Below, in pieces: positions 1 through 64,000 of a stretch of DNA of 64,000 nucleotides. Under the pieces are notes generated by a model. The model was not told where the DNA came from, made no database searches, and was given only the letters and a program-made list of their open reading frames with translations. How positions within the stretch are numbered: the stretch's first letter is position 1; each line of letters opens with the position of its first letter. The stretch is from a virus, in the IMG/VR virus record IMGVR_UViG_3300042448_001704, positions 24,776-88,775 of that record; one strand, 5' to 3'. The translations under genes were made by a program, and so were the position numbers.

Positions 1-1
1 C

Positions 2-133
2 GCACGCTTAGGTGAATTGTTTGGTACTGACCCCATCAGAATCCTTGATGGTGATGATACGGAGTGGTTGATAAGAGTAGCGTGTGCTAAAGTTATTGGA
101 GATGATAGAGAGCGCGCTTCTAAGGAGAAGTAG
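2..133 (+). CDS. C-terminal fragment, probable tail assembly chaperone
   Basis: Open from the left edge in frame 2 to TAG at 131-133, giving about 43 residues ending in ERASKEK. The position directly before the tape measure gene, and the acidic stretch around DDTEWLIRVACAKVIGDD, fit the second tail assembly chaperone of long-tailed phages, often made by a programmed frameshift. The frameshift site, if any, lies outside the window. The assignment rests mainly on position. Confidence 0.5.
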   Translation, partial: ARLGELFGTDPIRILDGDDTEWLIRVACAKVIGDDRERASKEK

Positions 134-170
134 TTAAAACTCGTATTATATTTAATACTTCGGAGTGCAT

Positions 171-3100
171 ATGGCTGAGAATGTCACAATTAAAATTGAC
201 GTTGATGCCGATATTGCCAGTATCACCGCAGTACGCGCAGCTCTTAACGCAATGTGCAGTGAAGTTGATGACTGCACCAAAACGATGGATAAACATCGTA
301 AGAAGATGGATGAAGTTACATCCACTCACGACACTCTTGAAAAAGGCACAAACAAAAACAGCAAGGCGCTAAATAGTCATTCTGGTGCAACTAAGAATGC
401 GACTAAAAATCAGGATAGTTTTCTGAAAAAACTTTTTCATGTTAACGACGCAACCAAGACCCTTCTGGGCGGATTGCACAAACTCATAAAATTTGGCATT
501 AAACCAATGGCTATTGAAATGGCCGCTGCAGCGCTTGCTATTGGGGCGTCGGCACTATTGTTTAAGTCGGGCGCAGCGGTCGCTAAAGGGTATCAATTAG
601 CTCTATCAGGTGTTGCTTATGCAATAGTTGCGGCAACGGCTGCTTTTGCCACATTCTTAGCAGCTCAGAGAGAGTTTGCGTCAACTTCTTTTGCTCCAAT
701 GTTTGCTGATGGGGCAACAAATACAGCCAGTAGTGTTGAGGCTGCTTCTTCCGCAATGAAGATGTTTGTGGATGATGCTCAATTAGCAGTACTTGGATCA
801 AAGTCGCTTACCGCAGCCTTCTCAACCCTCTCCAAGCAGGGACCTGTCACTGGTAAAACAACCGCAGCTTTTAGAGCCTTAGCGGATGTTACAAGCGGTA
901 TGGGAGGGGACATAGGCAAGAACTCAGAAGAACTAGCAAAGTTTATGGCTGAGTACCAAAAGCGCGGAACATTTGGTTCCAAAGTTCAACAAGCCGGTAA
1001 AGCGCTTGGCCCAGAGTTCACGAAAATACTTAAAGAAGCAAACGCTCAGGGAATCAACACTTATGACAAGTTTGCTGAAGCTGCTGTTAACGGAACACTA
1101 GGAGATACTTTCAAAAAGTACTCTGGTCAACTTGGAAACATGAACAACACGCTTGTTGGTCAAGCAAAGGGTGCCTTGAGTGAAATCAAGGGAATGTTTG
1201 TTGAAATGGGTGAACCTCTTCTCGGGCCGGTCAAGCAAATTTTCCAACAAATGACGGGCGACATAAGAGTCTTGTTCATGCGCATCAATGCCGAAATGGG
1301 TGGCGTAGTAAATGGCGGAACGCTTCAGAAACTTGCCGATGGTTTTGGAAAAATAACCAATGCTATTGGAAGACTAATTGAGACACGTGTTCCTGACGCT
1401 ACGAATGCTCTTGGAAGATTGAGTGATGGTTGGAAAACCTTTAGTAACTTAGCCAGTAGAATAGTAGAATGGTTGCGTCCTTTGCAGGATGCTGCTTCTG
1501 GTATCTGGAAAGCTCTTTTACCCGCTTTGCGCGCTGTTGCTTCAAGCTTTGGTGGAACCGTTGATCAGATTGCCATGTTCTTTACTGACAAATCGTTTTT
1601 AGACAATTTAACAAAATTTTCTATGGCATTTGCCGAAGTTTATTTGGCACTTTCTGATATTGGAACACAAATAAAAGACGCCTTTGTTAAAGCTCTTCCA
1701 GTTATGACTATTGTTGCAAAAGTAGTTGCTGCAATTCTTACAGCAATGGGAGCGCTGCTTTCCCTAACAAACAAACTCCCTGGAGCTCTTGGTGGTATAG
1801 CAACATTAGGCGCTGCTTTTATCGGTATGAGGGCGCTCAAAATGGGCGGGGCACAAGTTAAAGGAAAAGTTGGTGGAGCACTCAATGCTGGCGCTTCAAA
1901 ACTAACTGGCGGTACAGGTGCCATGCCTGGCGTTGCTTCTTCCACGGGCACAATGAATGTCACGGCTGGTTCTGTGTATGTAAATGGAACAGGAGTCACT
2001 GGAGGCGCAGCGGGGACTGTTGCGAATACAGCAGCGACACGTGCAATAGGTGGTGCTGGTGCTGCTGGACGAATGAGTATGGGTCAGCGATTTGGTAACT
2101 ATAGATCAAGAGTTGGTGGTGAATTTCAAAGAATTAGAGGAGGAATAGGACAGATTGCTTCACCTAGCAATGGATTGAACCGACGTGCAAATTTTGGGAA
2201 CATGTTTTTTCCACCTACTACAACTCCAGGTCTTGGAGCCAGCGCAACAGGATCTTTAAATTATGGACAAAGAGCCGCTAATGCTTTTCAGGGTTCTCGC
2301 TATGGTGGAGCAAGCATAACTCAATCTTTAAAAAATTCCCGAAAAGCTGTAGGTAGACAGTTCGCAGCATCTGGCGGCATGGGCAATGTGGCAAGTAAGG
2401 TTGGCAATATTGCAGGAAACCCAATGGCGCTGATGATGGGCGGTCAAGCAATAAGCGGTCTTGATGTCGGTGGAAAACAAGGAAACGCTGTTACTGGTTC
2501 TGCTGGCAGTGCAATGCAGATGGCGGGTATGGCAAAAATGATGGGTGCTTCTGGTCCAGCTGCAGCGATACTTGCTGGTGGAACCGCTGCTTGGAAACTT
2601 GGTGGAGCGGTTTCTGCTGGAATGTTCGGAAACAGCGACAGCAATGTTGCAAAAGCCGGAGGAGGACTTGCTGGTGCAGCCACTGGTGCGGCAATTGGTG
2701 CAACTATCGGAAGTGCGGTTCCTGTTTTAGGAACAGCCCTTGGTGCGGCTCTCGGTGGTGCTATTGGTTTTGCGGCAGGAGTTTGGAACGCTGGAAAATA
2801 CAACAAGCAAGCACGTTCAGCAGCTAAAGAATTTATTGCTGGTTATGCAACACGCCTAGATGATGCCATGAGTGCTGGCGACCTTGAAGGTGTTCAGTCT
2901 GCTGTTGACAATGTTTACGCAGATGCCGCTGCTGCTGGCAAAGGAAACATTGATGTTTACAACAAGGAAATTGAAAAGCGCAAAAAAGAAATTGATGCAC
3001 TAAGCAAAGGCGCATCTAATTATTCTAAAAATGCTGGATTGTTTCAAATAGTATTTGGTGCCGACGCAAAAGAAATGGTAAAGATTGCGAACAAGGCCGG

Positions 3101-3962
3101 TGTTGGGATAGATGGTCTCAAAAAAGGCATTGTCGGAGTTATGGATGTTGCCAAAAAAGCGGGAATAAATCTTACGGAAAAAATGGCTCCCGGTTTAGCT
3201 AACATGAATGCCCAAATGCTTGACGCAAAAATGGCATTGTTTGACGCTCCTCTTCAAGCTCTTGACATGCAGAATCAATTTGACTCCATGCAGGACAAGA
3301 TTGCAAGCGGTGATACAAGCAAATCCACGATTATTCAGTTCTTAAAAACAGGATTTCAACGTGGTTACGCTTTAACTGGAAGTTCTTCAAAAGCAACAGT
3401 AATGCTGGAAGACACGATGAAGTCTCTTGCGGATGTAATGCCTGGACAGATTGACAAAATAATGGAAGTTGCGTCTGAGATTGGTGTTTTTGATTCAAAG
3501 AGAGAGTCGGAATCGTTTATAACATCCAAGGGTTCTACATATTCTTCAATATTTGGCGAAGCCATAAGGAATTCGGGCGTAGAGGGAGTTTCGGATACTC
3601 AAATTTTGACTCAAATAGGTAAAGTTATTGCGGAAGGTGGAGCGGGTGCTTCGGTTGCAATGGATGACCTTTTAAATAATGTTTTGTTAGGAAAATCATC
3701 AGGTAAAGATATTCTTGCTTTCCTTAACACTGGATATTTGAATACTCCTAATCCTGGTGCACAGGGGAATGATGTTCTTCCGAGTGGAAAAAGAGTTGCT
3801 CCCGTTGATCCAAGTTCGCTTTCTACACAGGTTGCATATGCACCAAATATTCAAATTAGTGGTGTTATTTCTGTTGATGATAAAGCAGCACAAAAGGTCA
3901 TTACTGATATTGTTGATGCGCAGTGGCTAAAAATAAAAAGACAAAATCAAGGTGCTAAATAA
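171..3962 (+). CDS. Tape measure protein
   Basis: Sets tail length and occupies the tail lumen. At 1263 residues it is the longest tail gene, with a charged N-terminal helical region (about 1-90), several hydrophobic Ala/Gly-rich helices (about 105-165 and 510-560), and a Gly/Ala/Met-rich centre (about 690-860) that looks membrane-active. ATG 171 is preferred to GTG 165 because GGAG at 162-165 is a well-spaced ribosome site for 171. The stop overlaps the next ATG (TAATG). The family diverges quickly, so the call rests on length, composition and position before the baseplate genes. Confidence 0.88.
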   Translation: MAENVTIKIDVDADIASITAVRAALNAMCSEVDDCTKTMDKHRKKMDEVTSTHDTLEKGTNKNSKALNSHSGATKNATKNQDSFLKKLFHVNDATKTLLGGLHKLIKFGIKPMAIEMAAAALAIGASALLFKSGAAVAKGYQLALSGVAYAIVAATAAFATFLAAQREFASTSFAPMFADGATNTASSVEAASSAMKMFVDDAQLAVLGSKSLTAAFSTLSKQGPVTGKTTAAFRALADVTSGMGGDIGKNSEELAKFMAEYQKRGTFGSKVQQAGKALGPEFTKILKEANAQGINTYDKFAEAAVNGTLGDTFKKYSGQLGNMNNTLVGQAKGALSEIKGMFVEMGEPLLGPVKQIFQQMTGDIRVLFMRINAEMGGVVNGGTLQKLADGFGKITNAIGRLIETRVPDATNALGRLSDGWKTFSNLASRIVEWLRPLQDAASGIWKALLPALRAVASSFGGTVDQIAMFFTDKSFLDNLTKFSMAFAEVYLALSDIGTQIKDAFVKALPVMTIVAKVVAAILTAMGALLSLTNKLPGALGGIATLGAAFIGMRALKMGGAQVKGKVGGALNAGASKLTGGTGAMPGVASSTGTMNVTAGSVYVNGTGVTGGAAGTVANTAATRAIGGAGAAGRMSMGQRFGNYRSRVGGEFQRIRGGIGQIASPSNGLNRRANFGNMFFPPTTTPGLGASATGSLNYGQRAANAFQGSRYGGASITQSLKNSRKAVGRQFAASGGMGNVASKVGNIAGNPMALMMGGQAISGLDVGGKQGNAVTGSAGSAMQMAGMAKMMGASGPAAAILAGGTAAWKLGGAVSAGMFGNSDSNVAKAGGGLAGAATGAAIGATIGSAVPVLGTALGAALGGAIGFAAGVWNAGKYNKQARSAAKEFIAGYATRLDDAMSAGDLEGVQSAVDNVYADAAAAGKGNIDVYNKEIEKRKKEIDALSKGASNYSKNAGLFQIVFGADAKEMVKIANKAGVGIDGLKKGIVGVMDVAKKAGINLTEKMAPGLANMNAQMLDAKMALFDAPLQALDMQNQFDSMQDKIASGDTSKSTIIQFLKTGFQRGYALTGSSSKATVMLEDTMKSLADVMPGQIDKIMEVASEIGVFDSKRESESFITSKGSTYSSIFGEAIRNSGVEGVSDTQILTQIGKVIAEGGAGASVAMDDLLNNVLLGKSSGKDILAFLNTGYLNTPNPGAQGNDVLPSGKRVAPVDPSSLSTQVAYAPNIQISGVISVDDKAAQKVITDIVDAQWLKIKRQNQGAK

Positions 3963-4870
3963 TGCCTGACAATAAAACTATTATTAATAAAAGAAACAAT
4001 AAGGTAAGTGGAACATCTGTTTCAACAATCAGTATACCTTTGACTGGTGCCGCACTATTGGCGTTTAATGAGACTCAAGCGCAAATCAGAACCACCAAGA
4101 GCAGTCTAGTTAGTAGTAACTCTTTTACAAGTACTTATAATATGAACATAGATCCATATATGAGGTTGCTAAAAAATGTTGAAACTGATGAGTTTTACGA
4201 TTTTTATTTTCCTTTTTCCCCTGGTGAAATATCATACGAACAACTTTCTAATGAAATAGTTGAAGTCCCCAGAGCCGGCAGAACACCGTTGGTTATGTAT
4301 AAGTCACAAAAGTTAATGAAACTTAGTTTTGAGTTTATGCTTGCGGTTCCTTTTGACGGTATGGTTGAATCAGTTAGTGATTCAATAGAACTGTTAAGGA
4401 AAATGGCTACGGACACAACCCGAAGTGTTCAATTTTTTAATTTTGACGATATGCTTACTAAGTCGTTGTTTTTATCTAAAGCACCTGTTACTTCTTTTTC
4501 AATAGTAGAAAGAACGAATAGGTTTTTTATTGCAGATCTTACAATTAGTAGTATTAGGAGAAATGCTGACAATCAGGTTACGAACGCAAATGTAAGCATT
4601 TCTTTTATTGAAAACAGAAACCCAGATATAACAATTGTTGATATTCCAAAATTTAGAAAAGATCCTGTTCTTACTTGTCCTCAAAAATGCAAAAAGAATA
4701 ATAAACCAGGCGCAAAAAGAACGGCATGTATAGCAAAATGCTCTAAACCCCAACAAAAGCCATGCACTCTTCCAAAAGTGAGTTGCATGATGGATTCGTC
4801 AGGTAGAAATCGTAAGTATATTAAAGGGAAAATCACCACCGAACCATGCCCAGTGTGTAAGAGTAAATAA
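3962..4870 (+). CDS. Baseplate-proximal tail protein with Cys-rich C-terminus
   Basis: A 302-residue protein between the tape measure and hub genes. This slot in myoviruses usually holds a LysM-type or tube-initiator protein linking the tube to the hub. The core (about 60-225) looks like a beta-rich structural domain (FYFPFSPGEISYE, KLMKLSFEFMLAVPFDG). The last 65 residues hold eight cysteines, two as CxxxC and one pair as CPVC, together with many lysines. That suggests a metal-binding or disulfide-locked appendix that is unusual for this position. The start overlaps the tape measure stop by one base. Exact function is inferred from gene order only. Confidence 0.6.
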   Translation: MPDNKTIINKRNNKVSGTSVSTISIPLTGAALLAFNETQAQIRTTKSSLVSSNSFTSTYNMNIDPYMRLLKNVETDEFYDFYFPFSPGEISYEQLSNEIVEVPRAGRTPLVMYKSQKLMKLSFEFMLAVPFDGMVESVSDSIELLRKMATDTTRSVQFFNFDDMLTKSLFLSKAPVTSFSIVERTNRFFIADLTISSIRRNADNQVTNANVSISFIENRNPDITIVDIPKFRKDPVLTCPQKCKKNNKPGAKRTACIAKCSKPQQKPCTLPKVSCMMDSSGRNRKYIKGKITTEPCPVCKSK

Positions 4871-4872
4871 AA

Positions 4873-5832
4873 ATGCTTCATATAAGTGATTTACATATAA
4901 AAAAACCAAACGGCAAAGCTGATTTTAATGAATCAATAACATCAATGACGGTTAACTGGACAATGGACGGAGCTTCGCGTTTGGAAGTTGATGTTGTTGA
5001 TAAAGGTTTCAAAATGCTTAGAAATGATTATTTTGAGCTTGACACCGTATACGAATGGGGCACGCGTGATTTTTTGCTGTCAACAATCAGTGTTCGTCAA
5101 GGAGATGGTGATTTTGCTGTGATTTCTCTTGAATTGTTTGAATCAAAATGTCAACAACTTAAAAACAATAAAAATCCTGGATCTTTCAAAGCGTTAAACG
5201 GTTTTCAGTATGCGGCAAATGTCGCCGCAAAAATGAAACTTGAATTTGTAGGAGAGAGAGTCAAGGGAGATCAACAAGCGATTCAGGTTAAAGCGAAAAA
5301 CAATAGGGAGAGCGTGTGGCAAGTGCTTCAACGTACCGCTCAAGAAAACCAGTATGTGTGTTTTATAGCTAATAACACATTGTTTTTTGCATCCCCTATG
5401 TATCTTTTAGGAAGGTGGGGGGTTGATTCTAAAAACTATCAACCAAAAGGGGAGTCGTCTGCCCGTAAATTTAGTTATGTTCCACTTGAATGGCCGACCC
5501 CAGAAAAAGAAAAAAGATTTTTATTGATGCAAATGCCAAAACTGCAAATAGCTAAAGATATGCCCACGAGTGGTTCTGGTTCTGCTTTAGTCTGGAGAGA
5601 TAATGGATATAAACTTAGGGCTGGAATGACATGTATCATTCGTGGCATTAGTCCCCAATTTAATAAGCCCTATTTGATAACTTCGGTTGAGTACAAAGTT
5701 GACGAACCAGAACCTGTGGCTATTGAATTTGCTACTGTTGATAAAATTTCTAATCCAGACACGAGAAACCTTGATGAAGTAGAAGATGACCCACCAACGA
5801 ATGAAGTTATTATTGGAACCGAAGGTGATTAA
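4873..5832 (+). CDS. Baseplate hub protein, gpD/XkdQ-like
   Basis: A 319-residue hub protein of the late-control-D type, expected to form the ring on which the spike sits. Supporting features are a beta-rich N-terminus with a TVNWTMDGASRLEVDVVD-type fold opening, a central segment typical of the family (about 105-170: a Gln/Asn-rich helix, then ESVWQVLQRTAQENQYVCF), and a C-terminal domain with WRDNGYKLRAGMTCIIRG and YLITSVEYKVDEPEPVAIEF. It is followed two bases later by the OB-fold spike gene, the usual order. Confidence in the hub role is good, but no search was possible. Confidence 0.75.
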   Translation: MLHISDLHIKKPNGKADFNESITSMTVNWTMDGASRLEVDVVDKGFKMLRNDYFELDTVYEWGTRDFLLSTISVRQGDGDFAVISLELFESKCQQLKNNKNPGSFKALNGFQYAANVAAKMKLEFVGERVKGDQQAIQVKAKNNRESVWQVLQRTAQENQYVCFIANNTLFFASPMYLLGRWGVDSKNYQPKGESSARKFSYVPLEWPTPEKEKRFLLMQMPKLQIAKDMPTSGSGSALVWRDNGYKLRAGMTCIIRGISPQFNKPYLITSVEYKVDEPEPVAIEFATVDKISNPDTRNLDEVEDDPPTNEVIIGTEGD

Positions 5833-5834
5833 TA

Positions 5835-6122
5835 ATGTTTAAATCTGATCCTTTTCGTAATATACAAGCACCTGAGAGTCCTGCGGTTCTTAAAGAACCT
5901 GGCATATATGTTGGGGTTGTAAAAACAGTTGATGCGACAACTAGAACGGTGACTGTAATTGTTCCTGCGGTAGCGGATCAGAATACTGCCCTTGGCCCAG
6001 CAAGAGTGATGGCACCAATAGCTAGTGGGACACCGGCAATGCCAACTATTGGAATGAAAGTTGTTGTGGCTTTTTTAAATAACTCATACGATACTCTTGT
6101 TGTGTTGGGCAAATATGTTTGA
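5835..6122 (+). CDS. Small OB-fold baseplate spike protein, gpV/gp5-like
   Basis: A 95-residue protein with the strand pattern of an OB-fold: GIYVGVVKTVDATTRTVTVIVP, then GMKVVVAFLNNSYDTLVVLGKYV. This matches the N-terminal domain of Vgr/gp5/gpV spikes, which docks on the hub. It has no lysozyme domain and no long beta-helix, so the spike tip may be a separate protein. Its place between hub and gp25 genes supports the call. Confidence 0.68.
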   Translation: MFKSDPFRNIQAPESPAVLKEPGIYVGVVKTVDATTRTVTVIVPAVADQNTALGPARVMAPIASGTPAMPTIGMKVVVAFLNNSYDTLVVLGKYV

Positions 6123-6139
6123 TATGAGAGAATAGATAA

Positions 6140-6436
6140 ATGGACACAATTAGAACCCCGCTTTCTTTCAATAGCGACGGAACAACAAAACATTATGTCG
6201 TTGGAACTGACGACTATTATGCGCATCTAATAAGACAGATAACTCTCATACAGCCTGGGGAGTTGCCTCTGACTGTTAACTATGGAGTTGATGACCCTTC
6301 ATTTGCTGAAATCAAGACGGCTACCATTAGGGAAAAAATACATAAATATGTGGATAATGTTAATATAACGAAGGTTGCTGTTCAGCAATCCGATTCAGGT
6401 AATGTTAATCTATTGATTAGCTTTGAGGTAGTTTAA
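6140..6436 (+). CDS. Baseplate wedge protein, gp25/gpW-like
   Basis: A 98-residue protein with the gp25-like layout. An N-terminal PLSFNSDG stretch leads to DDYYAHLIRQITLIQPGELPLTVNYG, then a helical IREKIHKYVDNV segment, and strands ending LLISFEVV. Gp25-like proteins are among the most conserved parts of contractile injection systems and form the sheath-attaching wedge core with J. Directly followed by the J gene. This is the strongest single indication of a contractile tail in the window. Confidence 0.8.
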   Translation: MDTIRTPLSFNSDGTTKHYVVGTDDYYAHLIRQITLIQPGELPLTVNYGVDDPSFAEIKTATIREKIHKYVDNVNITKVAVQQSDSGNVNLLISFEVV

Positions 6437-6437
6437 A

Positions 6438-7610
6438 ATGTCGTCACCAGATTTTTCTCAATATGTTGATTTAACTCTTTACGATGTTGAACCGCAAGAT
6501 GTATATAGTGCTGCTTTAACATACGCACAAACAGCACTTCCTGAATTTATTCCCGTAATTGGAACAGTAGAAGACGCAGTACTTCAGGCAACAAGTTATA
6601 TGACATACATTCTTGCCGCCGGAATCAACAGAGTGCCCAACGGACTGATGGAAGGCATTATTAAATTAATGGGCTTCTCTAGACGTGAAGCAACATTTGC
6701 TACTGGTTCAGCATTGTTTACACTTAGCGTTAACACTGGAACAACAATTCCAGAAGGCACAATCATTGCCTACACCACGACGATTGACAACGAAGTTGTT
6801 GCCTACTCTTTTGCAACCACGACAGACACGATTGTTCCATCTGGCAGTGACACGGTAAGCATTGCTATTGAAGCAACAGAAGAAGGACAATATCCCACTC
6901 TTTTAGATACGCAACAAATGATTTTAATTTCTTCCGTGCCGACCATCTTGGAAGTTTCCCTTGATGCCGACATCGTAAACGGTATCAATTCTGAAACAGA
7001 TGCTCAATATTTTGACAGAGCAGCACAGTTTCTTTCTTCAACAAATACTTCACTAGCAACAAAAAGACAATTAGTTAACTACATTGCTGCAAACTATCCT
7101 ACTGTCAACATTTCCGCCGTTTACGATACTACTAACTCTGCTGGCAATCTTTTGTTTGCAACCGCTGCGGCACCTGGATATGTAACCATTGCTGTTGCTC
7201 AAAGTGATGGCACAGCACTGGGTTCAACCATCAAAAACGCACTTCAGGCAGATGTAGCAGGAAAAGCAATAGCTGGCTTAACTGTCGGAGTGATTGACCT
7301 CTCTTCGTTTTCATGCTCAATAGCAGTTTCAATTGCTGTTGTTTCTGGATATACGCCCGCAACTGTTCAAGCAAGCGTTGCTGACGCTGTTGAGTCATAC
7401 ATTTCTCCCTTGGGGTGGGATCAGGAACAAACAATTAACCCCAACAAAATTGTTGCCTTAATTGCTGTTCTCCCAGGAGTTGGATATGTTTCCAGTGTTA
7501 CCTTAACAATTCCTACATCTCCAGCAAACGTGACACTAGCTTCAAATGTAATAACCATTGCAAAAAAAGCATATTTTCCGGTAGGAATTGCCACCGTAAC
7601 GGTGATTTAA
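6438..7610 (+). CDS. Baseplate J-like wedge protein
   Basis: A 390-residue gpJ/gp6-type wedge protein. The N-terminus (FSQYVDLTLYDVEPQDVYSA) and the ATGSALFTLSVNTGTTIPEGTIIAYTT segment are characteristic of the baseplate J family, as is the GINSETDAQYFDRAAQFLSST segment near residue 180. The C-terminal third alternates Ala-rich helices and strands. It starts two bases after the gp25 stop and ends two bases before the P2-I-like gene, so the three are almost certainly translationally coupled. Confidence 0.85.
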   Translation: MSSPDFSQYVDLTLYDVEPQDVYSAALTYAQTALPEFIPVIGTVEDAVLQATSYMTYILAAGINRVPNGLMEGIIKLMGFSRREATFATGSALFTLSVNTGTTIPEGTIIAYTTTIDNEVVAYSFATTTDTIVPSGSDTVSIAIEATEEGQYPTLLDTQQMILISSVPTILEVSLDADIVNGINSETDAQYFDRAAQFLSSTNTSLATKRQLVNYIAANYPTVNISAVYDTTNSAGNLLFATAAAPGYVTIAVAQSDGTALGSTIKNALQADVAGKAIAGLTVGVIDLSSFSCSIAVSIAVVSGYTPATVQASVADAVESYISPLGWDQEQTINPNKIVALIAVLPGVGYVSSVTLTIPTSPANVTLASNVITIAKKAYFPVGIATVTVI

Positions 7611-7611
7611 A

Positions 7612-8868
7612 ATGGGTTTCACTACCACTTTAATGAACACTGGGAGCAGTGTATTCACTTCTTCAGTTGTGCCACCATCTTTTAGATGGTCTTTTACTAA
7701 TGCAACTTCAACAATAGATTTGAATGAATACAAAACAGCCGGATACGGTTCAATCTTTGTAGAAGCAGTTTCTTCCAGCACTTACACCTGCACGTACAAC
7801 AAAGCGTTTACGACTGGTTGGACAACAACAAGCCTCACTACTGATGGTGTGCGCGGATCAAAAATTGATTTTTTTTGTTTCATAAAAACATCAGAAACAA
7901 TATCTATTTCGGCACAAGTTAACCTTCATCAAATTACTTCTGGAGGCAGTGAAGTCAACCTGATTTCAGGAGAAGTATTTAATACTAGTATTTTATCGGG
8001 TGACTGGACATTAGTCAGGGCAACAAGCGGTCTTGTTCCTGAAGACACGAACACGTACTCAATAGAAGTGGTTCTTTCAGTAACGGCCACAACTACCAAT
8101 AGTGATATTTATATTCACAGACCTGTAATTTATAACAGATATGCATTTCTTGAAAACAATGCGATGGTAGAAACGCTAGATAATGTTCCAACAGTTTTTC
8201 ATGAAGACGATTCACAGTATAACGATTCTTTATTATCGCACCCATTTTATAGACTCATGGACATATTGACAGCCTCAATGGATGACATACTTTCGTTAAT
8301 AACAACAATACAATACAACGATATTTCAGATGGTTACGATGTTGCTATTCCTGAAACAAAAAGTATTTTAATTGATGCAGATGTGGTGGCTCGTGGTTAT
8401 ACGGATTGGTTAGCGCAATTTGTTGGAGTAAAACTACAAAACCCCTCTGGTATAGCAACCCCTTGGGAGAACTTGCCAGGAACATGGAATGGTATTGACT
8501 TAATTGACACGGTTGATTCGGCTGGTGACTCTGTTCAATGGAAACTTCTTGAAGCGTACAATCCTGAACCTTCTAACCTTTTAGAATTTCTACGTTGGCA
8601 AATAAAATATGCATATACGGGAATTAATGCAGGTTCAAGAAACTCTGTTATTAATGCCGCAAAATGGATGTGCACGGGGACTAAGCAAGTCAATTTGACC
8701 TGCGATGTTGCAACGACTCCATTTGTTCTTGCGGTTACAACAAAATTGTCTGAATTTTCAATTCCAGATACCGACTATGTTGTCGGTGACGACTCTCAAG
8801 AGATAATAGACATTTTAAATGAAGTTAAGCCTTTGGGCTACACAATTACCCATAGTTTTATTTCATAG
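7612..8868 (+). CDS. Tail protein I-like, with N-terminal beta domain
   Basis: A 418-residue protein in the gpI slot after J. The C-terminal half (about 195-418) resembles P2-I-type proteins: HPFYRLMDILTASMDDIL, YTDWLAQFVGV, NLLEFLRWQIKYAYTGINAGSRNSVINAAKWM and a terminal IIDILNEVKPLGYTITHSF. The N-terminal 180 residues are Ser/Thr-rich beta sequence resembling a carbohydrate-binding module, so it may be a fusion of baseplate wedge and binding domain. A promoter follows the stop, ending the baseplate unit. Confidence 0.72.
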   Translation: MGFTTTLMNTGSSVFTSSVVPPSFRWSFTNATSTIDLNEYKTAGYGSIFVEAVSSSTYTCTYNKAFTTGWTTTSLTTDGVRGSKIDFFCFIKTSETISISAQVNLHQITSGGSEVNLISGEVFNTSILSGDWTLVRATSGLVPEDTNTYSIEVVLSVTATTTNSDIYIHRPVIYNRYAFLENNAMVETLDNVPTVFHEDDSQYNDSLLSHPFYRLMDILTASMDDILSLITTIQYNDISDGYDVAIPETKSILIDADVVARGYTDWLAQFVGVKLQNPSGIATPWENLPGTWNGIDLIDTVDSAGDSVQWKLLEAYNPEPSNLLEFLRWQIKYAYTGINAGSRNSVINAAKWMCTGTKQVNLTCDVATTPFVLAVTTKLSEFSIPDTDYVVGDDSQEIIDILNEVKPLGYTITHSFIS

Positions 8869-8877
8869 TTGTATACT
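8861..8877 (+). promoter_or_regulatory. Candidate late promoter before the tail-fibre block
   Basis: TATACT at 8872-8877 follows TTTCATAGT at 8861-8869. The same nonamer precedes -10-like hexamers at 10,827 and 30,728. No consensus -35 is visible. An AGGAGA ribosome site at 8888-8893 serves the ATG at 8898. Confidence 0.45.
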
Positions 8878-8897
8878 AGGTAGGTTCAGGAGAATAT

Positions 8898-10046
8898 ATG
8901 GCAGCGACACAAAGCAACTCACCTCGGTTTAGTTTATACACATGGGGATCAAGCTCTGACGACTTCACTCGTGAACAAATGACTTTATCGCATGAAAATG
9001 TTGAATCATACGGTGCGTTATTCTTAACGGGAGCTGGTGCCCCGAGCACTGCAAACAACACAACAGAGCGATCCATATTCTGGGACTCAACCAACTCTCA
9101 TCTTTATTTTCGTGGAACAAGTGGAACGGCGTGGACGAGAATACCTTTCTCTTTCGGTACAGGAATAGTTCAAATAACAGCCGGAGCAACCCTTAGTGGT
9201 GGTTCTGGATTTGACCTAGCACGAGCCAACCATGTTCATAGTGTTTCTACAGCCGCGGCTTCAAGTCTCGGTTCGGCAAACGCAGAGGGTTCATCTTCTT
9301 CTCTTGCTAGAGCTGACCATGTTCATACAATTGCGGCCGGCCACATTGTTGACGCAATGGTTTCTGCAACTGCGGCTATTGCTGGTTCAAAAATATCTGG
9401 TGCGGTTCCTACTGCAAGTGCTTGGGCGACAGGAAGAACCATCACCCTTGCGGGGGATTTAACTGGCTCTGTTACTCTTGACGGAAGCGCAAACGTCACG
9501 CTTACAGCAGTTGTCGTTGATGAAAGCCATGCTCACGCAGCTCAATATCAGCCTGTTGACGCCGACCTGACGGCACTTGCAGCACTCTCCACTACGGGAA
9601 TTGTTGCCCGAACAGCATCTAATACTTATGTTCCACGAAGCATTGCAACTTCTGGAACTGGCATAAGTATTTCTAACGGTGATCTTGTTTCTGGCAATGC
9701 AACAATCACCCTCAACAGCGATACTACGGCAACCATAAATACAATCGTTTTACGAGATTCGGCTGGTCGGTTCCGTGCGGTAGATCCATCACATGTGTCA
9801 GATGTGGCTACAAAAAACTACACCGACACAGCAGACGCCCTCAAAGCCAACTCAGCAGATGTTTACACAAAAACAGCAGTAAACAACGCAAAACTTTACC
9901 AGTATGGAAACACCACAAGCGGACAAGGCGTAGGACTTCCAACAGACGCCGCTCGCGTCACGCCACGCATATATGTCCAAGCAACCGAGCCAACATACCC
10001 ATCGGGTCAGGTTGCGGTAACTGGCGACATTTGGTTTGAAATCTAA
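8898..10046 (+). CDS. Tail fibre / receptor-binding protein
   Basis: A 382-residue fibre-like protein rich in Ala, Ser, Thr and Gly. Two HVHS/HVHT-type repeats (about residues 110-150, LARANHVHSVSTAAASSLGSA and LARADHVHTIAAGHI) occur as in many phage fibres. The middle is beta-structured, and a VATKNYTDTADALKANS segment marks the trimeric-fibre shaft junction. It is preceded by its own promoter-like element and overlaps the next start by one base (TAATG). It probably forms or attaches to the adhesion device. Confidence 0.65.
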   Translation: MAATQSNSPRFSLYTWGSSSDDFTREQMTLSHENVESYGALFLTGAGAPSTANNTTERSIFWDSTNSHLYFRGTSGTAWTRIPFSFGTGIVQITAGATLSGGSGFDLARANHVHSVSTAAASSLGSANAEGSSSSLARADHVHTIAAGHIVDAMVSATAAIAGSKISGAVPTASAWATGRTITLAGDLTGSVTLDGSANVTLTAVVVDESHAHAAQYQPVDADLTALAALSTTGIVARTASNTYVPRSIATSGTGISISNGDLVSGNATITLNSDTTATINTIVLRDSAGRFRAVDPSHVSDVATKNYTDTADALKANSADVYTKTAVNNAKLYQYGNTTSGQGVGLPTDAARVTPRIYVQATEPTYPSGQVAVTGDIWFEI

Positions 10047-10228
10047 TGCCCGCCTGCCGCGTTTTCATTGATAATGAATGGAAACTAGTTAAGAATTTCT
10101 ATATTAATAAAGATGGTTTTGGATTTGTTCCTCTTGAGTCAATTAAAGTTATGTCTGATACTGGATGGGTTATTGTCCAGTCAGAAGGATGGACAACGCT
10201 TCTGTCTAGCGAACTTGTTGGCATCTAA
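10046..10228 (+). CDS. Small fibre-associated protein, unknown
   Basis: 60 residues, with short beta-like segments around VFIDNEWKLVKNFYI and TGWVIVQSEGWTT. The TAATG overlap with the upstream fibre gene and downstream gene indicates coupled translation with tail-fibre genes. No family recognised. A minor tail role is inferred from context. Confidence 0.6.
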   Translation: MPACRVFIDNEWKLVKNFYINKDGFGFVPLESIKVMSDTGWVIVQSEGWTTLLSSELVGI

Positions 10229-10575
10229 TGGGAGACACCGCAAACACTATTTTTACGATTGTTGGGTTAATTACCGCAACCATTTCGGCGTTTGTAGTTT
10301 TGAGAGGTCAAAATCTTAATTTCAGAACATCCCTACATGGGAACAGTAATCAGGAAATGAAAACAATTTTTGACGCTTATTCTTTAGTTGTTGAAGAATT
10401 AAGAAGTGAAGTTGAAAGACTTAATGTGGTTGTTTTAGAAAACCAGGAAGCATTATTTGAACAGGGCGAAGAAGTCATTAGATGCGAACAAAGAAATAAT
10501 GAACTTATAGATTTGATTAATGTATTACAGGACAGAATAAGCGTACTGGAGGCCACCAATGGCGGACAACAATGA
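10228..10575 (+). CDS. Membrane-anchored coiled-coil protein
   Basis: 115 residues. One hydrophobic segment near the N-terminus (about 8-25, IFTIVGLITATISAFVVL) is followed by a soluble region with a heptad-like coiled coil (about 45-110, ending LIDLINVLQDRISVLEA). This topology fits a small anchored accessory protein such as a holin partner or spanin-like protein, but it sits among fibre genes and away from the lysis genes at 34 kb. The 3' end overlaps the next gene by 17 bases. Confidence 0.6.
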   Translation: MGDTANTIFTIVGLITATISAFVVLRGQNLNFRTSLHGNSNQEMKTIFDAYSLVVEELRSEVERLNVVVLENQEALFEQGEEVIRCEQRNNELIDLINVLQDRISVLEATNGGQQ

Positions 10576-10801
10576 GGAAACTGTTCTTAAAACATTTCTA
10601 GATCTTATGAAAAATTCAATGCCCGATTCTTTAATCTCTAACTATGTGGTTATTGCTGAGGTTGTTGGCAATGAAGCAAATCAACTTTCTATCCTTACAA
10701 GCCCTGGTATGACGCCGTGGTTAGCGCAGGGGATGTTGCAATCTTCCATAGACATGATTATGTCTGGGCAAGAAACATATTTTGAAGACGAAGACGAATA
10801 G
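10559..10801 (+). CDS. Small acidic protein, unknown
   Basis: 80 residues with an amphipathic N-terminal helix and an acidic tail (YFEDEDE). It starts inside the upstream gene, an overlap typical of coupling. No family recognised. The next gene begins after a new promoter-like element. Confidence 0.55.
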   Translation: MADNNEETVLKTFLDLMKNSMPDSLISNYVVIAEVVGNEANQLSILTSPGMTPWLAQGMLQSSIDMIMSGQETYFEDEDE

Positions 10802-10826
10802 CACATTTACTTACCCTGATACGCTA

Positions 10827-10842
10827 TTTCATAGTCTAAAAT
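10827..10842 (+). promoter_or_regulatory. Candidate promoter, TTTCATAGT plus TAAAAT
   Basis: TTTCATAGT at 10,827-10,835 is followed by TAAAAT at 10,837-10,842, 25 bases before ATG 10,867, which has a CGGAGGA ribosome site. It shares the TTTCATAGT word with sites at 8,861 and 30,728. Confidence 0.4.
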
Positions 10843-10866
10843 TAGCATCAGGTAACCGGAGGAACC

Positions 10867-11220
10867 ATGATTGCTGGAATTTATAATATAACTTGCGAAC
10901 AGGGTGCTACATTTACACGAACTTTCACAATAACTGACCCAGATGGTGACATTGTTAACTTAACTGGTTACACAGGCCGTATGCAGGTTCGTAGAGATAT
11001 TGACTCTACAGCGACACCACTAGTAGAACTGACTACAGCTAATGGAAGACTTGTAATAGTTCCATTGTTGGGTGAAATAACCATCACCTTGACGCCACAA
11101 TTAACAGCACCAATTACACGTGATGGTGTCTATGACCTTGAAATAGTTAACACAAGTTCTGGGGTTGTTTACCGCGTACTAAAAGGTTCATTTAAGATTG
11201 ACAAAGAGGTCACTCGATGA
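10867..11220 (+). CDS. Beta-sandwich baseplate/fibre adaptor, BppU-like N-terminus
   Basis: 117 residues, with strands GATFTRTFTITDPDGDIVNLTGYTGRMQVR, LVIVPLLGEITITLTPQLT and GVYDLEIVNTSSGVVYRVLKGSFKI. This order resembles the N-terminal domain of BppU-type proteins that attach receptor-binding modules to baseplates. The stop overlaps the next start as ATGA. Function is inferred from fold-like pattern and neighbours. Confidence 0.6.
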   Translation: MIAGIYNITCEQGATFTRTFTITDPDGDIVNLTGYTGRMQVRRDIDSTATPLVELTTANGRLVIVPLLGEITITLTPQLTAPITRDGVYDLEIVNTSSGVVYRVLKGSFKIDKEVTR

Positions 11221-11396
11221 CTCTTCCTCTTGACCCCGCTTTTGATGTAACCGTAGAGGAACTGCGGAATACGGTAATAGTTGATCAGGCTGCTCCAAAT
11301 AACGTAACTGTTCAAGTCAACACAAAACTTAAATCCGGATCTGTTGCCATAGGCTACGGTTCGGGTGCGCCCTGGACGATAGTAGTGGACATCTAA
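11217..11396 (+). CDS. Small tail-associated protein, unknown
   Basis: 59 residues beginning MTLPLDPAFDVTVEELRNTV, with a Gly-rich end (GYGSGAPWTIVVDI). ATGA overlap with the gene before and zero-gap with the next ATG at 11,397 show a tight cistron. Continuous coding fills the gap between the flanking genes, so it is very likely real. No family recognised. Confidence 0.6.
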   Translation: MTLPLDPAFDVTVEELRNTVIVDQAAPNNVTVQVNTKLKSGSVAIGYGSGAPWTIVVDI

Positions 11397-11732
11397 ATGC
11401 CAAACATTGCAAGCGATTACGGCGACATTGGTGATTACTACATAGATGTTGACAGTGGAGACTTTTACGGTCCCAAAACAGCAGACGGATGGCCTGACAC
11501 TCCGTTCTTTACGGCTGTTACAACAGATACTCAGCAAAACGAGCGACACGTTCACACACAAAGCACATCAAGTACCATATGGACAATAAATCATAGCCTT
11601 GGAGGTCGTCCGTCGGTTACCGTAGTTGATTCTTCTGATACTATGGTAATTGGTGAGGTAACATATGTGAACAGCACACAAGTACGTGTTTCTTTCTCAG
11701 CAGCATTCTCCGGAAAAGCATATCTCACATAG
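11397..11732 (+). CDS. Fibre-type beta protein
   Basis: 111 residues. The N-terminal part (YGDIGDYYIDVDSGDFYGPKTADGWP) is the short beta-hairpin motif used in phage fibre necks, and the C-terminal half (TIWTINHSLGGRPSVTVVDSSDTMVIGEVTY) is a common tail-fibre end module. Together with the next genes it likely builds a multi-protein fibre. Confidence 0.6.
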   Translation: MPNIASDYGDIGDYYIDVDSGDFYGPKTADGWPDTPFFTAVTTDTQQNERHVHTQSTSSTIWTINHSLGGRPSVTVVDSSDTMVIGEVTYVNSTQVRVSFSAAFSGKAYLT

Positions 11733-11742
11733 GTGGCATTAA

Positions 11743-13047
11743 ATGGCAACAAAATTTTTAACAAACCTTGACCTTAATCAAAACCAACTACTTAACGCCA
11801 CGTTTGAAGTATTGGCCACCGACCCTAGTTCTGGCAACTTTGAGGGCAGGTTAATCTACAACTCAACAACTGACACGATTAAGGTTTATGCCAATAGTGC
11901 TTGGCGCTCACTTCCTCATTCAATCGTTTCTGGTGGCGGAGCCGGAATCGCTGAAGCACTTACCGTTTCTGAGTCAAACGGTACAGTTACCCTCACTCTC
12001 AATGTTGCAGATACCGACAGTGCTGGTTTGCTTCCAGCTGCAATGTGGAACATGCTTACGGACGCAACTCCTGATGCAACTGCTTCTAAATTGGTCAAAA
12101 GAGATGGAAATGGTAATGCCAAAGTTGCCACCCCGACAGATGCGGCACATATTGCTACCAAGGGTTATGTTGACGCTGCCCGCCAGGGTCTTGATGTCAA
12201 GGCTTCAGTAAGAGCTGCCACCACTGGAGCAATTAACCTTTCAACCGATCTTCAAAACGGCGATGTACTTGACGGGGTAACACTCGTTACTGGAGACCGC
12301 GTTCTTGTCAAGAATCAAGGTTCTGCTTCCGAAAACGGTATTTATGTTGTCGTTGCTTCTGGCGCAGCTTCTAGATCATCAGACGCAAACGGAACAGCCG
12401 ATACTGGTGAGCTTACAAGTGGAACCTTCACTTTCGTAGAAGAAGGAACTGTCAACTTTGATTCTGGTTTCGTGGTTTCAACCAATGGAACAATCACTGT
12501 TGGTACAACAGGCATTGTTTGGACACAGTTCTCTGGTGCTGGTTCATTTGAAGCTGGCGACGGACTCTCAAAGTCTGGTACGACAGTAAATGTCAATGTC
12601 ACCGCCAACAGAACAGCAATTACCGCTGATGCGATTGATATTGCATCAACATATGTGGGTCAGTCTTCAATCACGACCCTTGGAACAATCACCACTGGTG
12701 TTTGGAACGGTACAGATGTTGCGGTCGCAGACGGTGGTTCTGGTGCATCCAACGCCTCAGACGCCCGTACAAATCTTGGATTTACAACAACCTCTGGTCA
12801 AACAACTTCTACCGCAGTTCTTGCTCGCGTCGTTAATCAGCAATGTGCGGCTTCAGTTGGTACAACCTCAGTAACAACAGTTACACACAACTTTGGTACT
12901 AAAAATGTCGCTGTGCAGATTTACGAAGTTTCTTCTGGTGCAACCGTCATTGGCGATGTTGTTAGAAGCACAGATGATTCGGTGACCGTAACAATGAACG
13001 GTTCTTCAATATTGTTAAACGATTACAAAATTGTTGTAACAGGATAG
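11743..13047 (+). CDS. Tail fibre protein
   Basis: 434 residues. The N-terminus MATKFLTNLDLNQNQLLNA is a recurrent fibre opening in phages of aquatic bacteria. The shaft contains a KGYVDAARQGLDVK segment and a DRVLVKNQG-type module (about 165-260) found in many fibres, ending with a beta cap (HNFGTKNVAVQIYEV). The DRVLVKNQ module recurs in the 1266-residue fibre downstream (NRILLKSQTDAKENGIYIV), so both fibres use the same building block. Confidence 0.72.
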   Translation: MATKFLTNLDLNQNQLLNATFEVLATDPSSGNFEGRLIYNSTTDTIKVYANSAWRSLPHSIVSGGGAGIAEALTVSESNGTVTLTLNVADTDSAGLLPAAMWNMLTDATPDATASKLVKRDGNGNAKVATPTDAAHIATKGYVDAARQGLDVKASVRAATTGAINLSTDLQNGDVLDGVTLVTGDRVLVKNQGSASENGIYVVVASGAASRSSDANGTADTGELTSGTFTFVEEGTVNFDSGFVVSTNGTITVGTTGIVWTQFSGAGSFEAGDGLSKSGTTVNVNVTANRTAITADAIDIASTYVGQSSITTLGTITTGVWNGTDVAVADGGSGASNASDARTNLGFTTTSGQTTSTAVLARVVNQQCAASVGTTSVTTVTHNFGTKNVAVQIYEVSSGATVIGDVVRSTDDSVTVTMNGSSILLNDYKIVVTG

Positions 13048-13053
13048 GAAAAT

Positions 13054-13242
13054 ATGAAAATCACAGCAGAACAAAAAGCAATGGCAGCATCGTACGCAAG
13101 AAGCGTCCTTGGTGCAGCAGTCGCAGTTTACGCTTCAACAGGAGATATCAAGATGGCGGCAAATGCTCTCTGGGCAGCAGGCCTTCCTGTTATCATGCGT
13201 TATCTGAATCCAAACGACAAAGCATTCGGCAAAAAGGCTTAA
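13054..13242 (+). CDS. Small protein, unknown (holin-like?)
   Basis: 62 residues, with an Ala-rich amphipathic stretch (AMAASYARSVLGAAVAVYAS) and a second hydrophobic run (AANALWAAGLPVIMRYL), then a basic end. Similar short proteins occur next to fibre or lysis genes in actinophages and have been called holins, but the hydrophobic segments here are weak. A role in lysis is a guess. Confidence 0.5.
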   Translation: MKITAEQKAMAASYARSVLGAAVAVYASTGDIKMAANALWAAGLPVIMRYLNPNDKAFGKKA

Positions 13243-13265
13243 TGCCTTGCCCTGAGGGGCATTAA
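13239..13265 (+). other. Hairpin at gene junction
   Basis: TTAATGCC at 13,239-13,246 pairs with GGCATTAA at 13,258-13,265. No U-run follows, so it may slow transcription or protect an mRNA end, and is not a clear terminator. Confidence 0.4.
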
Positions 13266-13285
13266 CAAAGAAAGCGATTGAGGTC

Positions 13286-13735
13286 GTGGCACAGAAATTT
13301 ACAGTTCCCGTAACTATACGCAACCTAACTTCTGCCAGCTCCGAAGCTTTCACAATATACGTTGACCAAGATGCTCATCCACGCCTACAAGTTCAGGCTG
13401 GTGGTCGTCTTGTTTGGGGTACTGGTGGGGTAACTGGAGATGTGAACCTTTACCGTTCTGATACAAACATACTGACAACAGATGATTTGTTTAAAGCAGC
13501 TTCCGGTCTTGTCACGCTTACTACTGCGGGCCCACCGACAGCATCTCTTCCTGACGGTGCTCTTGCTGTTGACTCGCTTAATGATGATTTTTACTTTCGC
13601 TCTGGTGGCGAATGGAAACTTACTAGTGGTGGATCAATATCGGGAGACATTGATGGCGGAAACACGCTTAATGATATTCTTGAGGCAGAAGTTTCAAATT
13701 ATGCGATAATTACATTTGACGGAGAAGAACTATAA
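13286..13735 (+). CDS. Fibre-associated protein
   Basis: 149 residues, GTG start (GTGGCACAG) after a TTGAGG-like site. It contains FTIYVDQDAHPRLQVQAGGRLVWG and a LPDGALAVDSLNDDFYFRSGGEWKL segment, the latter a known fibre beta-hairpin module (short hairpin ending in W). The final TAATG overlaps the giant fibre gene, so the pair is coupled and the protein may be its connector. Confidence 0.6.
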   Translation: MAQKFTVPVTIRNLTSASSEAFTIYVDQDAHPRLQVQAGGRLVWGTGGVTGDVNLYRSDTNILTTDDLFKAASGLVTLTTAGPPTASLPDGALAVDSLNDDFYFRSGGEWKLTSGGSISGDIDGGNTLNDILEAEVSNYAIITFDGEEL

Positions 13736-16700
13736 TGGCTGGTGCAAGAATACAATTAAAGCGCGGTTTAGCGGCGCAGTGGACTGCATCTACTACAGTT
13801 TTACTTTCTGGTGAAATTGGATACGAGACAGACACCGACAAGTTCAAAATTGGTAACGGCACATCCCTGTGGACATCTCTTCCGTATTTCAACGGGAACT
13901 TAACTGGGTCAAACCTTAACGATCTTGCTGATGTAACTATTACTTCTGCTGCCAATGGTGACTTCCTTCGTTGGAATGGTACGGCATGGATTAACGACGC
14001 TGTAAACCTTTCAACAGACACTGTTGGGGATTATGTTGGTTCTCTTGTTGCTGGAACCGGTGTCACTCTTGCAAATAACTCTGGTGAAGGCGCAACACCT
14101 ACTGTCACCGTTGATACATCGGTAATTCAAGCAAGGGTTGCAAATGTAACAGACACAGAAATCGGCTACCTTGATGGTGTCACCTCTGCCATTCAAACAC
14201 AGTTGGATACCAAATCACCTACTAACTCACCGACATTCACAGGGACAGTAACCCTTCCAGATAACACTGTTGCTCTTGGAACCAAAACAAGCGGAGACTA
14301 TGTTGCATCTTTGGTTGCTGGAACAGGTGTAACGCTCACCAATAACTCAGGTGAAACAGCAACACCAACTGTTGCAATTGGACAGGCAGTAGCCACAAAT
14401 AGCAATGTTACTTTTAATGACGTAATTGTTTCTGGAAACTTGACTGTTAGTGGATATACAACATCAATAAATACTGAAATACTTACCGTTGATGACAATG
14501 TTATTATTCTTAATAATAATGTAACTACTGCGCCAACAGAAAACGCTGGAATTGAAATTGAGCGCGGAACATCACCAAATGTTCGTGTTCTCTGGAATGA
14601 AACAACCGACAAATGGGAAACAACTAACGACGGAACCACTTATGGAAACATAGTTACAACTGCGGATTCTGGCACTGTCACTAGCGCAATGATTACTGAC
14701 GGAACCATAGTCAATGGCGATATTAACGCTTCTGCGGCAATCGCTCTTTCAAAACTCGCTTCTGGAACATCCGCACAAGTCGTTGTTGCTGACGCTTCAG
14801 GTGTTCCAACCTACGCAACTCTTACTGGAGATGTCACCATTTCCAATACTGGAGTTACCACAATTACGGCCAACTCAGTTTCTCTTGGAACAGACACAAC
14901 GGGTGACTATGTTCAAAACCTCGTTGCTGGAACTGGAGTTACCTTAACTAACAATACTGGTGAAAGTGCTACACCTACAGTTGCAATCGGGCAATCTATA
15001 GGAACTGGCGACTCTCCGACATTTACTGGTCTTACCATCAATGGTGCGAGCGTTGTCTTTGAGGGTGCAACGGCAAACGATTTTGAAACGACTCTTGCCG
15101 TCACTGATCCAACTGCCGACAGAACAATCACTTTTCCTGACGCAACAACAACGGTTGTTGGAACAGACACAACTCAGACCCTTTCTAATAAAACTCTTAC
15201 TACTCCTGTAATCAATGGACCGACAATTACGGCAACTGGTCAAACACCAGTTATTCACGGTATTTTGCTTCCAGCAACACATAACATCATTTTTGAGGGA
15301 ACAACAGATGATGATTTTGAAACAACGCTGTATGTCGTAGAACCAACTGCCGACAGAACCGTAAGCCTCCCTGATGCGACGACCACCCTCGTTGGCAAGG
15401 ACACAACAGATACTCTTACCAATAAAACACTGACATCTCCTAAAATTAATGAGGATGTTGCCCTTACTGCATCTGCTACCGAGTTAAACATTCTTGACGG
15501 TGCGACTCTTTCAACCACGGAACTTAACTATGTAGACGGTGTAACAAGCGCAATTCAGACACAAATGGATTTGAAATCACCACTTGCGAGTCCAACATTT
15601 ACAGGAACAGTAACCGTTCCCGACAATACTATTGCTCTTGGAACTAAAACAACTGGAGACTATGTAGCAACAATAACTGGCGGAACTGGTGTTAGTTCAA
15701 CAGCCGCAACAACTGGTGAGGGAACAACCCACACGCTGTCTATCGGTCAAGCAATCGCAACAACAGATTCACCAACCTTTGCAGGACTCACCGTCAATGG
15801 AGCAAGCGTTGTATTTGAAGGCGTAACAGCAAACGATTTTGAAACAACCCTTACTGTCACCGACCCAACAGCGGATAGAACAATCACAATCCCCGACGCG
15901 ACCGGCACAGTTGCCCTTACCTCGGATGTTACGACTCACGCAAACCTGACGGAAGCACATGGTGCAACTGGTGCAGTAGTTGGGACAACGAACACTCAAA
16001 CACTTACTAATAAAACGCTGACATCACCAAAAATTAACGAAGACGTTGCATTGACTTCTACGGCAACAGAACTAAACGTTCTTGATGGTATTACTTCATC
16101 AACAGCAGAACTGAATATTCTTGATGGTGTCACAGCAACCGCTGCAGAACTGAATATTCTTGACGGCGTGACCGCCACTGCGGCAGAGATTAACACTCTT
16201 GACGGAATTACTTCTTCTGTATCAGAACTAAACATTCTTGATGGTGTTACTTCCTCTGCTGCGGAACTAAATATTCTTGATGGGGCTACTCTTACTACTA
16301 CAGAACTTAATTACGTAGATGGTGTAACAAGTGCGATTCAGACACAGATTGACGCGAAAGCACCAACCGCAAGTCCAACTTTTACTGGCACAGTCACACT
16401 TGCCGCAGATCCAGCATCAGCATTACAAGCAGCAACAAAACAGTATGTTGACAATGTTGTTTCTGGAGTAAACTTTCATGCATCAGTAGTTGCAGCAACA
16501 TCTGGCAATCTCGCTGGAACATACAGCAATGGAACCAGCGGTGTAGGCGCAACGCTAACAAAAGCAACAAATGGTGCAATTGGAACTATTGACGGTGCAA
16601 CAGTAGTTGTTGGAAACAGAATTCTTCTCAAGTCGCAGACTGATGCTAAAGAAAACGGTATCTATATCGTTACCGCAGTTGGCAGCGTCAGTGCCCCTTG

Positions 16701-17535
16701 GGTAGTAACCAGAGCAACAGATGCTGATAACAATCCATCAGGCGAATTGGCTAATGGCGACTTCTGCTTCGTAACTGGTGGCTCAACTAATGGTGGATAC
16801 GGATACATCAATAGTTCTTCTGCAAATCCAATTGTTATTGGAACTGACGATGTTACGTACGCAGTATTTAACGCAGCTCAAATTGTAACTGGCGGTGCTG
16901 GTCTTGCTTTTACTGGAAATGTTCTTGATATCGGCACTGCATCAGTTAGCAGAATTGTTGTCAATGCTAACGACATCGATCTTGCTTCTGGTATTGCGAC
17001 AATCGGAACCTATCAATCAGTAACTGTAGATACATATGGCCGAGTAACTGCTGGAACAAACCCAACAACGCTTTCTGGATACGGCATCACTGACGCAGCG
17101 CCAATCAATAACGCATCATTTACGGGAACATTCTCTGCTCCTTCTGGAACTATCACTAGCACGATGATTACGGATGGCACAATCGTCAATGGTGACATCA
17201 GTACTTCAGCCGCAATTGCTCTATCAAAACTTGCTTCAGGAACGTCTGCTCAAGTAATTGTTGCCAGCAGTGCTGGTGTCCCAACATATGTAACACTTTC
17301 TGGCGATGTCACCATCTCGGATACGGGTGTTGCCACAATTCAAGCCGACTCAGTAGCTTTAGGGACAGACACAACAGGTTCGTATGTAACATCCCTTGTT
17401 GCAGGAACTGGTATAACATTAACCAACAACTCTGGAGAAAGCGCCACTCCGACAGTTGCTGTAACGGCAAACACTTATGACGCATATGGTTCCGCACGGA
17501 ATCTTGAAATTAAATTCCTTATGGAGGTTATGTAA
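13735..17535 (+). CDS. Long tail fibre protein with internal repeats
   Basis: 1266 residues, the largest fibre. The N-terminus (GARIQLKRGLAAQWTASTTVLLSGEIGYETDTDKFKIGNG) is the tail-attachment module seen in many phage fibres. The shaft has recurring units: TATPTVAIGQ-type modules, ANDFETTL...PTADRTI modules at three places, and a tandem ELNILDGVT array (about 16,066-16,300; at least seven copies). It ends without a clear chaperone domain. Internal repeats allow length change by recombination, a usual route to host-range shifts. Confidence 0.8.
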   Translation: MAGARIQLKRGLAAQWTASTTVLLSGEIGYETDTDKFKIGNGTSLWTSLPYFNGNLTGSNLNDLADVTITSAANGDFLRWNGTAWINDAVNLSTDTVGDYVGSLVAGTGVTLANNSGEGATPTVTVDTSVIQARVANVTDTEIGYLDGVTSAIQTQLDTKSPTNSPTFTGTVTLPDNTVALGTKTSGDYVASLVAGTGVTLTNNSGETATPTVAIGQAVATNSNVTFNDVIVSGNLTVSGYTTSINTEILTVDDNVIILNNNVTTAPTENAGIEIERGTSPNVRVLWNETTDKWETTNDGTTYGNIVTTADSGTVTSAMITDGTIVNGDINASAAIALSKLASGTSAQVVVADASGVPTYATLTGDVTISNTGVTTITANSVSLGTDTTGDYVQNLVAGTGVTLTNNTGESATPTVAIGQSIGTGDSPTFTGLTINGASVVFEGATANDFETTLAVTDPTADRTITFPDATTTVVGTDTTQTLSNKTLTTPVINGPTITATGQTPVIHGILLPATHNIIFEGTTDDDFETTLYVVEPTADRTVSLPDATTTLVGKDTTDTLTNKTLTSPKINEDVALTASATELNILDGATLSTTELNYVDGVTSAIQTQMDLKSPLASPTFTGTVTVPDNTIALGTKTTGDYVATITGGTGVSSTAATTGEGTTHTLSIGQAIATTDSPTFAGLTVNGASVVFEGVTANDFETTLTVTDPTADRTITIPDATGTVALTSDVTTHANLTEAHGATGAVVGTTNTQTLTNKTLTSPKINEDVALTSTATELNVLDGITSSTAELNILDGVTATAAELNILDGVTATAAEINTLDGITSSVSELNILDGVTSSAAELNILDGATLTTTELNYVDGVTSAIQTQIDAKAPTASPTFTGTVTLAADPASALQAATKQYVDNVVSGVNFHASVVAATSGNLAGTYSNGTSGVGATLTKATNGAIGTIDGATVVVGNRILLKSQTDAKENGIYIVTAVGSVSAPWVVTRATDADNNPSGELANGDFCFVTGGSTNGGYGYINSSSANPIVIGTDDVTYAVFNAAQIVTGGAGLAFTGNVLDIGTASVSRIVVNANDIDLASGIATIGTYQSVTVDTYGRVTAGTNPTTLSGYGITDAAPINNASFTGTFSAPSGTITSTMITDGTIVNGDISTSAAIALSKLASGTSAQVIVASSAGVPTYVTLSGDVTISDTGVATIQADSVALGTDTTGSYVTSLVAGTGITLTNNSGESATPTVAVTANTYDAYGSARNLEIKFLMEVM

Positions 17536-17894
17536 TGGCATTGACACAAAAGCGACTTGCTGGTCCCGCGCAGTTAACGGCATCTTCTGCTGTTTACTAC
17601 ACGGTTCCAGTCAGCACAACGACAATTGTTAAACAGATTATTTTGACAAACACAACAGCATCGGCCAAAACCGTAACCGTACGCCTGAAGCCATTGGGTG
17701 TTACTGAAGCAGCAACCCACGACATCGTTAGCGCAATGTCCCTTGCAGCAAATGAAACCATGTCCTTTAACTGTTCATTAGTTTTAAACAACAACGGATC
17801 AACAGCAAGTGCTACGAATAGTGATCAATTGACTGCTCTTTGCAGTTCTGCTACTTCTGTTAATATAACCGTGGTTGGTGTAGAAGAGGCATAA
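17535..17894 (+). CDS. Small fibre/tip protein
   Basis: 119 residues, starting in a TAATG overlap. N-terminal MALTQKRLAGPAQL is a recurrent opening in actinophage minor tail proteins. The rest is an immunoglobulin-like strand pattern (TTIVKQIILTNTTASAKTVTVRL ... NETMSFNCSLVLNN). Likely a structural fibre component. It overlaps the next start by one base. Confidence 0.6.
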   Translation: MALTQKRLAGPAQLTASSAVYYTVPVSTTTIVKQIILTNTTASAKTVTVRLKPLGVTEAATHDIVSAMSLAANETMSFNCSLVLNNNGSTASATNSDQLTALCSSATSVNITVVGVEEA

Positions 17895-18604
17895 TGGCTG
17901 GAATGGTTCGCTACCCTGCGGCTAACGCAATGGCGTCATTTATTGATGCTCCAGATCCTGTTTATGGAACAGGGTCTGATGGTGATGCAACCCTTGATGG
18001 AACTACAACCGTTTTGAGCATGGCACCGTCGTCTAGTGTTTATTCAATGACGCAAGATTTGTATTTTAATAACTTGATAATCAATGCTGGCGTTACATTA
18101 AAACCAAACGGTTACAGAATATTTGTAAAGAATTTATTAACTTTTGGTGGAAACAACTCAACAATTGGTTTCACGACTGGATACGCAACTAGCGGATCAA
18201 TCTTTCAAGGCGGAGCCGCCGCCACTGCTGTCACGCACAGTCTTGGTGGATCAGCAACTGGTTTTACGGCAACTGCACCAACCGCGGGTACTGGCGGTAG
18301 CGCATACTACACAATTCCACGACAAGCAGTTCAGGGATACTCTATAACAGCGTCAGGAGGCCCTACATGGCTTCGTGGGGGTGCTGGTGGCACTGCGCAG
18401 GCTGGTGGGGCTGTAATCATCCTTGCAGCTCGTTACATTGCGGCTCCACCTTCAGGGACTGGATACATTAAAGCTCCAGGTACAGCACCTGCGGGTGGTG
18501 GAGTTATTTTAATTGTTTCATCTGCAGCCACTTTACCTGCTGGCGTCTCTACAGATGTAACAGGTCAAAACGCTGGAACAGTGAATTACATGCAGTTGGT
18601 GTAA
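17894..18604 (+). CDS. Glycine-rich tail protein
   Basis: 236 residues. The N-terminal region (DPVYGTGSDGDATLDGTTTVLSM) and the shape YFNNLIINAGVTLKPNGYRIFVKNLLTFGG match the start of the following His-rich protein (YGNGADGDVTISGTVTLTSDKNYNSLTVPLGTFLYTAGFRVFVK). The two are tandem paralogues in their first 80 residues. The C-terminus is Gly/Ala-rich beta sequence (AGGTAQAGGAVIILAARYI). Probably a fibre or tip subunit. Confidence 0.65.
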   Translation: MAGMVRYPAANAMASFIDAPDPVYGTGSDGDATLDGTTTVLSMAPSSSVYSMTQDLYFNNLIINAGVTLKPNGYRIFVKNLLTFGGNNSTIGFTTGYATSGSIFQGGAAATAVTHSLGGSATGFTATAPTAGTGGSAYYTIPRQAVQGYSITASGGPTWLRGGAGGTAQAGGAVIILAARYIAAPPSGTGYIKAPGTAPAGGGVILIVSSAATLPAGVSTDVTGQNAGTVNYMQLV

Positions 18605-18605
18605 A

Positions 18606-20027
18606 ATGGCGGGAATTCAAAAATCTGGTTCGTTAGTAAAAGTACAGCGCGCAGGAAATGATCAGCTTTATGGAAATGGCGCTGATGGTGATGTGACAAT
18701 CTCTGGAACAGTCACATTAACTAGTGACAAGAATTATAATTCTTTAACCGTCCCATTGGGAACATTTCTATACACCGCCGGCTTCAGAGTATTCGTCAAA
18801 ACGACAGCCGTCATTAACGGTGTTGTCGGTGTTGCAACAGTCACAGGAAACTCTGCTGGCGTATCCAACGGCACCATCACTAGTCCTGGATCTTTAATAT
18901 CAACAGGAACAGCACCAGGCCACACCAACTCTTCAATTACATACCGTTTAGGTGGTGAAGGCGGAGGAGCAACTGCTCCAGGGACTTCAGTTCTTCCTTC
19001 TTTTTTAATTAAAAAATTTGAGGCTTTAACTGGAACAATAATTGATGCCACATATGCGTCTACACCTATTGCGCTTGCTGGTGGTTCAAAAGGAACAACA
19101 GGGACAGTCGGAACAACCACCCCGATTGTTACGGGAACATGGCCCGGGAAGTCCGGTACCGCAGGTTCAAACGGTGGACACCCAACAAATGGCACAACTG
19201 TTGGTGCAGCAGGCGGTAAAGGTGCTACAGGCGCTGATGGAACAACAACTGGTGCCACCACTGGCGCAGGTGGTGCAGGTGGCGCTGGCGCTGCAGGTGG
19301 CGCAGTGGTTATTTTGATTGCTAAAACAATCACAGGAACCGGAACAGTTGCTTCTCTCGGGATGATTGGTACTGTTGGATCTGCTGGTGCTACAGGAAAC
19401 CCTGGAACCGCAGGCGCAGCAGGCGCGGCCGCCCCTAACTACACGGTTACTCCGCATTCAGCTTCACCAACGCATCACCATACACCGAATGGACATGTGC
19501 ATCCGCATGTGCATACACACCCACATCATACTACTCACCCACATCATTTGGTGTACCCACATCATCACGTAAACCATACGCATACGGTGCATCCGCATCA
19601 CCACTACAACACCGGTTATTCCGACATACATGACCATACCCCTGGTGGGCACCATCATGTGGGTCATCACCATACGACCTATAACCACCACCATACACCA
19701 GGTGGGCATCACCATACACCAGGTGGGCATCACCATACACCCAACGGACATGCGCATCCACATAGTCACGTACAAAGTCATTCACATCATGTTGCCAATC
19801 CAACTATTCATTATGCAGGTGGTGCAGGCGGTGCAGGCGGTGCAGCTTCTCCTGCGGTGACGGGTGGAACAGGAAAACGCGGTGGTGCAGGCGGTGGCGG
19901 ATCAATAATTGTTCTTACTGAAACGACACCATCTGGGCTAAACTATGATGTACGCTCAGGTACGACGGCAGATTCTGATACTTTTTCAGGTTCTTCTGGA
20001 ACGACCTACATACTTTTAAACGCCTAA
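18606..20027 (+). CDS. Histidine-rich tail tip/fibre protein
   Basis: 473 residues. After an N-terminal domain shared with its upstream neighbour comes a Gly/Ala collagen-like stretch (about 190-250). A His-dense segment follows (about 290-390; repeated HxH and HHHTPGG units, roughly 19,461-19,790). HxH clusters coordinate iron in the T4 long-fibre tip and zinc elsewhere, so a metal-bound fibre needle is plausible. The C-terminus returns to GAGGAGG beta sequence. The long open frames on the opposite strand here are by-products of the CAT/CAC codons. Confidence 0.7.
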   Translation: MAGIQKSGSLVKVQRAGNDQLYGNGADGDVTISGTVTLTSDKNYNSLTVPLGTFLYTAGFRVFVKTTAVINGVVGVATVTGNSAGVSNGTITSPGSLISTGTAPGHTNSSITYRLGGEGGGATAPGTSVLPSFLIKKFEALTGTIIDATYASTPIALAGGSKGTTGTVGTTTPIVTGTWPGKSGTAGSNGGHPTNGTTVGAAGGKGATGADGTTTGATTGAGGAGGAGAAGGAVVILIAKTITGTGTVASLGMIGTVGSAGATGNPGTAGAAGAAAPNYTVTPHSASPTHHHTPNGHVHPHVHTHPHHTTHPHHLVYPHHHVNHTHTVHPHHHYNTGYSDIHDHTPGGHHHVGHHHTTYNHHHTPGGHHHTPGGHHHTPNGHAHPHSHVQSHSHHVANPTIHYAGGAGGAGGAASPAVTGGTGKRGGAGGGGSIIVLTETTPSGLNYDVRSGTTADSDTFSGSSGTTYILLNA

Positions 20028-20040
20028 AATTGGAGACATC

Positions 20041-20268
20041 ATGGAATTTGAACTAACGGCAGAACAAAAAATAAGTGCTTTGAATAATGTCAAAATACAA
20101 GTTATCAATGAAATGTATTCAATGATTTTGTTTCTTGGTCTTGATCCAGATACTTTTGATTCATCAACATGGGTGCACGACGACACCCCAACAGGTAATG
20201 AGGCACGACTGATTTCTCTTATTTCTACCGTTGCTATGGTTAATACAAAGATTGCTGCACTGTCATAA
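20041..20268 (+). CDS. Small member of duplicated pair (copy 1)
   Basis: 75 residues: an Ala/Asn helix, then LGLDPDTFDSSTWVHDD, then a helix containing ISTVAMVNTKIAALS. It resembles the 79-residue protein at 30,174-30,413 (GIDPDDLDYTTF ... ISRLCEGLKIIDTKLGS). Each is followed by a large paralogue, so small plus large form a module present twice. Good ribosome site (TTGGAGACATC). Function unknown. Confidence 0.65.
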   Translation: MEFELTAEQKISALNNVKIQVINEMYSMILFLGLDPDTFDSSTWVHDDTPTGNEARLISLISTVAMVNTKIAALS

Positions 20269-20283
20269 TTTTAAAAGGTATAA

Positions 20284-21384
20284 ATGAGTGATATCTCAAC
20301 AATAGACACTTCCCTGTATGAATACTATTATTTAGTTGATACTCAAGAAGATTTTAAGCTATATACAAGAACGCCTAATGGTGATACAGAATTTACTGAT
20401 TATAATGTATTTTCTATAGATGAAAAATCAATATTAGCGTTTAAGAAAAATATTAAAAGGCCTTTAATAAATTATAGTTATTTTTTAAAAACAGAAGATA
20501 ATGAATATGTTATAAATTCATTAGACTATGAACAATATATAACACTTATTTCACAAAATAATTTTTATTCTAAAAGTCTTTATACAATAATGAATTTTGT
20601 TCCTGCTGAAAATCATAGAGCAGTAGTTCATAATTTAATTTTGCCATATGATACTAGATGCGATACATCAACTTTTTCTTTTATTCCGTATCAAATTTAT
20701 GATGGAGTAAAGACCACGACTAACGATCCAACAAGGTTAAATGTTTCAACAATTGAAACACATACACCACTCATGACATCTACTGGTATAAGTGCAATTT
20801 CATTAACAGTAGTATCAAATATAGAAACTTCTTTTCGTGATTGGCCAACGGTTACACGTAGTGCAAAAACAATTATGGGTGTAATGAAACTTCTAATTGA
20901 ATGGGCTTCACTGTTAGATGCCCCTTTCAATAGTTCTGATGAACTCCCGCAAGATGCAAAAAATTTTATTGATTCTTTAAAAATACCACAAGCAGTTCTT
21001 GATGAGATATCAATAACACAAGAAGATATGCCTCTTTATAGGTATTTAAAAGGCATACCCAATTCGCGTCATGGATTCATAGAACAAGAAGAATTATCGC
21101 CTCTTTTTGCTGAATGGCTTTACAAGCAAATGATGTTTAGAACCCTTAACTCAATGGCTTTAAATCATCCCGATACTCCAAATTTTCCAGAAGAAGTGCT
21201 TAACTTGGAAAAAGCAAAAATAGAAGCAATTATTTATGGTGCCTGCGTCCTGTATGGACTAGATTATGAAACAGCAACACCTGACCAAATTATCAGTTCC
21301 CTTCCTCTTGAATCCGAAATATATCAAGTAGAAACTATTAAAACCGTCAAGGATGCAATAAACAATCGCAACGCATACCTGTAG
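20284..21384 (+). CDS. Large member of duplicated pair (copy 1)
   Basis: 366 residues. The region of about 200-290 (IEWASLLDAPFNSSDELP, LKIPQAVLDEI, YRYLKGIPNSRH, LSPLFAEWLYKQ) aligns by eye with the reverse-strand protein at 29,462-30,172 (REWSFMVEEPFNSDHPM, LEVPLGLLHEI, ARYLKGDVNHRQ, MSPKMMAWFKEKQ). The N-terminal half, around a YNVFSIDEKSILAFKK segment, is specific to this copy. It lies between the His-rich fibre and halogenase genes. A fibre-assembly or modification-partner role is possible but not shown. Confidence 0.65.
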   Translation: MSDISTIDTSLYEYYYLVDTQEDFKLYTRTPNGDTEFTDYNVFSIDEKSILAFKKNIKRPLINYSYFLKTEDNEYVINSLDYEQYITLISQNNFYSKSLYTIMNFVPAENHRAVVHNLILPYDTRCDTSTFSFIPYQIYDGVKTTTNDPTRLNVSTIETHTPLMTSTGISAISLTVVSNIETSFRDWPTVTRSAKTIMGVMKLLIEWASLLDAPFNSSDELPQDAKNFIDSLKIPQAVLDEISITQEDMPLYRYLKGIPNSRHGFIEQEELSPLFAEWLYKQMMFRTLNSMALNHPDTPNFPEEVLNLEKAKIEAIIYGACVLYGLDYETATPDQIISSLPLESEIYQVETIKTVKDAINNRNAYL

Positions 21385-21389
21385 GAAAA

Positions 21390-22895
21390 ATGAATAACAA
21401 AATATCTTTTGCAATAGTTGGTTCTGGCACAGCAGGATTAGTAGCCGCATTAATGCTAAGAAAAGCTTTTAGAGATGCAGACATAACCGTTATCTCATCT
21501 TCTCAAATTGGGATAGTTGGTGTTGGTGAAGGATCAACAGAGCATTGGAAAATGTTTATGGAATCTTGCGATATTCCAGTAGAGGAACTAATTGTAAATA
21601 GTTCAGCGACCCATAAAAATGGAATACGATTTGAAAACTGGACTAATCATACTCCCGACTATTTCCATAGCATTGGTGGAATAGATGAAATTTTTGCCAA
21701 CGGACTTTATGCATCCTATATGGGTATGATTGAAAATAAACAATTAATTACTAATCAGACATCAAGTGTTGGATTGGTAACTAACAAAATTGGACGCAAC
21801 AATATACACAAAACAGTAAATCAATTTCACTTTGATACATATCAACTTAACGACTATTTAATGGGTATATGTTTTAATAGAATGATTAAATTTGTTGAAG
21901 GAAATGTAGATTCGGTTAATCTAGATTCTGAAAATGGAACAGTCAAATCAGTCAATGTGAATAACGGAACCATGGTTGATGCTGATTTTTGGTTTGACGC
22001 AAGTGGTTTTTCCCGCGTAATCATGAATTCCCTAGAGAATACTGAATGGGAATCTTTTTCTCCTTACCTATTGGCGGATTCTGCAATCGCATTCCCAACA
22101 GAGTCTGACCCAAATGGCCAGATACGACCATACACACGCGCCCGTGCGGCATCTTCTGGTTGGATGTGGGAAATACCAACACAAGAGCGGCGGGGAAACG
22201 GTTATGTATTTTCGTCTGCGCACATATCTGTAGATAAAGCAATAGAAGAAGCTGAGAAGATTAGTGGATACAAGGTTAAAGACAATCCACGAACATTCAA
22301 ATATGATGCTGGTTATCTAAAAAATCAGTGGGTTAAGAATTGTGTTGCCGTTGGTCTTGCAGGTGCTTTTGTTGAGCCGCTAGAAGCGACAAGTATTGGT
22401 AGCACGATAATTTTAATGAAGTCTTTAATGCAAAGCCTTTCTTCATATACTAAAGAGTCTGAAAAAATGCAGACTGCATACAACAAGATGACTAAAGAAA
22501 CAATGAGAAACATACTAACGATGATAAGACTTCATTATGTTTCCGATAGAAGAGATACTCAATTTTGGATAGATCAATCAAACATGCCAATCAATGATGA
22601 ATTGCAAGAGCTGATTGATTTATGGTCAGAGCGTCCACCATCTCGGTATGATTCATACAATCAACAACATCTAATGTTTCAAACCCCTCATCTGGCTCAT
22701 GTAATGCAAGGACAAGGACTAATACCTCCTGAACCTTCCTCAATCGCCCTAGACAGACTCAACATAAGAGATATTGTACGTGCGGAAATTGATAAAATCA
22801 GAAATTCACGACACGCACATGAACTTATTGACCATAGAGTAGGGTTAATGGAAATCAAACTTATTGACGAGGAGTACAGCAATGGAATTCAATAA
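21390..22895 (+). CDS. Flavin-dependent tryptophan halogenase-like enzyme
   Basis: 501 residues, the usual family length. FAD site GxGxxG at 11-16 (GSGTAG), WxWxIP motif at 258-263 (WMWEIP), catalytic Lys near 76 (SATHKNGIRF, equivalent to K79 of PrnA), and catalytic Glu near 332 in FVEPLEAT. All key residues are present, so it should bind FADH2 and make the hypohalous/lysine-haloamine intermediate. The substrate (free tryptophan or a protein side chain) cannot be read from sequence, and no flavin reductase is seen nearby. Start follows AGGA at good spacing. Confidence 0.85.
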   Translation: MNNKISFAIVGSGTAGLVAALMLRKAFRDADITVISSSQIGIVGVGEGSTEHWKMFMESCDIPVEELIVNSSATHKNGIRFENWTNHTPDYFHSIGGIDEIFANGLYASYMGMIENKQLITNQTSSVGLVTNKIGRNNIHKTVNQFHFDTYQLNDYLMGICFNRMIKFVEGNVDSVNLDSENGTVKSVNVNNGTMVDADFWFDASGFSRVIMNSLENTEWESFSPYLLADSAIAFPTESDPNGQIRPYTRARAASSGWMWEIPTQERRGNGYVFSSAHISVDKAIEEAEKISGYKVKDNPRTFKYDAGYLKNQWVKNCVAVGLAGAFVEPLEATSIGSTIILMKSLMQSLSSYTKESEKMQTAYNKMTKETMRNILTMIRLHYVSDRRDTQFWIDQSNMPINDELQELIDLWSERPPSRYDSYNQQHLMFQTPHLAHVMQGQGLIPPEPSSIALDRLNIRDIVRAEIDKIRNSRHAHELIDHRVGLMEIKLIDEEYSNGIQ

Positions 22896-23646
22896 AAAAG
22901 TGAAACCTGGTCAAGTAAGAATAACACCAGAAGACAATCGCTTAATGACAATGCCCCCATATCTTAATGGTCCAACAAGCATGCCTAAATGGTACAGAGC
23001 ATTAAGCAAGTCTCGTGGAATGAAGAAGTGCGCAGCAATAAACGACTATTTGTCTCTGGGGATGACAATGCCTCTTTGGAGCAATATCTTTTTTAGACCG
23101 TCTCCAGAAGGTAATTTTTGGGAATCACGAATTGAAAATATGCAACCCCCTCTTCGCAACCTTCAAATTGATGGTTTCAATTATGAACAACATGGGCAAT
23201 GTCCAATAACTGGAGTGCGCAAAATTGAAAATGCACAAATTCCTAAAATAGTAACTCCTTGGAGAATAGAAACAGCACCAGGTTGGTCTTGTTTGTTTCT
23301 TCCAGTTCTATGGGAACCAAGCAACGACTATGATGTTCTTCCAAGCATTGTGCATACTGATTTTTATCACACTGTAAACATTGTTTTAAATATAAAAACA
23401 AATACCGATTTTGTGATTCCATATGGAACATCGATGTATCACATTATTCCATTTAAAAGAACAAGTAATTTCAAAGAAATTAAATTTGAAGATGAATCAC
23501 GTTTTAAGTATGTTGATGTTACTGGATTTGGATCTGGATTCTTAATGCCAAGCACTGGAACAGCCGGACCATATAGGCGCGCCAGACACAAAATTGATTT
23601 AGGGTTAGAAAACAAAAAATCCAAATGGTGGAATTTTAATAAATAA
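22882..23646 (+). CDS. Conserved phage protein, possibly DUF6065-like
   Basis: 254 residues, starting inside the halogenase gene (ATG 22,882 after GAGGAG). The segment VTPWRIETAPGWSCLFLPVLWEP, with VHTDFYHTVNIVLNI and IPYGTSMYHIIPFKR, resembles what I recall of DUF6065-type proteins in halogenase and oxygenase clusters. The memory is not checked. It contains a HxD (HTD near residue 154) that may or may not be metal-binding. Overlap with the halogenase gene implies a shared pathway. Confidence 0.55.
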   Translation: MEFNKKVKPGQVRITPEDNRLMTMPPYLNGPTSMPKWYRALSKSRGMKKCAAINDYLSLGMTMPLWSNIFFRPSPEGNFWESRIENMQPPLRNLQIDGFNYEQHGQCPITGVRKIENAQIPKIVTPWRIETAPGWSCLFLPVLWEPSNDYDVLPSIVHTDFYHTVNIVLNIKTNTDFVIPYGTSMYHIIPFKRTSNFKEIKFEDESRFKYVDVTGFGSGFLMPSTGTAGPYRRARHKIDLGLENKKSKWWNFNK

Positions 23647-23692
23647 AACAAGGTATTGTCTTGTTTGCAATAAAGAAATATAGTTGTTTATT

Positions 23693-24274
23693 ATGAATGA
23701 AATTTTTCCATCAATCTGGGTCTATAGCCAGATATTTCAAAATTCGCAGCTAGTAATTGATTCGCTAGAAAAAGCGATAGATGAAAATGTTTTACTTAAT
23801 TGGGTTTATGCAAGTACTGGAAATCATCAAACTGATGGAAGTGTGAAAAACCCTTACAGGAGCAATAAGACCATCTCTCTGCCAAACGATATTAATACTG
23901 CCGATGGTTCCGGAAATCTTGATTCATTTATTTTTAATCAGGTAACAGAACTAACTAATGAATATTCGTCTCATTTTGGTTTAGGGGGAATGAAAGACGA
24001 AGGATATTCTGTTTTAAAATATGTTGATGGGGCGGAATATAAACAACATTTTGATTGTGGCGGGGATCACAAAGATCGAGTTGCTTCAATGGTTCTGTAT
24101 TTGAATGATGATTACGAGGGTGGGGAACTTGAGTTTCCATTTTTTGGAATCAAATACAAGCCCTCTGTCGGTGATGTGATTTTTTTCCCTTCTTCCTATA
24201 CTTTTGCCCATATTGCACATCCAGTTACGAGTGGAACAAAGTATGCTCTCGTAACATGGTTGGCCTATGAATAA
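23693..24274 (+). CDS. 2OG-Fe(II) oxygenase, prolyl-4-hydroxylase-like
   Basis: 193 residues from ATG 23,693 (an upstream TTG at 23,684 is less likely). The double-stranded beta-helix fold is visible. The metal-binding HxD is at 119-121 (QHFD), the distal His at 176 (AHIAHPV), and the 2-oxoglutarate-binding basic residue is Lys183 (HPVTSGTK) in place of the common Arg, acceptable in P4H proteins. ELEFPFFG and the Asp-rich GDVIFFPSS strand match the family. Expected to hydroxylate a protein side chain. The stop overlaps the next gene by about eight bases. Confidence 0.82.
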   Translation: MNEIFPSIWVYSQIFQNSQLVIDSLEKAIDENVLLNWVYASTGNHQTDGSVKNPYRSNKTISLPNDINTADGSGNLDSFIFNQVTELTNEYSSHFGLGGMKDEGYSVLKYVDGAEYKQHFDCGGDHKDRVASMVLYLNDDYEGGELEFPFFGIKYKPSVGDVIFFPSSYTFAHIAHPVTSGTKYALVTWLAYE

Positions 24275-24848
24275 TGTAGACACATTCCGCCAAAACAATT
24301 TTGTCTACCTTGGGAATATTATTTCACAAGATCTTGTTTCTGCCATTTCTGGATACGCCCTCCTTCAGGAAACATACGCTTTTACTCCTGACACTGAACA
24401 GGTAATAAATGCCCACGCTGTGTATTCAGACTTTTTAATGGAGTCACTATTGGTTCAGTACAAACCGATAGTTGAAGAAGCAACTGGTTTGTCCCTTCTG
24501 CCAACTTATTCTTTTTATAGGGTTTACAGAAGAGGTCAAGAACTGGTTCCACATATTGATAGACCGGCTTGCGAAATATCAATGAGTGTCTGTTATGACT
24601 TTGACTATATGGGTAAAGATTACGACTGGCCACTATATATGGAAGACGATCCGCTGGTTATGAAACCGGGCGATGCGGCTATTTACCGCGGTATGGACTT
24701 AAACCACTATCGGCCAATATTTAATGTTCCTCAAAACTCATACCATATTCAGGCTTTTTATCATTATGTTGATGCAAACGGTCAATATGCCGAATATGCA
24801 TATGATAAAAACAAAAACTCTCATCTGAAAGTAATAGAAACAAAATAA
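24267..24848 (+). CDS. Second 2OG-Fe(II) oxygenase-like protein
   Basis: 193 residues beginning in the overlap with the previous oxygenase. A HxD at 96-98 (PHIDRP) and a distal His at 147 with Arg149 (NHYRPIF), with the strand pattern between, match a cupin-type 2OG-Fe(II) enzyme of a different subfamily from its neighbour. Preceding residues RVYRRGQEL are typical before the HxD. Substrate unknown. Co-expressed with halogenase and P4H. Confidence 0.68.
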   Translation: MNNVDTFRQNNFVYLGNIISQDLVSAISGYALLQETYAFTPDTEQVINAHAVYSDFLMESLLVQYKPIVEEATGLSLLPTYSFYRVYRRGQELVPHIDRPACEISMSVCYDFDYMGKDYDWPLYMEDDPLVMKPGDAAIYRGMDLNHYRPIFNVPQNSYHIQAFYHYVDANGQYAEYAYDKNKNSHLKVIETK

Positions 24849-24849
24849 T

Positions 24850-25140
24850 ATGTTTTTTAAGAAAATTATTTCCGCCATTAAGACCATGAGTTCCAAAGAT
24901 TACTGGACACGGGTTAACACCGTTGAAGCGTGGGGTTTTTCTACCAAGATTGCCATTATTTTTCCTGGTCTACTGTTGGGGAAGCAATTTTGGTGGCTCT
25001 ACATCTTTGCTATCGTTTCCAGCGTGGCTCTTATTTGGACTTCCACGAAGAAAACTCTTCCAACAATTATTTTGTTTAATGTCTTGTGGGTGATACTCGC
25101 AAGTTTGTCAATTATTAAACACTTTTGGTGGTTTGGCTAA
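24850..25140 (+). CDS. Small membrane protein
   Basis: 96 residues with two or three hydrophobic segments (about 37-55, IAIIFPGLLLGKQFWWLYIF; 58-68; 74-90) and a basic N-terminus. It sits one base after the second oxygenase. May anchor or accompany the modification cassette, or be independent. No family recognised. Confidence 0.6.
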   Translation: MFFKKIISAIKTMSSKDYWTRVNTVEAWGFSTKIAIIFPGLLLGKQFWWLYIFAIVSSVALIWTSTKKTLPTIILFNVLWVILASLSIIKHFWWFG

Positions 25141-25170
25141 ATAATACCTTTCCATCAAAAGCCTTATAAA

Positions 25171-25179
25171 TGCTAAAAT
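25171..25179 (+). promoter_or_regulatory. Extended -10 for a leaderless gene
   Basis: TGC-TAAAAT lies five bases before ATG 25,185 with no Shine-Dalgarno sequence, so transcription would start at or next to the start codon. Same pattern at 34,982 and 37,843. Confidence 0.5.
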
Positions 25180-25184
25180 AGGCC

Positions 25185-25592
25185 ATGGAACGATTCTGGT
25201 ATGGGGCAACCCTTAATAAAGTAATTGATGGGGACACCATCGAGTTAATGGTTGATCTTGGCTTTAATGTTCATCACAAAATCCGCGTTCGCCTATACGG
25301 TGTGAATACCCCAGAATCACGTACTAAAGATTTGGCCGAGAAGGCTATGGGGCTGAAAGCTAAACAATTTACTCAAGAATGGTTGACAAACCATAAGTGG
25401 GTATTTGTTAACACCATCCCAGACAAGAACGATAAATACGGCCGAGTCTTGGCTCGCATATTTTCTTCCGATGATATTAACAACCCGACTACTGCCTGCC
25501 TAAACATAGACATAATAGAATCTGGACTAGCCAGAGAATACTATGGCGTTGGCGACAAAACTTGGGATGAATATAAAAAGGAAACAAAGTGA
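25185..25592 (+). CDS. Thermonuclease (staphylococcal nuclease-like)
   Basis: 135 residues, the typical SNase-domain size, with no signal peptide, so probably intracellular. Active-site residues line up: Asp-rich VIDGDTIE at 13-20, Arg36 (RVRLYGVNTPE), Glu44, and Arg87 in KYGRVLARI. Ca2+-dependent cleavage of DNA or RNA is expected. May degrade host DNA or process phage DNA. It has a leaderless promoter and overlaps the next ATG by one base. Confidence 0.85.
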   Translation: MERFWYGATLNKVIDGDTIELMVDLGFNVHHKIRVRLYGVNTPESRTKDLAEKAMGLKAKQFTQEWLTNHKWVFVNTIPDKNDKYGRVLARIFSSDDINNPTTACLNIDIIESGLAREYYGVGDKTWDEYKKETK

Positions 25593-25957
25593 TGTCAGAA
25601 GAAAAATCAATATTCAGTATGATGATGGCAGGTATGCCAGTAAGAATCATGGACAGAACCGAAGCTTTCCAGCACCCTCTTGCTCCCGAAGAAAAAGAGC
25701 TGGCGGACGCCCTTGTTGGGATTGCCGAAAGATATGGCAAGTTCAATGAAGACAAAAAAGGAATCTGGGCAGGCTACGACGATGCTTCTAGTAATACTGT
25801 TGCAAGAATTGGTGTTAAGTGCGCAAACTGTGTTTTGTATATGGGTGATGGTCAATGCCGTATAATCCTTCAAACTGTTGAGCCTGAAGGAAAATGTAGA
25901 TTTGCTGTTATTCCTGATGGTGTCGTGCAAGCGACAATGAATAACCAGATTATTTAA
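25592..25957 (+). CDS. Cys-cluster protein, HiPIP-like motif (copy 1)
   Basis: 121 residues from ATG 25,592 (GTG at 25,589 also possible). The C-terminal half carries CANCVLYMGDGQCRI and EGKCRFAVI: C-x2-C, then Cys, then Cys spaced as in high-potential iron-sulfur proteins (C-x2-C-x8-C-x11-C). A related pattern appears in the protein at 26,740. The first 80 residues are helical and acidic. Possibly a 4Fe-4S protein, or a zinc-binding structural protein. Function unknown. Confidence 0.6.
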   Translation: MSEEKSIFSMMMAGMPVRIMDRTEAFQHPLAPEEKELADALVGIAERYGKFNEDKKGIWAGYDDASSNTVARIGVKCANCVLYMGDGQCRIILQTVEPEGKCRFAVIPDGVVQATMNNQII

Positions 25958-25969
25958 TAAGGAAATAAA

Positions 25970-26740
25970 ATGACATTTTTTAATGAACTATTGGGGGAAA
26001 TTAAAGGTTTTAGGTTTGAGCAAGACCTCAAAGCTCTTGGCAAACCAATAAGACCTAGAGGTCCTGATATTCCGTTAGACGGTGATGGTGATGGTTTCGT
26101 TGTAGATCCAATTACTGGAGACGACAATATTCCTTTTGTTCCCGATGTTGTTCCAAGGTCAATATCAATTAGAAAAAACCACAAGCCGGCACCAGCGATG
26201 GTTGATAAGTGGCAAAAAGACTTAGAAGACATGACACCTGTCTGGCGCGAAGATCCAATGAAAGCAGCTGATGGGTCATATTACGACTGGGAATGGGCTG
26301 ATGAAACTGTCTACAAACTTAGTCAAAATCCAGATGGTTCTACACTTTCCAAATATGACTTAGAGGGTATAAAGGCTCACTACAAAAAAGAAATTGATGA
26401 CCATAATCGCCGTGATCCAGAGAATAAGAGCAAATCTGAATTGGCTGAATCGCAAGCAGCGCTTGATGAGGTTCAAAAAATGATTGACGATAAGCCTCAA
26501 ACCGACAAACGAACTCCTGATCAAAAGTTAGATGCACTATTTTTTCAAACAAGAAAAGATAAAACTGGCCCTCCTGGAAAACAAGTCAGAACAAGAGAAA
26601 ATGACCGTCAAATACAACAAGATGCTGACAATATAAAATTTCTTCAAGAGCAATTAAAGCGCTTTGAGAAAGACCCAGAAAAGACAAAGCTAATCAACGA
26701 ATCAATATCTCACCTTCAAGAATTCAAGAAGAAGAAATAA
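25970..26740 (+). CDS. Acidic protein with N-terminal tag and DGDGDG loop
   Basis: 256 residues. Residues 1-17 contain the tag MTFFNELLGEIKGFRFE, similar to the starts of the next two proteins. It is followed by LDGDGDGFVVDPITGDDN, a Ca2+-loop-like motif often seen in phage head-associated proteins. The C-terminal 130 residues are highly charged coiled coil (KFLQEQLKRFEKD). Probably a virion internal or scaffold-like protein. Function unproven. Confidence 0.6.
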   Translation: MTFFNELLGEIKGFRFEQDLKALGKPIRPRGPDIPLDGDGDGFVVDPITGDDNIPFVPDVVPRSISIRKNHKPAPAMVDKWQKDLEDMTPVWREDPMKAADGSYYDWEWADETVYKLSQNPDGSTLSKYDLEGIKAHYKKEIDDHNRRDPENKSKSELAESQAALDEVQKMIDDKPQTDKRTPDQKLDALFFQTRKDKTGPPGKQVRTRENDRQIQQDADNIKFLQEQLKRFEKDPEKTKLINESISHLQEFKKKK

Positions 26741-27186
26741 TGACAACCTGGGAAGACTATACGGGATCAATTGTGGGGTTCAGATTTGAATCAAAAGCAG
26801 ATAAAGAAAATTGTCCTCGCGCAACTCAAGACATTGGTGTAAATATTAAGAATCGCCAAAAAGCGATAGAGACTGCCGACTACGGCCCTTTAAACCCCAA
26901 AGAAGCAAACGATGCTTTCTGGAAGAAAAAAGGTGATCGTTGGGACGTTTCTCCAGAAGAAGCGAAGAAGCAAAAGTGTGGCAACTGTATTCTCTTTGTT
27001 CGTTCTCCACGAATTCTTAAATGTATTGAGGGTGCTCTCGGTAATGAGTCAGGTTCTACTTGGGACATCGTTGATGCTGGTCAAATAGGATACTGCGAAG
27101 CCTTTGACTTTAAGTGCCACTCAGAGCGCACTTGTGATGCTTGGGTTGTTGGAGGCCCAACTGTTACAGACGGTAAAGAAAAGTAA
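26740..27186 (+). CDS. Cys-cluster protein, HiPIP-like motif (copy 2), with N-terminal tag
   Basis: 148 residues, ATG in an overlap with the previous stop. The N-terminal tag reads TTWEDYTGSIVGFRFE. The C-terminal part has CGNCILF (C-x2-C), a Cys after KILK, then GYCEAFDFKCHSERTCDAW, the HiPIP-like spacing with two or three extra Cys. It shares both features with neighbours: the tag with 25,970 and 27,194, and the Cys cluster with 25,592. Role unknown. Confidence 0.6.
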   Translation: MTTWEDYTGSIVGFRFESKADKENCPRATQDIGVNIKNRQKAIETADYGPLNPKEANDAFWKKKGDRWDVSPEEAKKQKCGNCILFVRSPRILKCIEGALGNESGSTWDIVDAGQIGYCEAFDFKCHSERTCDAWVVGGPTVTDGKEK

Positions 27187-27193
27187 CTACATC

Positions 27194-27805
27194 ATGCTTT
27201 GGAAAGATTATAAAGGAAGCATCAAGTCTATAAGATTTGAAAATAGCGAAGATTCTTTTGCTCATAATGAAAAATCATTAAAAGAGTGGTTTAAGGAAAA
27301 ATGGGTTGACTTATCTAGACCCAAAAAAGATGGTGGATTTGAGCCTTGCGGTAGGGACGACGCAGACAAGGGCAAATACCCTAAATGTGTTCCGGCTTCC
27401 AAAGCAAGCAAAATGACTGCTGAAGAAATCCGTTCTGCCGTATCTAGAAAAAGAAGAGCAGAATCAACTCAAGTCCGAGACGGTAATAAACCTATCAATG
27501 TCTCAACAGATAAAAAAGATGGTTCTGATATTGAAGAAAAATCAGCCATACCTACAGACGCTGTTTTGTATGCGCGGGTAAAAGCGGAAGCAAAAGCCAA
27601 ATTTGATGTTTACCCTTCCGCTTATGCCAATGCTTGGCTGGTTAGGGAGTACAAGAAAAGGGGTGGCGGTTATCGTTCTGAAAAGGCAGATAATGGCGAA
27701 TATGAAGAGTTGCTTCAAGACCTCACGGAAATTCAATTGTCTGATTTCTTTGATTGGGTTGACGAAAACGATAAGACTGCTAGGCTTCAAGTTCCTAACC
27801 CATAG
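27194..27805 (+). CDS. DUF5872-like protein with N-terminal tag
   Basis: 203 residues from ATG 27,194. An upstream in-frame start at 27,104 is unlikely because it overlaps the previous gene. The N-terminal tag is LWKDYKGSIKSIRFE. A DUF5872-type segment follows (WVDLSRPKKDGGFEPCGR ... KYPKCVPASKASKMTAEE), then the FDVYPSAYANAWLVREYKKRGGGY motif recurring in viral head-related proteins (family names from memory). The last 30 residues are acidic. Confidence 0.65.
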   Translation: MLWKDYKGSIKSIRFENSEDSFAHNEKSLKEWFKEKWVDLSRPKKDGGFEPCGRDDADKGKYPKCVPASKASKMTAEEIRSAVSRKRRAESTQVRDGNKPINVSTDKKDGSDIEEKSAIPTDAVLYARVKAEAKAKFDVYPSAYANAWLVREYKKRGGGYRSEKADNGEYEELLQDLTEIQLSDFFDWVDENDKTARLQVPNP

Positions 27806-27822
27806 TTTCGTTGAGGTATAAT

Positions 27823-27987
27823 ATGTCAGAACAACTTAATCCACAGTCAATTATTGATGAACTTATTAAAAGAGTAAATGCATTAACTCTTGAAAATGTC
27901 GTGCTCGCTGCGCAACTTCAAGATCACCGCAACCATCATGCTTCCAGCCAAGCAATTGATAAGGATGATGTATTTTCGGAGGATTAA
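27823..27987 (+). CDS. Small helical protein, unknown
   Basis: 54 residues after a TATAAT-like element and GAGG. Amphipathic coiled-coil (LIKRVNALTLENVVLAAQLQ) with His-rich centre and acidic tail (DKDDVFSED). It precedes the Cys-rich FN3 protein with 3 bases between. No family recognised. Confidence 0.55.
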   Translation: MSEQLNPQSIIDELIKRVNALTLENVVLAAQLQDHRNHHASSQAIDKDDVFSED

Positions 27988-27990
27988 CAT

Positions 27991-29448
27991 ATGGCGGCTA
28001 AAACAGTACACGCCTATACGGGCGCAGCTTATGTGGCCGCTATTCCTCGCAAGGCCTCAGCCTCGGCAATTAAAAGGATTTTTTCCAGCGTTACAACCAA
28101 CATCTGGGAAGGATATCCAAATGCTGTAACGTCCGTATCGGGTTCAAACACGGCCACCGGAACTTTCCCAAATAAAACAAGCAATGTAACAGTCTCGTGG
28201 AGCAATCCAGCGGACACTAGCTTGACTGCATCCTACGATATTTTCTTTGATGTCGGTAGTTCTGGAGCTTTTACAAAGCACAACTCAACAGCCATATCAA
28301 AGTCTTCTACTTCATACACATTTGGCGCTATTCCTGCTGCAACAAACTATAGATGGTTTATTAGAACGATTGGAACATCTGGTTTAACTACAGACTCTGC
28401 AACTTCTAGCGTTTTCTCTTTAAGTGCACCGGCTTCACGGTCATTAACAGCAAACACTGCTGTTTTAACGAATGGCATATCGTGGACTGCAACTGCTGGC
28501 GTGTATCAAAGATTTTATGTTTACTACTCTTCAAACAACAGCACATGGACTGGACCTATAGAAGTTGCTTCTAGTATTAGTCAAACTTCATACGCGTATC
28601 AGATAACGACCGTTGAAAACACAAATAGATATTGGCGCATGTCTGGTCAAAACACAAATGCACACTGGAGTCCAGAATCAATAGCAACGGTCTACACCCC
28701 TGTAAATTGCACTAACTATGGTACGGCAGGTGCAGACCATGGTTGGACTGCTGGAACACCAGTAGCCAACACGCCCACAGGAACATGTGGAAACAGGGTT
28801 TATACAAATACAACCACTTGGACTAAAACATTAGCAGGCACTATATGTTCTTCTTACACAACAACAAGTGGAGAAATAGCAGCGCCTAGTTGTGTTGATA
28901 GTTGCTACGATACTGGAACTGCGACAACTGAGACTATTGGTTGTCAATGTAGTGGTAGTTTTACGAGAACGACAACCCCCTACACAGCAAAATCGGGAAG
29001 TAACTGTGGGGCAAAAGCCAGTACCGTTTCAGATTCGGCGTGTGCTGGCAACTGCACAAACAGCGATGCTGATTGTTATACCGCCACTGTGACCGCTTGT
29101 GAATCTGGCATAAAAGATGGTGTTTCTGCAGCATGCGGAGCAGGAATAACATCATATGTTCCAGTTGAAACTGCTGTGCCAAAATGCGGAGACACGGCCA
29201 ATACTGGATCGTGCGGAAACTTTAATACTGAAGCTCCGCTTCCTGCTGGATGGATAAACGCTTCATCTCTATATGCAGGAACATTTCAAACACCTGGTTA
29301 TGGTATTGACGGTTGTGGTTGCGATGCCTTCCACGCGTACCGTAGATATCAATGCAGTACTGATGCTGCCATTATTAAAACAGTAGATTATGGTTGCATG
29401 CAGTGGACTCTTTCATGCGGTGGCGGCGGTAGCGGCGGAACTATTTAA
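27991..29448 (+). CDS. FN3-domain surface protein with Cys-rich C-terminus
   Basis: 485 residues. The N-terminal 25 are basic and Ala-rich, then two fibronectin type III-like domains (about 50-140 and 145-230, with strand motifs SYDIFFDVGSSG and RFYVYYSSNNSTW). The C-terminal 250 residues contain over 20 cysteines in short repeats around CTNYGTAG, CVDSCYDTG and GCQCSGSF, an arrangement suited to disulfides outside the cell. Probably a virion adhesin rather than a host protein. Good CGGAGG ribosome site. Confidence 0.65.
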   Translation: MAAKTVHAYTGAAYVAAIPRKASASAIKRIFSSVTTNIWEGYPNAVTSVSGSNTATGTFPNKTSNVTVSWSNPADTSLTASYDIFFDVGSSGAFTKHNSTAISKSSTSYTFGAIPAATNYRWFIRTIGTSGLTTDSATSSVFSLSAPASRSLTANTAVLTNGISWTATAGVYQRFYVYYSSNNSTWTGPIEVASSISQTSYAYQITTVENTNRYWRMSGQNTNAHWSPESIATVYTPVNCTNYGTAGADHGWTAGTPVANTPTGTCGNRVYTNTTTWTKTLAGTICSSYTTTSGEIAAPSCVDSCYDTGTATTETIGCQCSGSFTRTTTPYTAKSGSNCGAKASTVSDSACAGNCTNSDADCYTATVTACESGIKDGVSAACGAGITSYVPVETAVPKCGDTANTGSCGNFNTEAPLPAGWINASSLYAGTFQTPGYGIDGCGCDAFHAYRRYQCSTDAAIIKTVDYGCMQWTLSCGGGGSGGTI

Positions 29449-29461
29449 CGTGTGGAAATAA

Positions 29462-30172
29462 TTATATTTCTATTTCTCTCAACATTTGAGTAGTTTCCTT
29501 AGGGGCAAACTCTTGTTGTTTTTCTTTAAACCAAGCCATCATTTTCGGAGACATTTGAGGGTAAGTCTCTGAAAGTTGCCTATGATTCACATCGCCTTTC
29601 AGATATCTTGCTAAATGCATATCTGGCAGTGAATCTATTTCATGAAGCAAACCTAAAGGAACTTCCAAGATATCTAGCGCAAGTTTTGAATATATTGCCA
29701 TTGGGTGATCCGAATTAAAAGGTTCTTCTACCATGAATGACCATTCACGCATATTTTTTAAAAGTTCAATTATTGATGTTCCAAACCATATTGTGCAAGG
29801 GGCACCGCTGGTGTCAAACAAATCGTCTGTGGCAAATGTATTTCCATCTATTGTGTTTTGATAGAACGCCACATATGTAATCACAAAATGAGGGGCAGCA
29901 TCAATTACTTTTACTCCAGATTGTATATCTAGTATTCCAAGAGGCATTCCTGTATAAGGAGATGTTTCTCCCATATACATACCTTCATCATGGTATGGAG
30001 TGTGAACTGTCGGTAATTCCATGCTGTAAGTCAAAGAATCACATCTGCCAGAATACGGAGTATTAACACCATCAACTACGAGCAAACTTTTATGAAGTAT
30101 GAAACGACCACGGTTGGCTGGTGATGCATCTCTGAAAGTTACCCAATCGGGGAGAGATTGGCTGTGTTCCAT
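29462..30172 (-). CDS. Large member of duplicated pair (copy 2, reverse)
   Basis: 236 residues. The C-terminal half (residues about 140-236: EWSFMVEEPFNSDHPM, LEVPLGLLHEIDS, ARYLKGDVNHRQL, MSPKMMAWFKEKQQE) is paralogous to the protein at 20,284. The N-terminal half is different and contains PYSGRCDSLTYSMEL and a GEWH-like stretch, so the shared domain is linked to different heads. It follows its small partner two bases later. Points against the + strand genes around it. Function unknown. Confidence 0.65.
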   Translation of the reverse strand: MEHSQSLPDWVTFRDASPANRGRFILHKSLLVVDGVNTPYSGRCDSLTYSMELPTVHTPYHDEGMYMGETSPYTGMPLGILDIQSGVKVIDAAPHFVITYVAFYQNTIDGNTFATDDLFDTSGAPCTIWFGTSIIELLKNMREWSFMVEEPFNSDHPMAIYSKLALDILEVPLGLLHEIDSLPDMHLARYLKGDVNHRQLSETYPQMSPKMMAWFKEKQQEFAPKETTQMLREIEI

Positions 30173-30173
30173 T

Positions 30174-30413
30174 TTATGATCCTAGTTTTGTGTCAATTAT
30201 TTTAAGGCCTTCGCACAGTCTGCTTATGGTCTGGTTATATGTCCACAACGAGTTAGAAGTTTCCAGAGTATTAGTAAAGGTTGTGTAGTCAAGGTCGTCT
30301 GGGTCAATTCCTCCCCTTATACACCATGTGTATAATTCGGCAAACATGCGAGAACGCAAGGCTTCCAAAGCTGCGGTTTTATCATCCGTATTTAAAAATT
30401 GTTCTAATCCCAT
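30174..30413 (-). CDS. Small member of duplicated pair (copy 2, reverse)
   Basis: 79 residues, with helices flanking GGIDPDDLDYTTFTN, the counterpart of GLDPDTFDSSTW in the protein at 20,041. Same gene order as copy 1 (small then large). No family recognised. Confidence 0.6.
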   Translation of the reverse strand: MGLEQFLNTDDKTAALEALRSRMFAELYTWCIRGGIDPDDLDYTTFTNTLETSNSLWTYNQTISRLCEGLKIIDTKLGS

Positions 30414-30449
30414 TTTTTGGTTCTTTCCGTCCGTGCGCTTACCTCACAC

Positions 30450-30455
30450 TAGTAT
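30450..30455 (+). promoter_or_regulatory. -10-like hexamer for a leaderless gene
   Basis: TAGTAT lies six bases before ATG 30,462 and no ribosome site is visible. Weak, as no TGn or -35 is clear. Confidence 0.3.
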
Positions 30456-30461
30456 AGAACC

Positions 30462-30707
30462 ATGGTATCTCATTGGGATGAATGGAAAAAGAAGAATGCT
30501 AAACGTCAGGAAACTGGCGTCGTACGACCGTGGGATGTAATAAACCCCGAAACGCAGTATCTGGAGCCAGAGGACGCTAAGGCGCGACTAGATATCTGTA
30601 ACAGCTGTGAGTTCCTTAATGCCCTGCATCAGTGCCAGAAATGTGGCTGCTTGATGCCTGTGAAGGTAACCCTAAAACACGCAACTTGCCCAATAGGAAA
30701 ATGGTAG
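30462..30707 (+). CDS. Zinc-finger-like phage protein (CxxC, CGC)
   Basis: 81 residues. C-terminal half CNSCEFLNALHQCQKCGCLMPVKVTLKHATCPIGKW, with CxxC-x8-CxxCGC...C, matches a common phage/bacterial zinc-binding motif (DUF6171-like, recalled). The N-terminal half WDEWKKKNAKR is charged. Role unknown, possibly nucleic-acid binding. Confidence 0.7.
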   Translation: MVSHWDEWKKKNAKRQETGVVRPWDVINPETQYLEPEDAKARLDICNSCEFLNALHQCQKCGCLMPVKVTLKHATCPIGKW

Positions 30708-30721
30708 CCACTTAAAAACTG

Positions 30722-30745
30722 GTATAATTTCATAGTCACTACTTT
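30722..30745 (+). promoter_or_regulatory. Promoter region before the secreted protein
   Basis: TATAAT (30,723-30,728), TTTCATAGT (30,728-30,736) and TACTTT (30,740-30,745) precede a GGGAAG ribosome site and ATG 30,756. Which hexamer is the -10 is not clear. The TTTCATAGT word is shared with 8,861 and 10,827. Confidence 0.4.
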
Positions 30746-30755
30746 AGGGAAGACT

Positions 30756-33700
30756 ATGAAGAAATTCGCAAGCTTAACAAGATTGCTTATATTTATTCCT
30801 GTTTTGTTTTTTGGGCTTAGTAGCCCTCCTGTTAAAGCCTCAACCATTACGGACACCTTTGACAACCTAGATGGTTGGACTATTAATAGTGGGAATCCAA
30901 TTGCTAACGGATCACTACGATTCACTTACTTCTACAGTTCAGTTACAAAAACAATTTCGGTTCCAGGGGCGGGAACCCTTACGGCGTCCATAGATGTAAA
31001 CAACTCCGAAACAAACTGCATAGGAAACTGCACTCCAGTTCCCGACACATACGCATTCCATCTAGGTGACGCACACATAGATTCCTCAACTGCCCATGCA
31101 ACAATCAGGCTAACCCAAAGCGTGACTACGACTAGTGCTGGTGATGTAGTGCTCTACCTTGGCGGTATTGACAACGGGTTCTGGGGTGGACATTACGGAC
31201 CTGTTATGGACAACCTGTCTTACGAGTTTGTCCCTGCAGCCCCGGTTGCGACTGGATATCCAGCAGATCAGAACTGGGAAGCCGTCACTTACGGGGATGG
31301 AAAATTTGTTGCTGTCGCCTCGTCTGGCGACGGTAATCGCGTTATGACATCAACAAATGGCAACTATTGGGTTTCAAGAACTTCTGCTTCTAATAGCAAC
31401 TGGCAAGGAATTACATACGCCGATAGTCAATTCGTTGCCGTCGGATCAAATGCGGTAATGACATCTCCTGACGGAATTACATGGACATCAAGAACTGCAC
31501 CAACAGGAGAATGGCAAGCAATCACAAACTGCGGTGGTCTTTTTGTTGCTACTGCAACATGGGGAAACAACTATATTATGTCCTCGCCCGACGGAATTGA
31601 TTGGACGGTTCGCTCCCCATCCACCGCATGGTCACACGATGCAGTCGCTTGTAGCGCAACAGTTCCACGGTTTGTTTCTGTATCAATGTTTGGTAGGGGC
31701 TGGTCTTCTCCTAATGGAATTACTGGTTGGTCCACACAAAACCCTGGTGCAATAGTTGACATCCGAACAGTTGCGTTTGGCAACGGACGTTTCTCATGGC
31801 TTGAATACAGCACAAATTCAGGAAATAGATATGGTGCTTACTCTACTAACGGAGTTAACTGGACCAACACCGCAAGTGCTCCAGCCAACCAGTGGAAATA
31901 CATAACATATGGTGGAAACAAGTTTATTGCCGTAGCAGAAGGTGGAGTTAATACACGCTCTGCTTATTCAACAGACGGTGCAAACTGGACGCTTGGTTCT
32001 GGGGTTCCAAACAACTCATGGCAAGGTGTTGCTTATGGTGCAGGAAAGTATGTTGCTGTAGCAAACTCTGGCACAGGAAACAGAGTAATGACGTCCTCTG
32101 ATGGGCAATCATGGGAAAGTCTTTCTGTTGCTTATTTCAACGCTGTGCAGAACTTAACTGCGGTAGCGAACGAAGACGGAAGCGTAACTCTTAATTGGGA
32201 CGCACCAGAAGCAAGCAACACTGAAATATATGGATACTCAGTAAATTTTGTTGACTATGACGATGGTGTTGAACGTGGTGGTTGGGGTGTTTGGACAACT
32301 GCTGCGAACACTAGTTATTTGCTTAGTCACGATATGTTTGATGGAGGCAACTCAGTAACAACTGGATATGGATCTGTTCGTTTTAAGGTCTACGCAATGA
32401 ATGGGCCATGTGCTGGAGTCGGTAGCGGTTCTTGTTTATATGGTCCTAGTACGAGCGCGGATGCGATTGTTTTGGAACCAACTGTACCTACTACGACTAC
32501 TAGTACTACCAGTACGACAAGTACATCATTACCGCCCACAACGACCACAAGCACAATAGTAATTTCACCTATTAATAATACAACAACTACTACCGAGCCA
32601 GTGGTTGTTCTTCCTCCAACAGACAACACCACTGTCTCAATTCCTGAGTTAGACCTAACTCCAGTTTTAACTCCAGAACCAGAAACAACAGTTACAACAA
32701 TTTCGCCAACTACTACAACTCTTATTGAAACAATATTTGACACACCAGTGGAGGTAACCCCAGTTGAGACACCCGCGAGCGAAGGTAACACCGAAGGCGA
32801 TGGACCCATCACCTCGATACCACAATATGCCCCAGAACAAGAGACAACAACACAAACGGACGAACCGCCGGTAGTTGTGCCAGAAGCCGTACAAGACGCA
32901 GCAGATGCTGCTGTTGAAGACATTTTTGACGGCCCTATGTCTAATGCAGGACTTGCAAATGCCGTTGACGATTTGGTTGCAGACGCCGAGACCCCAGAAC
33001 AACTGACAGCAGTTGTTAATTCTCTTCTTGACCAAGAACTCTCAGACACACAGTTTGCGACCGTTATTGATTCAGTTTTCTCCGAGCCTTTAACAGACGA
33101 GAACTTTGCCGCTGCCGTGGACGCAGTATTTGAAGATCCAACTCAACTTTCAGATGCGCAATTTGAAGACGCAGTTGTAGCAGTTTTTGATGGCCCATTG
33201 TCTAACGCTCAATTTGAAGACGCGGTAGAAGCGGTCTTTGAAAACACAACATCTCTTAGTGATGAACAGTTTGACGCTGCTGTACAGGCGGTCTTTGATG
33301 AGCCACTAACTACAGAACAATTTACTGAAGCCCTAAGCGCCGTCTTTGATGAGCCAATCACTGACGAGAAGTTTGATGCAATCATTGATGCGGTTTTGGA
33401 TGAACCACTTACTGAAGAGCAGTTTGAGGAACTGGTTAATGTCTTGGAATCAGATACAGTTACCGAAGAACAGGTTTCGGCCGCAGTTGATTCGGTTATT
33501 GAAAACGGCGTTACGGAAGACCAAGCCGTAGATCTTGCTACTAGCGCAAAAGTTTTGGAAAGCGTTGACGGCGAACAAGCAACAGAAATCTTTGCTACGG
33601 TTGACATCAGTGCAGTAACCGAAGAAGAAGCGGCACAACTTGTTGAGGCAGTTCAGAGCGCACCGACTGAAGTTAGAGAAGCAATGGAATCTGAAATCAA

Positions 33701-33830
33701 TGTATTCCAAGGGGCGATTGACACATATGTCCCTATTGGTAGTTCTATTCCCATCTCCACGAGAAGAGTTCTTATAGCAATGGCTGCATGTGCAATGGTT
33801 GCCCCTGTATCAATTAGGCGCGTCCTGTAA
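30756..33830 (+). CDS. Large secreted protein of Acidimicrobiia type
   Basis: 1024 residues. A lipid-free signal peptide (about 1-30: MKKFASLTRLLIFIPVLFFG, cleavage after KAS) precedes an adhesive beta domain. Then come about eight beta-propeller/YCF48-like repeats (FVAVASSGDGNRVMTSTNG), one FN3 domain, a Thr/Ser/Pro linker (about 570-690) and some ten acidic repeats of type LSDEQFDAAVQAVF. Near the end are a GSSIPISTRRVLIAM hydrophobic segment and a basic tail. This whole architecture is a cell-surface protein of Acidimicrobiia as I recall, not a phage type. Confidence 0.72.
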   Translation: MKKFASLTRLLIFIPVLFFGLSSPPVKASTITDTFDNLDGWTINSGNPIANGSLRFTYFYSSVTKTISVPGAGTLTASIDVNNSETNCIGNCTPVPDTYAFHLGDAHIDSSTAHATIRLTQSVTTTSAGDVVLYLGGIDNGFWGGHYGPVMDNLSYEFVPAAPVATGYPADQNWEAVTYGDGKFVAVASSGDGNRVMTSTNGNYWVSRTSASNSNWQGITYADSQFVAVGSNAVMTSPDGITWTSRTAPTGEWQAITNCGGLFVATATWGNNYIMSSPDGIDWTVRSPSTAWSHDAVACSATVPRFVSVSMFGRGWSSPNGITGWSTQNPGAIVDIRTVAFGNGRFSWLEYSTNSGNRYGAYSTNGVNWTNTASAPANQWKYITYGGNKFIAVAEGGVNTRSAYSTDGANWTLGSGVPNNSWQGVAYGAGKYVAVANSGTGNRVMTSSDGQSWESLSVAYFNAVQNLTAVANEDGSVTLNWDAPEASNTEIYGYSVNFVDYDDGVERGGWGVWTTAANTSYLLSHDMFDGGNSVTTGYGSVRFKVYAMNGPCAGVGSGSCLYGPSTSADAIVLEPTVPTTTTSTTSTTSTSLPPTTTTSTIVISPINNTTTTTEPVVVLPPTDNTTVSIPELDLTPVLTPEPETTVTTISPTTTTLIETIFDTPVEVTPVETPASEGNTEGDGPITSIPQYAPEQETTTQTDEPPVVVPEAVQDAADAAVEDIFDGPMSNAGLANAVDDLVADAETPEQLTAVVNSLLDQELSDTQFATVIDSVFSEPLTDENFAAAVDAVFEDPTQLSDAQFEDAVVAVFDGPLSNAQFEDAVEAVFENTTSLSDEQFDAAVQAVFDEPLTTEQFTEALSAVFDEPITDEKFDAIIDAVLDEPLTEEQFEELVNVLESDTVTEEQVSAAVDSVIENGVTEDQAVDLATSAKVLESVDGEQATEIFATVDISAVTEEEAAQLVEAVQSAPTEVREAMESEINVFQGAIDTYVPIGSSIPISTRRVLIAMAACAMVAPVSIRRVL

Positions 33831-33836
33831 TTAAAA

Positions 33837-33845
33837 TGATACAAT
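33837..33845 (+). promoter_or_regulatory. Extended -10 before lysis genes
   Basis: TGA-TACAAT, also the left half of the palindrome ACAATATGTATTGT (33,841-33,854). Followed by AACGAGG ribosome site and ATG 33,878. Confidence 0.4.
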
Positions 33846-33877
33846 ATGTATTGTCCCTATGCATTTAACGAGGTTGC

Positions 33878-34048
33878 ATGTTTAGTCATTTAAGAGATGA
33901 ACTGGTAGCTACGATTTGGACCCTTGCTGGCACGGCATTGGTTCTAATTACCCTGAGTGGGGACACTCAAAAAAAGGGATTACTTATCTCTGGTGGTGCC
34001 TTCGTACTTCATGTGTTCGGTTTGATGTTCACAAAAAGCGAAGAATAA
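33878..34048 (+). CDS. Two-segment membrane protein, holin candidate
   Basis: 56 residues with two hydrophobic segments (about 10-27, LVATIWTLAGTALVLITL, and 36-50, LLISGGAFVLHVFGLMF), a charged loop and acidic end. This hairpin topology is common for small holins, and the gene lies two genes before an endolysin. The next gene is a second candidate. Confidence 0.6.
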   Translation: MFSHLRDELVATIWTLAGTALVLITLSGDTQKKGLLISGGAFVLHVFGLMFTKSEE

Positions 34049-34072
34049 AAACACTTTAATTAGTAACGGACG

Positions 34073-34330
34073 ATGAAAAATATGGCAATGATCAAAAACA
34101 TTTTACTTAGAATTATCGCAGTCTTTGCTGCGTCAGGTCTTGGCGTCATAGGAGCCGGAGCAATAGCGGGAATACCTCTCTGGAAAGCATGCTTCATGGC
34201 GGGCATGGCGGGCGTTGCCACGGTCGTAGAAGGGCTTTCACGGGCGTTCCTTGATGACGGCAAGATAGACGCTTCAGAAATAAACGACGTATTTGCCAAG
34301 GTTGACAAAAAGAAAGCTGCTGCGCAATAG
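34073..34330 (+). CDS. Holin-like membrane protein
   Basis: 85 residues with hydrophobic segments ILLRIIAVFAASGLGVIGAGAIA and LWKACFMAGMAGVATVVEGL, then the soluble end SRAFLDDGKIDASEINDVFAKVD. The C-terminal FLDDGK-x-EIN signature matches actinophage holins I recall. Its position just before the endolysin supports the call. ATG 34,073 is used, but two in-frame ATGs follow (34,082 and 34,088). Confidence 0.7.
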   Translation: MKNMAMIKNILLRIIAVFAASGLGVIGAGAIAGIPLWKACFMAGMAGVATVVEGLSRAFLDDGKIDASEINDVFAKVDKKKAAAQ

Positions 34331-34339
34331 GTTCTACTG

Positions 34340-34345
34340 TATAAT
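34340..34345 (+). promoter_or_regulatory. Candidate promoter for endolysin
   Basis: TATAAT at 34,340-34,345 follows the holin stop, 29 bases before the GTG start, with an AGGAGG ribosome site at 34,360-34,365. No consensus -35 at 17 bases. Confidence 0.4.
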
Positions 34346-34373
34346 ATAGTTATCCAATTAGGAGGACTTTATC

Positions 34374-34901
34374 GTGGCACGTAAGTACAGCTATTATCCC
34401 GCATTTGACGGTAAGGGCGCACAGCCTGGCACGGAAAAATTAAACGCACTTTGTGCGGCACGTTGGAAAACCCGCAATCTGGGGATTTATTCCGCACGTT
34501 TGATGAGAAATTCTCACACAGAGGGTAAGAAAATTGGCGATCCAGGCATGGAAAAGTGGCTATCGGTTCACGCAACTGGGGCTGCCATAGACATCGGATA
34601 TACGGATCGCAAGGTTGGCGTAGCAATGTGGGATTGGTTCTTGGCCAACACCGCAGCTCTCGGTATTGAAGAAATTCACGACTATGCCTTTGATGCAAAT
34701 GCAAAAGACAAGAACAAAGGCTTCGGAAGAGGCTTCCGCTGCAGCCGCGGCGAAGGGGCTAAGGGCGTAAAAATTTTCACCGCCGATGACAATGCCGGAA
34801 GTTTCGGCGGCCTTTGGTTGCACGTAGAGCTTTCTCCAGAAATGGCAAAAGACGCAGCTAAATTTGAAGCCGCCTGGCGCGCTCTTCCAAAACCTGCATA
34901 A
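34374..34901 (+). CDS. Endolysin, peptidase M15-like
   Basis: 175 residues, GTG start with AGGAGG ribosome site. Zinc-binding SVHATGAAID motif at 64-73 (His66, Asp73) and the third ligand in WLHVEL (His150, Glu152) define a D-Ala-D-Ala carboxypeptidase / L-Ala-D-Glu endopeptidase fold. It lacks a signal peptide, so it depends on a holin. The N-terminal 50 residues have no recognised cell-wall-binding repeat. Cleaves peptidoglycan stem peptides for lysis. Confidence 0.82.
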   Translation: MARKYSYYPAFDGKGAQPGTEKLNALCAARWKTRNLGIYSARLMRNSHTEGKKIGDPGMEKWLSVHATGAAIDIGYTDRKVGVAMWDWFLANTAALGIEEIHDYAFDANAKDKNKGFGRGFRCSRGEGAKGVKIFTADDNAGSFGGLWLHVELSPEMAKDAAKFEAAWRALPKPA

Positions 34902-34981
34902 ATAAAACATTTATCTTGTTGTCTGGGTACCGCCCAAAAAATAAGATTTATCGGAATTAGCCTAATAAACAACGCCTAAAG

Positions 34982-34990
34982 TGCTACTTT
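34982..34990 (+). promoter_or_regulatory. Extended -10 for a leaderless gene
   Basis: TGC-TACTTT ends six bases before ATG 34,997 with no ribosome site. Same arrangement as 25,171 and 37,843. Confidence 0.5.
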
Positions 34991-34996
34991 ACTTGT

Positions 34997-35335
34997 ATGG
35001 CTGCTCAAACCGATGAACTCATATGGCATAAAGATGGCCACAAAATTGAGTTATTGATCCAAAAATCAAGTCTTCTTATCGTTAATGTGTACTGCCCTTT
35101 TCAAGGTGCCGAAGATGCTCCATGTAGTCACTGGGAAACTCCATGTGTAGTTAAGTGGTTTATTGACCTATACGCACTTGAATGCAACGTTGGGGTGTGT
35201 GTACCTCAAAAAGAACTAGAAATTGCTTGGTCTTTCGCCGGTTCCAAGGAGAAAGATATTGCTCAATGTCAGGTCTGGTTCATTCCTACCGAAGACGAGG
35301 CTTTTGCCGCTTGGCTAGTCACTCAGATTGAGTAA
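34997..35335 (+). CDS. Unknown protein with conserved Cys/Trp
   Basis: 112 residues starting MAAQTDELIWHKDGHKIELL, with Cys in YCPFQGAEDAPCSHWETPC and at VGVC and AQC. The fold is probably alpha-beta. Ends with a convergent overlap into the HTH gene on the other strand. No family recognised. Confidence 0.55.
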   Translation: MAAQTDELIWHKDGHKIELLIQKSSLLIVNVYCPFQGAEDAPCSHWETPCVVKWFIDLYALECNVGVCVPQKELEIAWSFAGSKEKDIAQCQVWFIPTEDEAFAAWLVTQIE

Positions 35336-35768
35336 TTATCTTGCTGATAAAGGAAATTAAGCGCCGTATATCGCTGTGGTTTTCGGCGTTTTCAAAGACT
35401 ATTGAGTATTCAAACCGACCGTTTACTTTTGTTCTTGCTATGAGGTCTTCTGACTGAAGCTTTGTAATTGCTTTAGTGATGTTTGTTTCGGTAACTCCAA
35501 GAAATACAGACATTTCCCTCACTGTTAATCCTGGTCTTTCAATCAATAAAATCAACACTCTTCCGTAGGGGGTCAGTAGTGACACTATGTTTTGAGGCAT
35601 GTATGAAATTATGTTCTGTTCGTCAAGAGATGTAAGAATATTCTCAACAAGCAGTTTCACATCTGCCGTATCGCCAATAACCGACCTCACCGTATTCTCA
35701 AGAGGTGTTCTTAAAACATGATCGCGCTTTGACTGATGACGAGATTGTTTTGGTTTGGGTCTAGACAC
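35319..35768 (-). CDS. Winged-HTH regulator, MarR-like
   Basis: 149 residues, GTG start at 35,768. The wHTH region spans about 65-125: VREMSVFLGVTETNITKAITKLQSEDLIARTKVNGRFEYSIVF fits the recognition helix and wing. The N-terminal 25 residues are basic. A palindrome between this gene and the divergent gene at 35,834 is a natural operator. Repressor or activator of phage genes is likely, target unknown. Confidence 0.75.
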   Translation of the reverse strand: MSRPKPKQSRHQSKRDHVLRTPLENTVRSVIGDTADVKLLVENILTSLDEQNIISYMPQNIVSLLTPYGRVLILLIERPGLTVREMSVFLGVTETNITKAITKLQSEDLIARTKVNGRFEYSIVFENAENHSDIRRLISFISKIITQSE

Positions 35769-35770
35769 GA

Positions 35771-35795
35771 GACTTACTGTACTCTATAGTAAGTC
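35771..35795. promoter_or_regulatory. Palindromic operator candidate
   Basis: GACTTACT at 35,771-35,778 and AGTAAGTC at 35,788-35,795 form 8-base arms with a 9-base centre, in the divergent region next to the wHTH gene. A plausible autoregulatory site. Confidence 0.5.
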
Positions 35796-35833
35796 AAGTT
35801 AGCAAACAAACTGCACTACAAAAATGGAGTCAC

Positions 35834-36073
35834 ATGTCAGAACTGTCCGAAAGACTAAAAACAATTTCGTCTGGTTCAAAAACCCCCTGTCCTTTGGGGA
35901 AGATACTTTTAGATCTTGATAAAGAAACATCAGAAGCGCTTCAACTTGCTTTGGAAAGTAGAGTAGCAACAAGAATAATTCATCTTGAACTATCTGGTGC
36001 TGGCATGAAAATTGGAAGAGACACAATAACTCAACACCGCAATGGTTGGTGCAGATGCGGAAAGGGTCAGTAA
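35834..36073 (+). CDS. Small HTH-like protein
   Basis: 79 residues. The C-terminal half (LELSGAGMKIGRDTITQHRNGWCRCGKGQ) resembles a helix-turn-helix with a terminal CRC pair, as in small phage DNA-binding proteins. TAATG overlap with the metallophosphatase gene points to joint expression. May be a regulator or terminase-small-subunit-like protein. Not certain. Confidence 0.55.
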   Translation: MSELSERLKTISSGSKTPCPLGKILLDLDKETSEALQLALESRVATRIIHLELSGAGMKIGRDTITQHRNGWCRCGKGQ

Positions 36074-37269
36074 TGACTACAAACAAAAAAACACCCGGAC
36101 TATCAAATCGTCTCACAGAAGCCGCTGGAAGTATCAACAAAAAAGAAGCTAACGCTAAACTTCTTGGTTCAATTGCAGAAATGCTAGAACGTAAAAATAT
36201 TGATATCACCGAAATCGGAGATATTAAACGCGTTTCTCTTTATCAATCAATGATTAAAGATGACCAAGGCGAAGCGCAAATTCACGACCTTGCCGCAATT
36301 CAATTTTCACCAAAATGGGAGTCTGGTCCAGAGTGGCCCGTTGTACAGCAAGGGAAACCAGTACAACTACAAAAGACAACGACAAAACCCAAAACAGCAA
36401 CAGACTTCAAAACGTGCATTGTGGTACCCGATATACAGTTCGGTTTCTTTAGAAACAAGAACGGTGAACTGGAACCAACACACGACGATGCGGCAATTGC
36501 AATTTTGTTAGCAATGATTAAAGACGTAAAGCCGGATTTGATTGCCTGTGTTGGTGACAACCTTGACCTTCCAGAAATGGGCAAGTACATCAACTATCCG
36601 TCGTATGCACAAACAACACAAGCGTCAATTGACCGAGCAACAATGTTCTGTGCTCAAATGCGAGACGCTGCACCACACGCACGGATTGTTTGGCTTGCTG
36701 GAAACCACGAAGAAAGAATGCCGAAGTATCTAGTTCAAAACGCTGGAGCGGCATATGGATTGAGAAAAGGAATGACACCAGAGTCATGGCCTGTTCTTTC
36801 AGTTCCATATCTTTGCCGTATGGAAGATTACGGTGTTGAGTACAAGCCTGGATATCCAGCAGCTGACCTTTGGATTAATAAGAAGTTAAAAATTATTCAT
36901 GGTGACAGAGTTAAGTCCAACGGTTCTACTGCACATGTATATTTGAATGCAGAGAAAGTATCGGTTATTTATGGGCACATCCACCGCATTGAAACGGCGT
37001 TTAAAACACGCGAAGACTACGATGGTGCTAGGACAATCATGGCTGCATCTCCTGGGTGTCTTGCTCGTATTGATGGTGCTATTCCTTCTACCCGAGGTGG
37101 GGTAGACCTAGACGGTCGTCCTTTGACACGTTTTGAAAACTGGCAACAAGGCATTGGTGTAATTACCTATGAAGAAACCGGCGATCACAAGTTCTCTTAC
37201 GAAGTTGCAACTATCTATAACGGATGGTGCATGTATCGTGGCAAAGAATACATCGCTGAAAGAAGCTAA
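36073..37269 (+). CDS. Calcineurin-like metallophosphatase
   Basis: 398 residues from ATG 36,073 (an in-frame start at 36,046 overlaps the previous gene). The metal-binding motifs are in order: VPDIQ (Asp, with Gln in place of the usual His), GDNLD, GNHEE, a HGD and GHIH. The first 110 residues are a helical, likely DNA-binding or oligomerisation part. Expected to hydrolyse phosphodiesters on nucleic acid or nucleotide. Substrate unknown. Confidence 0.8.
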   Translation: MTTNKKTPGLSNRLTEAAGSINKKEANAKLLGSIAEMLERKNIDITEIGDIKRVSLYQSMIKDDQGEAQIHDLAAIQFSPKWESGPEWPVVQQGKPVQLQKTTTKPKTATDFKTCIVVPDIQFGFFRNKNGELEPTHDDAAIAILLAMIKDVKPDLIACVGDNLDLPEMGKYINYPSYAQTTQASIDRATMFCAQMRDAAPHARIVWLAGNHEERMPKYLVQNAGAAYGLRKGMTPESWPVLSVPYLCRMEDYGVEYKPGYPAADLWINKKLKIIHGDRVKSNGSTAHVYLNAEKVSVIYGHIHRIETAFKTREDYDGARTIMAASPGCLARIDGAIPSTRGGVDLDGRPLTRFENWQQGIGVITYEETGDHKFSYEVATIYNGWCMYRGKEYIAERS

Positions 37270-37275
37270 ATATCC

Positions 37276-37533
37276 TTGAGGCGCAAATCAAAACAGAAAA
37301 CAGATGTTGATCTGCTGGATGAAATAAAGTATTTGACTTCCGAGTTGAGAATAATGTCTTCAATGTGTCTTGAGGAAACAGCCCTTGCTGACCTCATGCA
37401 TCAAACCATTGTCAATATTTTAAACAAACTGCCTGTTGATTGGCGTATGGAAATACTTCCTGAAATTAAACACGCTGTTCTTTATTACGAAAACCGTAGA
37501 GATGGAGAAGAAGACGACCCAGATGATTGGTAG
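37276..37533 (+). CDS. Helical acidic-tailed protein, unknown
   Basis: 85 residues. Helices DVDLLDEIKYLTSELRIMSSM and ETALADLMHQTIVNILNKL, then an acidic EEDDPDDW tail. Start is TTG 37,276 seven bases after the phosphatase stop, with a poor ribosome site. Later ATG codons are inside the first helix, so the start is uncertain. Confidence 0.5.
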   Translation: MRRKSKQKTDVDLLDEIKYLTSELRIMSSMCLEETALADLMHQTIVNILNKLPVDWRMEILPEIKHAVLYYENRRDGEEDDPDDW

Positions 37534-37547
37534 TCAATACTGACTAT

Positions 37548-37718
37548 CTATTTTTTGGTTTTCTTGTCAGTGGCTTTAGATTCAAAAAAATCATCAAGCG
37601 CTTGTCTTATAATGGAACCGCGTGAGAGTTTAAGTTGATCTGCGATTGAATCAAGTTTTTCTGCCCGTTCCCGGGAAATGTGAATTACTAGTTTCTCAAA
37701 ATCTTTATTTTCAGACAT
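37548..37718 (-). CDS. Ribbon-helix-helix (CopG-like) regulator
   Basis: 56 residues from ATG 37,718: LVIHISRERAEKLDSIADQLKLSRGSIIRQALDDFFES has the beta-strand and two helices of an RHH fold. Upstream codons in the frame belong to the tRNA, so the short start is right. Likely binds DNA as a dimer. It ends next to the converging gene. Confidence 0.7.
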   Translation of the reverse strand: MSENKDFEKLVIHISRERAEKLDSIADQLKLSRGSIIRQALDDFFESKATDKKTKK

Positions 37719-37736
37719 TTTGCCTCTTTGTTGTAG

Positions 37737-37812
37737 TGGTGCCTTCGGTTGGACTTGAACCAACGACCTGCGGATTAGAAGTCCGTTGCTCTATCCGCTG
37801 AGCTACGAAGGC
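37737..37812 (-). tRNA. tRNA-Arg (UCU)
   Basis: Read on the - strand, acceptor GCCTTCG pairs with CGAAGGC, followed by discriminator A and an encoded CCA (37,737-37,739). D-loop GCTCAGCGGATAGAGC, anticodon loop CTTCTAA (anticodon TCT), T-stem loop GGTTCAAGTCC. AGA codons are frequent in these genes, so it would help decode them in a GC-rich host. Confidence 0.95.
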
Positions 37813-37842
37813 TTAATTGTTTTATGTTATCAGGCGTAAAAA

Positions 37843-37851
37843 TGCTACGCT
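37843..37851 (+). promoter_or_regulatory. Extended -10 for a leaderless gene
   Basis: TGC-TACGCT ends seven bases before ATG 37,859 with no ribosome site, the third case of this pattern. Confidence 0.45.
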
Positions 37852-37858
37852 TCTGTTT

Positions 37859-38518
37859 ATGCAAGAAACAAATAGAGAAATTATTGACAAACAACTAAAC
37901 GACTCCCTCAATGCTCCGAGAAGTAAATATAAACTTTCCGAGACAATAGAAACGATGACTTCTAGTTTGCGCAAAATAATCAGCAATATATATTTTGTTG
38001 ATCCGTTGTACGAAAATGAAGAACTACTAGAAACAGCAAAACGTTTAGAGCATTTAGTTGAAAAAGCGAAAATAGATGAACTTTTTCCTCCCTGGCTTAA
38101 TATCTCTTACAAAAATCCATTGTCTGGATTAATGAACCCAATAGCTCCTCCATTGGTTTACCCAAAAGTTGGTCAAACAGACTTTCATGTTTCGTTCAAC
38201 AAGGCACACCAAGGAATGAACAATGTTGTTCACGGTGGTGTTCTTGCTTCCGTTCTTGATGAAGCAATACAGAAAACAAGTCAGCAGATAGGAAAATTTT
38301 GTGCGACTTCCGAGATAACTACAGTTTTTAAAAAACCCACACCAACAAATGTTGAGCTAATTATAAGAAGTAAAATAGTTGACATTCAAGAAAACAGAAT
38401 ACTCATAACGGCCGAACTGTTATGCAATGAAGTAATTACAGCAGTAGCAACTGCCACTATGGTGCCGATTGATATAGAAAAAATTAAAAAATCGGTTTCC
38501 GATACTCTAAAATCTTAA
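37859..38518 (+). CDS. Hotdog-fold thioesterase, PaaI-like
   Basis: 219 residues from ATG 37,859; the earlier in-frame start at 37,817 would run into the tRNA region. A helical N-terminus precedes the 4HBT domain: VHGGVLASVLDEAIQ (the HGG motif with catalytic Asp), then YKKPTPTNVELIIRSKI-type strands with ITAELLCNEVITAVATATMVPI. Expected to hydrolyse acyl-thioesters. The role in a phage is unknown. Confidence 0.72.
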   Translation: MQETNREIIDKQLNDSLNAPRSKYKLSETIETMTSSLRKIISNIYFVDPLYENEELLETAKRLEHLVEKAKIDELFPPWLNISYKNPLSGLMNPIAPPLVYPKVGQTDFHVSFNKAHQGMNNVVHGGVLASVLDEAIQKTSQQIGKFCATSEITTVFKKPTPTNVELIIRSKIVDIQENRILITAELLCNEVITAVATATMVPIDIEKIKKSVSDTLKS

Positions 38519-38586
38519 CCAACCAGAGCGATGGCTGCAATTAGAACGACTGCTGACCATGCAATAAACTTAACTACGAATTTCAT
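38515..38586 (-). CDS. Very small membrane peptide (23 aa)
   Basis: Sequence MKFVVKFIAWSAVVLIAAIALVG, one transmembrane helix. ATG overlaps the stop of the gene at 38,583 (ATGA) with an AAGGA ribosome site six bases upstream of the start, a sign of coupled translation. Too short for homology. A small toxin-like or membrane-regulating peptide is possible. Confidence 0.5.
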   Translation of the reverse strand: MKFVVKFIAWSAVVLIAAIALVG

Positions 38587-38774
38587 TTTGATCCTTGTTT
38601 TTGTGATTGGTAATAGGGGTTATTCTTATCATGCACCAGGGTCGCATACCCTGCCTGAAGGTAATCGCCCCAATTGTCGTTCATATATTTGAACCATGCT
38701 TTACGATCAGATTCTGACATGTCTTTCCAGACTGCAAAGTTGGCTCCTATTTCAGGTTCGCTACCGATTGCCAT
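38583..38774 (-). CDS. Small soluble protein, unknown
   Basis: 63 residues starting MAIGSEPEIGANFAVWKDMSESDRKAWFKYMNDNWGDYLQAGYATL, with aromatic-rich amphipathic helices. Ends by ATGA overlap with the 23-residue membrane peptide and follows the gene at 38,784 by 9 bases in the same operon. Function unknown. Confidence 0.55.
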   Translation of the reverse strand: MAIGSEPEIGANFAVWKDMSESDRKAWFKYMNDNWGDYLQAGYATLVHDKNNPYYQSQKQGSK

Positions 38775-38783
38775 TACAAAACC

Positions 38784-39407
38784 TTACGAAAATACTGTTG
38801 GGATAGTTGAGAGAACAACAGCACCGAACAGCCATATGAGTACCGAAAAGGTTGATAGATAAGCAACAAGGTTTTTCATCTTCATGACGGTTGTGATACC
38901 TAGAAGAAACAAAGAAACAGCGAATAGTCCTGTGAGCATCTGAAGTTGATTGCTGTATTTTCCCTCAGTATCAGACAAATTTGTCCAATACTCGCTGCTT
39001 TTGTGTGTTTCAGTGTACGGGTTATACAGTTCGTCCATATAAGTCTTGCAGCCTGGTAGAAACCCTTTTGGATTTTCATAAAAACACGGCATAGCAAACA
39101 CATACAACTCGTAAGACCCATTGGCTGTCTTTATGTCGGAGTAAATGTCATCCATACTAACACCGTCCACCAACACACGAACTTGTTTGTCTTTCCATAC
39201 AGACAGGTCGTCTCGGTATTTTACTTCAGCTGTAATCCACATATTGTTCGCTTCAGACAGGATTAGTTGATACTCAGAACCGGCATCTGACGATCTACCC
39301 CCATGAAGAGATGATTGAATTGCTGTCCAAGCGGTAGTGGTGGAAACCAAACCGAGCATTACGACAATAAACAGGTCGCCAGATAATTTTTTAATTATTT
39401 TGTTCAT
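38784..39407 (-). CDS. Membrane protein, DUF4337-like region
   Basis: 207 residues from ATG 39,407 (ATGA overlap with the upstream stop). Hydrophobic segments at about 15-32 (DLFIVVMLGLVSTTTAWTAI) and two near the C-terminus (LTGLFAVSLFLLGITTVM and AYLSTFSVLIWLFGAVVLSTI) give three helices. The TTTAWTAIQSSLHGG ... EANNMWITAEV stretch resembles bacterial DUF4337-type proteins (recalled). The central extracytoplasmic-looking domain has two Cys. Role unknown. Confidence 0.6.
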   Translation of the reverse strand: MNKIIKKLSGDLFIVVMLGLVSTTTAWTAIQSSLHGGRSSDAGSEYQLILSEANNMWITAEVKYRDDLSVWKDKQVRVLVDGVSMDDIYSDIKTANGSYELYVFAMPCFYENPKGFLPGCKTYMDELYNPYTETHKSSEYWTNLSDTEGKYSNQLQMLTGLFAVSLFLLGITTVMKMKNLVAYLSTFSVLIWLFGAVVLSTIPTVFS

Positions 39408-39640
39408 TTGTTGCTTTCTTTTTTCCACTTAAACATGTTTCTTAGATGAACACCCTGCCAAAGGAACCACATAGCCATGAATCCTGGCTTGTTAAAGATA
39501 ATTGCGTAGGCAAGCCACGGGTACGAGTGAAGGGCGACTATCAGATGCCCATACCACTTACTGTTACCCACTATGAAGCTTCCAGCGACCCCTACGAGCT
39601 CCATTCCGAACAAGAGCCATGTCCAAGCCTGCTCAGTCAT
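39404..39640 (-). CDS. Small membrane protein, PnuC-like fragment
   Basis: 78 residues with three hydrophobic segments. The end YPWLAYAIIFNKPGFMAMWFLWQGVHLRNMFKW resembles the C-terminal helices of PnuC-type transporters (recalled) and phage proteins derived from them. Overlaps both neighbours (ATGA and 8 bases), so it is in one operon with 38,515-39,809. Confidence 0.6.
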   Translation of the reverse strand: MTEQAWTWLLFGMELVGVAGSFIVGNSKWYGHLIVALHSYPWLAYAIIFNKPGFMAMWFLWQGVHLRNMFKWKKESNK

Positions 39641-39809
39641 GAGTCAGTCTTAGGGTCTCTGTGAGTGTAGCCATAAGGCGTGTTGAGTCTTTGGATTCAG
39701 CAATCTGGGCTGCAAGGGTTTCTGCTTTCGCACGCCACTCATTACGGTCTTGTTCTAATTCGCCGGCTCTGTCAATCCACCATTTAATAGTTGTTCTATC
39801 CATTTTCAT
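39633..39809 (-). CDS. Small coiled-coil protein
   Basis: 58 residues from ATG 39,809 (39,803 is an alternative with a better-spaced GGAAG). Sequence MKMDRTTIKWWIDRAGELEQDRNEWRAKAETLAAQIAESK is a charged coiled coil. Overlaps the gene before it by 14 bases. Function unknown. Confidence 0.55.
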   Translation of the reverse strand: MKMDRTTIKWWIDRAGELEQDRNEWRAKAETLAAQIAESKDSTRLMATLTETLRLTHD

Positions 39810-40020
39810 TATCTTCCATACTAGTGTAAAAACCGCTTCCCCATATTTCAATCGGGTGTATCCCCAACTTTACACACCAGGCATCAGCCCTATACAAATC
39901 AATGGTTCCTACGCGCTTCCAATGCCTGACAACATCACGAGATACAAGTTCCTTATACGAAGTGTCCTCTTGTATGTACCTAATAAGGGGAGCAACATCT
40001 AAACGGATGCTCTTTACCAT
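39796..40020 (-). CDS. HTH DNA-binding protein
   Basis: 74 residues. SRDVVRHWKRVGTIDLYRADAWCVKLGIHPIEIWGSGF is a helix-turn-helix of the type seen in actinophage proteins (IDLYRADxWCxxLGxHPxEIWG). First gene of a leftward operon divergent from 40,155. A direct repeat GTCAGT in the region 40,089-40,117 may be its binding site. Confidence 0.65.
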   Translation of the reverse strand: MVKSIRLDVAPLIRYIQEDTSYKELVSRDVVRHWKRVGTIDLYRADAWCVKLGIHPIEIWGSGFYTSMEDNENG

Positions 40021-40154
40021 TGTATCGCCTGCAAAATAAAGGAAAAAACATCATGTATATCACGCATAGATAACAAGCATACCAACCGTCAGTCCTATAG
40101 ACAGGATTTGCGGTCAGTGATATCATTTGTTTTCATACGCACAGGAGACAAAAA
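40021..40154. other. Divergent intergenic region
   Basis: Contains the extended -10 at 40,118 for the right gene, a TATACA-like element on the - strand (about 40,055) and a CGTCAGT/GGTCAGT direct repeat around 40,088-40,117. Confidence 0.5.
40118..40126 (+). promoter_or_regulatory. Extended -10 for the 40-42 kb operon
   Basis: TGA-TATCAT, then an AGGAG ribosome site at 40,143-40,147 and ATG 40,155. Confidence 0.5.
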
Positions 40155-40526
40155 ATGACACGACACCTATATTCGCCATACATGAGCCAAATGCTAGACA
40201 GGTTCCACAAGGATTACGACAAAAGAATAGATTGCGACCCGGGCTGGTACGACCTCATAGAAAAAATTGACGTAGAACTACGGGTTATTGATCCCGAATA
40301 CACGATTTACCAGATAAAAGAGAAGTTTGGCGCTCTCCGTTTCTACTTTGACACAGAAGAACCACCAGAAACACGCACTTACATGCAAGAAATAGTGTCG
40401 GCATATGAACTGATATCTAAGCGTGTCTGCGAGATAACAGGAACAGAGGGGATTCTCATGAAAAAGGGATCACAAATGAAAACTCTCAACCCGTTATACG
40501 CCCCAGAAGGCTTCATTGAGTGTTAA
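40155..40526 (+). CDS. Conserved phage protein (QIKEKFGxLRFY type)
   Basis: 123 residues. The motif CDPGWYDLIEKIDVEL ... IYQIKEKFGALRFYFDTEE is widespread in phages of many hosts and of unknown function. First gene of a rightward operon, overlapping the start of the next (GTG). Confidence 0.65.
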   Translation: MTRHLYSPYMSQMLDRFHKDYDKRIDCDPGWYDLIEKIDVELRVIDPEYTIYQIKEKFGALRFYFDTEEPPETRTYMQEIVSAYELISKRVCEITGTEGILMKKGSQMKTLNPLYAPEGFIEC

Positions 40527-41308
40527 CAGATAATAGAAAGTTCACTTTTTATCTAGGAACAGACAATCCAGCATGGCTAAAGCATGCCGATATACCCCTC
40601 TTTGTTTCTCATTATCGGATCAAAAGATACGTCAACATGCCAAGGGCAATTTGTAACTGGTCATTGGACAGCGGCGGATTCACACAACTATCCATGTTTG
40701 GTGGATGGACAATAACAGCTTCAGAGTACGCAAATGCCGTAAGACGGTATAAAGACGAAATAGGCATGATGGACTGGGCTTCACAGCAAGACTGGATGTG
40801 CGAAGACGCAATGCTTGCAAAGACTGGGTTATCTATAGAAAAGCATCAGGAACTAACAGTTAACAACTATCTAGATTTACAGATGATTGCAGACGACCTA
40901 CCCATTGTTCCTGTCATACAAGGCCAAACACTAGATCAATATCGCCGGCATGTAGACATGTTTAACAAAGCCGGAATAGACCTACTTAGCAAAGACATAG
41001 TTGGTATTGGCTCTGTCTGTAGAAGGCAATCAACCAACGAAATAAAATCAATAGTAGAACCCTTGACACTAGATGGTTTAAAACTACACGGATTCGGCAT
41101 GAAAAGAACAGGACTCCGACAAGTAGGACACGCAATGACCAGTAGTGATTCAATGGCGTGGAGTTTCACCGCGCGCAGAGGAAACATACGGCTCCCCGAA
41201 TGTACCCACAAAGCAATAAAGTGTTCACACTGCTTGACATACGCCCTAAAATGGCGCAAATTAGTACTACAAGATTATTTAGATTCTTTCCCAACAGTAA
41301 CAATCTAA
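40520..41308 (+). CDS. DpdA-like guanine transglycosylase
   Basis: 262 residues, GTG start. The TGT-fold signatures resemble phage DpdA proteins that exchange guanine for 7-deazaguanine in DNA: FYLGTDNPAWLKHADIPLFVSHYRIKRY, the SLDSGGFTQLSMFGGW segment holding Asp, the IVPVIQGQTLDQYRRHVDMFNKAGIDL stretch, and GIGSVCRRQSTNEIKSI and KLHGFGMKRTGL. Near the end are two Cys with His (CTHKAIKCSHC), a zinc site. Queuosine/preQ0 synthesis genes are not in the window, so the base must come from the host or from other genes. Confidence 0.8.
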   Translation: MLTDNRKFTFYLGTDNPAWLKHADIPLFVSHYRIKRYVNMPRAICNWSLDSGGFTQLSMFGGWTITASEYANAVRRYKDEIGMMDWASQQDWMCEDAMLAKTGLSIEKHQELTVNNYLDLQMIADDLPIVPVIQGQTLDQYRRHVDMFNKAGIDLLSKDIVGIGSVCRRQSTNEIKSIVEPLTLDGLKLHGFGMKRTGLRQVGHAMTSSDSMAWSFTARRGNIRLPECTHKAIKCSHCLTYALKWRKLVLQDYLDSFPTVTI

Positions 41309-41334
41309 AAAAACGCTATCCAACAAGGCAAACA

Positions 41335-41958
41335 ATGACAACAATAGTGGCAATACAAGGAGACGGTTACGCCGTAGTCTGCACAGATTCAAGGGTTTCA
41401 TCAATGGATGAATCAGGATTCGCATTCCAAATCACAACCCTCGGAGCAGGCTCCAGCAAAATAGCCCAAAACGGCAAATACCTATTAGGAGCTGCAGGAG
41501 ACGTACGAGCAATCAACATCCTGCACTACTCGTTCGTACCCCCAACACCAACACCCACACTAAAAGGCAAACAACTAGACGCCTTCATAACAAACAAATT
41601 CGTACCCGCACTACGGGCATGCTTTGACGAATCAGGGTATTCACTGCCAGAGCGCGACTCATCCGAACATCTCGCAGAACACAACTCCACGATCCTCGTA
41701 GTCATAAATGGCACTATATACATAATAGACGGAGACTACTCCTGGACATCAGACAACAACGGAATTTACGCTATCGGTTCAGGTTCACCCTATGCGCTAG
41801 GAGCAATACAAGCCTTAACGCCGAAACAAAAACCAACACTCCAACAAGCCAAAAACATCGCTGTTAAAGCATTAAACATCACAACCAAATTTGACCCTTA
41901 CACAGGTCCGCCGTACCAGACATACACACAAGAAAACCCTTTGCCAGCAAGAAAATAA
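41335..41958 (+). CDS. Proteasome/HslV-like Ntn hydrolase
   Basis: 207 residues from ATG 41,335; the upstream in-frame start at 41,158 lies in the previous gene. Met-Thr-Thr start gives a potential Thr nucleophile after Met removal, with Asp18 (AVVCTDSR) and Lys42 (SSKI) corresponding to catalytic Asp17 and Lys33 of proteasome beta subunits. GAAGD is the loop after them. No HslU- or Mpa-like ATPase is in the window. Self-compartmentalised protease activity is possible, and substrates are unknown. Confidence 0.78.
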   Translation: MTTIVAIQGDGYAVVCTDSRVSSMDESGFAFQITTLGAGSSKIAQNGKYLLGAAGDVRAINILHYSFVPPTPTPTLKGKQLDAFITNKFVPALRACFDESGYSLPERDSSEHLAEHNSTILVVINGTIYIIDGDYSWTSDNNGIYAIGSGSPYALGAIQALTPKQKPTLQQAKNIAVKALNITTKFDPYTGPPYQTYTQENPLPARK

Positions 41959-41969
41959 CGGCTAATAAT

Positions 41970-42281
41970 ATGACTGACACAAACCCAATAGATTTAACCG
42001 ATACACACGAAACAACCTGGACAAACAAAGCATCCTGCAAAGGCCTAACACACCTCATGTTCCCCAAAGAACACAAAGACATCACCTACATAAAACAAGC
42101 CCGACTCATATGCAAAACATGCCCAGTCATAGAACAATGCCTAGACTACGCACTAGAATTCCCCGCAGCAGACATGCACGGAGTATGGGCAGGCTTAACA
42201 AGCAGACAACTACTAGCAGAACAAAGACGACAAGGCCGAACCCCCACACGCCCATCAATCGCCCAAATGTATCCCCACTAG
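41970..42281 (+). CDS. WhiB-family regulator
   Basis: 103 residues. Four Cys (C23, C48, C51, C57) bind a 4Fe-4S cluster, and GVWAGLT at 71-77 is the turn characteristic of the family. The C-terminus is basic with QRRQGRTPTRPS. WhiB proteins are restricted to actinobacteria and their phages, so this fixes the host phylum. Phage copies can alter host sigma-factor activity. Confidence 0.93.
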   Translation: MTDTNPIDLTDTHETTWTNKASCKGLTHLMFPKEHKDITYIKQARLICKTCPVIEQCLDYALEFPAADMHGVWAGLTSRQLLAEQRRQGRTPTRPSIAQMYPH

Positions 42282-42622
42282 AAAACCCTAATCCCACACG
42301 AATCACAAAACACCATAGACCCACCATCAGAAGACACATCCACACGGTCACACGAAACCAAACCACACGGTTGCAAAGAACGCTCCCCCGCCAAATACTC
42401 ACGAATAGTGTCAGCAGGAGTGCGGGCGGTCCCCGAGGTTAGTTCTGGCAGCTTTTTGTTGTTGCGTACTGCGTCGTGTATGACGTGATTGATCCATTGG
42501 GTGAGGGATGTTTCGTTTTCTTCACATATTCTGAGTATGTCGTTTTTTAGCCAGCCGGGTACGGTGGTTTGTATGTTGTACTTGTGGTCTGGGTTTTTGG
42601 CTGGTTCAGGTTGGCGAGGCAT
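42278..42622 (-). CDS. RHH-type protein with zinc-ribbon tail
   Basis: 114 residues. N-terminal YNIQTTVPGWLKNDILRICEENETSLTQWINHVIHDAV is an RHH-type fold, and the tail CGLVSCDRVDVSSDGGSMVFCDSC has four Cys as a zinc ribbon. A DNA-binding regulator of the replication operon is plausible. Overlaps the upstream gene by 17 bases. It converges with WhiB. Confidence 0.65.
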   Translation of the reverse strand: MPRQPEPAKNPDHKYNIQTTVPGWLKNDILRICEENETSLTQWINHVIHDAVRNNKKLPELTSGTARTPADTIREYLAGERSLQPCGLVSCDRVDVSSDGGSMVFCDSCGIRVF

Positions 42623-42773
42623 CGCGTAATACTAGCGTCACTATATATTCTGTGATGGTCATATCGTATCCGTCGGATAGTTCTATGATTTGGTTTTTGA
42701 GCTCTGCTGGTATTTTGATGGTGAGGGTTGACACACCTGTGGCTTCTTTGGGTGGGCGGCCGTTTCGTTTCAT
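42606..42773 (-). CDS. Small ribbon-helix-helix protein
   Basis: 55 residues starting MKRNGRPPKEATGVSTLTIKIPAEL, then KNQIIELSDGYDMTITEYIVTLVL. The strand plus two helices matches an RHH fold. ATGA coupled with the gene upstream. Short enough to be overlooked but continuous with the operon. Confidence 0.65.
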   Translation of the reverse strand: MKRNGRPPKEATGVSTLTIKIPAELKNQIIELSDGYDMTITEYIVTLVLRDASPT

Positions 42774-43030
42774 TTTGGTTTACCTAATAGCCATTCTGAC
42801 AGTTCTGCTTTGCCAAAATATTTGGAGATGTCTCCGCCTGTTCGGTGGTGCCAGTTGATGAGTTTTATCATTGAGTTGGTTAGTTCACGATTTGCTTCCA
42901 ATATTGGATCTCTTTGTGTTATTGGATCTTTGGATTCTTTGTGCACATAACAGTAGTAGCCTCCACCCATTGCGTTTGCGTTGCATTGGTTGCCATCTTT
43001 TCTTTTTGATTGGCACGTGCGGGGTTTCAT
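42770..43030 (-). CDS. Zinc-knuckle protein (paralogue 2)
   Basis: 86 residues from ATG 43,030 (earlier in-frame starts are in the overlapping paralogue). TCQSKRKDGNQCNANAMGGGYYCYVHK has C-x8-C...C-x2-H, the same as in the 43,027-43,242 protein. The C-terminus ISKYFGKAELSEWLLG is helical. ATGA links on both sides. Confidence 0.65.
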   Translation of the reverse strand: MKPRTCQSKRKDGNQCNANAMGGGYYCYVHKESKDPITQRDPILEANRELTNSMIKLINWHHRTGGDISKYFGKAELSEWLLGKPK

Positions 43031-43242
43031 TGTGTTGGTCGTCTGTAGTAGGGGATTAGTTCCAGGATTTCGTCGCCTGTCCAAGTGTTTATGTGTAGGA
43101 ACTGTTGTTTTTTGGGGACTGTTGGTTGTTGTGGGTAGGGGGAGCCTTGATGTACTCCGCAGTGTGGGGTGAGGTGCATTGCTCCTGATTTGCATTGGGT
43201 TCCACTTTTGGTGGTTGCTTGGCATCGTGTGTATCTGTTCAT
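43027..43242 (-). CDS. Zinc-knuckle protein (paralogue 1)
   Basis: 71 residues: RCQATTKSGTQCKSGAMHLTPHCGVHQ (C-x8-C-x9-C-x2-H) is a small zinc-binding motif common in phages. Tandem paralogue of the next gene, arisen by duplication. ATGA linked to both neighbours. Confidence 0.65.
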   Translation of the reverse strand: MNRYTRCQATTKSGTQCKSGAMHLTPHCGVHQGSPYPQQPTVPKKQQFLHINTWTGDEILELIPYYRRPTQ

Positions 43243-43658
43243 TTGTATTCCTTATTTACGTGTTCTGTATAGATTTGTATGAAGTGTTCTCGATCGGCGT
43301 TTGTGTGTAGGTTGAATCCGCCGATGGTGGTGATTGTCTTTTGGAGCATCGGGTGGATGTTGGCGGGTGTGTAGGCTCCGCTGTCCATTTGTCCTGCGAT
43401 GGTGCGGTATTCTGACCAGGCGAATGCCGGCGATGGGGTGTCTGGGTCTACGGCTCTTCGGTAGATGGTTCCTGGGCGCGGTGCCCAACTGTCCTCTTTC
43501 GCTAGTTGCGTTATAATACTGTCAACTTCTGTGTAGTCTAACGATTCAAGTAGGGTAAACCAGGTTTTGTAGATCGTCTGCAGCTGGGCAGGCAAAGGCT
43601 GGATATTCCAGTTCGCATGAACCCGGTCAACGACCTGCTTGAGTTCTTCCTTATTCAC
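43239..43658 (-). CDS. Helicase-loader-like replication protein
   Basis: 139 residues. RVHANWNIQPLPAQLQTIYKTWFTLLESLDYTEVDSIITQLA with SWAPRPGTIYRRA is the pattern of helicase loader/inhibitor proteins of actinophages and G40P-type phages. The C-terminal half is helical. Expected to bring the replicative helicase to the origin, in an operon with a replisome-organiser-like protein. Confidence 0.65.
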   Translation of the reverse strand: MNKEELKQVVDRVHANWNIQPLPAQLQTIYKTWFTLLESLDYTEVDSIITQLAKEDSWAPRPGTIYRRAVDPDTPSPAFAWSEYRTIAGQMDSGAYTPANIHPMLQKTITTIGGFNLHTNADREHFIQIYTEHVNKEYK

Positions 43659-43890
43659 CAGACAGTAAGTTCTTAGACATCCAGGTAGCTGAGGCTTCAG
43701 TACCGATATGGAGAGAAAGTCCGCAACAGCCCAGTGCGTCCAGAAGAAGATCAGAATTTAGTTCTTTGTTCAGATTAGGAATGAATGATTGGAGTCTCTT
43801 GATGAGATCCTCTGCAAACAACTCCTGGTGAGTGTCTGTTAGTTCACGGATTTTCCTGCGGTCAGCAAGAGATATTGTATTAGTTGTCAT
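43651..43890 (-). CDS. Small helical protein, replication operon
   Basis: 79 residues: LADRRKIRELTDTHQELFAEDLIKRLQSFIPNLNKEL, then LLLDALGCCGLSLHIG. Overlaps the loader gene by 8 bases. No family recognised. Confidence 0.55.
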   Translation of the reverse strand: MTTNTISLADRRKIRELTDTHQELFAEDLIKRLQSFIPNLNKELNSDLLLDALGCCGLSLHIGTEASATWMSKNLLSGE

Positions 43891-43999
43891 ATTTTTTTCT
43901 TTCTTTGTTTAGATTATTCATCGGCCATCTTCGCCATAACAGCAATAGCACCGACCAGACATATATGACTACCTAGCCATATTAAAAGAAGACCCAACA

Positions 44000-44347
44000 T
44001 TAGAAAGGCTCCACAAAAGGATTATCCTCAGCGATTTGAAGAAACCCTTCAATCTTGTCAGAATTCCGGAAAATAAGATCCAACGAGTCATAACGCTTCC
44101 GCTGCTTATTACCCCCCATATGGAAAGAAGACAAACTACAACCCCTTATAACCTCTAGACAAGTTTCTAGAGTGTAATCGTGGATTGCTGAACCAATTAA
44201 TTCTTTTCGCTCGGGTGACAGCTGTGCTCTGGTGCCCTTGTTCATGATCTCGCGCCAGTATGCGAACACGTGTTCAATGTCTTCCGTTGGGATAGACGCA
44301 GCTTTACTGGCCCTGGAAAGTTTAGTTTCCTGTTTGGTTCTTGACAT
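44000..44347 (-). CDS. Replisome-organiser-like replication protein
   Basis: 115 residues from ATG 44,347. The C-terminal region EHVFAYWREIMNKGTRAQLSPERKELIGSAIHDYTLETCLEVIRGCSLSSFHMGGNKQRKRYDSLDLIFR is the domain of phage replisome organisers and DnaD/DnaT-like initiators. Basic N-terminus. Overlaps the upstream gene by 26 bases. The origin may be close by, for example in the adjoining intergenic region at 44.6 kb. Confidence 0.72.
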   Translation of the reverse strand: MSRTKQETKLSRASKAASIPTEDIEHVFAYWREIMNKGTRAQLSPERKELIGSAIHDYTLETCLEVIRGCSLSSFHMGGNKQRKRYDSLDLIFRNSDKIEGFLQIAEDNPFVEPF

Positions 44348-44570
44348 TTTTAAAACCTTTGCGTCGTTTAATGCGGTAGCCATTTACGTGGAGTGAATCA
44401 ACAACAGCTTCTGGAATTCCAGCCCACATAACTCCGTGCCTAGCAAGCACGCCGGCGATGACTTTTTCTTTACGGCTCAGCGAATCAAAACTAGAAGTAT
44501 CCATACATGGAAGTATATCTAGGACTTTCCTGAAAGTCAAATCGGAAGAAGAATAACCATAACCATCCAC
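44322..44570 (-). CDS. Small protein, first gene of replication operon
   Basis: 82 residues, GTG start at 44,570, seven bases after a TACTTT hexamer (44,578-44,583 on the - strand), so probably leaderless. MDTSSFDSLSRKEKVIAGVLARHGVMWAGIPEAVVDSLHVNGYRIKRR is HTH-like and may bind DNA. No family recognised. Confidence 0.55.
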   Translation of the reverse strand: MDGYGYSSSDLTFRKVLDILPCMDTSSFDSLSRKEKVIAGVLARHGVMWAGIPEAVVDSLHVNGYRIKRRKGFKNVKNQTGN

Positions 44571-44577
44571 GACAAAT

Positions 44578-44583
44578 AAAGTA
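44578..44583 (-). promoter_or_regulatory. -10 for leaderless replication operon
   Basis: TACTTT on the - strand, seven bases before GTG 44,570. No ribosome site precedes that start. Confidence 0.4.
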
Positions 44584-44721
44584 GAAGGTAAATAGAGAAG
44601 AGAAACTCTTTGGAGGGGGTTCGGGGGAACCTTTTCAAAATTCTCGATTGTTTTTTGGGCAACACAAATAGAACTCTTTGATCGCGGGTGCGATTAGAGT
44701 CTCGGAGTGGCCGGCCGAGTT

Positions 44722-44737
44722 GCTATACGCCACCGTC
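44722..44737 (+). repeat. GCTATNCGCCACCGTC repeat, copy 1
   Basis: Exact GCTATACGCCACCGTC, then AAACATAGGATGC. TAGGAT at the -10 distance from TTGCTA (17-base spacing) could be a promoter. Confidence 0.75.
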
Positions 44738-44931
44738 AAACATAGGATGCTTCAGGTGGTGAGATGTAAAGATAGCAGGTCTATTTTCTCGATGCAACAC
44801 GTGTTACAAAATAAATGTTATATATGCTGCAGCGACGTTATTGTGAGGCTGCGCGAGTCCCGTTGTTTTATAACGTATTCCGCGAGCACGTAGAAACGTT
44901 TCCGGAAGCCGGCGAAAAAGATTATTTCGCC

Positions 44932-44947
44932 GCTTTCCGCCACCGTC
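44932..44947 (+). repeat. GCTATNCGCCACCGTC repeat, copy 2
   Basis: GCTTTCCGCCACCGTC, one variant; followed by AAACATAGGATC, as in copies 1 and 3. Confidence 0.65.
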
Positions 44948-44987
44948 AAACATAGGATCAAAAAAGCGCCTGGATTTCCAGGCTGGG

Positions 44988-45314
44988 TTATCCCTCTGCG
45001 TGCTCTTCCAGATATTCCATAGCTGCTTGGAAGCCCCGCTTGAGGACTGTAGCCATAATGAATGCCGTGGCTTCTTGATCCGAGAAGTCTCCGTCACTGG
45101 ACGCGATGGCACGTATCTTGTTTTCTATAGCTTGTTCGTTAAATACGACGGTTACGCTTTTGCCGTCAACACTGAAACAAACCGGGCCGTCTTCTTGAAT
45201 CGCCGGCGCTTTAGCTGCAATAATTGTTATTTCTGAACCTTCTGGTTCAGTAACGAATTTTGCAATGATGTCTTGATCGTTATCGTTTGACCAGTCCATA
45301 TGTTCTATTTCCAT
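44988..45314 (-). CDS. Unknown early protein
   Basis: 108 residues starting MEIEHMDWSNDNDQDIIAKFVTEPEGSEITIIAAKAPAIQED with strands and VDGKSVTVVFNEQAIENKIRAIAS. Acidic. AAAGAAAG before ATG is a weak ribosome site. No family recognised. Possibly same operon as 45,640 genes. Confidence 0.6.
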   Translation of the reverse strand: MEIEHMDWSNDNDQDIIAKFVTEPEGSEITIIAAKAPAIQEDGPVCFSVDGKSVTVVFNEQAIENKIRAIASSDGDFSDQEATAFIMATVLKRGFQAAMEYLEEHAEG

Positions 45315-45342
45315 AGTTTATTCTTTCTTTTTAAGGTAAAGC

Positions 45343-45624
45343 TTACGAAAGCCGGAAGACTTTCGCACGGGTTTGTTTTATAAGAATAAACCAATCTGTA
45401 CCAGGAATAATTTTAACGTGTCTCATTTCTTCCTGGAAGAAGATGTTTTCACGGACGTTTGGTGGCCTGTTCGGTAAACCGACGCTGCCTAGATAGAAGA
45501 CGAGAAGTTTTCCTCTTGCCTGGTTGTAAAATCGGCGGCTATCCTCCACCGTCAAACATAGGATCAAATTAATATCCAAGGAATTTGACCCTATGTTTGA
45601 AGCTGGGGAATGGCTTAGCGCCAC
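45343..45624 (-). CDS. Doubtful reading frame
   Basis: 93 codons, but repeat copy 3 and a 19-base inverted repeat lie inside its first part. A shorter version starting ATG 45,423 (MRHVKIIPGTDWFILIKQTR..., 27 residues) with an AGGAAG site is more believable as a small peptide. Coding is not established for either. Confidence 0.2.
   Translation of the reverse strand: MALSHSPASNIGSNSLDINLILCLTVEDSRRFYNQARGKLLVFYLGSVGLPNRPPNVRENIFFQEEMRHVKIIPGTDWFILIKQTRAKVFRLS
45538..45553 (+). repeat. GCTATNCGCCACCGTC repeat, copy 3
   Basis: GCTATCCTCCACCGTC, then AAACATAGGATC as in copies 1 and 2. The following inverted repeat is at 45,552-45,600. Confidence 0.7.
45552..45600 (+). repeat. Long imperfect inverted repeat
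   Basis: Arms of 19 bases (starting TCAAACATAGG and ending CCTATGTTTGA) with one mismatch around an 11-base loop. The left arm overlaps repeat copy 3. A second hairpin follows at 45,603-45,629 (GGGGAATGGC against GCCACTCCCC), so it may be a terminator or a structured RNA end. Confidence 0.6.
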
Positions 45625-45639
45625 TCCCCCGTCTGTACC

Positions 45640-45909
45640 TTAGGAGGCGGTTTCAGATTTTAGTGAGAAGTTCGTCGTTGCGAGCTGCATGCTCAGCATG
45701 CTGTGAATTTCTGCATTTTCAAACATTAGTTCTAGCGGCTGCTCGCTGCCTGGAATGGGGAGCCAATTGCCCAGTTCTGGATCCCAGATTGTTTTTCCAA
45801 ACCGGTGATCTGCTTGATCTTGATCAATTGTGTAAAAAACTTCTTTTGTATCGAGATCAACTTCTGCCGCGACGACAAAAAAATGTTGCCTTGTTCGCTT
45901 TTGTGTCAT
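45640..45909 (-). CDS. Unknown early protein
   Basis: 89 residues from ATG 45,909 with GAAGGGAA ribosome site. Sequence has a FFVVAAEVDLDTKEVFYTIDQDQ strand region, then WDPELGNWLPIPGSEQP, possibly a beta-barrel. It has its own sigma70 promoter with a palindrome in the spacer. No family recognised. Confidence 0.6.
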   Translation of the reverse strand: MTQKRTRQHFFVVAAEVDLDTKEVFYTIDQDQADHRFGKTIWDPELGNWLPIPGSEQPLELMFENAEIHSMLSMQLATTNFSLKSETAS

Positions 45910-45938
45910 TGTGAATTCCCTTCTAACATAACAAGCAC

Positions 45939-45967
45939 AGCATATCACGGAAAATATCCGTTGTCAA
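45939..45967 (-). promoter_or_regulatory. Strong promoter with palindromic spacer
   Basis: TTGACA, 17 bases, TATGCT. The spacer carries ACGGA...TCCGT palindromic arms instead of the ACACCC word, so it is likely under a different repressor. Confidence 0.65.
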
Positions 45968-46117
45968 TAGTGAATATTTTTAGAAATACTTCTGACATTT
46001 TGACCCTCAGGGGCCTTACGTCTAAAAAAGCAAAAAAAACAACTTTCTGGTTACTGGGACCGGCTCCGCCACTCGATAGAAAAAGCAAAAAAATACTATT
46101 TTTTTTAATTCCGTCCG

Positions 46118-46133
46118 GTTATCCGCCACCGTC
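46118..46133 (+). repeat. GCTATNCGCCACCGTC repeat, copy 4
   Basis: GGTTATCCGCCACCGTC: variant first bases, core conserved, followed by AAGAATAGGATGC. Confidence 0.7.
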
Positions 46134-46320
46134 AAGAATAGGATGCCTTTTATTACGTGTTTTATTTAGATTTATCTGAACCAGCTGCTGAGTCAGATCG
46201 CGCAGCTAGCCTGGAAACCCGGGCACGTGCCGGGTAGTCCCGCTGCTGGGATCCAAATTTAGGTGAAAATGTTTTAATAGTTTCACCCAGAAGCCGGCGA
46301 TACGAACTAGTGTTCGGTCT

Positions 46321-46707
46321 ATGACAAATACACGCCTTCCACAGAAATCACGATGGGATCGGAACTTCGCCGCCCTTCAGCAATACGTCGCCAGAACCGG
46401 CAACGCTCTTGTACCGACATCACACACTGAACTGCACGACGACCGCAATGTTCCTATCGGAGCCTGGGTCGCTTACATGCGTCAGCGTGCACGCTTCAAC
46501 AAGCTTCCACAAGATCGTGTTGCAGCACTGGCCGGCCTTCAGGGTTGGGCTTGGGGTCCACTGCGTCCAGGACCATCAGGTGATGATGCACGAGACATCG
46601 AGATTGTGAATCTCCGCAACCAAGGTCACAGTCTTCAGACAATCGCTAAGCAAGTAGGACTTTCACGTCAGCGCGTTCACCAGATTGCAAAAGCTAAAAA
46701 CGCATGA
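46321..46707 (+). CDS. Helicase-associated domain plus HTH protein
   Basis: 128 residues. N-terminal SRWDRNFAALQQYVARTGNALVPTSHTELHDD...IGAWVAYMRQRAR is the helicase-associated (HA) motif seen in actinobacterial proteins. C-terminal HSLQTIAKQVGLSRQRVHQIAKAKNA is an HTH. ATGA linked to the next gene. A DNA-binding early regulator is likely. Confidence 0.72.
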   Translation: MTNTRLPQKSRWDRNFAALQQYVARTGNALVPTSHTELHDDRNVPIGAWVAYMRQRARFNKLPQDRVAALAGLQGWAWGPLRPGPSGDDARDIEIVNLRNQGHSLQTIAKQVGLSRQRVHQIAKAKNA

Positions 46708-46982
46708 GTAACGAATGGAAGAATCCTCGCTTCCCGTCTTTTGAGATCCCAGAGGAATCCGAGACAGGAGCGCCAGGAAAAGCTATGTCGGTTTTTACCG
46801 CGCTACTGGGACTCGCAATACTTGTATCAACAAATACATTTTTTATTTGGGCAGCTCTTCAACTGTTGGGCCTGGACATTGAATATAGAAAAGCCGTAGG
46901 TGTCTCGATCCTTTGGATAATCTTCAGAGTGTACGATGGCGTGACACTTGGAAAAGCGTTAAGCAAAATTCAGCGACCGTAG
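46704..46982 (+). CDS. Small membrane protein
   Basis: 92 residues, two hydrophobic segments (about 32-55 and 66-80) and a charged N-terminus. ATGA overlap with the HTH gene. Function unknown. Confidence 0.6.
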   Translation: MSNEWKNPRFPSFEIPEESETGAPGKAMSVFTALLGLAILVSTNTFFIWAALQLLGLDIEYRKAVGVSILWIIFRVYDGVTLGKALSKIQRP

Positions 46983-46993
46983 ATACGGCTGTT

Positions 46994-47120
46994 GCCCCAT
47001 TGACCAAAAGGAGTAAAGTCAATGGGGCTGCCGGAGCGATAGACATACAATCGAGGTTGTGATGTCGCTCGGTTATGATCCAACAACATAACCAAAGCGA
47101 AAGTGGGGGTTTCCCCCCAC
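46994..47120. ncRNA. Candidate structured RNA of four hairpins
   Basis: Between a + gene and a - gene end. Hairpin 1 (46,994-47,028, 11-bp stem GCCCCATTGAC) shows AAAAGGAGTAAA in its loop. Hairpin 2 (47,034-47,070, GAGCGA/TCGCTC with inner ACAT/ATG and ACAA/TTGT pairs), hairpin 3 (47,071-47,093, GGTTATG/CATAACC) and hairpin 4 (47,103-47,120, GTGGGGG/CCCCCAC) follow without gaps. Direction is unclear. The last hairpin may terminate the - operon. Confidence 0.5.
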
Positions 47121-47124
47121 TAAC

Positions 47125-48645
47125 TTATTTCAGGTACGAACCTGTGGCATTGAAGTATGTCCGTTGCCAAGGTCGTGGCCATTCTGTGCGTGGCTTCATT
47201 CCTGCATTCAGTTGCTCAAGAACTTCTACGCCTTGAGTAACGTTCTTGCGAACAATGACACGACTCTTGATGCATTGATTAATACAATCCATCGCAAGTA
47301 AATCAGAATATCCAGTTCCGTCTCCGTGAATCTCGCCGTCCGTAATAAATACGATTGGGCTTGATGAACGATTACGCTTTGATATTGCGAATGCAAGGGC
47401 CGGTCCGTCCACTCCGTTGTTTCCAGGAAGTGTAGGAAGTGATTGAACCATCTTCCCCTTGTCGGCAAGAATCCAAATGTTTGGAGCACCTGCCGTGGTG
47501 GATGATGAATAAACAACAACCGTAGCGCCTGGCGACTTCTCAACAATGCGAACAATGTCTTCCGTCTTCAATTGCATGGAACCCGAACCATCGATCACAA
47601 CAACACCGCCGTTGCCTTTACGCCATTGATCAAAGACCCTCTTTTCAGGATCAGTCAATGCGTTAGTCAATCTGCGAGGATTGCGACCGAATGCACTAGG
47701 ACGACGCTTCTTACCGAGACCGCCAGGAGCGACACGATTAAGAAGTGACTCACCAAACTTTAATGGAACCCAACTATCAACACCACCACTGCGACGATTA
47801 TTAACAGTATTCTGTTTTTTAACATCATCAGGTGAAATAGGTGCTGGTTTGTTTGCTTTTCCTTTATTAGTTTTAGCGGCCGGTCCATCTGCATCTTCAC
47901 TTTCGTGCTTCTCTTTATGATCAACACTACTTGCTTCGTTTTCGTTCTCTTCCTTTTTCGGTGGATTGGCGAAACGATCCAACAATTCTGCAAGACGTTC
48001 TGTTGTAGAAAATCCGACTGGAGACAAATTGTTTTTCGGGTCAATAGCTGTATCGCTAAGACGACCGTACTTGTCTGCTTTCTTTAATTCTTTTTCAAAC
48101 TTCTTGATAATTGCTTTTAATGAATCGCCCCATTCACGATTGTGACGACGCACACCTGTAAGGAAAGGTTTATTTCCCCCACTGCATGCTGTCGCAATCG
48201 CACCATAAACAGCACCTGTCCAGTCGTCATTCTCTGAAACTTTTTCGCCGGCTGCGAGTTCGCTTCCATCAGAAAGATGGGTAGCAACATCAAAACCTGC
48301 TTTGTTGCAGAGAAAGTTGACACGCATTTCTTCAACGGCGCGCAATGCATTTTCGCTTGCGATCCCACGGTTTAGCCATTCTAAAAAATCGCTTCCAGGA
48401 GATACACGAGCGTGCATCATTTCATGCGCACGAATTGCACGAGCCGTTTGTTCTTGCGAAACAGGTACGACCATCTTTTTACCAACAATGTCGGTATAAG
48501 GAAGGCCGCGAACTGGTGCACATGATTCAATACTCCACGCTCCACCATCTTTGGAGGAGTCCTTTCTTCCCAACATTTCGGGAAGAGGGAGGACTGCCAC
48601 CTCGGAAGGATCGAGCACCTTGTTAGGTGTTGCGAGCATCGTCAT
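47125..48645 (-). CDS. VWA-domain protein, partner of MoxR
   Basis: 506 residues. A C-terminal von Willebrand A domain with the MIDAS motif DGSGSM near residue 350 (VVVIDGSGSM) and VFITDGEIHGDG follows a charged linker (about 230-275). The N-terminal half has a HEMMH motif near 74 and a RAVEEMRVN stretch of a zinc-metalloprotease-like appearance. Overlaps the MoxR gene by one base (TAATG). VWA plus MoxR pairs act as chaperone or remodelling systems. Confidence 0.8.
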   Translation of the reverse strand: MTMLATPNKVLDPSEVAVLPLPEMLGRKDSSKDGGAWSIESCAPVRGLPYTDIVGKKMVVPVSQEQTARAIRAHEMMHARVSPGSDFLEWLNRGIASENALRAVEEMRVNFLCNKAGFDVATHLSDGSELAAGEKVSENDDWTGAVYGAIATACSGGNKPFLTGVRRHNREWGDSLKAIIKKFEKELKKADKYGRLSDTAIDPKNNLSPVGFSTTERLAELLDRFANPPKKEENENEASSVDHKEKHESEDADGPAAKTNKGKANKPAPISPDDVKKQNTVNNRRSGGVDSWVPLKFGESLLNRVAPGGLGKKRRPSAFGRNPRRLTNALTDPEKRVFDQWRKGNGGVVVIDGSGSMQLKTEDIVRIVEKSPGATVVVYSSSTTAGAPNIWILADKGKMVQSLPTLPGNNGVDGPALAFAISKRNRSSSPIVFITDGEIHGDGTGYSDLLAMDCINQCIKSRVIVRKNVTQGVEVLEQLNAGMKPRTEWPRPWQRTYFNATGSYLK

Positions 48646-49364
48646 TAGACACCAACCTTGTCAATTGCAATAGCATCAACGAATGATTGCGCTTGCTGTC
48701 CAAGAATCATTTGAGCCGCGCGCTCATCTCCAAGAGATTTACGCAACTTGTCAAATGCGTAGAATGTACGCAAACTAATGCGACGCTCTCCTGCATCGGC
48801 CATGCGGACTGCATAACCTCGGAGGTCATGAGACAACAATGCGATTGCACTTGGATGTGGTTGATTAATACGAATGGCAACTGGAAAACGGTCACGCAAT
48901 GCTTCAGGAAGTTCACGCATGTCTTCAACGTTTGTCGTCATAACAACGCTGAACCCGTCCTTAGGTGCGATCGTGCGACCGTCCGATGGACGCTCCCACT
49001 TTGCACTGTCAGGTGTGTCGGTCATTGCCAGGAGGGTTGCGAAAACATCGCCACCTGCCTTGTCAATTTCGTCAACTACGAGACGACCACCGCGGATGCC
49101 GTCACCTTGCCATGCTTTTACGGCTGAGCCGTCTTTCCATGACCACTCATTTCCTGATGGAATGTAGTGTCCGGTAACATCACCATTGGTCATGTCTTCT
49201 GTGCAGATCAAACGCCATGCGCCTGCTTCAATATCTCCGTAATGGAGTCCTGCGTAGGTTTTGCCAGTTCCTGGCGGCCCAAACAAGATAAGACGGTCAA
49301 TGCCTGCATTGATTGCGTCTTGAACATCTTGCCAACATTGTGGCAAGTTTTGTACTTCGGTCAT
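48645..49364 (-). CDS. MoxR-type AAA+ ATPase
   Basis: 239 residues from ATG 49,364; earlier in-frame starts lie in the upstream region. Walker A GPPGTGKT at 29-36, Walker B LVVDEID at 95-101, sensor TTN and the LRDRFPVAIRI arginine-finger region show a complete AAA+ domain. The substrate is the neighbouring VWA protein or its target. Two tandem promoters precede it, each with the ACACACCC word. Confidence 0.85.
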   Translation of the reverse strand: MTEVQNLPQCWQDVQDAINAGIDRLILFGPPGTGKTYAGLHYGDIEAGAWRLICTEDMTNGDVTGHYIPSGNEWSWKDGSAVKAWQGDGIRGGRLVVDEIDKAGGDVFATLLAMTDTPDSAKWERPSDGRTIAPKDGFSVVMTTNVEDMRELPEALRDRFPVAIRINQPHPSAIALLSHDLRGYAVRMADAGERRISLRTFYAFDKLRKSLGDERAAQMILGQQAQSFVDAIAIDKVGV

Positions 49365-49420
49365 TTTTAATTCTCCTTTTAGAATTAGTAACTGCTGACG
49401 GAATGTCAACAGTAAAAGCA

Positions 49421-49449
49421 AGTTTAACAGATGGGTGTGTCAACAATAA
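49421..49449 (-). promoter_or_regulatory. Operator promoter 1 (MoxR/VWA)
   Basis: TTATTG, 17-base spacer with TTGACACACCC, TAAACT. Nearest promoter to the MoxR gene. Confidence 0.55.
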
Positions 49450-49492
49450 GTTGGATTGTTTTGACGATGCCCATCTGTCAACCAATAAAATA

Positions 49493-49521
49493 AGTCTAGC
49501 ACATGGGTGTGTCAACGTCAA
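49493..49521 (-). promoter_or_regulatory. Operator promoter 2 (MoxR/VWA)
   Basis: TTGACG, 17 bases with TTGACACACCC, TAGACT. Upstream tandem copy for the MoxR operon. Confidence 0.55.
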
Positions 49522-49553
49522 ATTGACAAACCCACATACGAGAGCCGGACTTT

Positions 49554-49808
49554 TTAGTCTTCCTGGGAAAAAATACTCTGATCGAGCTGATCAAAGTCAA
49601 TTTCAGGATCCAACCACAAAACACCATCTGGCGTGCGATCGCTCTGCATATATACAGAGATAAAGTCCTTGTATCTTGGCCGGCCGAGTTGGCCGCTGTA
49701 CGCCCCCATATAGGTGGAGTACTTCTTGTAGTTTGACTCATCGTTCATTAGCCACAGATTGATATTCCATGTCTGGCGATTCGTCCAACCGTTATAGTCT
49801 TCTGACAT
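49554..49808 (-). CDS. Conserved NGWTNRQTWN early protein
   Basis: 84 residues from ATG 49,808 with AAGGAAG ribosome site. Motif NGWTNRQTWNINLWLMNDESNY is shared with a large group of phage and bacterial proteins of unknown function. The C-terminus PRYKDFISVYMQ is helical. Confidence 0.7.
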   Translation of the reverse strand: MSEDYNGWTNRQTWNINLWLMNDESNYKKYSTYMGAYSGQLGRPRYKDFISVYMQSDRTPDGVLWLDPEIDFDQLDQSIFSQED

Positions 49809-49862
49809 ATCTACTTCCTTTTTTATTAGATAAAGCTGGTGATCATTTCTGATCACCGTTAA

Positions 49863-50012
49863 TTACTTTTTGACTTTATGCCAAAGAGTTTGTGTTTCTT
49901 TAGCATTGCGCTCAAACGCTACGCCAAATACTCCGCCGGCTATCATGCCGCCGAAGAAAAACATCAATTGGATGACATCATTGGATAGGTGGATAGTTAC
50001 GTCTGCAATCAT
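49863..50012 (-). CDS. Small membrane protein
   Basis: 49 residues: one hydrophobic segment around LMFFFGGMIAGGVFGVAF after a polar N-terminus, basic end. Promoter at 50,039 and a second upstream at 50,085. Function unknown. Confidence 0.6.
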   Translation of the reverse strand: MIADVTIHLSNDVIQLMFFFGGMIAGGVFGVAFERNAKETQTLWHKVKK

Positions 50013-50038
50013 TTCTGATTCCCTTTCTTTATATTACA

Positions 50039-50067
50039 AGCCTATCATATGGGTGTGTCATAGTCAA
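50039..50067 (-). promoter_or_regulatory. Operator promoter 3
   Basis: TTGACT, 17 bases with ATGACACACCC, TAGGCT. Drives 49,863-50,012. Confidence 0.65.
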
Positions 50068-50084
50068 GGCTTCTTTATATAACA

Positions 50085-50113
50085 AGTATATATGAGGGGT
50101 GTATCGAGGTTAA
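50085..50113 (-). promoter_or_regulatory. Operator promoter 4
   Basis: TTAACC, 17 bases with CGATACACCC, TATACT. Tandem with promoter 3. Confidence 0.6.
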
Positions 50114-50119
50114 TCCCTG

Positions 50120-50135
50120 GCTATACTCCACCGTC
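50120..50135 (+). repeat. GCTATNCGCCACCGTC repeat, copy 5
   Basis: GCTATACTCCACCGTC ends two bases before ATG 50,138, and TATACT at 50,122-50,127 would suit a leaderless start. Confidence 0.65.
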
Positions 50136-50137
50136 AG

Positions 50138-50332
50138 ATGTATCAATGCGAAATTTGTGGGATTTCCCTACGTCCAAACGATCCAGGGATCGCGATCAAG
50201 ATCCTGGGCTGGTCGGCAGCTAAAAACGGGCGCGCCGGGTCAGTCCCGTTCAAGTATGAAGGGCCTCTGGGGTATGCCCACAAAATCTGCCTGGATACGA
50301 AAGAAGCCGGCGAAATGCCGACTCTTTTCTAA
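50138..50332 (+). CDS. Zinc-finger protein, leaderless
   Basis: 64 residues: MYQCEICGISLRPNDPGIAIKI, with CxxC and later CLDTKEAG. ATG directly follows repeat copy 5, with no ribosome site. Possibly a zinc-binding early protein. Ends convergently with 50,342. Confidence 0.6.
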   Translation: MYQCEICGISLRPNDPGIAIKILGWSAAKNGRAGSVPFKYEGPLGYAHKICLDTKEAGEMPTLF

Positions 50333-50334
50333 GC

Positions 50335-50352
50335 GCGGTCTTTACAGACCGC
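50335..50352. terminator. Convergent hairpin
   Basis: GCGGTCT at 50,335-50,341 pairs with AGACCGC at 50,346-50,352, at the joint end of two converging genes. No long U-run. Confidence 0.45.
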
Positions 50353-50851
50353 CTATTGGATGTTTGTGCTTGTAGAACTCATGAGGTGGCTTTGAGATGC
50401 GGCCATCCGATAGCCACTTGATGTAAAGGTGGACAAACGTTGCCCTGAGATCCTTCGCTGTAACGCCCCACTCTTCCAGATTGGATGCGAAATAACCTGC
50501 ATCGAGGTCGCTGTGCATATTGGCAAGAGCTTCTGCGCCGTCCATGACTCCAATGCTGTAGTAGTTCTCCGTGAGGATCCCTTCAATGTCTTCCCATAGC
50601 TCGGAAGTCTGCTGATACTGGATCTGCTTCACAACCTTGTCTAAGACATCTGGATTGTTCGTGCTGGTTACTTCAACTACTGTTTTGCCAGAAATGTATG
50701 CAATATGGTAACCCATAAGGAACGTCCCACCCTGGGTGCCTTCTAGTCCGGTTTCGGTGACAATAACTGTGTCGTAAAGGTTGAGCGGTTTATCCAAAAC
50801 ATCCGACACGCGGAGAAGTTTTGATCCGTCTGGTAATGATGTCCAGGTCAT
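50342..50851 (-). CDS. Unknown early protein
   Basis: 169 residues from ATG 50,851. N-terminal WTSLPDGSKLLRVSDVLDKPLNLYDTVIVTETGLEGTQGGTFLMGYHIAYI, then a helical acidic half. Beta then alpha architecture, no motif recognised. Weak GAAAGAAG ribosome site. Confidence 0.55.
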   Translation of the reverse strand: MTWTSLPDGSKLLRVSDVLDKPLNLYDTVIVTETGLEGTQGGTFLMGYHIAYISGKTVVEVTSTNNPDVLDKVVKQIQYQQTSELWEDIEGILTENYYSIGVMDGAEALANMHSDLDAGYFASNLEEWGVTAKDLRATFVHLYIKWLSDGRISKPPHEFYKHKHPIGGL

Positions 50852-50875
50852 ATATTCTTCTTTCAATAAAAATAG

Positions 50876-50919
50876 GACCGGCCGTTTTGGCCGATCTGTA
50901 AGCATCCCCTTTCGGGGAT
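50876..50919 (-). terminator. Terminator hairpins after 50,923 gene
   Basis: ATCCCC/GGGGAT at 50,904-50,919, and on the - strand CGGCC AAAA CGGCCG followed by TATTTTTA at 50,876-50,895. Confidence 0.55.
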
Positions 50920-50922
50920 TTA

Positions 50923-51171
50923 TTAGTAGTCGTTTCCGTGTTCGTCGCTGAACAATAGTTCTTTGAGCCGTATCGGAGAGTTGAAGTCTTCTTCTGCTAT
51001 GAGCTGAACGCGCTCCAGAACATCATCGAGAGTCAGTTCCAGGTCGTCGTCGTCGCCCACACGATTATCTTCGCGCAGTTGCTGAACAATTACATCCACA
51101 TCATAGGTGAACACCCGCATCACGTTGATGCGAGTGACTGCTTCACCTTCTTCAGTATTTAGTACCAACAC
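50923..51171 (-). CDS. Unknown acidic early protein
   Basis: 82 residues with GTG start at 51,171; ATG 51,120 is an alternative and in-frame codons continue further upstream. RVFTYDVDVIVQQLREDNRVGDDDDLELTLDDVLERVQLIAEED is strongly acidic. Overlaps the end of 51,159-51,653 by 13 bases. Function unknown. Confidence 0.5.
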   Translation of the reverse strand: MLVLNTEEGEAVTRINVMRVFTYDVDVIVQQLREDNRVGDDDDLELTLDDVLERVQLIAEEDFNSPIRLKELLFSDEHGNDY

Positions 51172-51653
51172 GTTAGACCATCCGCATATTCTGCTGCCCA
51201 CTTGAGATACCAAGATGCGTAACGCAAATCAGAAGAAATATCTTCTCCGTCTCCACGAATGACTCCGCCTTCGCTGAGTGTGTCGTCAATGAATTGAGCA
51301 ACACTAAGACAGGATGCTGGAGATTTCTCTGTTCCGTCTTCGTTATCTCCGTAGAAGGAGAACTCTTCTTCACCGAGCACTTCAAGTAGGTGATTGCCCC
51401 ACTTGCCTCGATACCAACAGTCTGTTCCGAACATTCCATAAACCGGATTACCGATTGAGGTTTGATCTTGCTTTTCTAGTTCGGTGGTGTATGGACATCC
51501 GCCGCACGCTTGTGTGGCCTGGCAGTCAATTCGGGTCATTACTGAACCGTCTTCTTCCAGGATTGGTTGGTTTTCATTATTCAGACGAGGAACCATTACG
51601 GCTGTACCCCTCGTCTTACACGGATAGTTGTGTGGGATGTTATCTAAACCCAT
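51159..51653 (-). CDS. MGLDNIPHNYPC-type early protein
   Basis: 164 residues. Motif MGLDNIPHNYPCKTRG at the N-terminus, then CGGCPYTTE and a YRGKWGN region; several Cys may bind zinc. This opening is recurrent in actinophage early proteins. Good AAAGGAGTAAAA ribosome site inside a hairpin loop. Own promoter at 51,689. Confidence 0.65.
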   Translation of the reverse strand: MGLDNIPHNYPCKTRGTAVMVPRLNNENQPILEEDGSVMTRIDCQATQACGGCPYTTELEKQDQTSIGNPVYGMFGTDCWYRGKWGNHLLEVLGEEEFSFYGDNEDGTEKSPASCLSVAQFIDDTLSEGGVIRGDGEDISSDLRYASWYLKWAAEYADGLTCWY

Positions 51654-51654
51654 T

Positions 51655-51671
51655 TTTACTCCTTTAGTAAA
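51655..51671 (-). promoter_or_regulatory. Leader hairpin with SD in the loop, copy 1
   Basis: On the - strand TTTACT-AAAGG-AGTAAA. The 6-bp stem puts AAAGG in the loop, just before the start codon. Confidence 0.6.
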
Positions 51672-51688
51672 TTGTATATTACAAGCAC

Positions 51689-51717
51689 ATTATACCAATA
51701 GGGTGTGTCAAGGTTTC
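51689..51717 (-). promoter_or_regulatory. Operator promoter 5
   Basis: GAAACC, 17 bases with TTGACACACCC, TATAAT. Drives 51,159. Confidence 0.6.
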
Positions 51718-51742
51718 CCCCAACACACCCAATAACTAACGT

Positions 51743-52300
51743 TTATAGGTATTTTTCTACAGACTCAACCTGGTGGTTGTCTAGCCAGTCATTTACTGCC
51801 TGGCCGATTGACTCCATCCATTCGTCGTCTTGTTCTTCAGTAGAGTCAGAACCTGGATGTTTGGCAAGTGAGTCAAAGTCGGTTTCCGCTTCGTAGACCA
51901 TCTCGCCGTTCTCAAACGCGTTTACGCCTGCGAACCCCATGCCGCCTTCTTCGTACGCAATCGAGAAGATTGCCTGCGGATAGAGCTTTGAGATCCGAGC
52001 GATACCCTGAAGTGGTGGACCCCAGGGAGACTGGAAACTATAAGACTTATCTGACAGATAACCGTCAGAGTCTGGCCATTTAGTTCCCCACAATTCATAA
52101 ACCGCGTTCATACCGCCATTTGCAAAAACGGATGTTGATGTTCCGTCTGCATGAGTCATTGTTTCGTAAAACTCTGGTGATGATGGAACCAACGTTTCAA
52201 GAACTGTTTTTTCCTGCTCCACGATTTCGGCCACTTTTCTGATGAACTCATCAGAGTCCGGACCTTCTACGACTAAATAATTACTGCACCAATTTGGCAT
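51743..52300 (-). CDS. MPNWC-type early protein (DUF1281-like)
   Basis: 185 residues: MPNWCSNYLVVEGPDSDEFIRKVAEIVEQE is the opening of a phage family (DUF1281/Api92-like) with a ferredoxin-like fold. It continues with WGTKWPDSDGYL, YSFQSPWGPPLQGIARIS and an acidic C-terminus. The family often occurs in phage accessory regions. Function unknown. In one unit with 52,336. Confidence 0.75.
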   Translation of the reverse strand: MPNWCSNYLVVEGPDSDEFIRKVAEIVEQEKTVLETLVPSSPEFYETMTHADGTSTSVFANGGMNAVYELWGTKWPDSDGYLSDKSYSFQSPWGPPLQGIARISKLYPQAIFSIAYEEGGMGFAGVNAFENGEMVYEAETDFDSLAKHPGSDSTEEQDDEWMESIGQAVNDWLDNHQVESVEKYL

Positions 52301-52335
52301 AGTGTTTCTCCTTTCAAGAAATAAGCCTGATAGGG

Positions 52336-52737
52336 CTAGGCGACTTTCGTCGCTTTCGCCTTTTCAGTTGTGGCTGCTACTGCAAGATCAGTAACTCGGA
52401 TTTGCTCGTATGGAGTAACCTTTGTAACTGCTTCTGCAACATCAGACTTGATGTCACCGACGGTAACGAGAGCCTTGAACTTCGCTCCGTCAATGACAGA
52501 CTTGGTTGCTTTCTCAAATACTTCTGGAGCAACGAGAGTCTCAAGAACTGCGACATCATATGATGGACGCTCGCCGTAGACGACTGCGACTTTCACATTA
52601 TTGAAAATCGCAAAGTCACTTCCTGATCGTGCAAGTGCTTCCTTGAGCATTGCTTCGGCTTGTTCTTTGGCCGCCTGGGCGATTTCAAGAGCCTCGCGTG
52701 CTTCAAGATATGTTTTGGTAATTGCTGTTGGTATCAT
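52336..52737 (-). CDS. Unknown early protein, Ala-rich
   Basis: 133 residues from ATG 52,737. Amphipathic helix TKTYLEAREALEIAQAAKEQAEAMLKEALAR, then strands and a long helix with AVAATTEKAKATKVA. Possibly oligomeric. No family recognised. Start chosen from the AAAAAGGAAG site. Confidence 0.6.
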   Translation of the reverse strand: MIPTAITKTYLEAREALEIAQAAKEQAEAMLKEALARSGSDFAIFNNVKVAVVYGERPSYDVAVLETLVAPEVFEKATKSVIDGAKFKALVTVGDIKSDVAEAVTKVTPYEQIRVTDLAVAATTEKAKATKVA

Positions 52738-52770
52738 TTTTCTTCCTTTTTGTTGTGAACTGATAATGTA

Positions 52771-52799
52771 AGTATAACGTGGGGGTGTATCAAGGTTAT
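52771..52799 (-). promoter_or_regulatory. Operator promoter 6
   Basis: ATAACC, 17 bases with TTGATACACCC, TATACT. Drives 52,336 and 51,743. Confidence 0.6.
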
Positions 52800-53170
52800 T
52801 CCTCGCCCTCGTCGTCGTCCTCATCTTCTTCTTCGTCTTCCCCGAATGGAGTTGCGCATTGGCTGATGAGACTGACAAATCCGGCGTTCGGATCGTTCTC
52901 GTTGTGCCAGACGGCCGAGATGAACCTAAGAGGGCAGGAGCCGTCCCACCAGTCCGAGAGGTGATCGAGCATCTCTACCGAGCCGCTCTCTACAATCCTA
53001 AAAGATGAGGAACGAAACCATGCTGCTTCTTTCTCATCCATTGCTAGATAGATTTTGTGGCAATCGTCAAATGCGACCAGAACTGCATCCTGGATGTATT
53101 CGTCAATAGCTACCCACCCATCATGGATGCTGTCGCTGTTGTGATCGGAGTATTGGAGTTGAGTCTTCAT
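52796..53170 (-). CDS. Unknown early protein with acidic tail
   Basis: 124 residues from ATG 53,170. GWVAIDEYIQDAVLVAFDDCHKIYLAMDEKEAAWFRSSSFRI suggests a beta-alpha fold. The last 17 residues are almost all Asp/Glu (EDEEEDEDDDEGEE), unusual and reminiscent of a DNA-mimic or chaperone tail. AAAGG ribosome site. Confidence 0.6.
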   Translation of the reverse strand: MKTQLQYSDHNSDSIHDGWVAIDEYIQDAVLVAFDDCHKIYLAMDEKEAAWFRSSSFRIVESGSVEMLDHLSDWWDGSCPLRFISAVWHNENDPNAGFVSLISQCATPFGEDEEEDEDDDEGEE

Positions 53171-53203
53171 AATAATTTTTCCTTTGTGTGAAGTGATAAG
53201 CGA

Positions 53204-53232
53204 AGTATAACGTCGGGGTGTATCAAGGTTTC
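53204..53232 (-). promoter_or_regulatory. Operator promoter 7
   Basis: GAAACC, 17 bases with TTGATACACCC, TATACT. Drives 52,796. Confidence 0.65.
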
Positions 53233-53256
53233 CCCTGACACACCCGACTCGGCCGA

Positions 53257-53577
53257 CTAGAGGTCGTCCCCACAAGAGGGACAACCGCCAACTGCGTAGA
53301 GTTCCTTGCAGTCGTAGCAACCATGTGGATGCTCGGCGTACCAGTCATCCTCGTCAAGATCCTCTGTCTCGGTGTCACAGGACACCCAGGACATTGTGAC
53401 CCTAAGAAGGTTGTCATAGTCACCAGAAGTGGCTTCCGTGTTATATGCGGTGATCTCGTCGTTGCTGACGCCGGCTTTTCGCATTGCGCGAGCTGCACGA
53501 GCGAGGATTGAGAAGGCATTGCCATCTTCACCTACGAGCGCAATCTGAACGTTGGGGTATCGGGTTGTAGTAATCAT
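53257..53577 (-). CDS. Conserved actinophage early protein, zinc-ribbon end
   Basis: 106 residues: TTRYPNVQIALVGEDGNAFSILARAARAMRKAGVSNDEI, then an acidic region and C-terminal CYDCKELYAVGGCPSCGDDL (CxxC...CxxC). The first part is a recurrent family in actinophages. Function unknown. Confidence 0.7.
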   Translation of the reverse strand: MITTTRYPNVQIALVGEDGNAFSILARAARAMRKAGVSNDEITAYNTEATSGDYDNLLRVTMSWVSCDTETEDLDEDDWYAEHPHGCYDCKELYAVGGCPSCGDDL

Positions 53578-53607
53578 TGTTCTCCTTTTAGTAAATGTTA
53601 CAAGGTT

Positions 53608-53636
53608 AGTATATCACAGGGGTGTGTCAAGGTCAA
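53608..53636 (-). promoter_or_regulatory. Operator promoter 8
   Basis: TTGACC, 17 bases with TTGACACACCC, TATACT. Drives 53,257. Divergent from 53,644. Confidence 0.7.
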
Positions 53637-53643
53637 ATGAGAC

Positions 53644-53672
53644 TTGACTGTGATACACCCATAGTGTAAGAT
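53644..53672 (+). promoter_or_regulatory. Operator promoter 9 (+ strand, leaderless)
   Basis: TTGACT, 17 bases with GTGATACACCC, TAAGAT, seven bases before ATG 53,680. The gene therefore has no leader. Confidence 0.65.
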
Positions 53673-53679
53673 AGTAGAT

Positions 53680-53916
53680 ATGGAAACATTACTAGACAAA
53701 AGCATGAGCATGAGAGAAAGCATAGCTCTGCTCAAAAACGTGGAACAAAGGCCGCAAAGTCGGTTCCGTCTGGGATCACCCTGTCGTTTCATTAGACAAC
53801 TGGACATCCTGGTTCACGTGATCACGCCAGAACTAGTAGAAGATTTCTTCCCGCAACTCTGTGGATATCTCCGAAGCACATCCCCGCGATGGGGAAGATC
53901 CTGGAGAGATTGGTAG
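53680..53916 (+). CDS. Small basic early protein, unknown
   Basis: 78 residues: METLLDKSMSMRESIALLKNVEQRPQSRFRLG and ILVHVITPELVEDFFPQLCGYLRS, basic C-terminus with several Trp/Arg. Leaderless from its own promoter. Immediately followed by repeat copy 6. Confidence 0.5.
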   Translation: METLLDKSMSMRESIALLKNVEQRPQSRFRLGSPCRFIRQLDILVHVITPELVEDFFPQLCGYLRSTSPRWGRSWRDW

Positions 53917-53918
53917 CG

Positions 53919-53934
53919 GCTATCCGCCACCGTC
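53919..53934 (+). repeat. GCTATNCGCCACCGTC repeat, copy 6
   Basis: Exact core GCTATCCGCCACCGTC, then GCGAATAGTAAAA. Confidence 0.75.
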
Positions 53935-54049
53935 GCGAATAGTAAAAAACCGGACTCGCCGGCTTGGCCCCGGATCAGCTCCCTCGGATCAACCCTGGCA
54001 GTCCCGCCGCAGGCGAACAAACGAACGTACGTTCGGGACTCCCGAAGGG

Positions 54050-54208
54050 CTATTGCTCGATCGGTTTGCTGCACCAATCACACGTGCGACCTGGCCGATA
54101 ATCCGGATCGGTATTTTTTAGCTCACGCGGATCGATCACCTGGTGACTTCCGTGATTATTGCAATAAAGATACCTTCCGTCGCGCCATCCAATAACTTTT
54201 TCTTCCAT
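54050..54208 (-). CDS. Zinc-binding small protein
   Basis: 52 residues: EEKVIGWRDGRYLYCNNHGSH and CDWCSKPIEQ. C-x2-H with CxxC gives a zinc site. TAATG overlap with the gene upstream. AGTCCCG-rich GC sequence covers its far end. No family recognised. Confidence 0.6.
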   Translation of the reverse strand: MEEKVIGWRDGRYLYCNNHGSHQVIDPRELKNTDPDYRPGRTCDWCSKPIEQ

Positions 54209-54429
54209 TAGAAAATCTCCCCAGGATCGTGAGAATCAACACTTTTTAGTGAATCTGCCTGATCGGAGCCGGCGAGCTGTATGAACTCGCTAAAATCTTC
54301 GGTGCTCCAGTCAGAAATGTCGTACACCAAACAGTCACGATCAACCGGAAAAAACGCAGGGATCTCCGGTTCGGTGACTTCGTTATAGACATACATGCTG
54401 TAAGTACGGTAGTTGTAAATCAGTCTCAT
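54208..54429 (-). CDS. Unknown early protein
   Basis: 73 residues with Tyr-rich strands (RLIYNYRTYSMYVYNEV) and acidic helices (DWSTEDFSEFIQLAG). TAATG overlaps on both ends, in one unit with 54,050 and 54,429. Confidence 0.55.
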   Translation of the reverse strand: MRLIYNYRTYSMYVYNEVTEPEIPAFFPVDRDCLVYDISDWSTEDFSEFIQLAGSDQADSLKSVDSHDPGEIF

Positions 54430-54875
54430 TACACATTCACGGTCTGAACATAGGAGATCGCACTATCAACGGCTTCGTAAATGTCAAATGTTTGACAATC
54501 GAGACAACCTGCGCGCCCAGGCTCAAATGAGGGATGAGCTGAATACAGATCAAAGTAGGGCTGCACGAGCCAATCAACTCTGTTTTCCAACAAAGTTGCA
54601 TCTTGTAGATCCAAGTCATTGTTGATTCCAACGGATTCCCATTCTTTACTGGTGGTAACGCGCCCCAACCAATTTGGTCGGGTGCTTGCTTTGTTGAGAA
54701 ATGATGCGTTGTCTTTATATACGTCAATGCGCATATCGCCGTCGCATGAAACCCATACGGTGCGAACACCATCAGATACGGTAACGAGTGGATTGATCGT
54801 GGACGGAATGAACCATTCTGGTCCAGCTCTGCCTGGGGTCACTTCTGTGTGCCAGGTGATTGTAAGTTCTGTCAT
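54429..54875 (-). CDS. Unknown early protein with CDGD strand
   Basis: 148 residues: ELTITWHTEVTPGRAGPEWFIPSTINPLVTVSDGVRTVWVSCDGDMRIDVYKD beta region, then helical. The CDGDMRID strand is like CDGDIRFD of 58,083-58,427. GAAAGGAATAAA ribosome site. Promoter not clear and the gene may be read from 55,130. Confidence 0.55.
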   Translation of the reverse strand: MTELTITWHTEVTPGRAGPEWFIPSTINPLVTVSDGVRTVWVSCDGDMRIDVYKDNASFLNKASTRPNWLGRVTTSKEWESVGINNDLDLQDATLLENRVDWLVQPYFDLYSAHPSFEPGRAGCLDCQTFDIYEAVDSAISYVQTVNV

Positions 54876-54910
54876 TTTATTCCTTTCATAGAATTACAGA
54901 TAAGCAAATA

Positions 54911-54934
54911 GGGGAAGAGCCTAAACCCTTCCCC
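54911..54934 (-). terminator. Hairpin before 54,875
   Basis: GGGGAAG at 54,911-54,917 pairs with CTTCCCC at 54,928-54,934. On the - strand it is after the 54,941 gene. Only a weak T-run. Confidence 0.4.
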
Positions 54935-54940
54935 ATATTC

Positions 54941-55099
54941 TTAGCGTTCCCAACGGAAACTTTTACACGCCTCACGGCTTTCCTGCTTGCGCAGGTCACC
55001 GAAATTTTGCGCACGGCGGCGACAGCCGTCAGCGAAACCCTGTCTTTCAGAGTCATCCCAACGGTTGAGCTGTTTTTTGTGCTTTGCTTGCTTTGCCAT
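54941..55099 (-). CDS. Small basic protein
   Basis: 52 residues, mostly Lys/Arg/Gln (KQAKHKKQLNRW, GFADGCRRRAQNFGDLRKQ), ending CKSFRWER. GAAGGAGTAAAA site in a leader hairpin. Possibly nucleic-acid binding. Confidence 0.55.
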   Translation of the reverse strand: MAKQAKHKKQLNRWDDSERQGFADGCRRRAQNFGDLRKQESREACKSFRWER

Positions 55100-55100
55100 T

Positions 55101-55117
55101 TTTACTCCTTCAGTAAA
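55101..55117 (-). promoter_or_regulatory. Leader hairpin with SD in the loop, copy 2
   Basis: TTTACT-GAAGG-AGTAAA on the - strand, before ATG 55,099. Confidence 0.6.
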
Positions 55118-55129
55118 TCTTACAAGGTC

Positions 55130-55158
55130 AGTATATCAGGGGGGTGTGCCAGGGTTTC
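55130..55158 (-). promoter_or_regulatory. Operator promoter 10
   Basis: GAAACC, 17 bases with CTGGCACACCC, TATACT. Drives 54,941 and possibly 54,050-54,875. Confidence 0.6.
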
Positions 55159-55177
55159 CCCTGGCAACGTTCCCCAG

Positions 55178-55627
55178 TTATTTTTTGAGTGCCTTCGGCC
55201 GGTCCTGCGGATTGAGCAGATCGGTGAAGTTCCCATCAGAGCAAAGATGCGTTGTCTGACGCATCAAGGCACTCCAAGTGGTTGCCGTTACATGGAACTG
55301 CTGGCTGCACTTCGTACAAGTTGTCTTGTAAAAAGTGATTGCCTGATCTTTGCGGATTGGTGTCTGACCTGCATCTGCCGATTGGTAGATGGTCATAGCC
55401 TTTTCGCATTGAGGGCAATAGACGAGCGTGGTTGCGTATTCGCGCTTATTCCATGTTGCAACTGTCTTTAGTGACAGTTTCACGGCTCCACACTTTGTGC
55501 ATGGATCGTGAGGGCGATTCTTTGTTTCACCCGAAATGTTGAATTGAAATAGTTCATTCAACAAGCCAAACGGAATGTCTTTTTTCTGAGCCTGGTTGAG
55601 GACGTGGTGGGTAGGGCGTAGTGACAT
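55178..55627 (-). CDS. Multi-zinc-ribbon early protein
   Basis: 149 residues with CTKCGAVKLSL, YCPQCEKAMTI and TTCTKCSQQF, three CxxC pairs arranged as zinc ribbons in a transcription-factor-like protein. A basic C-terminus suggests DNA or RNA binding. AAAGGAGTAAAC ribosome site. Confidence 0.65.
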   Translation of the reverse strand: MSLRPTHHVLNQAQKKDIPFGLLNELFQFNISGETKNRPHDPCTKCGAVKLSLKTVATWNKREYATTLVYCPQCEKAMTIYQSADAGQTPIRKDQAITFYKTTCTKCSQQFHVTATTWSALMRQTTHLCSDGNFTDLLNPQDRPKALKK

Positions 55628-55631
55628 TTGG

Positions 55632-55648
55632 TTTACTCCTTTAGTAAA
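55632..55648 (-). promoter_or_regulatory. Leader hairpin with SD in the loop, copy 3
   Basis: TTTACT-AAAGG-AGTAAA on the - strand, before ATG 55,627. Confidence 0.6.
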
Positions 55649-55660
55649 TGTTACAAGTGT

Positions 55661-55689
55661 ATTATATCAAGCGGGTGTGCCGGGGTTTC
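55661..55689 (-). promoter_or_regulatory. Operator promoter 11
   Basis: GAAACC, 17 bases with CCGGCACACCC, TATAAT. Confidence 0.6.
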
Positions 55690-55708
55690 CCCCGACACTT
55701 CAATGAGA

Positions 55709-55939
55709 TTAGATATGGTTTAGCTGTACGACTTCTCCAAATCCAGGTCCGTTTCCTTCGGGATCCTGCATCAGGACGATTCCGTCTCCGTTGTCTAGAA
55801 CCAGTACGGTTGTCTCATCTTCGTCGCAGTACCAATCAAAGGCTTCTTTGATGTCCTGAGCCGTCAGATAGACGACCTTGACGATTTTGCGACCAGCGAG
55901 CTGCTCGTGTAGATAGTGGGTTTTTGTTGCTGTTGGCAT
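55709..55939 (-). CDS. Unknown early protein
   Basis: 76 residues: YLHEQLAGRKIVKVVYLTAQDIKEAFDWYCDEDETTVLVLDNGDGIVLMQDPEGNGPG, beta-alpha-beta, an acidic WYCDEDE in the middle. A family often found beside other phage early genes. Function unknown. Confidence 0.55.
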   Translation of the reverse strand: MPTATKTHYLHEQLAGRKIVKVVYLTAQDIKEAFDWYCDEDETTVLVLDNGDGIVLMQDPEGNGPGFGEVVQLNHI

Positions 55940-55940
55940 T

Positions 55941-55957
55941 TTTACTCCTTTAGTAAA
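55941..55957 (-). promoter_or_regulatory. Leader hairpin with SD in the loop, copy 4
   Basis: TTTACT-AAAGG-AGTAAA on the - strand, before ATG 55,939. Confidence 0.6.
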
Positions 55958-55969
55958 TATTACAAGATT

Positions 55970-55998
55970 AGTATATCACGTGGGTGTGTCATAGTCAA
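55970..55998 (-). promoter_or_regulatory. Operator promoter 12
   Basis: TTGACT, 17 bases with ATGACACACCC, TATACT, TGA just before the -10. Confidence 0.7.
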
Positions 55999-56004
55999 GC
56001 CCCC

Positions 56005-56029
56005 CCCACCCGTGAGGGCAGGGGGTAGT
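56005..56029 (-). terminator. Hairpin between 56,038 and promoter 12
   Basis: CCCCC/GGGGG arms flank a CCCGTGAGGG core after the end of the 56,038 gene. A likely terminator on the - strand. Confidence 0.5.
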
Positions 56030-56037
56030 GAGTTGTA

Positions 56038-56460
56038 TTAGCGAACTCTGTTTTCCCACATTTGCTCTACTGCTAGAGCCAATGAACCAGACGCGTTGCC
56101 GTAATCTTCCACGATTTCAACTCCATCAGGTCGGGTGATCTCCAGGATTGAGGCTTTACCCTCATCATTTATGACATAGACCATATGGACGCGTACACGA
56201 TCAGGGTGCTCGCTTGGGGGTACATCCCCAATTTCGTTGTCTGGGTTGAGTGGGGCTGCCCATCCAACCGTCTCAACCCCGACTGCAATAGCAGAGGGTG
56301 GGATGACTGCGCTGTCTAGAGCTTGATAGATATCCGCATTGAGTGAGATAGTTTTTATGCTTCCACCATCAAACATGGCAAAGACGCCGGCTTTGGATCG
56401 GTCTAAACCATCTAGGAAATCTAGTAATTCGCGTGCATGGATAATAGTTGGGGTATTCAT
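56038..56460 (-). CDS. Unknown early protein
   Basis: 140 residues from ATG 56,460; longer in-frame starts would overlap the promoter. IIHARELLDFLDGLDRSKAGVFAMFDGGSIKTISLNADIYQALDSAVIPPS, then a strand-rich part VRVHMVYVINDEGKASILEITRPDG. GAAAGGAATAAC ribosome site. Confidence 0.55.
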   Translation of the reverse strand: MNTPTIIHARELLDFLDGLDRSKAGVFAMFDGGSIKTISLNADIYQALDSAVIPPSAIAVGVETVGWAAPLNPDNEIGDVPPSEHPDRVRVHMVYVINDEGKASILEITRPDGVEIVEDYGNASGSLALAVEQMWENRVR

Positions 56461-56507
56461 GTTATTCCTTTCAAGAATATAAGTATCGGTGATCCGATAT
56501 AACAAGC

Positions 56508-56536
56508 AGTATATAGGAAGGGTGTGTCGGGGTTTC
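56508..56536 (-). promoter_or_regulatory. Operator promoter 13
   Basis: GAAACC, 17 bases with CCGACACACCC, TATACT. Confidence 0.6.
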
Positions 56537-56555
56537 CCCCGACGTTCCCAACTGA

Positions 56556-56975
56556 CTAATCCTGGATGCTGAAAGACTGGACAACCTTGCGCTGACGGTG
56601 AGTACCGCCCTCGATGGTTTCTGCCCACATTTCGTTATCTTCTCCACGCATGATCCAAGTGATTGAATCGGTAGATACGGAACCAATGGCATCCCATACT
56701 TCATCCCAACACATTCCGATCTTGTCGCCGCCCCAGTCATTTAGGACAACGTTGGAATCTTTGAGTTCGGTGAGGAACCCGTAGTCATCCATGATCGTTT
56801 TTACAACGACTGACAAATTAGCTTCTACTAATATGTATTCGTCAATGGTGTTGCACCATGAGATATGACCAATCTTTGACTCTGCTTTACGCAGACCCTC
56901 AATCAGTCGTGGCATGTCTTTGGCTGCGAGTGTGATCTCGCTTGACATTTGTTCGGTATCGGCACAGTAGCCCAT
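56556..56975 (-). CDS. Unknown early protein
   Basis: 139 residues: MGYCADTEQMSSEITLAAKDMPRLIEGLRKAESKIGHISW, with INPVLNDWGGDK-like strands and a C-terminal AETIEGGTHRQRKVVQSF. Beta-alpha architecture. ATAAGGAGTAAAAC ribosome site in a leader hairpin. Confidence 0.55.
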   Translation of the reverse strand: MGYCADTEQMSSEITLAAKDMPRLIEGLRKAESKIGHISWCNTIDEYILVEANLSVVVKTIMDDYGFLTELKDSNVVLNDWGGDKIGMCWDEVWDAIGSVSTDSITWIMRGEDNEMWAETIEGGTHRQRKVVQSFSIQD

Positions 56976-56980
56976 ATTGT

Positions 56981-56998
56981 TTTACTCCTTATAGTAAA
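56981..56998 (-). promoter_or_regulatory. Leader hairpin with SD in the loop, copy 5
   Basis: TTTACT-ATAAGG-AGTAAA on the - strand; loop one base longer than other copies. Confidence 0.55.
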
Positions 56999-57010
56999 TG
57001 TTACAAGCGC

Positions 57011-57039
57011 AGTATATCAGAGGGGTGTGTCAAGGTCAA
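57011..57039 (-). promoter_or_regulatory. Operator promoter 14
   Basis: TTGACC, 17 bases with TTGACACACCC, TATACT. Best match to the consensus. Confidence 0.7.
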
Positions 57040-57049
57040 GCCAGGGTAC

Positions 57050-57078
57050 AGCTGATCGAGGGGGTGTGTCAGGGTTTC
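57050..57078 (-). promoter_or_regulatory. Degenerate operator promoter 15
   Basis: GAAACC, 17 bases with CTGACACACCC, but TCAGCT in the -10 slot, so probably inactive or an operator only. Confidence 0.4.
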
Positions 57079-57142
57079 CCAGGTGCGCGATCCAAAAAGT
57101 AGCTTTTTGTGACGTTTTCCCGGAAGCCGGGTATTTTTGCCG

Positions 57143-57158
57143 GCTATCCGCCACCGTG
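57143..57158 (+). repeat. GCTATNCGCCACCGTC repeat, copy 7
   Basis: GCTATCCGCCACCGTG, then AACTGTTCTGAAAC. Followed by about 100 bases of GC-rich sequence with AGTCCCG. Confidence 0.7.
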
Positions 57159-57276
57159 AACTGTTCTGAAACACATTTCCGATCCTGGGGAGTCCCGCTG
57201 GTGAGCGGCTGAAGCGCGCCGGAAATCACGTTGCCGCGCCGGGTCGGGACTGCCGGGCCGATCGGAAGCTGCCGAT

Positions 57277-57305
57277 TTGACAAGACGTTATATTTCTGAT
57301 ACACT
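57277..57305 (+). promoter_or_regulatory. Consensus promoter without operator word
   Basis: TTGACA, 17 bases, extended TGA-TACACT. The spacer lacks the ACACCC word, so it may be constitutive or differently regulated. Confidence 0.65.
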
Positions 57306-57335
57306 CAGGATCTATATTTTATCTAAGGAGTAAAA

Positions 57336-57797
57336 ATGCCGGAATTAGCAATTTTATCTGATGCCCAGGAACATGAGTTTGTTTCTTTTCTTCAGAACAA
57401 CAAGAGTAAGAGCTCTTTTTACGCGGACCTACTAAGCAAGTACAACAAGTTTGGTGGACTGACTCAAGGTCAGTGGGATGCCGTAGAAAAGTCAATCCCC
57501 CGTGAACAAGCGGCCGACCTTCGTGCCTTGCGATTAGCAAAGAGCGGAGCGGTGATCGTTGAAGGTATCCACGAGATTACGGGAACCGTACTATCCCTGA
57601 AGGCTCACGATAGTCGTGGACTGGTGTTCACGATCGAGACTGATGAGGAACTACGACTGTGGGGAACCGTACCCGCCGATATGCGGGAAGATATCAAGGT
57701 GGGCAGCAAAGTTACTTTTGTTGCGGAGATCCTAAGTTCTAAACCTGACCCAACTTTTGGGTTCTTCAAGAAACCCCGTGCAGGAATGATCCTGTAA
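57336..57797 (+). CDS. Unknown early protein
   Basis: 153 residues: PELAILSDAQEHEFVSFLQNNKSKSSFYADLLSKYNKFGGLTQGQWDAVEKSIPRE (helical), then a beta-barrel half TGTVLSLKAHDSRGLVFTIETDEELRLWGTV... EDIKVGSKVTFVAEILSSKPDPTFGFFKKPR, OB-like. A single-stranded-nucleic-acid binding role is possible. AAGGAGTAAAA ribosome site. Confidence 0.6.
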   Translation: MPELAILSDAQEHEFVSFLQNNKSKSSFYADLLSKYNKFGGLTQGQWDAVEKSIPREQAADLRALRLAKSGAVIVEGIHEITGTVLSLKAHDSRGLVFTIETDEELRLWGTVPADMREDIKVGSKVTFVAEILSSKPDPTFGFFKKPRAGMIL

Positions 57798-57819
57798 GGA
57801 CCGGCCACGATAAAGCAAA

Positions 57820-57853
57820 AAGCCCCCCACCCGTGAAGGTGAGGGGCTTTTTT
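57820..57853. terminator. Bidirectional terminator
   Basis: AAGCCCC at 57,820-57,826 and GGGGCTT at 57,843-57,849, U-run after and A-run before. Serves converging genes 57,336 and 57,859. Confidence 0.8.
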
Positions 57854-57858
57854 GTGGA

Positions 57859-58083
57859 TTAGGCGAACTGGGGAGCGCGCATTGTTAGATCAACGCTCAC
57901 AGTTCTAATCTGAACCTCATGAAAATACTTTCGGTAGGTCATTGCTTTTGACTGTGCCTGACGTTCTGCTAGAGCGCCCGTGAAGATTACCCATTCTGTC
58001 GGGTGGAGTGCGAAGTCCCCCTTGAAAATAGGATCTTTATGATCGAGCGGCAGGTGGGCGAGAACAATGTAACTATTCGTCAT
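57859..58083 (-). CDS. Small early protein, HPTEW family
   Basis: 74 residues from ATG 58,083: YIVLAHLPLDHKDPIFKGDFALHPTEWVIFTGALAERQAQSKAMTYRKYFHEVQIRTVSVDLTM. HPTEW is shared with the next gene (THPTEWYACDGD). TAATG overlap links the two. Confidence 0.55.
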   Translation of the reverse strand: MTNSYIVLAHLPLDHKDPIFKGDFALHPTEWVIFTGALAERQAQSKAMTYRKYFHEVQIRTVSVDLTMRAPQFA

Positions 58084-58427
58084 TATTGCTCCCACGCCAT
58101 TTCTATCATCTCATCCCATTCGGTGATGAGTGCCGTGTCATTGGTTTCCATTGTGATGTCAAAACGAATGTCACCGTCGCAGGCGTACCATTCTGTCGGA
58201 TGAGTTGCTAACCATTCGGTTAGTTCATACTGTGACTGGTACGAGCGAACGATAGTCATTAGTTCGGCAAGGCATTGAGCTGAGGCGTATGCGTAATCTT
58301 CTTGATCACCGCTACCTGCATCCCAAGGGAACATTCCGGCGACACGAGCTGCTGCCAGCTCTACGATTGTCTGAAGATCAACTTTCTGAACGATTTGTTC
58401 TGCTAGTTCTTTTTGGCTCCGTGCCAT
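58083..58427 (-). CDS. Unknown early protein, HPTEW/CDGD
   Basis: 114 residues from ATG 58,427: helical KELAEQIVQKVDLQTIVELAAARVAGMFPWD, then LATHPTEWYACDGDIRFDITM. Shares HPTEW with 57,859 and CDGD strand with 54,429, so early genes here include duplicated segments. Ribosome site AAAGGGG. Confidence 0.55.
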   Translation of the reverse strand: MARSQKELAEQIVQKVDLQTIVELAAARVAGMFPWDAGSGDQEDYAYASAQCLAELMTIVRSYQSQYELTEWLATHPTEWYACDGDIRFDITMETNDTALITEWDEMIEMAWEQ

Positions 58428-58458
58428 TGTTGGTACCCCTTTCAGTTGGTATATAACA

Positions 58459-58487
58459 AGTGTATCATATGGGTGTGTCAGGGTCAA
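58459..58487 (-). promoter_or_regulatory. Operator promoter 16
   Basis: TTGACC, 17 bases with CTGACACACCC, TACACT. Confidence 0.65.
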
Positions 58488-58520
58488 CGTTATGTGCGCG
58501 GCCGGCCCCAGGACGCCCAA

Positions 58521-58559
58521 AAGCCCCTCAACCTGTCATGTCTGAGGGTTGAGGGGCTT
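58521..58559 (-). terminator. Terminator after 58,572
   Basis: AAGCCCCTCAACC pairs with GGGTTGAGGGGCTT. On the - strand it ends in TTTT. Confidence 0.7.
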
Positions 58560-58571
58560 AGGTAGTTTGGG

Positions 58572-58781
58572 CTAGTTAGACGAGTCTACGAGCCACTCTG
58601 AGTTGATGTCACGAGCGACACACTCGGTACCGATAAAGGAACCGAACATGAGGGTCTCACGACAGTCAAGAAGGGCTACGACATACCCAAGGTCTGCCAT
58701 GACCGATCGCTGATCGGTGAGCCTGATGAGCTTTGCACCTGAGTAGGGGTGACCTTTGGGGACTTGAAGTGTAATGGACAT
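58572..58781 (-). CDS. Unknown early protein
   Basis: 69 residues from ATG 58,781 (the longer frame overlaps its promoter). SITLQVPKGHPYSGAKLIRLTDQRSVMADLGYVVALLDCRETLMFGSFIGTE, strand rich, one Cys. AAAGGAGAAAC ribosome site. Confidence 0.55.
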   Translation of the reverse strand: MSITLQVPKGHPYSGAKLIRLTDQRSVMADLGYVVALLDCRETLMFGSFIGTECVARDINSEWLVDSSN

Positions 58782-58830
58782 TGTTTCTCCTTTATTGAAA
58801 CGTCGCGACCAGTGCGGAAGCGATATAGGT

Positions 58831-58859
58831 ACTTTATCAAAAGGGTGTATCAGGGTTTC
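58831..58859 (-). promoter_or_regulatory. Operator promoter 17
   Basis: GAAACC, 17 bases with CTGATACACCC, TAAAGT. Drives 58,572. Confidence 0.55.
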
Positions 58860-58937
58860 CCCCGACACACCCCGTCTAGTTAGTGGAGCTGCCCCTTCGG
58901 ATCGGAAGGACATACAACTCCGTGGATGTATAAAAGC

Positions 58938-58966
58938 ATTATAGCAAAAGGGTGTATCAAGGTTTC
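58938..58966 (-). promoter_or_regulatory. Operator promoter 18
   Basis: GAAACC, 17 bases with TTGATACACCC, TATAAT. Tandem upstream of promoter 17. No convincing gene between. Confidence 0.55.
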
Positions 58967-58973
58967 TAGGGGA

Positions 58974-59002
58974 TCAACCCTGGCACACCCCCCTGATATA
59001 CT
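58974..59002 (+). promoter_or_regulatory. Operator promoter 19 (+)
   Basis: TCAACC, 17 bases with CTGGCACACCC, TATACT. Drives 59,035; divergent from promoter 18. Confidence 0.6.
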
Positions 59003-59034
59003 GTGCATATAAGATTTAGTGAAAGGAACTAAAC

Positions 59035-59235
59035 ATGGCAACATCAACAAAAAAGGGAGATCGAGTACGTCTCGTCTCAACAAGTGACAGCGGAACTCGC
59101 CTCAAGTCAGGCGACGAAGGCGTAGTCATGTCAGCGAGAATTGACCCTTGGGGTGACTTCACAATCAGCGTCAAGTGGGATAGTGGCTCAAGCCTCTCGC
59201 TCATCAGTGGCGAAGATTACTGGCAAGTAATCTAA
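59035..59235 (+). CDS. DUF4314-like protein
   Basis: 66 residues. KGDRVRLVSTSDSGTRLKSGDEGVVMSARIDPWGDFTISVKWDSGSSLSLISGEDYW matches the DUF4314 pattern (GDRVRLVST...L..GDEGTV...W..GS.L.LI.GED). SH3-like barrel of unknown function in actinobacteria and phages. Confidence 0.8.
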   Translation: MATSTKKGDRVRLVSTSDSGTRLKSGDEGVVMSARIDPWGDFTISVKWDSGSSLSLISGEDYWQVI

Positions 59236-59241
59236 AGACAC

Positions 59242-59276
59242 AAAAACCCTCACTCATCACGAGTGGGGGTTTTTTT
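59242..59276 (+). terminator. Terminator after DUF4314 gene
   Basis: AAACCCTCACTC pairs with GAGTGGGGGTTT, followed by seven T. Confidence 0.8.
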
Positions 59277-59340
59277 ACGCGATTCGGGACTCCCGGGCCA
59301 GGACGTGAGACAAAAAGACAAAAGCTGTCTCGATGTCGCC

Positions 59341-59356
59341 GCTATACGCCACCGTC
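59341..59356 (+). repeat. GCTATNCGCCACCGTC repeat, copy 8
   Basis: GCTATACGCCACCGTC, then GTAAGTTCTTATT. Confidence 0.75.
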
Positions 59357-59530
59357 GTAAGTTCTTATTTTTTTCTGGTTTTCCCGGCTTTTCGGGACTT
59401 CGCCAGGCAGCGCGCTGCGCGCAGCTCCAGATCAGCCGCTCTGGGAGTCCCGACTTTCGGGCAGCTCAGCTGCAGCTTGATCCCCGATCCCAGGCAGCGC
59501 GATCCCAGGAAAGCCGTAGATCAGGAACTT

Positions 59531-59559
59531 TCAACATTGGCACACCCTTATGATAGAAC
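59531..59559 (+). promoter_or_regulatory. Operator promoter 20 (+)
   Basis: TCAACA, 17 bases with TTGGCACACCC, TAGAAC. Drives 59,590. Confidence 0.5.
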
Positions 59560-59571
59560 ATACTTGTAATA

Positions 59572-59588
59572 TTTACTGAAGGAGTAAA
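59572..59588 (+). promoter_or_regulatory. Leader hairpin with SD in the loop, copy 6
   Basis: TTTACT-GAAGG-AGTAAA, before ATG 59,590. Confidence 0.6.
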
Positions 59589-59589
59589 C

Positions 59590-59796
59590 ATGGTAATAGC
59601 AAGTATAAGAACAGCAAAGGACACAGACAAGGTGATCACTAATCGCCAATTCTCTGATCTGAAAGCTGCGCAAGGATTCTGTGACTCAATAATCGGAGAC
59701 TACTCAGATAACCACGGAACTGTGGAGTTCATACTCTTGACGGATTATGAAACTGGATTATCGGAAGAATACAGCATTGAAGATGGGGGTAAATAA
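59590..59796 (+). CDS. Unknown early protein
   Basis: 68 residues: VIASIRTAKDTDKVITNRQFSDLKAAQGFCDSIIGDYSDNHGTVEFILLTDYETG, beta-alpha-beta, acidic. Directly followed by 59,798 in one unit. Confidence 0.55.
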   Translation: MVIASIRTAKDTDKVITNRQFSDLKAAQGFCDSIIGDYSDNHGTVEFILLTDYETGLSEEYSIEDGGK

Positions 59797-59797
59797 T

Positions 59798-60211
59798 ATG
59801 ACCGACATGCTCACGCTCAAAGGAACGATCACCAACTCATGCACTTGTGTCTCATACGATGAGGACAAGGGCGACTTTGCGGAAGCACCAGAGTGTTGGG
59901 GCGACTGTTGGGAATACTCATTAGAGGACTTCGCCAATGTCACCGAGTCTCTCCGTAACGACAACCCAACCGACTACTGGAAGGTTGAGAATCTTCGCCT
60001 ATGGAATGGTGAAGTCTCGGGCCACTTTGAGGCTAGGACTGTTGAGGATCTGTTGCGCGGAATGACTGTTCGCAGCGAGTGGTCAATGAGCTATGAGATC
60101 TTTGCTGATCGCATTGAGTACTCACTATCTCACCACGACTCACCTACGGGTAGCACCAGCGTTCTCCGTCCAGTAGAGGCAGAGGAATACGAAGAAAGAT
60201 ATAGGTGGTAA
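59798..60211 (+). CDS. Unknown early protein
   Basis: 137 residues from ATG 59,798: TDMLTLKGTITNSCTCVSYDEDKGDFAEAPECWGDCWEYSLEDFANVTESLRNDNPTDYWKVENLRLWNG. Four Cys in the first half, many Trp/Glu. The upstream in-frame start at 59,747 lies in the previous gene. Confidence 0.55.
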   Translation: MTDMLTLKGTITNSCTCVSYDEDKGDFAEAPECWGDCWEYSLEDFANVTESLRNDNPTDYWKVENLRLWNGEVSGHFEARTVEDLLRGMTVRSEWSMSYEIFADRIEYSLSHHDSPTGSTSVLRPVEAEEYEERYRW

Positions 60212-60246
60212 AGGCTAACAGCCGGCCAGGGGCGTGGTTACTGATC

Positions 60247-60275
60247 ACAACCCTGGCACACCCATTTGATAGAAC
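60247..60275 (+). promoter_or_regulatory. Operator promoter 21 (+)
   Basis: ACAACC, 17 bases with CTGGCACACCC, TAGAAC. Confidence 0.5.
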
Positions 60276-60320
60276 ATACATATTGTTTCAACCTGAAGCG
60301 AGAATCTTGAAAGGATTACC

Positions 60321-60491
60321 ATGACCGATCTACACGAAGAACTTTGCGAACTTTGCGAAGACAAAGTTGATTATTGCGAGTGCCGTCGCTGCGAACTCTG
60401 CGGAGAACTCACCTTGGGCGAAGACGCTGTTGTCAATGACATGTGCCTCAACTCTGGTGACGACGGTATCTGTGGCGGAGACTTCATTTAG
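60321..60491 (+). CDS. Cys-rich zinc-binding small protein
   Basis: 56 residues with LCELCEDKVDYCECRRCELCGE and CLNSGDDGICGG: eight Cys in CxxC-type spacing, acidic overall. Likely binds one or two zinc ions. Found in a small transcription unit with its own operator promoter and terminator. Confidence 0.6.
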   Translation: MTDLHEELCELCEDKVDYCECRRCELCGELTLGEDAVVNDMCLNSGDDGICGGDFI

Positions 60492-60505
60492 TCGCCTCAA
60501 CACCT

Positions 60506-60535
60506 AGCCCCTGCCCTGATCGGTAGGGGCTTTTT
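60506..60535 (+). terminator. Terminator after 60,491
   Basis: AGCCCCTGCC pairs with GGTAGGGGCT, TTTTT follows. Confidence 0.75.
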
Positions 60536-60554
60536 GTTGTCTGATCCCTGATCG

Positions 60555-60583
60555 CAAACGTTGGCACACCCATTTGATAGAAC
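60555..60583 (+). promoter_or_regulatory. Operator promoter 22 (+)
   Basis: CAAACG, 17 bases with TTGGCACACCC, TAGAAC. Drives 60,633. Confidence 0.5.
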
Positions 60584-60632
60584 ATACATATAGCCCTCAC
60601 CGCGGGGGCGACGATCTAAAGGAGATCCCATA

Positions 60633-60782
60633 ATGGAACAACACGAATACGAACACTCGCACCTGAACAACTGCCAGGCATGCGACGAGCATGCCGATCG
60701 CATGCAGCGCCGTCAAGATAGGCAGAACCGCCAGTGGGCAACCCAAGCCCGCCTAGGTGTTCCAATGAGGGGGTCACGATGA
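60633..60782 (+). CDS. Small His/Arg-rich protein
   Basis: 49 residues: EQHEYEHSHLNNCQACDEHADRMQRRQDRQNRQWATQARLG, CxxC with His clusters and basic end. ATGA overlap with 60,779. Weak coding evidence except for ribosome site and the coupling. Confidence 0.55.
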   Translation: MEQHEYEHSHLNNCQACDEHADRMQRRQDRQNRQWATQARLGVPMRGSR

Positions 60783-60985
60783 TAGTGAAGGATCAGCGGA
60801 ACTGGTCAGTCTGGGTAGGTGGTGGTGAAGTCAATGACTACTACCTACCCTTAGACAAAGCCCTCAACTTGGCCTCAGACTTCTCTGGCGACGGTTACGA
60901 CGATGTACTTATCATGGAAGAAGTAAGCAAAAAATTCTACTTACCTAACCACCCAGTCTTTGGTCAAATAACGATACTGAAGTAG
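60779..60985 (+). CDS. Unknown early protein
   Basis: 68 residues from ATG 60,779: VKDQRNWSVWVGGGEVNDYYLPLDKALNLASDFSGDGYDDVLIMEEVSKKFYLPNHPVFGQITILK. Trp-rich strand then helix. ATGA coupling with 60,633. Confidence 0.55.
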   Translation: MIVKDQRNWSVWVGGGEVNDYYLPLDKALNLASDFSGDGYDDVLIMEEVSKKFYLPNHPVFGQITILK

Positions 60986-60991
60986 GCACTC

Positions 60992-61022
60992 AAGCCCCTG
61001 CCCTAACGGGTGGGGGCTTTTT
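60992..61022 (+). terminator. Terminator after 60,985
   Basis: AAGCCCCTGCCC pairs with GGGTGGGGGCTT, U-run. Confidence 0.75.
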
Positions 61023-61088
61023 GCTGTCTCTACGGCTTCCCAGGGCGGATCGTGGCCGGTCCTGAAACTACGACAACAAAGAGAAAGA

Positions 61089-61130
61089 GTGAGGTGGCAG
61101 GCAGAAAGGAGTAAAGACCCGCCACCTCAC
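61089..61130 (+). other. Hairpin with AAAGGAG in the loop
   Basis: Ten-pair stem with 22-base loop containing the phage ribosome-site consensus. No coding start follows within reach. Same idea as hairpin 1 at 46,994. Confidence 0.5.
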
Positions 61131-61370
61131 GGAAAGAATTGTACTTCATGTCATGAGCGCGAATCCATACCTTCACAATATTTGTTGCGCAGCTGGTGAT
61201 CGCGGAAAACAGCTGAAGTTTGGAAGTCCCGACGTCGGCCGAGCCGCAGCTGGAAGCCGGGAAAAAGACGTTTTTTATCCTGGAAGCGGCACGTTTCTGG
61301 CCGCACGCGCTGCGAAAATAAAAAGCGGGACTACTGATCCGAAGCTGGGCGCGCCTGATCCCAGACAGCA

Positions 61371-61403
61371 AAAAACCCGCCCCATCGCTGGAGCGGGCCT
61401 TTT
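61371..61403 (-). terminator. Terminator after 61,411
   Basis: On the - strand a CCCGCTCC/GGGGCGGG stem (one G-U pair) is followed by TTTTTT. Confidence 0.65.
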
Positions 61404-61410
61404 AGTTTCT

Positions 61411-61632
61411 TTACAGAACTACGACGCTGATTACATCGCTAAATGTGAGGGCCACATCGTCTTGGTGCGGAGCTTCAAGATCCGCTTGTGTGATGGTGAA
61501 CTCTTGAGTGGCGAGGTTGAGATCCTCAATGCACCACCCGTCGTAGTTCCCTTGAGTTGTCTCAAGCTCATGAAACAGACGTTTTTCATCCTGGCAGCGC
61601 CAGAGCGTTTCCGCAATTTCTATTGTTTTCAT
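61411..61632 (-). CDS. Unknown early protein
   Basis: 73 residues: KTIEIAETLWRCQDEKRLFHELETTQGNYDGWCIEDLNLATQEFTITQADLEAPHQDDVALTFSDVISVVVL, alpha then beta, two Cys. AAGGAGTAAA site in a leader hairpin. Own promoter at 61,662. Confidence 0.6.
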   Translation of the reverse strand: MKTIEIAETLWRCQDEKRLFHELETTQGNYDGWCIEDLNLATQEFTITQADLEAPHQDDVALTFSDVISVVVL

Positions 61633-61649
61633 TTTACTCCTTCAGTAAA
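61633..61649 (-). promoter_or_regulatory. Leader hairpin with SD in the loop, copy 7
   Basis: TTTACT-GAAGG-AGTAAA on the - strand, before ATG 61,632. Confidence 0.6.
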
Positions 61650-61661
61650 TACTATATGCAT

Positions 61662-61690
61662 AGTGTATCAGGGGGGTGTGTCAATGTCAA
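61662..61690 (-). promoter_or_regulatory. Operator promoter 23
   Basis: TTGACA, 17 bases with TTGACACACCC, TACACT. Confidence 0.65.
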
Positions 61691-61701
61691 ATCCGGTCGC
61701 C

Positions 61702-61730
61702 GGAACCCCGATACACCCCTTTGTTATACT
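61702..61730 (+). promoter_or_regulatory. Operator promoter 24 (+)
   Basis: GGAACC, 17 bases with CGATACACCC, TATACT. Drives 61,779. Confidence 0.55.
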
Positions 61731-61778
61731 TGTTCTTATAGCCCTCACGGTGGGGGTGATAGTTCAGAAGGAGAACAA

Positions 61779-61913
61779 ATGAGCTACATTCCAGCTCCAG
61801 CAAATCACACGCTTGAAGTTTGCACAGTGTGCCAGCACTACTACGGCCGCCCAAAAAGCGATCAAAAACGTGTTTGCCCAGTATGCACAAAAAACCGGAA
61901 AAGAAAAGCTTGA
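61779..61913 (+). CDS. Small zinc-ribbon protein
   Basis: 44 residues: LEVCTVCQHYYGRPKSDQKRVCPVCTKNRKRKA, two CxxC pairs around a basic loop, typical zinc ribbon. The stop overlaps the -35 of the next promoter. Confidence 0.65.
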   Translation: MSYIPAPANHTLEVCTVCQHYYGRPKSDQKRVCPVCTKNRKRKA

Positions 61914-61938
61914 CCCTGACACACCCATTAGATATACT
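61910..61938 (+). promoter_or_regulatory. Operator promoter 25 (+)
   Basis: TTGACC, 17 bases with CTGACACACCC, TATACT, overlapping the upstream stop. Confidence 0.65.
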
Positions 61939-61969
61939 ACACTTGTAAGTTTTTATGAAAGGAAACAGC

Positions 61970-62296
61970 ATGACCACCCGAATTAGAGAAGGTCGCTACT
62001 GCGATGCAACCACGATCCTCCGTCAAATAGGCGGAACAACCGTTATGGCGGTTACTGGTGGCCGCTACGGAGTTATCCGAGACAGCGAACAAGAAGTAAT
62101 CGGAGTTCAACTTATCTGTAGCGCCAACCGCACAGTAGAAGTAACCCTATCTTTTATGGATACCTACACTGTCCGTCGCTACCGCACCGTAGTTCGTGGA
62201 GAGCGTCGTGGAGACGACATTGTGGAGTACGAAGCAACCGACATTTATTGTGACCAACTAAGCGATGTCGTTTATACGGCAGGTTGTTGGAAGTAA
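61970..62296 (+). CDS. Unknown early protein
   Basis: 108 residues from ATG 61,970: TTRIREGRYCDATTILRQIGGTTVMAVTGGRYGVIRDSEQEVIGVQLICSANRTVEVTLSFMDTYTVRRYRTVVRGER, all beta, probably a small barrel. AAAGGA ribosome site. Own terminator follows. Confidence 0.6.
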   Translation: MTTRIREGRYCDATTILRQIGGTTVMAVTGGRYGVIRDSEQEVIGVQLICSANRTVEVTLSFMDTYTVRRYRTVVRGERRGDDIVEYEATDIYCDQLSDVVYTAGCWK

Positions 62297-62308
62297 CCAC
62301 AGCGAGAG

Positions 62309-62338
62309 AGCCTCACCCTAACGGGTGGGGCTTTTTTT
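62309..62338 (+). terminator. Terminator after 62,296
   Basis: AGCCTCACCC pairs with GGGTGGGGCT, then seven T. Confidence 0.8.
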
Positions 62339-62351
62339 GTTGCCTATTGCG

Positions 62352-62367
62352 GCTATCCGCTACCGCA
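62352..62367 (+). repeat. GCTATNCGCCACCGTC repeat, copy 9 (degenerate)
   Basis: GCTATCCGCTACCGCA, three differences from the consensus. Confidence 0.5.
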
Positions 62368-62722
62368 TTAAATTAAACGTCATTTTTCTGGCGCGCCGTG
62401 GCCTGGGATCAGAGCTTCAAATTCCGGATTGCGCAGCTTGGGATCAGAAAACCAGAAGTCCCGACCGGGTTGTTTCCCGGTTTCAACACGTCTGGCCCGG
62501 CTTTATTTCCGGTTTATTCGTTTTTATTCCGGTTTTGACGTGCAGCTCGCGCCGGGTTTGGCAGCTCGATCCCGGGAAAGCAGCTCGATGCGGCAGCAGC
62601 GCGGCAGTCCCGATGGCAACTCGATACGTTACGTGTAAAAAAATAACGTTTACGCGAACCCTTTCGCCGGCAAAAACAAACTTTTTGATTTATTAACCAG
62701 GCTTTTAGACGTAAAAACTGCG

Positions 62723-62738
62723 GCTATACGCCACCGTC
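62723..62738 (+). repeat. GCTATNCGCCACCGTC repeat, copy 10
   Basis: GCTATACGCCACCGTC, then ACTTGTTCTTGATT, similar to copies 7 and 8 downstream of the core. Confidence 0.75.
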
Positions 62739-62975
62739 ACTTGTTCTTGATTATTTTGTCAAGTTATCTTGAGAGCGGCTCGGCCGCCAGCAGCGCGATC
62801 TAGACGTTGCTGCCGGGTTGTCGGGACTTCCCGGCAGATCCGTCCGGAATTTAGCTCGATTTAGCAGCTTTTTTAGCAGCTCGATCCGGACGTGCAGCTC
62901 GATCCGGAACTGGGGAGAGTCCCGCAAAAACCGGGTGACGTGCACTGCGCTGCGCGCGCCGGAAACGAAGAAAAG

Positions 62976-63131
62976 TCACTTTTTCCAGTTCTTTCGTACT
63001 TCTTGAAAAAAAGGAATTGCCAGAATGGTTCCCCAAACGGCCACTGGGATAACAAGAATGTCTGGCGTAAATAGCATAAATAGTGCAAAAAATGTTAAAG
63101 TAATCAAGTCTTTTATTTGTTTATCAATCAT
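62976..63131 (-). CDS. Small two-helix membrane protein
   Basis: 51 residues: two hydrophobic segments (LITLTFFALFMLFTPDI and ILVIPVAVWGTILAIPFF) and charged ends. Near-leaderless: TAGGAT is six bases before ATG. An AGGA at 63,138-63,141 could also serve. Divergent from the SNF2 gene. Confidence 0.6.
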   Translation of the reverse strand: MIDKQIKDLITLTFFALFMLFTPDILVIPVAVWGTILAIPFFQEVRKNWKK

Positions 63132-63137
63132 TCGCAC

Positions 63138-63166
63138 ATCCTATTGAGTTTCGGGCAAAATGTCAA
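63138..63166 (-). promoter_or_regulatory. Promoter TTGACA-17-TAGGAT
   Basis: Consensus -35, 17-base spacer without the ACACCC word, TAGGAT, then ATG 63,131 after six bases. The -35 lies inside the start of the divergent gene. Confidence 0.55.
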
Positions 63167-64000
63167 TCATTAATCTCTACTTATCCAACGATCACCTGGT
63201 TTTGGATTATCCGTACGACCCAGCTCAGGTTGCAGAAACAAAGCTGATCCCAGGCGCGAAGTGGGACAAAGCAGCAAAAGTCTGGAGAGTCCCGATGTCT
63301 GGATTAAATGCAGCGCGAGAGTTTGCCGGAAAACATGATTTTGTGATCGATACTGAAGTTCTCCTTTTTGATTTACCAGAAAAAGACAACCCAACCTTCG
63401 GAATTGAAGAACGCAACGACTTTATCTACCTAAGCTTCGGTTATGACCCAGTAAAAGTACGTGGAGTTAAACAAATTGCTGGAATAACCTGGGACGCAGA
63501 CACAAAAGCTTGGAAAGCTCCGAGCGCATCGCTGCAAGAAGTGTTGCAATGGGCCGAAATGTTCCGGGAAAAGATCCCGACGGGACTGCTGCACCAGGCC
63601 GAAGACCGGGCCGAGACGTCGCGGAAAGCGGCCGACGCATCCAGGGCAACCGAAGGAGTTATTGATGTTGGCGAACTTCCACTCCTTCCATACCAAAGGG
63701 CGGGAGTTGAGTACGCACTCTCCGCACGCAAATGTTTCATTGCTGACGACATGGGGCTAGGCAAGACACTTCAGGCGATTGCTGTAATAGAGAAGGCGCA
63801 GGCATACCCCGCAGTTGTTGTATGCCCTGCAAACCTTGTACTGAACTGGCGTAACGAATACACCAAGTGGTTACCGACAAGAACTGTTGCTGTAGTTACT
63901 AATAGAAAAGACTTCCCCACCGAAGCAGTTGATGTGATTGTTGTTGGTTACTCAAACCTGGCCCACTGGGCAAAACAACTTGCTGGTAAAGAAACGTATG
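63160..64000 (+). CDS. SNF2-type helicase, partial (5' end)
   Basis: 280 codons read to the right edge without stop. The N-terminal region has two strand-rich repeats each with a WDxxxKxW motif (KWDKAAKVWRVP and TWDADTKAWKAP), as in HARP-like domains, followed by LPYQRAGVEYAL and Walker A DDMGLGKT. The VVVCPANLVLNWRNEYTKW motif Ia region follows. A DNA-dependent ATPase of the SMARCAL1/HepA class. A short GC-rich insertion lies at about 63,570-63,650. Confidence 0.82.
   Translation, partial: MSIINLYLSNDHLVLDYPYDPAQVAETKLIPGAKWDKAAKVWRVPMSGLNAAREFAGKHDFVIDTEVLLFDLPEKDNPTFGIEERNDFIYLSFGYDPVKVRGVKQIAGITWDADTKAWKAPSASLQEVLQWAEMFREKIPTGLLHQAEDRAETSRKAADASRATEGVIDVGELPLLPYQRAGVEYALSARKCFIADDMGLGKTLQAIAVIEKAQAYPAVVVCPANLVLNWRNEYTKWLPTRTVAVVTNRKDFPTEAVDVIVVGYSNLAHWAKQLAGKETY

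What the first reader, a model, noticed from the sequence alone, without database searches (positions are those of the whole stretch)
21390..24848. Halogenase plus two 2OG-Fe(II) oxygenases beside fibre genes
A complete flavin halogenase (GxGxxG, catalytic Lys, WxWxIP, catalytic Glu) is followed with overlaps by a conserved protein and two oxygenases with intact HxD...H sites, right after a His-rich fibre gene and before tagged and HiPIP-like proteins. This looks like a post-translational modification cassette acting on fibre or capsid proteins, or a host-metabolite pathway. Flavin reductase is not in the window.
Basis: partly seen in the sequence, partly recalled or inferred. Interest (0 to 1): 0.72.

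Follow-up and report, generated by a model that had tools for sequence, protein, structure and literature searches.

The report
Halogenase cassette tied to phage fibres
A set of four enzyme-like genes, led by a halogen-adding enzyme, travels together with one kind of histidine- and glycine-rich tail-fibre gene in dozens of uncultured aquatic phages, which suggests that these viruses chemically modify the proteins they use to grab their hosts.

Summary
At 21390-24848 lie a flavin halogenase with all catalytic residues, a conserved protein, and two 2OG-Fe(II) oxygenases with HxD...H sites. It is not a one-off. Of 102 IMG/VR loci found only through the adjacent fibre gene fibA, with enough downstream sequence, 102 carry the halogenase and the conserved protein (47 of 47 non-redundant groups; 45 of 47 an oxygenase), while most flanking genes differ. 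The fibre next to fibA has a Gly-rich framework and a His-rich insert (24% His on average). The conserved protein has a dUTPase fold that has lost the catalytic Asp. The halogenase lacks the published free-tryptophan-binding motif in all 34 members checked. The biochemically known viral halogenase VirX1 (cyanophage Syn10) belongs to a separate clade, yet its gene lies in the same kind of locus: Gly-rich fibre genes, halogenases, the same dUTPase-fold protein, then oxygenases. So the best reading is a fibre-modification cassette. The modified residue, the products and any role in host binding are inferred, not shown. In the papers I could read, phage halogenases are filed as metabolic genes acting on tryptophan or metabolites. 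None links them to fibres.

The parts
17535..17894 (+). Small conserved protein (119 aa) just upstream of fibA; phrog_20100
17894..18604 (+). fibA: 236 aa conserved Gly-containing fibre-like protein; the anchor of the converse test
   Evidence: no match in 50,697 phage records
18606..20027 (+). fibB: 473 aa fibre, Gly-rich framework (AF2 pLDDT mostly above 90) with a His-rich insert; proposed substrate
   Evidence: no match in phage records
19458..19793 (+). His-rich insert of fibB (residues 285-396), rich in HxH, no Trp in this copy, AF2 low confidence
20041..20268 (+). 75 aa protein that follows the fibre gene in most homologous loci
20284..21384 (+). 366 aa protein of unknown function, homologous to 29462-30172(-); recurs around the cassette
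21390..22895 (+). Flavin-dependent halogenase (PF04820), catalytic residues intact, free-Trp-binding motifs absent
22864..23646 (+). P2: phrog_7084/DUF6065-like protein with dUTPase fold and lost catalytic Asp; adjacent to the halogenase in nearly all loci
23684..24274 (+). 2OG-Fe(II) oxygenase 1 (PF13640, prolyl-4-hydroxylase-like superfamily)
24267..24848 (+). 2OG-Fe(II)-like oxygenase 2 (phrog_2954, labelled ferrochelatase in databases), HxD...H intact
24850..25140 (+). 96 aa probable small membrane protein (hydrophobic stretches), relatives in 75 of 102 fibA loci

Best explanation
The block 21390-24848 is a protein-modification cassette dedicated to the receptor-binding fibre genes next to it (17894-20027). 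Shown: four genes under purifying selection, catalytic residues intact, invariant linkage to one fibre type in every locus tested, and recurrence of the same layout with a second, distant halogenase clade. Inferred: the fibres are made, then the halogenase (FADH2 supplied by a host reductase) halogenates exposed aromatic side chains (Tyr or His most likely; Trp where present) and the two oxygenases hydroxylate residues in the His/Pro/Asn-rich insert or Gly-rich framework. The dUTPase-fold protein, which lacks the catalytic Asp, would hold or present the fibre to the enzymes. Modified residues would tune metal binding, cross-linking or receptor binding of the fibre tip.
For: Converse test: 102 of 102 fibA loci with at least 6.5 kb downstream carry halogenase and P2, 47 of 47 groups at 95% identity, against 78 of 50,697 phage records with any relative of this halogenase. 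Forward test: 41 of 43 halogenase groups have the fibre genes within the fetched flank; of the two others, L015 is cut off and L066 is an absence within 3.5 kb. Cassette genes are shared while most flanking genes are not. fibB homologues carry His-rich inserts, 24% His overall and about 10 HxH per insert. VirX1 is Syn10 CPUG_00131 and sits in Gly-rich fibre genes - halogenase - VirX1 - P2 (1.4e-18) - oxygenases. The same general layout is in P-TIM40, P-RSM6, S-WAM1, S-SZBM1 and S-CREM1, with P2 found in two of these five. The two halogenase clades are split by a 100/100 branch. Free-Trp motif Trp4 in 0 of 34, Trp1 replaced by EGSTEHW in 34 of 34 (motifs from PMC8269204). VirX1 is described as having a large accessible active site (PMC8407142).
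Against: No modified residue has been seen. Two of 97 His-rich inserts hold neither Trp nor Tyr and 39 hold no Trp, so no single Trp or Tyr in the insert can be the universal target. Marine Syn10-type fibres are Gly-rich but not His-rich. Several phages carry relatives away from fibre genes (P-SSM2, S-PM2, S-MbCM6, S-B64, HTVC008M), and P-SSM2 and its kin are closer in the tree than VirX1. P-RSM6, S-WAM1 and S-SZBM1 have the layout without a detected P2. Only the 80 best fibA matches per scan were kept, so distant fibA genes without the cassette could exist.
Confidence: 0.6

Rival explanations
1. The cassette makes a small halogenated, hydroxylated molecule or remodels a host metabolite (auxiliary metabolic genes); its place next to fibres reflects late expression or modular exchange of one gene block.
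For: Phage halogenases are described as metabolic genes: free Trp to chloro-Trp and antibiotic protection (PMC9964418; PMC2984593), or a halogenated secondary metabolite with 2OG oxygenases in a jumbo cyanophage cluster (PMC7824862). VirX1 accepts many small aromatics in vitro (PMC8407142).
Against: Invariant linkage to one fibre type across differing backbones; no scaffold-making genes in the block; free-Trp motifs absent; P2 lacks the dUTPase catalytic Asp, which fits a binding role better than a metabolic step.
Confidence: 0.18
2. The enzymes act on a surface glycan or lipid, or on another host or virion component used in adsorption, not on the fibre polypeptide itself.
For: In S-SCSM2R a fused relative of the two oxygenases lies among glycosyltransferase genes. 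A decoration role was proposed for another phage cluster (PMC7824862).
Against: No glycosyltransferase match in the window cassette; halogenases of this family need electron-rich aromatics (general knowledge of PF04820).
Confidence: 0.12
3. The PF04820 protein works on the fibre but as an oxygenase or cofactor-building monooxygenase rather than a halogenase, as QhpG and LodB do on other proteins.
For: Weak NCBIfam matches to LodB, QhpG and GoxB, E 5e-6 to 1.5e-5, far below their cut-offs.
Against: Lys76, the Glu region and WxWxIP are conserved in 34 of 34, and such weak scores are expected for any member of the flavin superfamily.
Confidence: 0.07

Closest known systems
VirX1, viral flavin-dependent halogenase of cyanophage Syn10 (PDB 6QGM)
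   Same: Same Pfam family; its gene lies in Gly-rich fibre genes - halogenase - VirX1 - dUTPase-fold protein - 2OG oxygenases.
   Different: Distant clade, split by a 100/100 branch; about 27% identity by tblastn; two tandem halogenases and a longer run of genes after P2 in Syn10; its fibres are not His-rich.
BrvH (6FRL) and Xcc4156 (taken to be 6Y1W), group C-like flavin halogenases of unknown natural substrate
   Same: Best solved matches by sequence; BrvH lacks the Trp4 motif, as here (PMC8269204).
   Different: Bacterial; the window enzyme also has changed Trp1 and Trp2 regions (EGSTEHW and HSI/V).
P-SSM2, S-H38, S-SCSM2R, AG-345-O18 phage halogenases
   Same: Nearest relatives among phage records, 35-38% identity; sister group in the tree.
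   Different: No P2 within the fetched flanks and no adjacent fibre gene recognised (S-H38 has one about 5 kb away).
dUTPase superfamily and DUF6065 (PF19541)
   Same: P2 folds like dUTPase (Foldseek best E 1.2e-4); 20 of 38 homologues match Pfam dUTPase and 5 match DUF6065 weakly.
   Different: The catalytic Asp of motif III is His or Asn in 37 of 38; extra N- and C-terminal parts. DUF6065 genes in 20 bacterial regions have no neighbouring relative of this halogenase.
T4 gp37 tip and other HxH iron-binding fibres
   Same: Many HxH motifs in the fibre; HxH motifs bind iron in T4 gp37 (PMC11705849).
   Different: No sequence relation shown; Gly-rich framework; metal binding not tested; no such enzyme cassette is mentioned in the passages read.

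Membership tests
Flavin-dependent halogenase (PF04820) | GxGxxG FAD motif | tested here: met
   GSGTAG or GSGTSG in the family alignment
Flavin-dependent halogenase (PF04820) | WxWxIP motif | tested here: met
   GWxWxIP in 34 of 34
Flavin-dependent halogenase (PF04820) | Catalytic Lys and Glu | tested here: met
   Lys76, Glu329 and Glu332 invariant in 34, aligned with the K and E of 6Y1W and 6FRL
Flavin-dependent halogenase (PF04820) | Halogenating activity with FADH2, O2 and halide | not testable with these tools
   needs enzyme assay
Free-tryptophan halogenase (PrnA/RebH/PyrH groups A and B) | Trp4 motif of PMC8269204 | tested here: not met
   0 of 34 for the group A, relaxed group A and group B forms
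Free-tryptophan halogenase (PrnA/RebH/PyrH groups A and B) | Trp2 HxF stacking motif | tested here: not met
   HSI or HSV at that position in the rows printed
VirX1-type phage halogenase | Same clade as VirX1 | tested here: not met
   separate clades, 100/100
VirX1-type phage halogenase | Same gene setting (fibres, P2, oxygenases) | tested here: met
dUTPase | dUTPase fold | tested here: met
   AF2 pLDDT 87.9, Foldseek
dUTPase | Catalytic Asp of motif III | tested here: not met
   His or Asn in 37 of 38
2OG-Fe(II) oxygenase (23684-24274) | HxD...H iron triad and distal basic residue | tested here: met
   27 of 28 for the triad; Lys or Arg at 186 in 28 of 28; PF13640
2OG-Fe(II) oxygenase (24267-24848) | HxD...H triad and a Pfam oxygenase match | tested here: inconclusive
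   triad in 6 of 6, no Pfam oxygenase match; shares phrog_3531 with oxygenase 1
Ferrochelatase (database label of phrog_2954) | Pfam ferrochelatase domain | tested here: not met
   no Pfam family at E 0.01
HxH iron-binding fibre | Metal bound by paired His in a trimeric fibre | not testable with these tools
   HxH motifs abundant, insert not modelled with confidence

The most novel reading that the evidence does not exclude
Aquatic phages post-translationally halogenate and hydroxylate a His/Gly-rich receptor-binding fibre through a dedicated cassette with an inactive dUTPase-fold partner, and fibre modification is also the native role of VirX1-type viral halogenases. It would be a new kind of virion protein chemistry and a new substrate class for flavin halogenases.
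Probability: 0.45. Interest if true: 0.9.

Novelty: new variant of a known kind. Interest (0 to 1): 0.75.

Why it matters
Halogenase genes are widespread in cyanophages, and a structure and activity exist for one of them (VirX1), yet in the papers read here the natural substrate is guessed to be tryptophan or a metabolite. A strict genetic link to fibre genes gives a concrete, testable substrate. If right, it would reveal modified adhesins as a layer of phage-host recognition that sequence-based host prediction and standard virion proteomics would miss, and provide enzymes that halogenate proteins.

Tried and rejected
Free-tryptophan halogenase: rejected on motifs. Ferrochelatase for 24267-24848: no Pfam support. 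P2 as a third oxygenase: rejected, the model is a dUTPase fold. Chance neighbourhood: rejected by the converse test. A bacterial counterpart through DUF6065: 20 regions from bacterial genomes showed no neighbouring relative of the halogenase. Identifying fibB by fold: no PDB match at E up to 10. fibA or fibB in isolated phages: none in 50,697 records. Host: only contigs in MAGs labelled Actinomycetota and Gammaproteobacteria carry the cassette, which does not fix the host.
Full report
What is there. The window is bases 24776-88775 of an 88,775-base IMG/VR virus record. The record encodes portal, terminase, sheath and tube proteins upstream of the window and a baseplate J protein inside it, so it is a contractile-tailed phage. 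The four genes at 21390-24848 are real. The halogenase matches PF04820 at 1.8e-105. The next protein, here called P2, matches phrog_7084. The third matches PF13640. The fourth matches phrog_2954 and, weakly, phrog_3531; both families are labelled ferrochelatase, but the protein has no Pfam match and keeps an HxD...H triad.

Forward conservation. A scan of viral contigs with the halogenase returned the best 80 loci at 43-100% identity. With the three P2-derived loci and the window's own locus, 84 halogenases fall into 43 groups at 95% identity. In 41 groups the fibre genes 17894 and/or 18606 lie in the fetched flank. The exceptions are L015, cut off at 1.9 kb upstream, and L066, an absence within 3.5 kb. 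P2 adjoins the halogenase in all representatives but L066. In L062 and its three near-identical relatives the order of P2 and halogenase is swapped and the enzyme block is inverted relative to the fibre genes, yet all parts remain together.

Converse test. To avoid circularity I searched with fibA (17894-18604), a protein that is not one of the enzymes, once with the full alignment and once led by a divergent member. Of 141 loci, 102 have at least 6.5 kb downstream of fibA; 102 of 102 carry the halogenase and P2, and 100 carry an oxygenase. Collapsed at 95% identity this is 47 of 47, 47 of 47 and 45 of 47. For scale, 78 of 50,697 phage records hold any relative of this halogenase. The cassette genes match the window's in almost every locus, while only a minority of the neighbouring genes do (for example 3 of 13, 2 of 14, 1 of 15; at most 7 of 11), so the linkage is not simply shared ancestry of whole genomes. 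A limit: each scan keeps only its 80 best matches, so distant fibA genes are not covered.

The proposed substrate. fibB (18606-20027) has a Gly-rich framework predicted with high confidence and an insert at residues 285-396 that AlphaFold leaves unresolved. Such an insert was found in 97 of 98 different fibB proteins of at least 350 aa (some cut by contig ends); pooled, it is 24% His, 14% Gly, 9% Pro, 8% Asn, 3.6% Tyr and 1.1% Trp, against 0.5% His outside, with about ten HxH motifs each. HxH motifs bind iron in the T4 gp37 tip (PMC11705849); that is a lead, not a test. From my own knowledge, not read here as text, Gly/His-rich, metal-binding and halogenated proteins occur in nereid worm jaws; this is offered only as an analogy. 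Thirty-nine inserts have no Trp, and the window's own insert has none; two have neither Trp nor Tyr. So Trp cannot be the general target in the insert.

The enzymes. In 34 aligned halogenases the FAD motif, Lys76, GWxWxIP and the EPxEA segment are conserved. The tryptophan-binding motifs defined in PMC8269204 are not: Trp4 is absent in 34 of 34, the Trp1 region reads EGSTEHW in 34 of 34, and the HxF of Trp2 reads HSI or HSV. The same paper says that halogenases lacking Trp4, such as BrvH, do not interact with tryptophan. The oxygenase triads are kept in 27 of 28 and 6 of 6 homologues. PHROG 3531 matches both oxygenases in different parts of its profile, and a 427-aa protein of S-SCSM2R matches both of my profiles, so the two probably act as a pair. 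dN/dS medians of 0.05-0.08 show that all four genes are maintained. No flavin reductase of PF01613 or PF03358 is in the record; FADH2 would have to come from the host (inference).

P2. The AlphaFold model (pLDDT 87.9) matches dUTPases. The profile aligns with dUTPase motif III, and the catalytic Asp of that motif is His or Asn in 37 of 38 sequences. P2 is therefore most likely a binding or presenting protein (inference). In BFVD its best matches are unnamed or uncharacterised phage proteins.

A second occurrence. VirX1, the viral halogenase with a solved structure, is Syn10 CPUG_00131: 1271 bits over all 530 residues. Its locus reads Gly-rich fibre genes, halogenase, VirX1, P2 homologue (1.4e-18), then further genes including relatives of both oxygenases. 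P-TIM40 and S-CREM1 have the same order with P2; P-RSM6, S-WAM1 and S-SZBM1 have fibres, halogenase and 2OG oxygenases without a detected P2. In S-SRM01 the halogenase lies between a tail-fibre gene and a gene annotated gp37-gp38 adhesin tip complex. The tree separates the VirX1 group from the window's group with 100/100 support and a long branch. Either the association arose twice or halogenases were exchanged within a standing fibre cassette; both argue for a functional link. Against this, P-SSM2 and its kin, nearer to the window's group, are not next to fibres, so not every relative fits.

What the literature held here says. S-CREM1's halogenase is described as making chlorotryptophan for antibiotic protection and its oxygenases as repair, modification or lipid enzymes (PMC9964418). 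The same view appears in PMC2984593, and a metabolite view in PMC10452541. PMC7824862 proposes a secondary metabolite or capsular decoration for a different cluster. My searches for halogenase with tail or tail fibre found no paper proposing fibre modification among those read, but most subscription papers and preprints are not in the library.

Verdict. The gene linkage is established as far as sequence can show it. That the fibre is the substrate is the best explanation (0.6). Which residue is changed, and why, is open. Kind: phage halogenases are known, and this is a new variant with a new, strict setting; it would become categorically new only if halogenated fibres are demonstrated.

Noticed in passing
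window 25970, 26740 and 27104 gene starts (motif at 25994, 26764, 27215): Three neighbouring proteins share an N-terminal G[S/E]Ix[G/S][F/I]RFE motif, perhaps a head-protease site or packaging tag.
   Followed up: partly
window 40520-41308: DpdA (PF23859, 3e-88), suggesting 7-deazaguanine modification of the phage DNA.
   Followed up: no
window 20041-21384(+) and 29462-30413(-): A pair of a small and a larger protein occurs twice in opposite orientation; relatives of both pairs recur around the cassette in other phages.
   Followed up: partly
   Followed up: no
window 47125-49421(-): AAA_5 ATPase next to a 506-aa protein without Pfam match, resembling a MoxR-type pair.
   Followed up: no
L249:5279-6415 (same record, upstream of the window): Phosphoadenosine phosphosulfate reductase-like gene (phrog_2302, 2e-71).
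   Followed up: no
L084:1276-2004: A second, divergent P2-like gene upstream of the fibre genes, which appears to keep Asp at the dUTPase catalytic position.
   Followed up: partly
phrog_2954 and phrog_3531 (156 phage records match oxygenase 2): The widespread phage label ferrochelatase for these proteins looks like a misannotation of a 2OG-oxygenase-like family.
   Followed up: partly
L244:12616-18106 (S-CREM1): A run of nine genes annotated as 2OG oxygenases or JmjC soon after halogenase and P2.
   Followed up: partly
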